Origin: Utricularia gibba
Taxonomy: Eukaryota > Streptophyta > Magnoliopsida > Lamiales > Lentibulariaceae
Assembly: GCA_002189035.1 (NCBI GenBank)
Contig: NEEC01000354.1
Span: 1-46,522 of the forward strand
Direction: 5' to 3'
DNA: 46,522 nt
Both the position numbers and the translations under genes were made by a program. Every line of letters starts with the position of its first letter. Position 1 is the first letter of the stretch. The notes below the pieces were generated by a model. It saw nothing but the letters and a program-made list of their open reading frames with translations, searched no databases and was not told the DNA's origin. This document shows, in pieces, positions 1 through 46,522 of this stretch.

Positions 1-150
1 AAAAACTTGATGCATTAATTAACGTTGGGTTTTAATAGAACGCCTACATTGTTTTCTCAAGGAAAAGCTTGTCGTTTTTGGGCGGGTGATTTCGTTGTGA
101 ACTTCGTTCTGACCCAAGTTCGGTCTGACTCCTTTGCCAATCGGGTCCTA
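1..150 (+). repeat. Partial monomer at the left edge
   Basis: The window opens inside half-unit B (AAAAACTTGATGCATTAA), so the array extends leftward. This copy has ATTAATTAACG where most have ATTTATTAACG, a variant seen again near 15718. It also has GATTTCGTTG where most have GATGTCGTTG, seen again near 16411. Confidence 0.95.
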
Positions 151-466
151 CTCGACGAAAATCGTGATGCAGTTATTGAAGTTAGGATTTCATGAGCACC
201 CAAAATGGTTTTCTCAACCGCATGCTTTATATTTGATAGGTGCTCTCGTGGGGCAACGGTATCGAGCAGGAGGTCGAGTCGAGCTCGGGCCCATAGTCAT
301 TTGTAGCCGGCAAAAACTTGATGCATTTATTAACGTTGGGTTTAATAGGCTGCCTACATGTTTCTCAAGGAAAAGCTTGTCGTTTTTGGGCGGGTGATGT
401 CGTTGTGAACTTCGTTCTGACCCAAGGTTCGGTCTGACTCCTTTGCCACATCGGGTCCTACTCGAC

Positions 467-620
467 GAAAATCGTGATGCAGTTATTGAAGTTAGGATTC
501 ATGAGCACCCAAAATGGTTTTCTCAACCGCATGCTTTATATTTGATAAGGGCTCTCGTGGGGCAACGGTATCGAGCAGGAGGTCGAGTCGAGCTCGGGCC
601 CATAGTCATTTGTAGCCCGG
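467..620 (+). repeat. Half-unit A of the monomer (~154 bp)
   Basis: This is the first half of the reference monomer, aligned to half-unit B by hand. Bases 467-526 align without gaps to 621-680 with 44 of 60 identities, including TGATGCA and a perfect 14-base stretch that contains ATGGTTTTCTCAA. After the core, blocks GCTT, TTT, TCGT, GGT, GTC and CTC keep the same order as in B, with small gaps. Half A carries the SphI site where B carries the HindIII site, and both end in GCTT. It also holds the CGAGCTCG palindrome and most of the variation between monomer classes. Confidence 0.88.
588..601. other. Palindrome pair CGAGCTCG / GGGCCC (example copy)
   Basis: In the reference monomer, the 8-base palindrome CGAGCTCG (589-596) overlaps at its end with GGGCCC (596-601), and both are preceded by GTCGAGTCGAG. 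CGAGC at 572-576 can also pair with GCTCG upstream of GGGCCC, leaving a loop of about 16 bases. The motif recurs in most monomers. Class D copies break it (GTCGGGCTCG), and some standard copies lose one G or C. Whether it forms a structure or binds a protein is unknown. Confidence 0.55.
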
Positions 621-776
621 CAAAAACTTGATGCATTTATTAACGTTGGTTTTAATAGGCTGCCTACATGGTTTTCTCAAGGAAAAGCTTGTCGTTTTTG
701 GGCGGGTGATGTCGTTGTGAACTTCGTTCTGACCAAGGTTCGGTCTGACTCTTTGCCACATCGGGTCCTACTCGAC
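621..776 (+). repeat. Half-unit B of the monomer (~156 bp)
   Basis: This is the second half, a diverged direct copy of half A. It starts at the CAAAAACTTGATGCA block, which matches the GAAAATCGTGATGCA block of A, and carries HindIII at 685-690. Three B subtypes recur. One has GTTTTTGGGCGGG with GTCGTTGTGAAC. A second has CATAGTTTCTC and GTTTCTGGCGGG with GTCGTTGGGAAC or GTCGTTGGAAC. A third has GTTTCTGGGCGGG with GTCTTTTGGAAC, often followed by GACCATAGG. The third subtype commonly follows a class D half A. Confidence 0.88.
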
Positions 777-3700
777 GAAAATCGTGATGCAGTTATTGAA
801 GTTAGGATTCATGAGCACCCAAAATGGTTTTCTCAACCGCATGCTTTATATTTGATAGGCGCTCTCGTGGGGCAACGGTATCGAGCAGGAGGTCGAGTCG
901 AGCTCGGGCCCAGAGTCATTTGTAGCCGGCAAAAATTGATGCATTTATTAACGTTGGTTTATTAGGCTGCCTACATGTTTCTCAAGGAAAAGCTTGTCGT
1001 TTCTGGCGCGGTGATGTCGTTGGGAACTTCGTTCGGACCCAAGGTTCGTCTGACTCCTTTGCCACATCGGGTCCTACTCGACGAAAATCGTGATGCAGTT
1101 ATTGAAGTTAGGATTCATGAGCACCCAAAATGGTTTTCTCAACGCATGCTTTATATTTGATAGGCGCTCTCGTGGGGCAACGGTATCGAGCAGGAGGTCG
1201 AGTCGAGCTCGGGCCCATAGTCATTTGTAGCTCGGCAAAAAACTTGATGCATTTATTAACGTTGGGTTTTAATAGGCTGCCTACATGTTTCTCAAGGAAA
1301 AGCTTGTCGTTTTTGGGCGGGTGATGTCGTTGTGAACTTCGTTCTGACCCAAGTTCGGTCTGACTCCTTTGCCACATCGGTCCTACTCGACGAAAATCGT
1401 GATGCAGTTATTGAAGTTAGGATTCATGAGCACCCAAAATGGTTTTCTCAACCGCATGCTTTATATTTGATAAGGCGCTCTCGTGGGGCAACGGTATCGA
1501 GTAGGAGGTCGAGTCGAGCTCGGGCCCATAGTCATTTGTAGCCGGCAAAAATTGATGCATTTATTAACGTTGGTTTTAATAGGCTGCCTACATGGTTTTC
1601 TCAAGGAAAAGCTTGTCGTTTTTGGGCGGGTGATGTCGTTGGAACTTCGTTCTGACCAAGGTTCGGTCTGACTCCTTTGCCACATCGGGTCCTACTCGAC
1701 GAAAATCGTGATGCAGTTATTGAAGTTAGGATTCATGAGCACCCAAAATGGTTTTCTCAACCGCATGCTTTATATTTGAGGAGGCGCTCTCGTGGGGCAA
1801 CGGTATCGAGCAGGAGGTCGAGTCGAGCTCGGGCCCAGAGTCATTTGTAGCCGGCAAAAAATTGATGCATTTATTAACGTTGGGTTTAGGCTGCCTACAT
1901 GTTTCTCAAGGAAAAGCTTGTCGTTTCTGGGCGGGTGATGTCGTTGGGAACTTCGTTCTGACCCAAGGTTCGTCTGACTCCTTTGCCACATCGGGTCCTA
2001 CTCGACGAAAATCGTGATGCAGTTATTGAAGTTAGGATTCATGAGCACCCAAAATGGTTTTCTCAACCGCATGCTTTATATTTGATAGGCGCTCTCGTGG
2101 GGCAACGGTATCGAGCAGGAGGTCGAGTCGAGCTCGGGCCCAGAGTCATTTGTAGCTCGGCAAAAAACTTGATGCATTTATTAACGTTGGTTTAATAGGC
2201 TGCCTACATGGTTTTCTCAAGGAAAAGCTTGTCGTTTTTGGGCGGGTGATGTCGTTGGAACTTCGTTCTGACCCAAGGTTCGGTCTGTCCTTTGCCAATC
2301 GGGTCCTACTCGACGAAAATCGTGATGCAGTTATTGAAGTTAGGATTTCATGAGCACCCAAAATGGTTTTCTCAACCGCATGCTTTATATTTGAGGAAGG
2401 CGCTCTCGTGGGGCAACGGTATCGAGCAGGAGGTCGAGTCGAGCTCGGGCCCATAGTCATTTGTAGCTCGGCAAAAAACTGATGCATTTATTAACGTTGG
2501 GTTTTAATAGGCTGCCTACATGTTTTCTCAAGGAAAAGCTTGTCGTTTTTGGGCGGGTGATGTCGTTGTGAACTTCGTTCTGACCCAAGGTTCGGTCTGA
2601 CTCCTTTGCCACATCGGGTCCTACTCGACGAAAATCGTGATGCAGTTATTGAAGTTAGGATTCATGAGCACCCAAAATGGTTTTCTCAACCGCATGCTTT
2701 ATATTTGATAAGGCGCTCTCGTGGGCAACGGTATCGAGCAGGAGGTCGAGTCGAGCTCGGCCCCAGAGTCATTTGTAGCCCGGCAAAAAATTTGATGCAT
2801 TTATTAACGTTATTAGGCTGCCTACATAGTTTCTCAAGGAAAAGCTTGTCGTTTCTGGCGGGTGATGTCGTTGGAACTTCGTTCTGACCCAAGGTTCGTC
2901 TGACTCCTTTGCCACATCGGGTCCTACTCGACGAAAATCGTGATGCAGTTATTGAAGTTAGGATTCATGAGCACCCAAAATGGTTTTCTCAACCGCATGC
3001 TTTATATTTGATAGGCGCTCTCGTGGGGCAACGGTATCGAGCAGGAGGTCGAGTCGAGCTCGGGCCCATAGTCATTTGTAGCTCGGCAAAAAACTTGATG
3101 CATTTATTAACGTTGGGTTTTAATAGGCTGCCTACATGTTTTCTCAAGGAAAAGCTTGTCGTTTTTGGGCGGGTGATGTCGTTGTGAACTTCGTTCTGAC
3201 CCAAGGTTCGGTCTGACTCCTTTGCCACATCGGGTCCTACTCGACGAAAATCGTGATGCAGTTATTGAAGTTAGGATTCATGAGCACCCAAAATGGTTTT
3301 CTCAACCGCATGCTTTATATTTGATAAGGCGCTCTCGTGGGGCAACGGTATCGAGCAGGAGGTCGAGTCGAGCTCGGGCCCATAGTCATTTGTAGCCGGC
3401 AAAAAAATTGATGCATTTATTAACGTTGGTTTTAATAGGCTGCCTACATGTTTTCTCAAGGAAAAGCTTGTCGTTTTTGGGCGGGTGATGTCGTTGGAAC
3501 TTCGTTCTGACCCAAGGTTCGGTCTGACTCCTTTGCCACATCGGGTCCTACTCGACGAAAATCGTGATGCAGTTATTGAAGTTAGGATTCATGAGCACCC
3601 AAAATGGTTTTCTCAACCGCATGCTTTATATTTGAGGAGGCGCTCTCGTGGGGCAACGGTATCGAGCAGGAGGTCGAGTCGAGCTCGGGCCCAGAGTCAT

Positions 3701-6700
3701 TTGTAGCCCGGCAAAAATTGATGCATTTATTAACGTTGGTTTATTAGGCTGCCTACATGTTTCTCAAGGAAAAGCTTGTCGTTTCTGGGCGGGTGATGTC
3801 GTTGGAACTTCGTTCTGACCCAAGGTTCGTCTGACTCCTTTGCCACATCGGGTCCTACTCGACGAAAATCGTGATGCAGTTATTGAAGTTAGGATTCATG
3901 AGCACCCAAAATGGTTTTCTCAACCGCATGCTTTATATTTGAGGAGGCGCTCTCGTGGGGCAACGGTATCGAGCAGGAGGTCGAGTCGAGCTCGGGCCCA
4001 TAGTCATTTGTAGCGGCAAAAAACTTGATGCATTTATTAACGTTGGTTTTTAATAGGCTGCCTACATGTTTTCTCAAGGAAAAGCTTGTCGTTTTTGGGC
4101 GGGTGATGTCGTTGGAACTTCGTTCTGACCCAAGGTTCGGTCTGACTCCTTTGCCACATCGGTCCTACTCGACGAAAATCGTGATGCAGTTATTGAAGTT
4201 AGGATTCATGAGCACCCAAAATGGTTTTCAACCGCATGCTTTATATTTGATAAGGTGCTCTCGTGGGGCAACGGTATCGAGTAGGAGGTCGAGTCGAGCT
4301 CGGGCCCATAGTCATTTGTAGCTCGGCAAAAAACTTGATGCATTTAACGTTGGTTTTAATAGGCTGCCTACATGGTTTTCTCAAGGAAAAGCTTGTCGTT
4401 TTTGGGCGGGTGATGTCGTTGTGAACTTCGTTCTGACGGTTCGGTCTGACTCCTTTTGCCACATCGGGTCCTACTCGACGAAAATCGTGATGCAGTTATT
4501 GAAGTTAGGATTCATGAGCACCAAAATGGTTTTCTCAACCGCATGCTTTATATTTGAGGAGGCGCTCTCGTGGGGCAACGGTATCGAGCAGGAGGTCGAG
4601 TCGAGCTCGGCCCAGAGTCATTTGTAGCCCAAAAAATTGATGCATTTATTAACGTTGGGTTTAGGCTGCCTACATGTTTTCTCAAGGAAAAGCTTGTCGT
4701 TTCTGGCGGGTGATGTCGTTGGAACTTCGTTCTGACCCAAGGTTCGTCTGACTCCTTTGCCACATCGGGTCCTACTCGACGAAAATCGTGATGCAGTTAT
4801 TGAAGTTAGGATTCATGAGCACCCAAAATGGTTTTCTCAACCGCATGCTTTATATTTGATAGGCGCTCTCGTGGGGCAACGGTATCGAGCAGGAGGTCGA
4901 GTCGAGCTCGGCCCATAGTCATTTGTAGCCGGCAAAAAATTGATGCATTTATTAACGTTGGTTTTAATAGGCTGCCTACATGGTTTCTCAAGGAAAAGCT
5001 TGTCGTTTTTGGGCGGGTGATGTCGTTGTGAACTTCGTTCTGACCCAAGGTTCGGTCTGACTCCTTTGCCACATCGGTCCTACTCGACGAAAATCGTGAT
5101 GCAGTTATTGAAGTTAGGATTTCATGAGCACCCAAAATGGTTTTCTCAACCGCATGCTTTATATTGAGGAGGCGCTCTCGTGGGGCAACGGTATCGAGCA
5201 GGAGGTCGAGTCGAGCTCGGGCCCATAGTCATTTGTAGCTCGGCAAAAAACTTGATGCATTTATTAACGTTGGGTTTTAATAGGCTGCCTACATGTTTTC
5301 TCAAGGAAAAGCTTGTCGTTTTTGGGCGGGTGATGTCGTTGGAACTTCGTTCTGACCCAAGGTTCGGTCTGACTCCTTTGCCACATCGGGTCCTACTCGA
5401 CGAAAATCGTGATGCAGTTATTGAAGTTAGGATCATGAGCACCCAAAATGGTTTTCTCAACCGCATGCTTTATATTTGATAAGGCGCTCTCGTGGGGCAA
5501 CGGTATCGAGCAGGAGGTCGAGTCGAGCTCGGCCCAGAGTCATTTGTAGCCCGGCAAAAAATTGATGCATTTATTAACGTTGGCTTATTAGGCTGCCTAC
5601 ATTTTCTCAAGGAAAAGCTTGTCGTTTCTGGCGGGTGATGTCGTTGGGAACTTCGTTCTGACCCAAGGTTCGGTCTGACTCCTTTGCCACATCGGGTCCT
5701 ACTCGACGAAAATCGTGATGCAGTTATTGAAGTTAGGATTCATGAGCACCCAAAATGGTTTTCTCAACCGCATGCTTTATATTTGATAGGCGCTCTCGTG
5801 GGGCAACGGTATCGAGCAGGAGGTCGAGTCGAGCTCGGGCCCATAGTCATTTGTAGCTCGGCAAAAAATTGATGCATTTATTAACGTTGGGTTTTAATAG
5901 GCTGCCTACATGTTTCTCAAGGAAAAGCTTGTCGTTTTTGGGCGGGTGATGTCGTTGTGAACTTCGTTCTGACCCAAGGTTCGGTCTGACTCCTTTGCCA
6001 CATCGGTCCTACTCGACGAAAATCGTGATGCAGTTATTGAAGTTAGGATTCATGAGCACCCAAAATGGTTTTCTCAACCGCATGCTTTATATTTGATAAG
6101 GCGCTCTCGTGGGGCAACGGTATCGAGTAGGAGGTCGAGTCGAGCTCGGGCCATAGTCATTTGTAGCTCGGCAAAAAACTTGATGCATTTATTAACGTTG
6201 GTTTTAATAGGCTGCCTACATGTTTTCTCAAGGAAAAGCTTGTCGTTTTTGGGCGGTGATGTCGTTGTGAACTTCGTTCTGACCCAAGGTTCGGTCTGAC
6301 TCCTTTGCCACATCGGGTCCTACTCGACGAAAATCGTGATGCAGTTATTGAAGTTAGGATTCATGAGCACCCAAAATGGTTTTCTCAACCGCATGCTTTA
6401 TATTTGATAAGGCGCTCTCGTGGGGCAACGGTATCGAGTAGGAGGTCGAGTCGAGCTCGGCCCAGAGTCATTTGTAGCCGGAAAAAAATTGATGCATTTA
6501 TTAACGTTGGTTTTAATAGGCTGCCTACATGGTTTTCTCAAGGAAAAGCTTGTCGTTTCTGGGCGGGTGATGTCGTTGGAACTTCGTTCTGACCCAGGTT
6601 CGGTCTGACTCCTTTGCCACATCGGGTCCTACTCGACGAAAATCGTGATGCAGTTATTGAAGTTAGGATTCATGAGCACCCAAAATGGTTTTCTCAACCG

Positions 6701-7305
6701 CATGCTTTATATTTGATAGGCGCTCTCGTGGGGCAACGGTATCGAGCAGGAGGTCGAGTCGAGCTCGGCCCAGAGTCATTTGTAGCCCGGCAAAAAATTG
6801 ATGCATTTATTAACGTTCGGTTATTAGGCTGCCTACATGTTTCTCAAGGAAAAGCTTGTCGTTTCTGGCGGGTGATGTCGTTGGGAACTTCGTTCTGACC
6901 AAGGTTCGGTCTGACTCCTTTGCCACATCGGGTCCTACTCGAAAAAATCGTGATGCAGTTATTGAAGTTAGGATTCATGAGCACCCAAAATGGTTTTCTC
7001 AACCGCATGCTTTATATTTGATAGGCGCTCTCGTGGGGCAACGGTATCGAGCAGGAGGTCGAGTCGAGCTCGGGCCCATAGTCATTTGTAGCCGGCAAAA
7101 AAATTGATGCATTTATTAACGTTGGTTTTTAATAGGCTGCCTACATTTTTCTCAAGGAAAAGCTTGTCGTTTTTGGGCGGGTGATGTCGTTGTGAACTTC
7201 GTTCTGACCCAAGGTTCGGTCTGACTCCTTTGCCAAATCGGTCCTACTCGACGAAAATCGTGATGCAGTTATTGAAGTTAGGATTTCATGAGCACCCAAA
7301 ATGGT

Positions 7306-7410
7306 TTTCAACGCATGCTTTATATTTGAGGAGGCGCTCTCGTGGGGCAACGGTATCGAGCAAAGGTCGAGTCGAGCTCGCTCCCAGAGTCATTTTGTAG
7401 CCCAAAAAAA
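7306..7410 (+). repeat. Intermediate class D half A
   Basis: This copy has GGTTTTCAACGCATGC, GAGCAAAGGTCG, GCTCGCTCCCAGAG and CATTTTGTAGCCC. It carries part of the class D signature but keeps CTCTCGTGGGGCAACGG. The B half that follows has GTCTTTTGGGAAC. It looks like a step between standard and full class D monomers. Confidence 0.6.
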
Positions 7411-8499
7411 TTGATGCATTTATTAACGTTGGTTTTAATAGGCTGCCTACATGGTTTCTCAAGGAAAAGCTTGTCGTTTCTGGGCGGGTGATGTCTTTTG
7501 GGAACTTCGTTCTGACCAAGGTTCGGTCTGACTCCTTTGCCACATCGGGTCCTACTCGACGAAAATCGTGATGCAGTTATTGAAGTTAGGATTCATGAGC
7601 ACCCAAAATGGTTTTCTCAACCGCATGCTTTATATTTGATAGGCGCTCTCGTGGGGCAACGGTATCGAGTAGGAGGTCGAGTCGAGCTCGGGCCCATAGT
7701 CATTTGTAGCTCGGCAAAAAACTTGATGCATTTATTAACGTTGGTTTTAATAGGCTGCCTACATGTTTTCTCAAGGAAAAGCTTGTCGTTTTTGGGCGGG
7801 TGATTGTTGTGAACTTCGTTCTGACCCAAGGTTCGGTCTGACCTTTGCCACATCGGGTCCTACTCGACGAAAATCGTGATGCAGTTATTGAAGTTAGGAT
7901 TCATGAGCACCCAAAATGGTTTTCTCAACCGCATGCTTTATATTTGATAAGGTGCTCTCGTGGGGCAACGGTATCGAGCAGGAGGTCGAGTCGAGCTCGG
8001 GCCCATAGTCATTTGTAGCTCGGCAAAAAATTGATGCATTTATTAACGTTGGTTTAATAGGCTGCCTACATGGTTTTCTCAAGGAAAAGCTTGTCGTTTT
8101 TGGGCGGGTGATGTCGTTGTGAACTTCGTTCTGACCCAAGGTTCGGTCTGTCCTTTGCCAAATCGGTCCTACTCGACGAAAATCGTGATGCAGTTATTGA
8201 AGTTAGGATTTCATGAGCACCCAAAATGGTTTTCTCAACCGCATGCTTTATATTTGAGGAGGCGCTCTCGTGGGGCAACGGTATCGAGCAGGAGGTCGAG
8301 TCGAGCTCGGGCCCAGAGTCATTTGTAGCCCGGCAAAAAAATTGATGCATTTATTAACGTTGGTTTTAGGCTGCCTACATAGTTTCTCAAGGAAAAGCTT
8401 GTCGTTTCTGGCGGGTGATGTCGTTGGGAACTTCGTTCTGACCCAAGGTTCGTCTGACTCCTTTGCCACATCGGGTCCTACTCGACGAAAATCGTGATG

Positions 8500-11400
8500 C
8501 AGTTATTGAAGTTAGGATTCATGAGCACCCAAAATGGTTTTCTCAACCGCATGCTTTATATTTGAAGGCGCTCTCGTGGGGCAACGGTATCGAGCAGGAG
8601 GTCGAGTCGAGCTCGGCCCAGAGTCATTTGTAGCCCGGCAAAAAATTGATGCATTTATTAACGTTGGTTATTAGGCTGCCTACATGTTTCTCAAGAAAAG
8701 CTTGTCGTTTCTGGGGGTGATGTCGTTGGGAACTTCGTTCTGACCCAAGGTTCGTCTGACTCCTTTGCCACATCGGGTCCTACTCGACGAAAATCGTGAT
8801 GCAGTTATTGAAGTTAGGATTCATGAGCACCCAAAATGGTTTTCTCAACCGCATGCTTTATATTTGATAGGCGCTCTCGTGGGGCAACGGTATCGAGCAG
8901 GAGGTCGAGTCGAGCTCGGGCCCATAGTCATTTGTAGCTCGGCAAAAAATTGATGCATTTATTAACGTTGGTTTTAATAGGGCCTAGTTTCTCAAGGAAA
9001 AGCTTGTCGTTTTTGGGCGGGTGATGTCGTTGGGAACTTCGTTCTGACCAAGGTTCGGTCTGACTCCTTTGCCACATCGGTCCTACTCGACGAAAATCGT
9101 GATGCAGTTATTGAAGTTAGGATTCATGAGCACCCAAAATGGTTTTCTCAACCGCATGCTTTATATTTGATCTCGTGGGGCAACGGTATCGAGCAGGAGG
9201 TCGAGTCGAGCTCGGGCCCATAGTCATTTGTAGCTCGGCAAAAATTGATGCATTTATTAACGTTGGTTTTAATAGGCTGCCTACATGTTTTCTCAAGGAA
9301 AAGCTTGTCGTTTTTGGGCGGGTGATGTCGTTGTGAACTTCGTTCTGACCAAGGTTCGGTCTGACTCCTTTGCCACATCGGGTCCTACTCGACGAAAATC
9401 GTGATGCAGTTATTGAAGTTAGGATTCATGAGCACCCAAAATGGTTTTCTCAACCGCATGCTTTATATTTGATAAGGCGCTCTCGTGGGGCAACGGTATC
9501 GAGCAGGAGGTCGAGTCGAGCTCGGCCCAGAGTCATTTGTAGCCCGGCAAAAAATTGATGCATTTATTAACGTTCATTAGGCTGCCTACATAGTTTCTCA
9601 AGGAAAAGCTTGTCGTTTCTGGCGGGTGATGTCGTTGGAACTTCGTTCGGACCCAAGGTTCGTCTGACTCCTTTGCCACATCGGGTCCTACTCGACGAAA
9701 ATCGTGATGCAGTTATTGAAGTTAGGATGTCATGAGCACCCAAAATGGTTTTCTCAACCGCATGCTTTATATTTGAGGAGGCGCTCTCGTGGGGCAACGG
9801 TATCGAGCAGGAGGTCGAGTCGAGCTCGGGCCCATAGTCATTTGTAGCTCGGCAAAAAACTTGATGCATTTATTAACGTTGGGTTTTAATAGGCTGCCTA
9901 CATGTTTTCTCAAGGAAAAGCTTGTCGTTTTTGGGCGGGTGATGTCGTTGTGAACTTCGTTCTGACCCAAGGTTCGGTCTGACTCCTTTGCCACATCGGG
10001 TCCTACTCGACGAAAATCGTGATGCAGTTATTGAAGTTAGGATTCATGAGCACCCAAAATGGTTTTCTCAACCGCATGCTTTATATTTGATAAGGCGCTC
10101 TCGTGGGGCAACGGTATCGAGCAGGAGGTCGAGTCGAGCTCGGGCCCAGAGTCATTTGTAGCAAAAAATTGATGCATTTATTAACGTTGGTTTTAATAGG
10201 CTGCCTACATGGTTTCTCAAGGAAAAGCTGTCGTTTTTGGGCGGGTGATGTCGTTGGAACTTCGTTCTGACCCAAGGTTCGGTCTGACTCCTTTGCCACA
10301 TCGGTCCTACTCGACGAAAATCGTGATGCAGTTATTGAAGTTAGGATTTCATGAGCACCCAAAATGGTTTTCTCAACCGCATGCTTTATATTTGAGGAGG
10401 CGCTCTCGTGGGGCAACGGTATCGAGCAGGAGGTCGAGTCGAGCTCGGGCCCAGAGTCATTTGTAGCCCGGCAAAAAATTGATGCATTTATTAACGTTGG
10501 CTTTAATAGGCTGCCTACATAGTTTCTCAAGGAAAAGCTTGTCGTTTTGCGGGTGATGTCGTTGGAACTTTCGTTCTGACCAAGGTTCGGTCTGACTCCT
10601 TTGCCACATCGGGTCCTACTCGACGAAAATCGTGATGCAGTTATTGAAGTTAGGATTCATGAGCACCCAAAATGGTTTTCTCAACCGCATGCTTTATATT
10701 TGAGGAGGCGCTCTCGTGGGGCAACGGTATCGAGCAGGAGGTCGAGTCGAGCTCGGGCCCATAGTCATTTGTAGCTCGGCAAAAAACTTGATGCATTTAT
10801 TAACGTTGGGTTTTAATAGGCTGCCTACATGTTTCTCAAGGAAAAGCTTGTCGTTTTGGGCGGGTGATGTCGTTGTGAACTTCGTTCTGACCAAGGTTCG
10901 GTCTGACTCCTTTGCCATCGGGTCCTACTCGACGAAAATCGTGATGCAGTTATTGAAGTTAGGATTCATGAGCACCCAAAATGGTTTTCTCAACCGCATG
11001 CTTTATATTTGATAAGGTGCTCTCGTGGGGCAACGGTATCGAGCAGGAGGTCGAGTCGAGCTCGGGCCCATAGTCATTTGTAGCTCGGCAAAAACTTGAT
11101 GCATTTATTAACGTTGGTTTTAATAGGCTGCCTACATGTTTTTCAAGGAAAAGCTTGTCGTTTTGGGCGGGTGATGTCGTTGTGAACTTCGTTCTGACCC
11201 AAGGTTCGGTCTGACTCCTTTGCCAAATCGGTCCTACTCGACGAAAATCGTGATGCAGTTATTGAAGTTAGGATTTCATGAGCACCCAAAATGGTTTTCT
11301 CAACGCATGCTTTATATTTGATAAGGCGTGGGGCAACGGTATCGAGCAGGAGGTCGAGTCGAGCTCGGCCCAGAGTCATTTGTAGCCCGGCAAAAAAATT

Positions 11401-14400
11401 GATGCATTTATTAACGTTGGTTTAATAGGCTGCCTACATGTTTCTCAAGGAAAAGCTTGTCGTTTTGGGCGGGTGATGTCTTTTGAACTTCGTTCTGACC
11501 AAGGTTCGGTCTGACTCCTTTGCCACATCGGGTCCTACTCGACGAAATCGTGATGCAGTTATTGAAGTTAGGATTTCATGAGCACCCAAAATGGTTTTCT
11601 CAACGCATGCTTTATATTTGAGGAGGCGCTCTCGTGGGGCAACGGTATCGAGCAAAGGTCGAGTCGAGCTCGCCCAGAGTCATTTTGTAGCCGGCAAAAA
11701 ATTGATGCATTTATTAACGTTGGGTTTTAATAGGCTGCCTACATGGTTTCTCAAGGAAAAGCTTGTCGTTTCTGGGCGGTGATGTCTTTTGGAACTTCGT
11801 TCTGACCAAGGTTCGGTCTGACTCCTTTGCCACATCGGGTCCTACTCGACGAAAATCGTGATGCAGTTATTGAAGTTAGGATTCATGAGCACCCAAAATG
11901 GTTTTCTCAACCGCATGCTTTATATTTGATAGGCGCTCTCGTGGGGCAACGGTATCGAGCAGGAGGTCGAGTCGAGCTCGGGCCCATAGTCATTTGTAGC
12001 TCGGCAAAAAACTTGATGCATTTATTAACGTTGGTTTTAATAGGCTGCCTACATGTTTTCTCAAGGAAAAGCTTGTCGTTTTGGGCGGGTGATGTCGTTG
12101 TGAACTTCGTTCTGACCCAAGGTTCGGTCTGACTCCTTTGCCACATCGGGTCCTACTCGACGAAAATCGTGATGCAGTTATTGAAGTTAGGATGTCATGA
12201 GCACCCAAAATGGTTTTCTCAACCGCATGCTTTATATTTGATAAGGCGCTCTCGTGGGGCAACGGTATCGAGTAGGAGGTCGAGTCGAGCTCGGCCCATA
12301 GTCATTTGTAGCTCGGCAAAAAACTTGATGCATTTATTAACGTTGGTTTTAATAGGCTGCCTACATGGTTTTCTCAAGGAAAAGCTTGTCGTTTTTGGGC
12401 GGGTGATGTCGTTGTGAACTTCGTTCTGACCAAGGTTCGGTCTGACTCCTTTGCCAAATCGGTCCTACTCGACGAAAATCGTGATGCAGTTATTGAAGTT
12501 AGGATTTCATGAGCACCCAAAATGGTTTTCTCAACGCATGCTTTATATTTGATAGGCGTCGTGGGGCAACGGTATCGAGAGGTCGAGTCGAGCTCGGGCC
12601 CAGAGTCATTTGTAGCCCGGAAAAAAAATTGATGCATTTATTAACGTTGGTTTTAATAGGCTGCCTACATGTTTCTCAAGGAAAAGCTTGTCGTTTCTGG
12701 GCGGGTGATGTCTTTTGGAACTTCGTTCTGACCAAGGTTCGGTCTGACTCCTTTGCCACATCGGGTCCTACTCGACGAAAATCGTGATGCAGTTATTGAA
12801 GTTAGGATTCATGAGCACCCAAAATGGTTTTCTCAACCGCATGCTTTATATTTGATAAGGCTCTCGTGGGCAACGGTATCGAGCAGGAGGTCGAGTCGAG
12901 CTCGGGCCCAGAGTCATTTGTAGCCGGCAAAAAAATTGATGCATTTATTAACGTTGGTTTATTAGGCTGCCTACATAGTTTCTCAAGGAAAAGCTTGTCG
13001 TTTCTGCGGGTGATGTCGTTGGAACTTCGTTCTGACCCAAGGTTCGTCTGACTCCTTTGCCACATCGGGTCCTACTCGACGAAAATCGTGATGCAGTTAT
13101 TGAAGTTAGGATTCATGAGCACCCAAAATGGTTTTCTCAACCGCATGCTTTATATTGATAAGGTGCTCTCGTGGGGCAACGGTATCGAGCAGGAGGTCGA
13201 GTCGAGCTCGGGCCCATAGTCATTTGTAGCTCGGCAAAAAACTTGATGCATTTATTAACGTTGGTTTTTAATAGCCTACATTGTTTTCTCAAGGAAAAGC
13301 TTGTCGTTTTTGGGCGGGTGATGTCGTTGTGAACTTCGTTCTGACCCAAGGTTCGGTCTGTCTCCTTTGCCACATCGGTCCTACTCGACGAAAATCGTGA
13401 TGCAGTTATTGAAGTTAGGATTTCATGAGCACCCAAAATGGTTTTCTCAACCGCATGCTTTATATTTGATAGGCTCTCGTGGGGCAACGGTATCGAGCAG
13501 GAGGTCGAGTCGAGCTCGAGAGTCATTTGTAGCCCGAAAAAAATTGATGCATTTATTAACGTTGGTTTATTAGGCTGCCTACATTTTCTCAAGGAAAAGC
13601 TTGTCGTTTCTGGCGGGTGATGTCGTTGAACTTCGTTCTGACCCAGGTTCGGTCTGACTCCTTTGCCACATCGGGTCCTACTCGACGAAAATCGTGATGC
13701 AGTTATTGAAGTTAGGATTCATGAGCACCCAAAATGGTTTTCTCAACCGCATGCTTTATATTTGAGGAGGCGCTCTCGTGGGCAACGGTATCGAGCAGGA
13801 GGTCGAGTCGAGCTCGGCCCATAGTCATTTGTAGCTCGGCAAAAAACTTGATGCATTTATTAACGTTGGGTTTTAATAGGCTGCCTACATGTTTTCTCAA
13901 GGAAAAGCTTGTCGTTTTTGGGCGGGTGATGTCGTTGTGAACTTCGTTCTGACCCAAGGTTCGGTCTGACTCCTTTGCCACATCGGGTCCTACTCGACGA
14001 AAATCGTGATGCAGTTATTGAAGTTAGGATTTCATGAGCACCCAAAATGGTTTTCTCAACCGCATGCTTTATATTTGATAAGGCGCTCTCGTGGGGCAAC
14101 GGTATCGAGCAGGAGGTCGAGTCGAGCTCGGGCCCAGAGTCATTTGTAGCCCGGCAAAAAAATTGATGCATTTATTAACGTTCGGCTTTATTAGGCTGCC
14201 TACATAGTTTCTCAAGGAAAAGCTTGTCGTTTCTGGCGGGTGATGTCGTTGGGAACTTCGTTCTGACCAAGGTTCGTCTGACTCCTTTGCCACATCGGGT
14301 CCTACTCGACGAAAATCGTGATGCAGTTATTGAAGTTAGGATTCATGAGCACCCAAAATGGTTTTCTCAACCGCATGCTTTATATTTGATAGGCGCTCTC

Positions 14401-16840
14401 GTGGGGCAACGGTATCGAGCAGGAGGTCGAGTCGAGCTCGGGCCCATAGTCATTTGTAGCTCGGCAAAAAACTTGATGCATTTATTAACGTTGGGTTTTA
14501 ATAGGCTGCCTACATTGTTTTCTCAAGGAAAAGCTTGTCGTTTTTGGGCGGGTGATGTCGTTGTGAACTTCGTTCTGACCCAAGGTTCGGTCTGACTCCT
14601 TTGCCACATCGGGTCCTACTCGACGAAAATCGTGATGCAGTTATTGAAGTTAGGATTTCATGAGCACCCAAAATGGTTTTCTCAACCGCATGCTTTATAT
14701 TTGATAAGGCTCTCGTGGGGCAACGGTATCGAGTAGGAGGTCGAGTCGAGCTCGGGCCCATAGTCATTTGTAGCTCGGCAAAAAACTTGATGCATTTATT
14801 AACGTTGGTTTTAATAGGCTGCCTCAATGGTTTTCTCAAGGAAAAGCTTGTCGTTTTTGGGCGGGTGATGTCGTTGTGAACTTCGTTCTGACCCAAGGTT
14901 CGGTCTGTCTCCTTTGCCAATCGGTCCTACTCGACGAAAATCGTGATGCAGTTATTGAAGTTAGGATTCATGAGCACCCAAAATGGTTTTCTCAACCGCA
15001 TGCTTTATATTTGATAAGGCACTCTCGTGGGGCAACGGTATCGAGCAGGAGGTCGAGTCGAGCTCGGGAGAGTCATTTGTAGCCCGGCAAAAAATTGATG
15101 CATTTATTAACGTTGGTTTATTAGGCTGCCTACATGTTTCTCAAGGAAAAGCTTGTCGTTTCTGGGCGGGTGATGTCTTTTGGAACTTCGTTCTGACCAT
15201 AGGTTCGGTCTGACTCCTTTGCCACATCGGGTCCTACTCGACGAAAATCGTGATGCAGTTATTGAAGTTAGGATTCATGAGCACCCAAAATGGTTTTCTC
15301 AACCGCATGCTTTATATTTGATAAGGCACTCTCGTGGGGCAACGGTTCGAGTAGGAGGTCGAGTCGAGCTCGGGCCCAGAGTCATTTGTAGCCCGCAAAA
15401 AAATTGATGCATTTATTAACGTTTTTATTAGGCTGCCTACATAGTTTCTCAAGGAAAGCTTGTCGTTTTGCGGGGTGATGTCGTTGGGAACTTCGTTCTG
15501 ACCCAAGGTTCTGTCTGACTCCTTTGCCACATCGGGTCCTACTCGACGAAAATCGTGATGCAGTTATTGAAGTTAGGATGTCATGAGCACCAAAATGGTT
15601 TTCTCAACCGCATGCTTTATATTTGAGGAGGCGCTCTCGTGGGGCAACGGTATCGAGCAGGAGGTCGAGTCGAGCTCGGGCCCATAGTCATTTGTAGCTC
15701 GGCAAAAAACTTGATGCATTAATTAACGTTGGGTTTTAATAGGCACCTACATGTTTTCTCAAGGAAAAGCTTGTCGTTTTTGGGCGGGTGATGTCGTTGT
15801 GAACTTCGTTCTGACCAAGGTTCGGTCTGTCTCCTTTGCCAAATCGGTCCTACTCGACGAAAATCGTGATGCAGTTATTGAAGTTAGGATTTCATGAGCA
15901 CCCAAAATGGTTTTCTCAACCGCATGCTTTATATTTGATAAGGCACTCTCGTGGGGCAACGGTATCGAGCAGGAGGTCGAGTCGAGCTCGGTCCCAGAGT
16001 CATTTGTAGCCCGGCAAAAAATTGATGCATTTATTAACGTTCGGCTTATTAGGCTGCCTACATAGTTTCTCAAGGAAAAGCTTGTCGTTTCTGGCGGGTG
16101 ATGTCGTTGGGAACTTCGTTCTGACCCAAGGTTCGTCTGACTCCTTTGCCACATCGGGTCCTACTCGACGAAAATCGTGATGCAGTTATTGAAGTTAGGA
16201 TTCATGAGCACCCAAAATGGTTTTCTCAACCGCATGCTTTATATTTGAGGAGGCGCTCTCGTGGGGCAACGGTATCGAGCAGGAGTCGAGTCGAGCTCGG
16301 GCCCATAGTCATTTGTAGCTCGGCAAAAAACTTGATGCATTTATTAACGTTGGTTTTAATAGGCTGCCTACATTGTTTTCTCAAGGAAAAGCTTGTCGTT
16401 TTTGGGCGGGTGATTTCGTTGTGAACTTCGTTCTGACCCAAGGTTCGGTCTGTCTCCTTTGCCAAATCTGGTCCTACTCGACGAAAATCGTGATGCAGTT
16501 ATTGAAGTTAGGATTTCATGAGCACCCAAAATGGTTTTCTCAACCGCATGCTTTATATTTGATAAGGTGCTCTCGTGGGGCAACGGTATCGAGTAGGAGG
16601 TCGAGTCGAGCTCGGGCCCATAGTCATTTGTAGCTCGGCAAAAAACTTGATGCATTTATTAACGTTGGTTTTAATAGGCTGCCTAAATGGTTTTCTCAAG
16701 GAAAAGCTTGTCGTTTTTGGGCGGGTGATGTCGTTGTGAACTTCGTTCTGACCAAGGTTCGGTCTGTCTCCTTTGCCAAATCTGGTCCTACTCGACGAAA
16801 ATCGTGATGCAGTTATTGAAGTTAGGATTTCATGAGCACC
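8500..16840 (+). repeat. Mixed satellite domain, trimer phase lost
   Basis: The monomers are the same two main types as on the left, but CAGAG copies no longer fall on every third position and often occur in adjacent pairs. Examples are near 10147 and 10452, 11370 and 11675, 12600 and 12908, and 15065 and 15376. The GTCTTTTGGAAC B subtype becomes more frequent (about 11478, 11785, 12710, 15176). Small internal deletions are common, for example at 8985-8993, at 9170-9176 and in the GTCGAGCTCGAGAGTC form near 13513. No non-satellite sequence is present. Confidence 0.85.
11602..11702 (+). repeat. Intermediate class D half A
   Basis: This copy shows GAGCAAAGGTCG, AGCTCGCCCAGAG and CATTTTGTAGCC with otherwise standard sequence, and the following B half has GTCTTTTGGAAC. 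It closely resembles the copy at 7306-7410. Confidence 0.6.
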
Positions 16841-16846
16841 CAAAAT

Positions 16847-16956
16847 GCTTTTTCAACGCATGCTTTGTAGTTGAGGAGGCGCTCTAGTGGGGCACGGTAT
16901 CGGGGCAAAGGTCGAGTCGGGCTCGCTCCCAGAGTCTTTTTTAGCCTGTCAAAAAA
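16847..16956 (+). repeat. Class D diverged half A
   Basis: The first full class D copy in the window. Signature: AATGCTTTTTCAACGCATGC, TTTGTAGTTG, CTCTAGTGGGGCACGG, CGGGGCAAAGG, GTCGGGCTCGCTCC and TTTTTTAGCCTGTC. The flanking sequence returns abruptly to the standard monomer on both sides. Confidence 0.85.
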
Positions 16957-17770
16957 TTGATGCATTTATTAACGTTGGGTTTTAATAGGCTGCCTACATG
17001 GTTTCTCAAGGAAAAGCTTGTCGTTTCTGGGCGGGTGATGTCTTTTGGAACTTCGTTCTGACCATAGGTTCGGTCTGACTCCTTTGCCACATCGGGTCCT
17101 ACTCGACGAAAATCGTGATGCAGTTATTGAAGTTAGGATTATGAGCACCCAAAATGGTTTTCTCAACCGCATGCTTTATATTTGATAAGGCGCTCTCGTG
17201 GGCAACGGTATCGAGCAGGAGGTCGAGTCGAGCTCGGGCCCAGAGTCATTTGTAGCCGGCAAAAAACTTGATGCATTTATTAACGTTGGTTTTAATAGGC
17301 TGCCTACATGTTTTCTCAAGGAAAAGCTTGTCGTTTTTGGGCGGTGATGTCGTTGTGAACTTCGTTCTGACCAAGGTTCGGTCTGACTCCTTTGCCACAT
17401 CGGGTCCTACTCGACGAAAATCGTGATGCAGTTATTGAAGTTAGGATTCATGAGCACCCAAAATGGTTTTCTCAACCGCATGCTTTATATTTGATAGGCG
17501 CTCTCGTGGGGCAACGGTATCGAGCAGGAGGTCGAGTCGAGCTCGGCCCATAGTCATTTGTAGCCGGCAAAAAATTGATGCATTTATTAACGTTGGTTTT
17601 TAATAGGCTGCCTACATGGTTTCTCAAGGAAAAGCTTGTCGTTTTGGGGCGGGTGATGTCGTTGGAAACTTCGTTCTGACCCAAGGTTCGGTCTGACTCC
17701 TTTGCCATCGGTCCTACTCGACGAAAATCGTGATGCAGTTATTGAAGTTAGGATTTCATGAGCACCCAAA

Positions 17771-17880
17771 ATGGTTTTTCAATCGCATGCTTTGTAGTTG
17801 AGGAGGCGCTCTCGTGGGGCAACGGTATCGGCAAAGGTCGAGTCGGGCTCGCCCCAGAGTCATTTGTAGCCCAAAAAATT
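17771..17880 (+). repeat. Class D diverged half A
   Basis: Signature CAATCGCATGCTTTGTAG, TATCGGCAAAGG and GTCGGGCTCGCCCC, but it keeps CTCTCGTGGGGCAACGG. It is a partly converted D copy. Confidence 0.8.
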
Positions 17881-19009
17881 GATGCATTTATTAACGTTGG
17901 TTTAATAGGCTGCCTACATGGTTTTTCAAGGAAAAGCTTGTCGTTTCTGGGCGGGTGATGTCTTTTGGAACTTCGTTCTGACCATAGGTTCGGTCTGACT
18001 CCTTTGCCACATCGGGTCCTACTCGACGAAAATCGTGATGCAGTTATTGAAGTTAGGATTCATGAGCACCCAAAATGGTTTTCTCAACCGCATGCTTTAT
18101 ATTTGATAAGGCGCTCTCGTGGGGCAACGGTATCGAGCAGGAGGTCGAGTCGAGCTCGGGCCCATAGTCATTTGTAGCTCGGCAAAAAACTTGATGCATT
18201 TATTAACGTTGGTTTTAATAGGCTGCCTACATGTTTTCTCAAGGAAAAGCTTGTCGTTTTGGGCGGGTGATGTCGTTGTGAACTTCGTTCTGACCCAAGG
18301 TTCGGTCTGACTCCTTTGCCACATCGGGTCCTACTCGACGAAAATCGTGATGCAGTTATTGAAGTTAGGATTCATGAGCACCCAAAATGGTTTTCTCAAC
18401 CGCATGCTTTATATTTGAGGAGGCGCTCTCGTGGGGCAACGGTATCGAGCAGGAGGTCGAGTCGAGCTCGGGCCCATAGTCATTTGTAGCTCGGCAAAAA
18501 ACTTGATGCATTTATTAACGTTGGGTTTTATAGGCTGCCTACATGTTTCTCAAGGAAAAGCTTGTCGTTTTTGGGCGGGTGATGTCGTTGGAACTTCGTT
18601 GACCCAAGGTTCGGTCTGACTCCTTTGCCACATCGGGTCCTACTCGACGAAAATCGTGATGCAGTTATTGAAGTTAGGATTCATGAGCACCCAAAATGGT
18701 TTTCTCAACCGCATGCTTTATATTTGATAAGGTGCTCTCGTGGGGCAACGGTATCGAGTAGGAGGTCGAGTCGAGCTCGGGCCCATAGTCATTTGTAGCT
18801 CGGCAAAAAACTTGATGCATTTATTAACGTTGGTTTTAATAGGCTGCCTAAATGGTTTTCTCAAGGAAAAGCTTGTCGTTTTTGGGCGGGTGATGTCGTT
18901 GTGAACTTCGTTCTGACCCAAGGTTCGGTCTGTCTCCTTTGCCAATCTGGTCCTACTCGACGAAAATCGTGATGCAGTTATTGAAGTTAGGATTTCATGA
19001 GCACCCAAA

Positions 19010-19121
19010 ATGCTTTTCTCAACGCATGCTTTGTATTGAGGAGGCGCTCTAGTGGGGCAACGGTATCGGGCAAAGGTCGAGTCGGGCTCGCTCCCAGAGT
19101 TTTTTAGCCTGTCAAAAAAAG
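19010..19121 (+). repeat. Class D diverged half A
   Basis: Signature AATGCTTTTCTCAACGC, TTTGTATTGAGG, CTCTAGTGG, TCGGGCAAAGG, GTCGGGCTCGCTCC and TTTTTTAGCCTGTC, followed by AAAAAAAGTGATGC. Confidence 0.83.
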
Positions 19122-22100
19122 TGATGCATTTATTAACGTTGGTTTAATAGGCTGCCTACATGGTTTCTCAAGGAAAAGCTTGTCGTTTCTGGCGGGTGAT
19201 GTCTTTTGGAACTTCGTTCTGACCAAGGTTCGGTCTGACTCCTTTGCCACATCGGGTCCTACTCGACGAAAATCGTGATGCAGTTATTGAAGTTAGGATT
19301 CATGAGCACCCAAAATGGTTTCTCAACCGCATGCTTTATATTTGATAGGCGCTCTCGTGGGGCAACGGTATCGAGCAGGAGGTCGAGTCGAGCTCGGGCC
19401 CATAGTCATTTGTAGCTCGGCAAAAAACTTGATGCATTTATTAACGTTGGGTTTTAATAGGCTGCCTACATGTTTTCTCAAGGAAAAGCTTGTCGTTTTT
19501 GGGCGGGTGATGTCGTTGTGAACTTCGTTCTGACCAAGGTTCGGTCTGACTCCTTTGCCACATCGGGTCCTACTCGACGAAAATCGTGATGCAGTTATTG
19601 AAGTTAGGATTCATGAGCACCCAAAATGGTTTTCTCAACCGCATGCTTTATATTTGATAAGGCGCTCTCGTGGGGCAACGGTATCGAGCAGGAGGTCGAG
19701 TCGAGCTCGGGCCCAGAGTCATTTGTAGCCGGCAAAAAAATTGATGCATTTATTAACGTTGGTTTTTAATAGGCTGCCTACATGGTTTCTCAAGGAAAAG
19801 CTTGTCGTTTCTGGGCGGGTGATGTCGTTGTGAACTTCGTTCTGACCCAAGGTTCGGTCTGACTCCTTTGCCACATCGGTCCTACTCGACGAAAATCGTG
19901 ATGCAGTTATTGAAGTTAGGATTCATGAGCACCCAAAATGGTTTTCTCAACCGCATGCTTTATATTTGATAAGGCGCTCTCGTGGGGCAACGGTATCGAG
20001 TAGGAGGTCGAGTCGAGCTCGGGCCCATAGTCATTTGTAGCTCGGCAAAAAACTTGATGCATTTATTAACGTTGGTTTTAATAGGCTGCCTACATGGTTT
20101 TCTCAAGGAAAAGCTTGTCGTTTTTGGGCGGGTGATGTCGTTGTGAACTTCGTTCTGACCCAAGGTTCGGTCTGTCTCCTTTGCCAAATCGGTCCTACTC
20201 GACGAAAATCGTGATGCAGTTATTGAAGTTAGGATTTCATGAGCACCCAAAATGGTTTTTCAACGCATGCTTTATATTTGATAGGCTCTCTCGTGGGGCA
20301 ACGGTATCGGGCAGGAGGTCGAGTCGAGCTCGGCCCAGAGTCATTTGTAGCCCGGCAAAAAATTGATGCATTTATTAACGTTCGGCTTTATTAGGCTGCC
20401 TACATAGTTTCTCAAGGAAAAGCTTGTCGTTTCTGGGCGGGTGATGTCTTTTGGAACTTCGTTCTGACCATAGGTTCGGTCTGACTCCTTTGCCACATCG
20501 GGTCCTACTCGACGAAAATCGTGATGCAGTTATTGAAGTTAGGATTCATGAGCACCCAAAATGGTTTTCTCAACCGCATGCTTTATATTTGATAAGGCGC
20601 TCTCGTGGGGCAACGGTATCGAGCAGGAGGTCGAGTCGAGCTCGGGCCCAGAGTCATTTGTAGCCCGGCAAAAAAATTGATGCATTTATTAACGTTGGCT
20701 TTATTAGGCTGCCTACATAGTTTCTCAAGGAAAAGCTTGTCGTTTCTGCGGGTGATGTCGTTGGAACTTCGTTCTGACCCAAGGTTCGTCTGACTCCTTT
20801 GCCACATCGGGTCCTACTCGACGAAAATCGTGATGCAGTTATTGAAGTTAGGATTTCATGAGCACCCAAAATGGTTTTCTCAACCGCATGCTTTATATTT
20901 GATAAGGCGCTCTCGTGGGGCAACGGTATCGAGCAGGAGGTCGAGTCGAGCTCGGGCCCATAGTCATTTGTAGCTCGGCAAAAAACTTGATGCATTTATT
21001 AACGTTGGGTTTTAATAGGCTGCCTACATGTTTTCTCAAGGAAAAGCTTGTCGTTTTTGGCGGGTGATGCGTTGGAACTTCGTTCTGACCAAGGTTCGGT
21101 CTGACTCCTTTGCCAATCGGTCCTACTCGACGAAAATCGTGATGCAGTTATTGAAGTTAGGATTTCATGAGCACCCAAAATGGTTTTCTCAACCGCATGC
21201 TTTATATTTGATAGGCGCTCTCGTGGGGCAACGGTATCGAGCAGGAGGTCGAGTCGAGCTCGGGCCCAGAGTCATTTGTAGCCCGGCAAAAAATTGATGC
21301 ATTTATTAACGTTCGGTTATTAGGCTGCCTACATAGTTTCTCAAGGAAAAGCTTGTCGTTTCTGGCGGGTGATGTCGTTGGGGAACTTCGTTCTGACCCA
21401 AGGTTCTGTCTGACTCCTTTGCCACATCGGGTCCTACTCGACGAAAATCGTGATGCAGTTATTGAAGTTAGGATTCATGAGCACCCAAAATGGTTTTCTC
21501 AACCGCATGCTTTATATTTGAGGAGGCTCTCGTGGGGCAACGGTATCGAGCAGGAGGTCGAGTCGAGCTCGGGCCCATAGTCATTTTAGCTCGGCAAAAA
21601 ACTTGATGCATTTATTAACGTTGGGTTTTAATAGGCTGCCTACATGTTTTCTCAAGGAAAAGCTTGTCGTTTTTGGGCGGGTGATGTCGTTGTGAACTTC
21701 GTTCTGACCAAGGTTCGGTCTGACTCCTTTGCCACATCGGGTCCTACTCGACGAAAATCGTGATGCAGTTATTGAAGTTAGGATTTCATGAGCACCCAAA
21801 ATGGTTTTCTCAACCGCATGCTTTATATTTGATAAGGCACTCTCGTGGGGCAACGGTATCGAGCAGGAGGTCGAGTCGAGCTCGGGCCCAGAGTCATTTG
21901 TAGCCCGGCAAAAAATTGATGCATTTATTAACGTTCGGTTTTATTAGGCTGCCTACATAGTTTCTCAAGGAAAAGCTTGTCGTTTCTGGCGGGTGATGTC
22001 GTTGGGAACTTCGTTCTGACCAAGGTTCGGTCTGACTCCTTTGCCACATCGGGTCCTACTCGACGAAAATCGTGATGCAGTTATTGAAGTTAGGATTCAT

Positions 22101-23650
22101 GAGCACCCAAAATGGTTTTCTCAACCGCATGCTTTATATTTGAGGAGGCGCTCTCGTGGGGCAACGGTATCGAGCAAGGTCGAGTCGAGCTCGGCCCAGA
22201 GTCATTTGTAGCCCGGCAAAAAATTGATGCATTTATTAACGTTGGGTTATTAGGCTGCCTACATGTTTCTCAAGGAAAAGCTTGTCGTTTCTGGGCGGGT
22301 GATGTCGTTGGAACTTCGTTCTGACCAAGGTTCGGTCTGACTCCTTTGCCACATCGGGTCCTACTCGACGAAAATCGTGATGCAGTTATTGAAGTTAGGA
22401 TTCATGAGCACCCAAAATGGTTTTCTCAACCGCATGCTTTATATTTGATAGGCGCTCTCGTGGGGCAACGGTATCGAGCAGGAGGTCGAGTCGAGCTCGG
22501 GCCCATAGTCATTTGTAGCTCGGCAAAAAACTTGATGCATTTATTAACGTTGGTTTTAATAGGCTGCCTACATGTTTTCTCAAGGAAAAGCTTGTCGTTT
22601 TTGGGCGGGTGATGTCGTTGTGAACTTCGTTCTGACCCAAGGTTCGGTCTGACTCCTTTGCCACATCGGGTCCTACTCGACGAAAATCGTGATGCAGTAT
22701 TGAAGTTAGGATTTCATGAGCACCCAAAATGGTTTTCTCAACCGCATGCTTTATATTTGATAAGGCTCGTGGGGCAACGGTATCGAGCAGGAGGTCGAGT
22801 CGAGCTCGGCCCAGAGTCATTTGTAGCCCGGCAAAAAAATTGATGCATTTATTAACGTTCGGCTTTATTAGGCTGCCTACATAGTTTCTCAAGGAAAAGC
22901 TTGTCGTTTCTGGGCGGGTGATGTCGTTGGGAACTTCGTTCACCAAGGTTCGGTCTGACTCCTTTGCCACATCGGGTCCTACTCGACGAAAATCGTGATG
23001 CAGTTATTGAAGTTAGGATGTCATGAGCACCCAAAATGGTTTTCTCAACCGCATGCTTTATATTTGAGCGCTCTCGTGGGGCAACGGTATCGAGCAGGAG
23101 GTCGAGTCGAGCTCGGGCCCATAGTCATTTGTAGCTCGGCAAAAAACTTGATGCATTTATTAACGTTGGTTTTAATAGGCTGCCTACATGTTTTCTCAAG
23201 GAAAAGCTTGTCGTTTTTGGGCGGTGATGTCGTTGTGAACTTCGTTCTGACCCAAGGTTCGGTCTGTCCTTTGCCACATCTGGTCCTACTCGACGAAAAT
23301 CGTGATGCAGTTATTGAAGTTAGGATTTCATGAGCACCCAAAATGGTTTTCTCAACCGCATGCTTTATATTTGATAAGGCACTCTCGTGGGGCAACGGTA
23401 TCGAGCAGGAGGTCGAGTCGAGCTCGGGCCCATAGTCATTTGTAGCTCGGCAAAAAACTTGATGCATTTATTAACGTTGGTTTTAATAGGCTGCCTAAAT
23501 GGTTTTCTCAAGGAAAAGCTTGTCGTTTTGGGCGGGTGATGTCGTTGGAACTTCGTTCTGACCAAGGTTCGGTCTGTCTCCTTTGCCAATCGGTCCTACT
23601 CGACGAAAATCGTGATGCAGTTATTGAAGTTAGGATTTCATGAGCACCCA

Positions 23651-23765
23651 AAATGTTTTTTCAACGCATGCTTTATATTTGGAGGCGCTCTAGTGGGGCA
23701 ACGGTATCGGGCAAAAGGTCGAGTCGAGCTCGCTCCCAGAGTCATTTGTAGCCGGCAAAAAAATG
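23651..23765 (+). repeat. Class D diverged half A (partial)
   Basis: Signature AATGTTTTTTCAACGC, CTCTAGTGG, TCGGGCAAAAGG and GCTCGCTCC, but TTTATATTTGG and GTCATTTGTAGCC are closer to standard monomers. Confidence 0.75.
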
Positions 23766-24888
23766 ATGCATTTATTAACGTTGGGTTTTAATAGGCTGCC
23801 TACATGGTTTCTCAAGGAAAAGCTTGTCGTTTCTGGGCGGTGATGTCTTTTGGAACTTCGTTCTGACCATAGGTTCGGTCTGACTCCTTTGCCACATCGG
23901 GTCCTACTCGACGAAAATCGTGATGCAGTTATTGAAGTTAGGATTCATGAGCACCCAAAATGGTTTTCTCAACCGCATGCTTTATATTTGATAGGCGCTC
24001 TCGTGGGGCAACGGTATCGAGCAGGAGGTCGAGTCGAGCTCGGGCCAGAGTCATTTGTAGCCCGGCAAAAAATTGATGCATTTATTAACGTTGGCTATTA
24101 GGCTGCCTACATAGTTTCTCAAGGAAAAGCTTGTCGTTTCTGGGCGGGTGATGTCGTTGGGAACTTCGTTCTGACCCAAGGTTCGGTCTGACTCCTTTGC
24201 CACATCGGGTCCTACTCGACGAAAATCGTGATGCAGTTATTGAAGTTAGGATTCATGAGCACCCAAAATGGTTTTCTCAACCGCATGCTTTATATTTGAT
24301 AAGGCGCTCTCGTGGGCAACGTATCGAGCAGGAGGTCGAGTCGAGCTCGGCCATAGTCATTTGTAGCTCGGCAAAAAACTTGATGCATTTATTAACGTTG
24401 GTTTTAATAGGCTGCCTACATGTTTTCTCAAGGAAAAGCTTGTCGTTTCTGGGCGGGTGATGTCGTTGTGAACTTCGTTCTGACCAAGGTTCGGTCTGAC
24501 TCCTTTGCCACATCGGGTCCTACTCGACGAAAATCGTGATGCAGTTATTGAAGTTAGGATTCATGAGCACCCAAAATGGTTTTCTCAACCGCATGCTTTA
24601 TATTTGATAAGGTGCTCTCGTGGGGCAACGGTATCGAGTAGGAGGTCGAGTCGAGCTCGGGCCCATAGTCATTTGTAGCTCGGCAAAAAACTTGATGCAT
24701 TTATTAACGTTGGTTTTAATAGGCTGCCTACATGTTTTTCTCAAGGAAAAGCTTGTCGTTTTTGGGCGGGTGATGTCGTTGTGAACTTCGTTCTGACCCA
24801 AGGTTCGGTCTGTCTCCTTTGCCAAATCGGTCCTACTCGACGAAAATCGTGATGCAGTTATTGAAGTTAGGATTTCATGAGCACCCAA

Positions 24889-25000
24889 ACTGCTTTGTCA
24901 ATCGCATGCTTTGTAGTTGAGGAGGCGCTCTAGTGGGGCACGGTATCGGGCAAAAGGTCGAGTCGGCTCGCTCCAGAGTCATTTTTAGCCGCAAAAAAAT
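24889..25000 (+). repeat. Class D diverged half A
   Basis: Signature AACTGCTTTGTCAATCGC, TTTGTAGTTG, CTCTAGTGGGGCACGG, TCGGGCAAAAGG, GTCGGCTCGCTCC and CATTTTTAGCCGC. It is one of the most diverged copies. Confidence 0.85.
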
Positions 25001-26433
25001 GATGCATTTATTAACGTTGGTTTTAAGGCTGCCTACATAGTTTCTCAAGGAAAAGCTTGTCGTTTCTGGGCGGTGATGTCTTTTGGAACTTCGTTCTGAC
25101 CAAGGTTCGGTCTGACTCCTTTGCCACATCGGGTCCTACTCGACGAAAATCGTGATGCAGTTATTGAAGTTAGGATTCATGAGCACCCAAAATGGTTTTC
25201 TCAACCGCATGCTTTATATTTGATAAGGCACTCTCGTGGGGCAACGGTATCGAGTAGGAGGTCGAGTCGAGCTCGGGCCCAGAGTCATTTGTAGCTCGGC
25301 AAAAAATTGATGCATTTATTAACGTTGGCTTTATTAGGCTGCCTACATAGTTTCTCAAGGAAAAGCTTGTCGTTTCTGGCGGGTGATGTCGTTGGGAACT
25401 TCGTTCTGACCCAAGGTTCGTCTGACTCCTTTGCCACATCGGTCCTACTCGACGAAAATCGTGATGCAGTTATTGAAGTTAGGATTCATGAGCACCCAAA
25501 ATGGTTTTCTCAACCGCATGCTTTATATTTGAGGAGGCGCTCTCGTGGGGCAACGGTATCGAGCAGGAGGTCGAGTCGAGCTCGGGCCCATAGTCATTTG
25601 TAGCTGGCAAAAAACTTGATGCATTTATTAACGTTGGGTTTTATAGGCTGCCTACATGTTTTCTCAAGGAAAAGCTTGTCGTTTTGGGCGGGTGATGTCG
25701 TTGTGAACTTCGTTCTGACCAAGGTTCGGTCTGTCTCCTTTGCCAATCGGTCCTACTCGACGAAAATCGTGATGCAGTTATTGAAGTTAGGATTTCATGA
25801 GCACCCAAAATGGTTTTCTCAACCGCATGCTTTATTTGATAAGGCACTCTCGTGGGGCAACGGTATCGAGCAGGAGGTCGAGTCGAGCTCGGCCCAGAGT
25901 CATTTGTAGCCCGGCAAAAAAATTGATGCATTTATTAACGTTGGCTTTATTAGGCTGCCTACATAGTTTCTCAAGGAAAAGCTTGTCGTTTCTGGGCGGG
26001 TGATGTCTTTTGGAACTTCGTTCTGACCATAGGTTCGGTCTGACTCCTTTGCCACATCGGGTCCTACTCGACGAAAATCGTGATGCAGTTATTGAAGTTA
26101 GGATTTCATGAGCACCCAAAATGGTTTTCTCAACCGCATGCTTTATATTTGATAAGGTGCTCTCTGGGGCAACGGTATCGAGTAGGAGGTCGAGTCGAGC
26201 TCGGGCCCATAGTCATTTGTAGCTCGGCAAAAAACTTGATGCATTTATTAACGTTGGTTTTAATAGGCTGCCTCAATGGTTTTCTCAAGGAAAAGCTTGT
26301 CGTTTTTGGGCGGGTGATGTCGTTGTGAACTTCGTTCTGACCCAAGGTTCGGTCTGTCTCCTTTGCCAAATCGGTCCTACTCGACGAAAATCGTGATGCA
26401 GTTATTGAAGTTAGGATTTCATGAGCACCCAAA

Positions 26434-26540
26434 ATGCTTTTTCAACGCATGCTTTATATTGAGGAGGCGCTCTCGTGGGGCAACGGTATCGGGCAGGAGG
26501 TCGAGTCGGCTCGCCCAGAGTCATTTTAGCCCAAAAAAAT
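26434..26540 (+). repeat. Class D diverged half A (partial)
   Basis: Signature AATGCTTTTTCAACGC, TATTGAGGAGG, TCGGGCAGGAGG, GTCGGCTCGCCC and CATTTTAGCCC. CTCTCGTGG is the standard form, so this copy is mosaic. Confidence 0.75.
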
Positions 26541-29500
26541 TGATGCATTTATTAACGTTGGGTTTTAATAGGCTGCCTACATGGTTTCTCAAGGAAAAGC
26601 TTGTCGTTTCTGGGCGGGTGATGTCTTTTGGAACTTCGTTCTGACCATAGGTTCGGTCTGACTCCTTTGCCACATCGGGTCCTACTCGACGAAAATCGTG
26701 ATGCAGTTATTGAAGTTAGGATTTCATGAGCACCCAAAATGGTTTTCTCAACCGCATGCTTATATTTTGATAAGGGCTCTCGTGGGCAACGGTATCGAGT
26801 AGGAGGTCGAGTCGAGCTCGGGCCCATAGTCATTTGTAGCTCGGCAAAAAACTTGATGCATTTATTAACGTTGGTTTTAATAGGCTGCCTCAATGGTTTT
26901 CTCAAGGAAAAGCTTGTCGTTTTTGGGCGGGTGATGTCGTTGTGAACTTCGTTCTGACCCAAGGTTCGGTCTCCTTTGCCAATCGGTCCTACTCGACGAA
27001 AATCGTGATGCAGTTATTGAAGTTAGGATTCATGAGCACCCAAAATGGTTTTCTCAACCGCATGCTTTATATTTGATAAGGCACTCTCGTGGGGCAACGG
27101 TATCGAGCAGGAGGTCGAGTCGAGCTCGGGGAGTCATTTGTAGCCCGGCAAAAAATTGATGCATTTATTAACGTTCGGCTTTATTAGGCTGCCTACATGT
27201 TTCTCAAGGAAAAGCTTGTCGTTTCTGGGCGGGTGATGTCTTTTGGAACTTCGTTCTGACCATAGGTTCGGTCTGACTCCTTTGCCACATCGGGTCCTAC
27301 TCGACGAAAATCGTGATGCAGTTATTGAAGTTAGGATTCATGAGCACCCAAAATGGTTTTCTCAACCGCATGCTTTATATTTGATAAGGCACTCTCGTGG
27401 GGCAACGGTATCGAGCAGGAGGTCGAGTCGAGCTCGGGCCCAGAGTCATTTGTAGCCCGGCAAAAAAATTGATGCATTTATTAACGTTCGGCTTTATTAG
27501 GCTGCCTACATAGTTTTCTCAAGGAAAAGCTTGTCGTTTCTGGCGGGTGATGTCGTTGGAACTTCGTTCTGACCAAGGTTCGGTCTGACTCCTTTGCCAC
27601 ATCGGTCCTACTCGACGAAAATCGTGATGCAGTTATTGAAGTTAGGATTCATGAGCACCCAAAATGGTTTTCTCAACGCATGCTTTATATTTGAGGAGGC
27701 GCTCTCGTGGGGCAACGGTATCGAGCAGGAGGTCGAGTCGAGCTCGGGCCCATAGTCATTTGTAGCTCGGCAAAAAACTTGATGCATTTATTAACGTTGG
27801 GTTTAATAGGCTGCCTACATGTTTCTCAAGGAAAAGCTTGTCGTTTCTGGCGGGTGATGTCTTTTGGAACTTCGTTCTGACCAAGGTTCGGTCTGACTCC
27901 TTTGCCACATCGGGTCCTACTCGACGAAAATCGTGATGCAGTTATTGAAGTTAGGATTTCATGAGCACCCAAAATGGTTTTCTCACCGCATGCTTTATAT
28001 TTGATAAGGTGCTCTCGTGGGGCAACGGTATCGAGTAGGAGGTCGAGTCGAGCTCGGGCCCATAGTCATTTGTAGCTCGGCAAAAAACTTGATGCATTTA
28101 TTAACGTTGGTTTAATAGGCTGCCTAATGGTTTTCTCAAGGAAAAGCTTGTCGTTTTTGGCGGGTGATGTCGTTGTGAACTTCGTTCTGACCCAAGGTTC
28201 GGTCTGTCTCCTTTGCCAAATCGGTCCTACTCGACGAAAATCGTGATGCAGTTATTGAAGTTAGGATTTCATGAGCACCCAAAATGGTTTTTTCAACCGC
28301 ATGCTTTATATTTGATAGGCGCTCTCGTGGGGCAACGGTATCGGGGTCGAGTCGAGCTCGGCCCAGAGTCATTTTTAGCCGGCAAAAAAATTGATGCATT
28401 TATTAACGTTGGTTTTTAATAGGCTGCCTACATGGTTTCTCAAGGAAAAGCTTGTCGTTTCTGGGCGGGTGATGTTTTGGAACTTCGTTCTGACCATAGG
28501 TTCGGTCTGACTCCTTTGCCACATCGGGTCCTACTCGACGAAAATCGTGATGCAGTTATTGAAGTTAGGATTTCATGAGCACCCAAAATGGTTTTCTCAA
28601 CCGCATGCTTTATATTTGATAAGGCGCTCTCGTGGGGCAACGGTATCGAGCAGGAGGTCGAGTCGAGCTCGGGCCCATAGTCATTTGTAGCTCGGCAAAA
28701 AACTTGATGCATTTATTAACGTTGGTTTTAATAGGCTGCCTCAATGGTTTTCTCAAGGAAAAGCTTGTCGTTTTGGGCGGGTGATGTCGTTGTGAACTTC
28801 GTTCTGACCCAAGGTTCGGTCTGACTCCTTTGCCAATCGGTCCTACTCGACGAAAATCGTGATGCAGTTATTGAAGTTAGGATTCATGAGCACCCAAAAT
28901 GGTTTTCTCAACCGCATGCTTTATATTTGATAAGGCGCTCTCGTGGGGCAACGGTATCGAGCAGGAGGTCGAGTCGAGCTCGGGAGTCATTTGTAGCCCG
29001 GCAAAAAATTGATGCATTTATTAACGTTGGTTTAATAGGCTGCCTACATGTTTCTCAAGGAAAAGCTTGTCGTTTCTGGGCGGGTGATGTCTTTTGGAAC
29101 TTCGTTCTGACCATAGGTTCGGTCTGACTCCTTTGCCATCGGTCCTACTCGACGAAAATCGTGATGCAGTTATTGAAGTTAGGATTCATGAGCACCCAAA
29201 ATGGTTTTCTCAACCGCATGCTTTATATTTGATAAGGCACTCTCGTGGGGCAACGGTATCGAGTAGGAGGTCGAGTCGAGCTCGGGCCCAGAGTCATTTG
29301 TAGCCCGGCAAAAAAATTGATGCATTTATTAACGTTCGGCTTTATTAGGCTGCCTACATAGTTTCTCAAGGAAAAGCTTGTCGTTTCTGGCGGGTGATGT
29401 CGTTGGGAACTTCGTTCTGACCCAAGGTTCGTCTGACTCCTTTGCCACATCGGGTCCTACTCGACGAAAATCGTGATGCAGTTATTGAAGTTAGGATTCA

Positions 29501-31059
29501 TGAGCACCCAAAATGGTTTTCTCAACCGCATGCTTTATATTTGATAGGCGCTCTCGTGGGGCAACGGTATCGAGCAGGAGGTCGAGTCGAGCTCGGGCCC
29601 ATAGTCATTTGTAGCTCGGCAAAAAACTTGATGCATTTATTAACGTTGGGTTTTAATAGGCCCTACATGTTTTCTCAAGGAAAAGCTTGTCGTTTTGGGC
29701 GGGTGATGTCGTTGTGAACTTCGTTCTGACCAAGGTTCGGTCTGACCTTTGCCAATCGGTCCTACTCGACGAAAATCGTGATGCAGTTATTGAAGTTAGG
29801 ATTCATGAGCACCCAAAATGGTTTTCTCAACCGCATGCTTTATATTTGATAAGGCCTCTCGTGGGGCAACGGTATCGAGCAGGAGGTCGAGTCGAGCTCG
29901 GGCCAGAGTCATTTGTAGCCCGGCAAAAAAATTGATGCATTTATTAACGTTGGCTTTATTAGGCTGCCTACATAGTTTCTCAAGGAAAAGCTTGTCGTTT
30001 CTGGGCGGTGATGTCTTTGGAACTTCGTTCTGACCATAGGTTCGGTCTGACTCCTTTGCCACATCGGGTCCTACTCGACGAAAATCGTGATGCAGTTATT
30101 GAAGTTAGGATTCATGAGCACCCAAAATGGTTTTCTCAACCGCATGCTTTATATTTGATAAGGCGCTCTCGTGGGGCAACGGTATCGAGTAGGAGGTCGA
30201 GTCGAGCTCGGGCCCAGAGTCATTTGTAGCCGGCAAAAAAATTGATGCATTTATTAACGTTCGGTTTTATAGGCTGCCTACATGTTTCTCAAGGAAAAGC
30301 TTGTCGTTTTGGCGGGTGATGTCGTTGGGAACTTCGTTCTGACCCAAGGTTCGGTCTGACTCCTTTGCCACATCGGGTCCTACTCGACGAAAATCGTGAT
30401 GCAGTTATTGAAGTTAGGATTCATGAGCACCCAAAATGGTTTTCTCAACCGCATGCTTTATATTTGAGGAGGCGCTCTCGTGGGCAACGGTATCGAGCAG
30501 GAGGTCGAGTCGAGCTCGGGCCCATAGTCATTTGTAGCTCGGCAAAAAACTTGATGCATTTATTAACGTTGGGTTTTAATAGGCTGCCTACATGTTTTCT
30601 CAAGGAAAAGCTTGTCGTTTCTGGGCGGTGATGTCGTTGGAACTTCGTTCTGACCCAAGGTTCGGTCTGACTCTTTGCCACATCGGTCCTACTCGACGAA
30701 AATCGTGATGCAGTTATTGAAGTTAGGATTCATGAGCACCCAAAATGGTTTTCTCAACCGCATGCTTTATATTTGATAAGGTGCTCTCGTGGGGCAACGG
30801 TATCGAGTAGGAGGTCGAGTCGAGCTCGGGCCCATAGTCATTTGTAGCTCGGCAAAAAACTTGATGCATTTATTAACGGTTGGTTTTAATAGGCTGCCTC
30901 ATGGTTTTCTCAAGGAAAAGCTTGTCGTTTTTGGGCGGGTGATGTCGTTGTGAACTTCGTTCTGACCCAAGGTTCGGTCTGTCTCCTTTGCCAAATCTGG
31001 TCCTACTCGACGAAAATCGTGATGCAGTTATTGAAGTTAGGATTTCATGAGCACCCAAA

Positions 31060-31168
31060 ATGCTTTTTCAATCGCATGCTTTGTATTGAGGAGGCGCTCT
31101 AGTGGGGCACGGTATCGGGCAAAAGGTCGAGTCGGCTCGCCCAGAGTCATTTTTAGCCTCAAAAAATT
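31060..31168 (+). repeat. Class D diverged half A
   Basis: Signature TGCTTTTTCAATCGC, TTTGTATTGAGG, CTCTAGTGGGGCACGG, TCGGGCAAAAGG and GTCGGCTCGCCC, then CATTTTTAGCCTC. It lies two monomers before the next D copy. Confidence 0.85.
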
Positions 31169-31678
31169 GATGCATTTATTAACGTTGGGTTTTAATAGGC
31201 TGCCTACATGGTTTCTCAAGGAAAAGCTTGTCGTTTCTGGGCGGTGATGTCTTTTGGAACTTCGTTCTGACCATAGGTTCGGTCTGACTCCTTTGCCACA
31301 TCGGGTCCTACTCGACGAAAATCGTGATGCAGTTATTGAAGTTAGGATTTCATGAGCACCCAAAATGGTTTTCTCAACCGCATGCTTTATATTGATAAGG
31401 TGCTCTCGTGGGGCAACGGTATCGAGTAGGAGGTCGAGTCGAGCTCGGGCCCATAGTCATTTGTAGCTCGGCAAAAAACTTGATGCATTTATTAACGGTT
31501 GGTTTTAATAGGCTGCCTCAATGGTTTTCTCAAGGAAAAGCTTGTCGTTTTGGGCGGGTGATGTCGTTGTGAACTTCGTTCTGACCCAAGGTTCGGTCTG
31601 TTCCTTTGCCAAATCTGGTCCTACTCGACGAAAATCGTGATGCAGTTATTGAAGTTAGGATTTCATGAGCACCCAAAA

Positions 31679-31790
31679 TGCTTTTGTCAATCGCATGCTT
31701 TAGTTGAGGAGGCGCTCTAGTGGGGCACGGTATCGGCAAAAGGTCGAGTCGGGCTCGCTCCAGAGTCATTTTTAGCCGTCAAAAAAAGTG
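31679..31790 (+). repeat. Class D diverged half A, first of hexamer series
   Basis: Signature TGCTTTTGTCAATCGC, TTTAGTTGAGG, CTCTAGTGGGGCACGG, TCGGCAAAAGG, GTCGGGCTCGCTCC, CATTTTTAGCCGTC and AAAAAAAGTGATGC. Confidence 0.85.
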
Positions 31791-33532
31791 ATGCATTTAT
31801 TAACGTTGGGTTTTAATAGGCTGCCTACATGGTTTCTCAAGGAAAAGCTTGTTTCTGGGCGGGTGATGTCTTTTGGAACTTCGTTCTGACCATAGGTTCG
31901 GTCTGACTCCTTTGCCACATCGGGTCCTACTCGACGAAAATCGTGATGCAGTTATTGAAGTTAGGATTTCATGAGCACCCAAAATGGTTTTCTCAACCGC
32001 ATGCTTTATATTTGATAAGGGCTCTCGTGGGGCAACGGTATCGAGTAGGAGGTCGAGTCGAGCTCGGCCCATAGTCATTTGTAGCTCGGCAAAAAACTTG
32101 ATGCATTTATTAACGTTGGTTTATTAGGCTGCCTACATGTTTCTCAAGGAAAAGCTTGTCGTTTCTGGGCGGGTGATGTCTTTTGGAACTTCGTTCTGAC
32201 CCAGGTTCGGTCTGACTCCTTTGCCACATCGGGTCCTACTCGACGAAAATCGTGATGCAGTTATTGAAGTTAGGATTCATGAGCACCCAAAATGGTTTTC
32301 TCAACCGCATGCTTTATATTTGAGGAGGCGCTCTCGTGGGGCAACGGTATCGGCAGGAGGTCGAGTCGAGCTCGGGCCCATAGTCATTTGTAGCTCGGCA
32401 AAAAACTTGATGCATTTATTAACGTTGGGTTTTAATAGGCCCTACATGTTTCTCAAGGAAAAGCTTGTCGTTTTTGGGCGGGTGATGTCGTTGTGAACTT
32501 CGTTCTGACCAAGGTTCGGTCTGTCTCCTTTGCCAAATCGGTCCTACTCGACGAAAATCGTGATGCAGTTATTGAAGTTAGGATTTCATGAGCACCCAAA
32601 ATGGTTTTCTCAACCGCATGCTTTATATTTGATAAGGCACTCTCGTGGGGCAACGGTATCGAGCAGGAGGTCGAGTCGAGCTCGGGCCCAGAGTCATTTG
32701 TAGCCCGGCAAAAAAATTGATGCATTTATTAACGTTGGTTTATTAGGCTGCCTACATAGTTTCTCAAGGAAAGCTTGTCGTTTCTGGGCGGGTGATGTCG
32801 TTGGAACTTCGTTCTGACCCAAGGTTCGGTCTGACTCCTTTGCCACATCGGTCCTACTCGACGAAAATCGTGATGCAGTTATTGAAGTTAGGATTCATGA
32901 GCACCCAAAATGGTTTTCTCAACCGCATGCTTTATATTTGAGAGGCGCTCTCGTGGGGCAACGGTATCGCAGGAGGTCGAGTCGAGCTCGGGCCCATAGT
33001 CATTTGTAGCCGGCAAAAAACTTGATGCATTATTAACGTTGGGTTTTAATAGGCTGCCTACATGTTTCTCAAGGAAAAGCTTGTCGTTTCTGGCGGGTGA
33101 TGTCTTTTGGAACTTCGTTCTGACCATAGGTTCGGTCTGACTCCTTTGCCACATCGGGTCCTACTCGACGAAAATCGTGATGCAGTTATTGAAGTTAGGA
33201 TTCATGAGCACCCAAAATGGTTTTCTCAACCGCATGCTTTATATTTGATAAGGTGCTCTCGTGGGCAACGGTATCGAGTAGGAGGTCGAGTCGAGCTCGG
33301 GCCCATAGTCATTTGTAGCTCGGCAAAAAACTTGATGCATTTATTAACGGTTGGTTTTAATAGGCTGCCTCAATGGTTTTCTCAAGGAAAAGCTTGTCGT
33401 TTTTGGGCGGGTGATGTCGTTGTGAACTTCGTTCTGACCCAAGGTTCGGTCTGTCTCCTTTGCCAAATCTGGTCCTACTCGACGAAAATCGTGATGCAGT
33501 TATTGAAGTTAGGATTCATGAGCACCCAAAAT

Positions 33533-33641
33533 GGTTTTTCAATCGCATGCTTTGTATTTGAGGAGGCGCTCTAGTGGGCACGGTATCGGGCAAAAGGTCG
33601 AGTCGGGCTCGCTCCAGAGTCATTTTTAGCCGAAAAAAAGT
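33533..33641 (+). repeat. Class D diverged half A, hexamer series
   Basis: Signature GGTTTTTCAATCGC, TTTGTATTTGAGG, CTCTAGTGGGCACGG, TCGGGCAAAAGG, GTCGGGCTCGCTCC and AAAAAAAGTGATGC. The B half that follows has lost the HindIII site through a small deletion near 33688. Confidence 0.85.
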
Positions 33642-35389
33642 GATGCATTTATTAACGTTGGGTTTTAATAGGCTGCCTACATGGTTTCTTTGTCGTTTCT
33701 GGGTGGGTGATGTCTTTTGGAACTTCGTTCTGACCAAGGTTCGGTCTGACTCCTTTGCCACATCGGGTCCTACTCGACGAAAATCGTGATGCAGTTATTG
33801 AAGTTAGGATTTCATGAGCACCCAAAATGGTTTTCTCAACCGCATGCTTTATATTTGATAAGGGCTCTCGTGGGCAACGGTATCGAGTAGGAGGTCGAGT
33901 CGAGCTCGGGCCCATAGTCATTTGTAGCTCGGCAAAAAACTTGATGCATTTATTAACGGTTGGTTTTAATAGGCTGCCTCAATGGTTTTCTCAAGGAAAA
34001 GCTTGTCGTTTTTGGGCGGGTGATGTCGTTGTGAACTTCGTTCTGACCCAAGGTTCGGTCTGTCTCCTTTGCCAATCTGGTCCTACTCGACGAAAATCGT
34101 GATGCAGTTATTGAAGTTAGGATTCATGAGCACCCAAAAGGGTTTTCTCAACCGCATGCTTTATATTTGATAAGGCACTCTCGTGGGGCAACGGTATCGA
34201 GCAGGAGGTCGAGTCGAGCTCGGCCCATAGTCATTTGTAGCTCGGCAAAAAACTTGATGCATTTATTAACGGTTGGTTTTAATAGGCCGCCTATGGTTTT
34301 CTCAAGGAAAAGCTTGTCGTTTTTGGGCGGTGATGTCGTTGTGAAACTTCGTTCTGACCCATGGGTTCGGTCTGTCTCCTTTGCCAATCTGGTCCTACTC
34401 GACGAAAATCGTGATGCAGTTATTGAAGTTAGGATTCATGAGCACCCAAAATGGTTTTCTCAACGCATGCTTTATATTTGAGGAGCGCTCTCGTGGGGCA
34501 ACGGTATCGAGCAAAAGGTCGAGTCGAGCTCGGTCCATAGTCATTTGTAGCTCCGCAAAAAATTGATGCATTTATTAACGTTGGGTTTTTTAATAGGCTG
34601 CCTACATGGTTTCTCAAGGAAAAGCTTGTCGTTTTTGGCGGGTGATGTCGTTGGGAACTTCGTTCAACCCAAGGTTCGGTCTGACTCCTTTGCCACATCG
34701 GTCCTACTCGACGAAAATCGTGATGCAGTTATTGAAGTTAGGATGTCATGAGCACCCAAAATGGTTTTCAACCGCATGCTTTATATTTGAGGAGGCGCTC
34801 TAGTGGGGCAACGGTATCGAGCAGGAGGTCGAGTCGAGCTCGGCCCATAGTCATTTGTAGCTCGGCAAAAAACTTGATGCATTTATTAACGTTCGGTTTT
34901 AATAGGCTGCCTACATGGTTTCTCAAGGAAAAGCTTGTCGTTTTGGCGGGTGATGTCGTTGGGAACTTCGTTCGACCCAAGGTTCGGTCTGACTCCTTTG
35001 CCACATCGGTCCTACTCGACGAAATCGTGATGCAGTTATTGAAGTTAGGATTCATGAGCACCCAAAATGGTTTTCAACCGCATGCTTTATATTTGAGGAG
35101 GCGCTCTCGTGGGGCAACGGTATCGAGAGGAGGTCGAGTCGAGCTCGGGCCCATAGTCATTTGTAGCTCGGCAAAAAACTTGATGCATTTAAACGGTTGG
35201 TTTTAATAGGCCCCTCAATGGTTTTCTCAAGGAAAAGCTTGTCGTTTTTGGGCGGGTGATGTCGTTGTGAACTTCGTTCTGACCCAAGGTTCGGTCTGTC
35301 TCCTTTGCCAAATCTGGTCCTACTCGACGAAAATCGTGATGCAGTTATTGAAGTTAGGATTTCATGAGCACCCAAAATGGTTTTCTCAA

Positions 35390-35490
35390 TCGCATGCTTT
35401 GTATTTGAGGAGGCGCTCTAGTGGGGCACGGTATCGGGCAAAAGGTCGAGTCGGGCTCGGTCCCAGAGTCATTTGTAGCCGTCAAAAAAG
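35390..35490 (+). repeat. Class D diverged half A, hexamer series
   Basis: Signature CAATCGCATGCTTTGTATT, CTCTAGTGGGGCACGG, TCGGGCAAAAGG, GTCGGGCTCGGTCCC, GTAGCCGTC and AAAAAAGTGATGC. Confidence 0.83.
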
Positions 35491-37249
35491 TGATGCATTT
35501 ATTAACGTTGGGTTTTAATAGGCTGCCTACATGGTTTCTCAAGGAAAAGCTTGTCGTTTCTGGCGGGTGATGTCTTTTGGAACTTCGTTCTGACCAAGGT
35601 TCGGTCTGACTCCTTTGCCACATCGGGTCCTACTCGACGAAAATCGTGATGCAGTTATTGAAGTTAGGATTTCATGAGCACCCAAAATGGTTTTCTCAAC
35701 CGCATGCTTTATATTTGATAAGGCGCTCTCGTGGGCAACGGTATCGAGCAGGAGGTCGAGTCGAGCTCGGCCCATAGTCATTTGTAGCTCGGCAAAAAAC
35801 TTGATGCATTTATTAACGTTCGGTTTTATTAGGCTGCCTACATAGTTTCTCAAGGAAAAGCTTGTCGTTTCTGGCGGGTGATGTCTTTTGGAACTTCGTT
35901 CTGACCCAAGGTTCGGTCTGACTCCTTTGCCACATCGGTCCTACTCGACGAAAATCGTGATGCAGTTATTGAAGTTAGGATGTCATGAGCACCCAAAATG
36001 GTTTTCTCAACCGCATGCTTTATATTTGAGGAGGCGCTCTCGTGGGGCAACGGTATCGAGCAGGAGGTCGAGTCGAGCTCGGGCCCATAGTCATTTGTAG
36101 CTCGGCAAAAAACTTGATGCATTTATTAACGTTGGTTTTAATAGGCTGCCTACATGTTTCTCAAGGAAAAGCTTGTCGTTTTGGGCGGGTGATGTCGTTG
36201 TGAACTTCGTTCTGACCCAAGGTTCGGTCTGTCACCTTTGCCAAATCTGGTCCTACTCGACGAAAATCGTGATGCAGTTATTGAAGTTAGGATTCATGAG
36301 CACCCAAAATGGTTTTCTCAACCGCATGCTTTATATTTGATAAGGCTCTCGTGGGGCAACGGTATCGAGCAGGAGGTCGAGTCGAGCTCGGTCCCAGAGT
36401 CATTTGTAGCCCGGCAAAAAAATTGATGCATTTATTAACGTTGGTTTTAATAGGCTGCCTACATGGTTTCTCAAGGAAAAGCTTGTCGTTTTGGGCGGGT
36501 GATGTCTTTTGGAACTTCGTTCTGACCCAAGGTTCGGTCTGACTCCTTTGCCACATCGGTCCTACTCGACGAAAATCGTGATGCAGTTATTGAAGTTAGG
36601 ATGTCATGAGCACCCAAAATGGTTTTCTCAACCGCATGCTTTATATTTGAGGAGGCGCTCTCGTGGGGCAACGGTATCGAGCAGGAGGTCGAGTCGAGCT
36701 CGGGCCCAGTCATTTGTAGCTCGCAAAAAACTTGATGCATTTATTAACGTTGGGTTTTAATAGGCTGCCTACATGTTTCTCAAGGAAAAGCTTGTCGTTT
36801 TGGGCGGGTGATGTCTTTTGGAACTTCGTTCTGACCAAGGTTCGGTCTGACTCCTTTGCCACATCGGGTCCTACTCGACGAAAATCGTGATGCAGTTATT
36901 GAAGTTAGGATTTCATGAGCACCCAAAATGGTTTTCTCAACCGCATGCTTTATATTTGATAAGGCGCTCTCGTGGGGCAACGGTATCGAGCAGGAGGTCG
37001 AGTCGAGCTCGGGCCCATAGTCATTTGTAGCTCGGCAAAAAACTTGATGCATTTATTAACGGTTGGTTTTTAATAGGCTGCCTCAATGGTTTTCTCAAGG
37101 AAAAGCTTGTCGTTTTTGGGCGGGTGATGTTGTTGTGAACTTCGTTCTGACCCAAGGTTCGGTCTGTCTCCTTTGCCAATCTGGTCCTACTCGACGAAAA
37201 TCGTGATGCAGTTATTGAAGTTAGGATTCATGAGCACCCAAAATGGTTT

Positions 37250-37350
37250 TTCAATCGCATGCTTTGTATTGAGGAGGCGCTCTAGTGGGGCAACGGTATC
37301 GGGCAGGTCGAGTCGGGCTCGGTCCATAGTCATTTTTAGCCCAAAAAAAG
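37250..37350 (+). repeat. Class D diverged half A, hexamer series
   Basis: Signature TTTTTCAATCGC, TTTGTATTGAGG, CTCTAGTGG, TCGGGCAGG, GTCGGGCTCGGTCC, CATTTTTAGCCC and AAAAAAAGTGATGC. Confidence 0.83.
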
Positions 37351-38169
37351 TGATGCATTTATTAACGTTGGTTTTAATAGGCTGCCTACATGGTTTCTCA
37401 AGGAAAAGCTTGTCGTTTTGGGCGGGTGATGTCTTTGGAACTTCGTTCTGACCATAGGTTCGGTCTGACTCCTTTGCCACATCGGTCCTACTCGACGAAA
37501 ATCGTGATGCAGTTATTGAAGTTAGGATTTCATGAGCACCCAAAATGGTTTTCTCAACCGCATGCTTTATATTTGATAAGGCGCTCTCGTGGGGCAACGG
37601 TATCGAGCAGGAGGTCGAGTCGAGCTCGGGCCCATAGTCATTTGTAGCTCGGCAAAAAACTTGATGCATTTATTAACGTTGGTTTTAATAGGCTGCCTCA
37701 ATGGTTTTCTCAAGGAAAAGCTTGTCGTTTTTGGGCGGGTGATGTCGTTGTGAACTTCGTTCTGACCCAAGGTTCGGTCTGTCTCCTTTGCCAATCGGTC
37801 CTACTCGACGAAAATCGTGATGCAGTTATTGAAGTTAGGATATCATGAGCACCCAAAATGGTTTTCTCAACCGCATGCTTTATATTTGATAAGGCACTCT
37901 CGTGGGGCAACGGTATCGAGCAGGAGGTCGAGTCGAGCTCGGCCCATAGTCATTTGTAGCTCGGCAAAAAACTTGATGCATTTATTAACGTTGGTTTTAA
38001 TAGGCCGCCTCAATGGTTTCTCAAGGAAAAGCTTGTCGTTTTTGGGCGGTGATGTCGTTGTGAACTTCGTTCTGACCCAAGGTTCGGTCTGACTCCTTTG
38101 CCAAATCGGTCCTACTCGACGAAAATCGTGATGCAGTTATTGAAGTTAGGATTTCATGAGCACCCAAAT

Positions 38170-39415
38170 GGTTTTCTCAACGCATGCTTTATATTTGAGG
38201 AGGCGCTCTCGTGGGGCACGGTATCGGGCAAAAGGTCGAGTCGAGCTCGGTCCCATAGTCATTTGTAGCTCGCAAAAAACTTGATGCATTTATAACGTTG
38301 GTTTTAATAGGCTGCCTACATGGTTTCTCAAGGAAAAGCTTGTCGTTTTTGGCGGGTGATGTCGTTGGAACTTCGTTCGACCCAAGGTTCGGTCTGACTC
38401 CTTTGCCACATCGGTCCTACTCGACGAAATCGTGATGCAGTTATTGAAGTTAGGATGTCATGAGCACCCAAAATGGTTTTTTCAACCGCATGCTTTATAT
38501 TGAGGAGGCGCTCTAGTGGGGCAACGGTATCGAGCAGGAGGTCGAGTCGAGCTCGGCCCATAGTCATTTGTAGCTCGGCAAAAAACTTGATGCATTTATT
38601 AACGGGGTTTTAATAGGCTGCCTACATGGTTTCTCAAGGAAAAGCTTGTCGTTTTTGGGCGGGTGATGTCGTTGGAACTTCGTTCAGACCCAAGGTTCGG
38701 TCTGACTCCTTTGCCACATCGGTCCTACTCGACGAAAATCGTGATGCAGTTATTGAAGTTAGGATGTCATGAGCACCCAAAATGGTTTTCTCAACCGCAT
38801 GCTTTATATTTGAGGAAGGCGCTCTAGTGGGGCAACGGTATCGAGCAGGAGGTCGAGTCGAGCTCGGGCCCATAGTCATTTGTAGCTCGGCAAAAAACTT
38901 GATGCATTTATTAACGTTGGTTTTAATAGGCCGCCTCAATGGTTTTCTCAAGGAAAAGCTTGTCGTTTTTGGGCGGTGATGTCGTTGTGAACTTCGTTCT
39001 GACCCATGGTTCGGTCTGTCTCCTTTGCAAATCTGGTCCTACTCGACGAAAATCGTGATGCAGTTATTGAAGTTAGGATTTCATGAGCACCCAAAATGGT
39101 TTTCTCAATCGCATGCTTTGTATTTGAGGAGGCGCTCTAGTGGGGCACGGTATCGGGCAAAAGGTCGAGTCGGGCTCGGTCCATACTCATTTGTAGCTCC
39201 GCAAAAAACGTGATGCATTTATAACGTTGGGTTTTAATAGGCTGCCTACATGGTTTCTAAGGAAAAGCTTGTCGTTTTTCGGGGTGATGTCGTTGGGAAC
39301 TTCGTTCAGACCCAAGGTTCGGTCAGACTCCTTTGCCACATCAGGTCCTACTCGACGATAATCGTAATGCATTTATTGAAGTTAGGATGTCATGAGCACC
39401 CAAAATGGTTTTCTC
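38170..39415 (+). repeat. Duplicated four-monomer block, left copy
   Basis: This block matches 42490-43735 with an offset of 4318-4322 bp (14 monomers). Shared private markers are GCTCGGTCCCATAG at 38245 versus 42563, AACGGGGTTTT at 38601 versus 42922, and a run near 39180-39385 with CCATACTCATTTG, GCTCCGC, AACGTGATGC, GTTTTTCGG, GGTCAGACTCC, CATCAGGTCC, CGATAATCGTAATGCATTT and GGATGTCATGAG. The agreement is too specific for independent drift. It includes a class D half A at 39109-39210 and a weaker D-like half A at 38170-38280. Confidence 0.85.
39109..39210 (+). repeat. Class D diverged half A, last of hexamer series
   Basis: Signature CAATCGCATGCTTTGTATT, CTCTAGTGGGGCACGG, TCGGGCAAAAGG and GTCGGGCTCGGTCC, with private CCATACTCATTTG and GCTCCGC shared only with the copy at 43427. 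Confidence 0.83.
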
Positions 39416-40029
39416 AACCGCATGCTTTATATTTGATAGGCGCTCTAGTGGGGCAACGGTATCGAGCAGGAGGTCGAGTCGAGCTCGGGCCCATAGTCAT
39501 TTGTAGCTCGGCAAAAAACTTGATGCATTTATTAACGGGGTTTTAATAGGCTGCCTACATGGTTTCTAAGGAAAAGCTTGTCGTTTTTGGCGGGTGATGT
39601 CGTTGGGAACTTCGTTCAGACCCAAGGTTCGGTCTGACTCCTTTGCCACATCGGTCCTACTCGACGAAATCGTGATGCAGTTATTGAAGTTAGGATGTCA
39701 TGAGCACCAAAATGGTTTTTCAACCGCATGCTTTATATTTGAGGAGGCGCTCTCGTGGGGCAACGGTATCGAGCAGGAGGTCGAGTCGAGCTCGGGCCCA
39801 TAGTCATTTGTAGCTCGGCAAAAAACTTGATGCATTTATTAACGTTGGTTTTAATAGGCCGCCTAATGTTTTCTCAAGGAAAAGCTTGTCGTTTTTTGGG
39901 CGGTGATGTCGTTGTGAACTTCGTTCTGACCCAAGGTTCGGTCTGTCTCCTTTGCCAAATCGGTCCTACTCGACGAAAATCGTGATGCAGTTATTGAAGT
40001 TAGGATTCATGAGCACCCAAAATGGTTTT

Positions 40030-40127
40030 CTCAACGCATGCTTTATATTTGAGGAGGCGCTCTAGTGGGGCACGGTATCGGCAAGGTCGAGTCGGCTCGG
40101 TCCCATAGTCATTTGTAGCTCGCAAAA
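40030..40127 (+). repeat. Class D-like half A
   Basis: Signature CTCAACGCATGC, CTCTAGTGGGGCACGG, TATCGGCAAGG, GTCGGCTCGGTCCC and GCTCGCAAAAAATTG, with standard TTTATATTTGAGG. It is a mosaic copy. Confidence 0.7.
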
Positions 40128-42489
40128 AATTGATGCATTTATTAACGTTGGTTTTTAATAGGCTGCCTACATGGTTTTCTCAAGGAAAAGCTTGTCGTTT
40201 TGGCGGGTGATGTCGTTGGAACTTCGTTCAGACCCAAGGTTCGGTCTGACTCCTTTGCCACATCGGTCCTACTCGACGAAATCGTGATGCATTATTGAAG
40301 TTAGGATGTCATGAGCACCCAAAATGGTTTTCTCAATCGCATGCTTTATATTTGATAAGGCACTCTCGTGGGGCAACGGTATCGAGCAGGAGGTCGAGTC
40401 GAGCTCGGCCCATAGTCATTTGTAGCTCGGCAAAAAACTTGATGCATTTATTAACGTTGGTTTTAATAGGCTGCCTCAATGGTTTCTCAAGGAAAAGCTT
40501 GTCGTTTTTGGCGGTGATGTCGTTGTGAACTTCGTTCGACCCAAGGTTCGGTCTGACTCCTTTGCCACATCGGGTCCTACTCGAAAATCGTGATGCAGTT
40601 ATTGAAGTTAGGATTCATGAGCACCCAAAATGGTTTTTCAACCGCATGCTTTATATTTGATAAGGCGCTCTCGTGGGGCAACGGTATCGAGCAGGAGGTC
40701 GAGTCGAGCTCGGGCCCATAGTCATTTGTAGCTCGGCAAAAAATTGATGCATTTATTAACGTTGGTTTAATAGGCTGCCTACATGGTTTCTCAAGGAAAA
40801 GCTTGTCGTTTTTGGGCGGGTGATGTCGTTGGAACTTCGTTCGGACCCAAGGTTCGTCTGACTCCTTTGCCACATCGGGTCCTACTCGACGAAAATCGTG
40901 ATGCAGTTATTGAAGTTAGGATTCATGAGCACCCAAAATGGTTTTCTCAACCGCATGCTTTATATTTGATAAGGCACTCTCGTGGGGCAACGGTATCGAG
41001 CAGGAGGTCGAGTCGAGCTCGGGCCCATAGTCATTTGTAGCTCGGCAAAAAACTTGATGCATTTATTAACGTTGGTTTTAATAGGCCTCAATGTTTTCTC
41101 AAGGAAAAGCTTGTCGTTTTTGGCGGTGATGTCGTTGTGAACTTCGTTCGACCCAAGGTTCTGTCTGACTCCTTTGCCACATCGGGTCCTACTCGACGAA
41201 AATCGTGATGCAGTTATTGAAGTTAGGATATCATGAGCACCCAAAATGGTTTTCTCAACCGCATGCTTTATATTTGATAGGCACTCTCGTGGGGCAACGG
41301 TATCGAGCAGGAGGTCGAGTCGAGCTCGGGCCCATAGTCATTTGTAGCTCGGCAAAAAAATTGATGCATTTATTAACGTTGGTTTATTAGGCCGCCTACA
41401 TGTTTCTCAAGGAAAAGCTTGTCGTTTTTGGGCGGGTGATGTCGTTGGGAACTTCGTTCGACCCAAGGTTCGTCTGACTCCTTTGCCACATCGGGTCCTA
41501 CTCGACGAAAATCGTGATGCAGTTATTGAAGTTAGGATATCATGAGCACCCAAAATGGTTTTCTCAACGCATGCTTTATATTTGATAAGGCTCTCGTGGG
41601 GCAACGGTATCGAGCAGGAGGTCGAGTCGAGCTCGGGCCCATAGTCATTTGTAGCTCGGCAAAAAACTTGATGCATTTATTAACGGTTGGTTTTAATAGG
41701 CTGCCTCAATGGTTTTCTCAAGGAAAAGCTTGTCGTTTTTGGGCGGTGATGTCGTTGTGAACTTCGTTCGGACCCAAGGTTCTGTCTGACTCCTTTGCCA
41801 CATCGGGTCCTACTCGACGAAAATCGTGATGCAGTTATTGAAGTTAGGATATCATGAGCACCCAAAATGGTTTTTCAACCGCATGCTTTATTTGATAAGG
41901 CACTCTCGTGGGGCAACGGTATCGAGCAGGAGGTCGAGTCGAGCTCGGGCCCATAGTCATTTGTAGCTCGGCAAAAAACTTGATGCATTTATTAACGTTG
42001 GTTTAATAGGCTGCCTCAATGGTTTTCTCAAGGAAAAGCTTGTCGTTTTTGGGCGGTGATGTCGTTGGAACTTCGTTCGGACCCAAGGTTCTGTCTGACT
42101 CCTTTGCCACATCGGTCCTACTCGACGAAAATCGTGATGCAGTTATTGAAGTTAGGATATCATGAGCACCCAAAATGGTTTTCTCAACCGCATGCTTTAT
42201 ATTTGATAAGGCACTCTCGTGGGGCAACGGTATCGAGCAGGAGGTCGAGTCGAGCTCGGGCCCATAGTCATTTGTAGCTCGGCAAAAAACTTGATGCATT
42301 TATTAACGTTGGTTTTAATAGGCCGCCTCAATGGTTTCTCAAGGAAAAGCTTGTCGTTTTTGGCGGTGATGTCGTTGTGAACTTCGTTCTGACCCAAGGT
42401 TCGGTCTGACTCCTTTGCCACATCGGTCCTACTCGACGAAAATCGTGATGCAGTTATTGAAGTTAGGATTTCATGAGCACCCAAAATGG

Positions 42490-43735
42490 TTTTCTCAACG
42501 CATGCTTTATATTTGAGGAGGCGCTCTAGTGGGGCAACGGTATCGGGCAGAGGTCGAGTCGAGCTCGGTCCCATAGTCATTTGTAGCTCGCAAAAAACGT
42601 GATGCATTTATTAACGTTGGTTTTAATAGGCTGCCTACATGGTTTCTCAAGGAAAAGCTTGTCGTTTTTGGCGGGTGATGTCGTTGGGAACTTCGTTCAG
42701 ACCCAAGGTTCGGTCTGACTCCTTTGCCACATCGGTCCTACTCGACGAAATCGTGATGCATTTATTGAAGTTAGGATGTCATGAGCACCAAAATGGTTTT
42801 TCAACCGCATGCTTTATATTTGAGGAGGCGCTCTCGTGGGGCAACGGTATCGAGCAGGAGGTCGAGTCGAGCTCGGGCCCATAGTCATTTGTAGCTCGGC
42901 AAAAAACTTGATGCATTTATTAACGGGGTTTTAATAGGCTGCCTACATGGTTTTCTCAAGGAAAAGCTTGTCGTTTTTGGCGGTGATGTCGTTGGGAACT
43001 TCGTTCGACCCAAGGTTCGGTCTGACTCCTTTGCCACATCGGTCCTACTCGACGAAAATCGTGATGCAGTTATTGAAGTTAGGATTCATGAGCACCCAAA
43101 ATGGTTTTTCAACCGCATGCTTTATATTTGAGGAGGCGCTCTCGTGGGGCAACGGTATCGAGCAGGAGGTCGAGTCGAGCTCGGGCCCATAGTCATTTGT
43201 AGCTCGGCAAAAAACTTGATGCATTTATTAACGGTTGGTTTTAATAGGCCGCCTCAATGGTTTTCTCAAGGAAAAGCTTGTCGTTTTTGGGCGGTGATGT
43301 CGTTGTGAACTTCGTTCTGACCCATGGTTCGGTCTGTCTCCTTTGCCAATCTGGTCCTACTCGACGAAAATCGTGATGCAGTTATTGAAGTTAGGATTTC
43401 ATGAGCACCCAAAATGGTTTTCTCAATCGCATGCTTTGTATTTGAGGAGGCGCTCTAGTGGGGCACGGTATCGGCAAAAGGTCGAGTCGGGCTCGGTCCC
43501 ATACTCATTTGTAGCTCCGCAAAAAACGTGATGCATTTACTAACGTTGGGTTTTAATAGGCTGCCTACATGGTTTCTCAAGGAAAAGCTTGTCGTTTTTC
43601 GGCGGGTGATGTCGTTGGGAACTTCGTTCAGACCCAAGGTTCGGTCAGACTCCTTTGCCACATCAGGTCCTACTCGACGATAATCGTAATGCATTTATTG
43701 AAGTTAGGATGTCATGAGCACCCAAAATGGTTTTC
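42490..43735 (+). repeat. Duplicated four-monomer block, right copy
   Basis: This is the partner of 38170-39415. It keeps the same order of private markers. It differs mainly by small indels and a few substitutions, for example ATTTACTAACG where the left copy has ATTTATAACG, and TCTCAAGG where the left has TCTAAGG. The second monomer is less alike, with CGTTCGACC and GGATTCATG where the left has CGTTCAGACC and GGATGTCATG. That suggests later conversion. Confidence 0.85.
43427..43529 (+). repeat. Class D diverged half A
   Basis: Signature CAATCGCATGCTTTGTATT, CTCTAGTGGGGCACGG, TCGGCAAAAGG, GTCGGGCTCGGTCCC, ATACTCATTTG and GCTCCGC. It is part of the right copy of the 14-monomer duplication. 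Confidence 0.83.
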
Positions 43736-46461
43736 TCAATCGCATGCTTTATATTTGATAAGGCACTCTCGTGGGGCAACGGTATCGAGCAGGAGGTCGA
43801 GTCGAGCTCGGCCCATAGTCATTTGTAGCTCGGCAAAAAACTTGATGCATTTATTAACGTTGGTTTTAATAGGCCGCCTCAATGGTTTCTCAAGGAAAAG
43901 CTTGTCGTTTTTGGGCGGGTGATGTCGTTGTGAACTTCGTTCGACCCAAGGTTCGGTCTGACTCCTTTGCCACATCGGGTCCTACTCGACGAAAATCGTG
44001 ATGCAGTTATTGAAGTTAGGATATCATGAGCACCCAAAATGGTTTTCTCAACCGCATGCTTTATATTTGATAAGGCTCTCGTGGGGCAACGGTATCGAGC
44101 AGGAGGTCGAGTCGAGTCGGGCCATAGTCATTTGTAGCTCGGCAAAAAAATTGATGCATTTATTAACGTTGGTTTATAGGCTGCCTACATGTTTCTCAAG
44201 GAAAAGCTGTCGTTTTTGGGCGGGTGATGTCGTTGGAACTTCGTTCGGACCCAAGGTTCTGTCTGACTCCTTTGCCACATCGGTCCTACTCGACGAAAAT
44301 CGTGATGAAGTTATTGAAGTTAGGATATCATGAGCACCCAAAATGGTTTTCTCAACCGCATGCTTTATATTTGATAAGGCACTCTCGTGGGGCAACGGTA
44401 TCGAGCAGGAGGTCGAGTCGAGCTCGGCCCATAGTCATTTGTAGCTCGGCAAAAAACTTGATGCATTTATTAACGTTGGTTTTAATAGGCGCCTCAATGG
44501 TTTTCTCAAGGAAAAGCTTGTCGTTTTTGGCGGTGATGTCGTTGTGAACTTCGTTCGGACCCAAGGTTCTGTCTGACTCCTTTGCCACATCGGGTCCTAC
44601 TCGACGAAAATCGTGATGCAGTTATTGAAGTTAGGATATGAGCACCCAAAATGGTTTCTCAACCGCATGCTTTATATTTGATAAGGCACTCTCGTGGGGC
44701 AACGGTATCGAGCAGGAGGTCGAGTCGAGCTCGGGCCCATAGTCATTTGTAGCTCGGCAAAAAATTGATGCATTTATTAACGTTGGTTTAATAGGCGCCT
44801 ACATGTTTCTCAAGGAAAAGCTTGTCGTTTTTGGGCGGGTGATGTCGTTGGGAACTTCGTTCGGACCCAAGGTTCTGTCTGACTCCTTTGCCACATCGGG
44901 TCCTACTCGACGAAAATCGTGATGCAGTTATTGAAGTTAGGATATCATGAGCACCCAAAATGGTTTTCTCAACCGCATGCTTTATATTTGATAAGGCGCT
45001 CTCGTGGGGCAACGGTATCGAGCAGGAGGTCGAGTCGAGCTCGGGCCCATAGTCATTTGTAGCTCGGCAAAAAACTTGATGCATTTATTAACGTTGGTTT
45101 ATAGGCTGCCTACATGGTTTCTCAAGGAAAAGCTTGTCGTTTTTGGGCGGTGATGTCGTTGTGAACTTCGTTCGGACCCAAGGTTCGTCTGACTCCTTTG
45201 CCACATCGGGTCCTACTCGACGAAAATCGTGATGCAGTTATTGAAGTTAGGATTCATGAGCACCCAAAATGGTTTTCTCAACCGCATGCTTTATATTTGA
45301 TAAGGCACTCTCGTGGGCAACGGTATCGAGCAGGAGGTCGAGTCGAGCTCGGCCCATAGTCATTTGTAGCTCGGCAAAAAACTTGATGCATTTATTAACG
45401 GTTGGTTTTAATAGGCCGCCTCAATGGTTTTCTCAAGGAAAAGCTTGTCGTTTTTGGGCGGTGATGTCGTTGTGAACTTCGTTCGGACCAAGGTTCTGGT
45501 CTGACTCCTTTGCCACATCGGGTCCTACTCGACGAAAATCGTGATGCAGTTATTGAAGTTAGGATATCATGAGCACCCAAAATGGTTTTCTCAACCGCAT
45601 GCTTTATATTTGATAAGGCACTCTCGTGGGGCAACGGTATCGAGCAGGAGGTCGAGTCGAGCTCGGGCCCATAGTCATTTGTAGCTCGGCAAAAAACTTG
45701 ATGCATTTATTAACGTTGGTTTTAATAGGCCGCTCAATGGTTTTCAAGGAAAAGCTTGTCGTTTTTGGGCGGTGATGTCGTTGTGAACTTCGTTCTGACC
45801 CATGGTTCGGTCTGACTCCTTTGCCACATCGGGTCCTACTCGACGAAAATCGTGATGCAGTTATTGAAGTTAGGATTCATGAGCACCCAAAATGGTTTTC
45901 TCAACCGCATGCTTTATATTTGATAAGGCGCTCTCGTGGGGCAACGGTATCGAGCAGGAGGTCGAGTCGAGCTCGGGCCCATAGTCATTTGTAGCTCGGC
46001 AAAAAAATTGATGCATTTATTAACGTTGGTTTTAATAGGCTGCCTCAATGGTTTCTCAAGGAAAAGCTTGTCGTTTTTGGGCGGGTGATGTCGTTGTGAA
46101 CTTCGTTCGGACCCAAGGTTCGTCTGACTCCTTTGCCACATCGGGTCCTACTCGACGAAAATCGTGATGCAGTTATTGAAGTTAGGATATCATGAGCACC
46201 CAAAATGGTTTTCTCAACCGCATGCTTTATATTTGATAAGGCACTCTCGTGGGGCAACGGTATCGAGCAGGAGGTCGAGTCGAGCTCGGGCCCATAGTCA
46301 TTTGTAGCTCGGCAAAAAACTTGATGCATTTATTAACGTTGGTTTTAATAGGCTGCCTCAATGGTTTCTCAAGGAAAAGCTTGTCGTTTTTGGGCGGGTG
46401 ATGTCGTTGTGAACTTCGTTCTGACCCATGGTTCGGTCTGATCCTTTGCCAATCGGTCCTA

Positions 46462-46522
46462 CTCGACGAAAATCGTGATGCAGTTATTGAAGTTAGGATT
46501 TCATGAGCACCCAAAATGGTTT
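46462..46522 (+). repeat. Partial monomer at the right edge
   Basis: The last monomer origin CTCGACGAAA lies at 46462. The sequence ends inside the ATGGTTTT core of half A, so the array continues to the right. Confidence 0.95.

Follow-up and report, generated by a model that had tools for sequence, protein, structure and literature searches.

The 46,522-bp contig NEEC01000354.1 of the Utricularia gibba assembly GCA_002189035.1 is made of a tandem repeat of about 309 bp, and it raises the question of whether each repeat unit is itself a pair of related halves and, if so, how the pair arose and spread. A sequence-only reading of this contig had proposed that an ancestral satellite of about 155 bp dimerised, that the halves diverged, and that amplification then went by whole dimers. 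The whole contig, C137 in the genome set and hereafter the window, was found by TRF, unit cutting and segmentation to be one head-to-tail array of the dimer, with about 150 units on the forward strand from position 1 to 46,522. TRF gave a period of 309 with 150.7 copies and 93% matches. Cutting at a conserved anchor yielded 150 units, each 295 to 316 bp and thus of dimer length, and the segmentation contained a single small jump of 11 bp. The units carry about 6.8 substitutions, 6.0 deletions and 1.7 insertions each. Homopolymer columns, which make up 154 of 313 columns, hold 4.39 of the 5.97 deletions per unit, and the indel noise in the window is probably due in part to sequencing error of an older long-read assembly. 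Periodicity of three dimers is weak in the window, with a mean identity of 97.2% at lags 3 and 6 versus 96.4% at lag 1. Variant types such as CATAGTC/CAGAGTC and GATAAGG/GAGGAGG differ from one part of the array to another. The G+C content of the array is 45-48%, versus 38-40% in the other stretches read; centromere repeats are described as AT-rich in most flowering plants in PMC8122249.

The dimer at positions 467 to 776 was rechecked as an example. It comprises, all on the forward strand, an A half of 154 bp (467-620) followed by a B half of 156 bp (621-776). The A half is divided into the A box (467-526), which is closest to B and varies less among units than the rest of the half, and the A tail (527-620). 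The corresponding parts of the B half are the B box (621-680), homologous to the A box and not especially conserved among units, and the B tail (681-776). The gapless match of the two boxes at 44 of 60 positions, the motifs TGATGCA and TTATT common to both halves, and the offsets of 154 bp from A to B and 156 bp from B to the next A were all reproduced as first reported. The perfect run said to span 14 bases is actually 13 bases long, ATGGTTTTCTCAA. This exact 13-mer is present in 10 of the 87 B halves caught by a context pattern, out of about 149 in the window, and the unit at 467-776 is a favourable example; the remaining B halves differ from the 13-mer by indels, mainly within the G and T runs.

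Consensus sequences of the halves were derived from 475 A and 470 B halves cut from six contigs (the window, C213, C34, C50, C64 and C431), of which 200 of each were used. In global gapped alignment the two half consensuses score at z 7.6, and none of 10,000 dinucleotide-preserving shuffles reaches this score. The window consensus, which for this test and for the segmentation was generated by MAFFT from 138 pieces, some of them merged units of up to 927 bp, gives z 7.9 in gapped comparison, with none of 1,000 shuffles reaching the score and the best shuffle at no more than 43.5 versus 79. A later window consensus was rebuilt from the 150 units, and the tests on boxes and tails were performed on the half-unit consensuses (200 halves each). 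When the window consensus is compared with itself in circular fashion and without gaps, the highest count is 118 matches, at offset 156, versus a maximum of 114 in 500 shuffles. The identity of A and B is thus better than that of shuffled sequence.

The likeness is unevenly distributed along the halves. The first ~60 bp, corresponding to the boxes, score at z 8.1 (0 of 5,000 shuffles), and the rest of the half after the box at z 2.5, a score reached by 107 of 10,000 shuffles; with cheaper end gaps on the window consensus, the rest is matched by 6 of 1,000 shuffles. Taken alone, the next ~40 bp after the box show weak likeness between the A and B tails (95 of 10,000 shuffles), and the last ~55 bp show none above chance (1,659 of 10,000). 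The order of short blocks had been claimed to continue to the end of each half. It holds for the first ~60 bp and weakly for the next ~40 bp, and is unsupported for the last third, since the last ~55 bp are at the chance level. Of the 216 windows of the circular unit that are 50 bp or more from the A tail, the six that match this tail best are all placed no more than 4 bp from the homologous B tail. A profile HMM of the A halves matches the B consensus with an E value of 3e-7 over B positions ~3-99, and the profile of the B halves matches the first ~60 bp of the A consensus with 1e-7. The same A/B structure recurs in stretches of C213, C34, C50, C64 and C431. An inverted relation was rejected, as A scores -4.0 against the reverse complement of B and -0.5 against reversed B, versus 74 in the true orientation. 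No sub-period of ~78 bp was seen inside the halves, where 364 of 2,000 shuffles for A and 934 of 2,000 for B reach the score. The 309-bp unit is confirmed as a diverged dimer, whose halves are homologous over their first ~100 bp.

Amplification by whole dimers, as proposed, is borne out by the identities of the halves, the junction patterns and the dimer-based higher-order repeats together. At aligned positions, A halves are 95.9% identical among themselves, B halves 96.2%, and A to B 69.3%, from 300 sampled pairs each. Within one dimer the A-B identity is 69.4% (300 pairs), the same as between dimers, and the halves therefore do not convert each other to a visible degree. Patterns for A-A and B-B junctions have no match genome-wide at up to two mismatches. 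At equal tolerance, the control patterns for the A-to-B and B-to-A junctions match 86 and 140 times, respectively, of about 150 in the window, joins with indels being missed. The periods reported by TRF in the fetched array pieces are 300-316, 618-631 and 925-936 bp and one of 1,249 bp, most of them multiples of ~310, with odd periods of 101, 187, 406, 499 and 1,026 bp also present. The spacing of the B-half pattern on C50 suggests a repeat of five dimers, 1,555-1,558 bp in length, though TRF gave no such period in 7 kb of this contig. The longer periods are mostly higher-order repeats of whole dimers.

Breakpoints in the arrays were taken from Viterbi segmentation of ~156.6 kb, or ~505 units. 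A total of 113 were detected, 92 of which are confined to two stretches, C213:3,496,826-3,501,139 (48) and part of C431 (44). Scrambled satellite, consisting of short pieces with many skips, was seen in the same stretch of C213 and at ~27.9-32.5 kb of C431, and is either satellite that has decayed or a part of the assembly that was poorly polished. At C34:4,400-6,600 several units in succession are shortened, with A-to-A distances of 196, 211 and 272-282 bp, in an otherwise regular array. Alternation of A and B is strict by the junction patterns, and among the 113 breakpoints there is one half-unit deletion in register, an exact 155-bp jump from A to B that leaves a chimeric half-unit at C213:3,602,114. 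Two further jumps are near half-unit size (151 and -149), both within the scrambled block of C213. Exchange between the halves is rare, yet possible, as the deletion at C213:3,602,114 demonstrates.

The satellite is abundant in the assembly, which comprises 100.09 Mb in 516 contigs with TTTAGGG telomeres. A word from the A half has 6,685 matches genome-wide at up to one mismatch, versus none for its reversed control, and 147 in the window; scaled from 147 per 46.5 kb, the satellite amounts to ~2.1 Mb, or ~2% of the assembly. The B-half pattern has 2,584 matches genome-wide, and its ratio to the A word is 0.39, versus 0.41 (61 of 147) in the window. A degenerate pattern for the core common to A and B gave 12,613 exact matches, versus none for the reversed control. 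The ten stretches read have 1.55-2.0 core matches per A-word match, and the genome-wide ratio of 1.89 falls inside these limits, hence leaving no visible surplus of another half type. The 100 core matches listed, in contig order, start at C34, so that C1 to C33 appear to be without any.

A search for arrays of single ~155-bp halves found none in the parts of the assembly that are searchable. Profiles of the halves have no match at E values up to 10 in 100 kb around a copia cluster on C4 (see below), in 10 kb of C3 or in 16 kb beside the array of C213; the same profiles gave 65 matches each in a 10-kb array piece used as positive control. Short-word BLAST in these stretches of C4, C3 and the C213 flank returned weak matches only, the best with an E value of 0.63. 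With regard to the history proposed from the sequence alone, the homology of the halves and their divergence to ~69% identity stand, and neither a free ancestor nor a relic of it was found. The duplication of the whole 155 bp is less certain, the last third being without likeness, and so is the existence of a free 155-bp satellite, which we infer.

Variability among units differs between the two boxes. Substitutions per site in the A box amount to 0.007 in the window, 0.011 in C213 and 0.018 in the four other contigs together, versus 0.035, 0.057 and 0.051 in the A tail. The A box is thus about five times less variable than the tail in the window and three- to fivefold over the groups; note that the three groups share ancestry and are not three independent tests. 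When the box is shifted circularly within the A half, its true place is the second-lowest of 157-158 in each group. The B box is without such constraint, with 0.045, 0.035 and 0.044 versus 0.031, 0.044 and 0.041 in the B tail, in the same order of groups. The least variable 45-bp segment of the unit starts at A position 2 in the window; in C213 and the other contigs its start is 12-14 bp ahead of the A half, and the conserved block may therefore begin at the end of B. The A box is possibly a protein-binding site, present on one half only.

We give a dimer origin of the 309-bp satellite a probability of roughly three in four. An ancestral unit of ~155 bp would have become organised as an A-B pair, and its halves would have diverged to the present ~69% identity where aligned. 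Unequal exchange or replication-based amplification would have come to act on the 309-bp pair, which would then have expanded to ~2.1 Mb. In the resulting arrays the dimers are ~96% identical and in places form higher-order repeats a few dimers long, and the two halves presumably no longer homogenise each other. Each half is about as long as one nucleosome, and the halves may phase nucleosomes. The concentration of likeness in the first ~60 bp and its fading to chance in the last third would also be expected if only a segment of ~60-100 bp had been duplicated inside a ~309-bp monomer that had at no time been a pair of complete 155-bp satellite units. We regard such a partial duplication as unlikely, since the copies are spaced almost exactly at the half period (154/156), which by our own estimate random placement would bring within ~1.5 bp of the half in ~2% of cases, and since the weak likeness of the tails is in register with the boxes.

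Shared ancestry could be dispensed with altogether if the likeness of A and B were due to selection for one protein-binding or nucleosome-phasing box, by convergence or by conversion limited to the box. Variation is indeed lower in the A box than in the A tail, which holds for the window, for C213 and for the four further contigs together. However, the B box is without constraint, A and B taken from one dimer are no closer to each other than A and B from two, and a match of 44 of 60 positions in fixed order is not a short motif, all of which make this account very improbable. Chance resemblance of words or an assembly artefact might be suspected from the noise of the contig, with ~7.7 indels and 6.8 substitutions per unit and 4.39 of 5.97 deletions in homopolymer columns, but 0 of 10,000 shuffles reach the score and the structure recurs in C213, C34, C50, C64 and C431, leaving almost no room for such an explanation. 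Chance is ruled out by the shuffles for the first ~60 bp.

The sequence-only reading had also noted that 155 bp is a length found among plant centromeric satellites. Among the contigs with the family, C213 (3.70 Mb) is the only large one found, and 33 others of known size are 14-87 kb each; the matches listed on the other contigs all lie within the first 60 kb. As far as sizes were read, most of the satellite sits outside C213, in small contigs. C213 (3,704,653 bp) starts with telomere repeats, and satellite begins at ~3,486,175, 3.49 Mb from the telomere, in an array of ~218 kb towards the contig end (partly read). The five blocks read between the array start and 3,700,000, ~84 kb in all, are satellite except for small gaps in the scrambled block; the unread stretches between them carry scattered matches, a further match lies at 3,703,456, and the matches listed are on one strand. 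With a telomere at its start and satellite towards its end, C213 is thus an arm contig that runs from the telomere into the array and breaks off there.

The first four contigs of the assembly measure 8.50, 6.19, 5.35 and 3.85 Mb. C3 and C4 have telomeres at both ends, and C1 and C2 have one at the left end and none in the last 1,000 bases; tandem copies of the Genlisea- or Chlamydomonas-type telomere variants were not found at four contig ends. No exact match to the A word or the core is among those listed for C1 to C33, C3 and C4 included, the first being on C34. Because C3 and C4 are without an exact match, the satellite cannot serve as centromere repeat on all chromosomes of the assembly. 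It is abundant and forms long, internal, non-telomeric arrays, as a centromeric satellite does, but by the exact matches listed it is not on all chromosomes.

A Ty1/copia element (C213:3,481,188-3,486,168) lies directly to the left of the array of C213. It possesses RVT_2 (E value 1e-86), copia gag, Pol_BBD and pre-integrase domains, with the integrase core below its cut-off. The 247-bp terminal repeats of the element are 98% identical and mutually inverted, unlike the direct repeats of an ordinary LTR element. A 1.6-kb piece of the element has 48 matches (40 of 206 candidates scored), of which those longer than 700 bp are 92-100% identical, the 100% match being the piece itself. Its relatives, 92-99% identical to the C213 piece, form compact clusters on several large contigs. 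On C4, 10 of the 11 matches longer than 800 bp fall within 1.976-2.053 Mb (1,975,891-2,052,738) of the 3.85-Mb contig. All four matches on C3 fall within 105 kb (4.63-4.74 Mb), all three on C402 within 28 kb (2.54-2.57 Mb) and all three on C413 within 43 kb (2.93-2.97 Mb). C460 has its three matches longer than 700 bp within 26 kb, C244 both of its matches within 41 kb, C1 its three within 263 kb and C2 three of five within 45 kb. The two copies on C328 are separated by 730 kb, and single places were seen on C451, C510, C505, C317, C321, C255 and C213, the last at 3,484,300. The 100 kb around the mid-chromosome cluster of C4 consists to 56% of this copia family, and the longest tandem array there is 346 bp. 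A chromovirus beside the array was rejected, as the sole C213 match among 22 chromodomain matches is at 0.52 Mb, with none near the array.

This young copia family is a candidate centromere-targeting retrotransposon, since one cluster per chromosome is the pattern expected of such an element. Judged from the 40 of 206 candidates scored, the places of the copia clusters probably correspond to centromeres. The satellite may accordingly mark centromeres, for which its place beside the copia element on C213 is circumstantial support, and on at least one chromosome the arrays most likely belong to the centromeric or pericentromeric heterochromatin. The centromeric hint of the earlier reading is thereby strengthened for C213 and does not extend to every chromosome, C3 and C4 being without an exact match. 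Independently of the dimer origin, the satellite could instead form a non-centromeric heterochromatic block, such as a knob or a B-chromosome-like segment, on one or a few chromosomes, with C213 as one of its edges. C213 being the sole large contig with the family, the 33 others of known size measuring 14-87 kb, and the matches listed elsewhere starting at C34 and never lying beyond 60 kb are what such a block would give. Against it, the array is 3.49 Mb from the telomere and adjoins a copia family that clusters on several large contigs, including the mid-chromosome cluster of C4, which has both telomeres. We consider a non-centromeric block quite possible, though not the preferred location.

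If the preferred, centromeric location is combined with the other observations, two kinds of centromere might coexist in one genome. Some chromosomes would have arrays of the A/B dimer with one conserved ~60-bp box per dimer, and others, such as C4, satellite-free clusters of young copia elements. Once dimerised, the satellite would have moved onto centromeres of the copia type, and its A box would be the binding site of a DNA-binding centromere protein. Taken as a whole, this joint reading is speculative, and we hold it to be rather unlikely in all its parts at once.

PMC8333044, citing the long-read assembly of 2017, states that the putative centromeric regions of U. gibba have no satellite repeats and few chromoviruses, and our literature searches found no published description of the 309-bp satellite. 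As ~2% of the U. gibba assembly is one satellite, the published statement on centromeric satellites (PMC8333044) needs another look. Comparison with a chromosome that has a copia cluster and no satellite would make it possible to test directly how satellites invade centromeres. The low variation of the A box, on one side of the dimer, gives a tangible starting point for finding a sequence-specific binding protein. New centromere repeats are recognised to arise by dimerisation of satellites of nucleosome length, and the present repeat is a clean plant example: the pair has diverged, A and B alternate regularly, and higher-order repeats occur locally. It is of interest for how far the halves have diverged, for the box on one half only and for the genome that hosts it.

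A like course of events is described by Melters 2013 (PMC4053949) for the 343-bp centromere repeat of New World monkeys, so that dimer satellites are already known as a type, of which the present case is another example. It differs from the monkey repeat in that no 155-bp relative was found, and no sequence relation is implied. In that study, 171 plant and animal species had Sanger data, and higher-order repeat structure was reported for 76 of them. Within the Lentibulariaceae, the 161-bp tandem repeat Gn7c161 of Genlisea nigrocaulis is presented as centromere-associated in PMC4542322, and like it the U. gibba satellite is a nucleosome-scale tandem repeat. In a comparison limited to primers, the two of Gn7c161 score against the 309-bp unit no better than 125 of 300 and 39 of 300 shuffled primers, and the four published Genlisea primers, from two repeats, are likewise not above shuffled ones. 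The likeness to maize CentC, a centromeric satellite of ~156 bp, is one of length, the unit being about as long as the CENH3 nucleosome core, which is given as ~155 bp there in PMC3053214.

The A/B dimers of human alpha satellite (suprachromosomal families 1 and 2) resemble the present repeat in having two alternating monomers of nucleosome length. The CENP-B box consensus, TTCGNNNNANNCGGG, is absent from both strands of the 309-bp unit consensus. The U. gibba repeat thus differs from alpha satellite in being a plant sequence without this consensus, and binding to its A box is putative. PMC8997354 and PMC8122249 describe alpha satellite monomers as 50-70% identical within a higher-order repeat, inside repeats that are near-identical to each other, and the former places the CENP-B box on one monomer of the dimer. 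As in alpha satellite, one half of the U. gibba dimer carries a special box, here the conserved A box.
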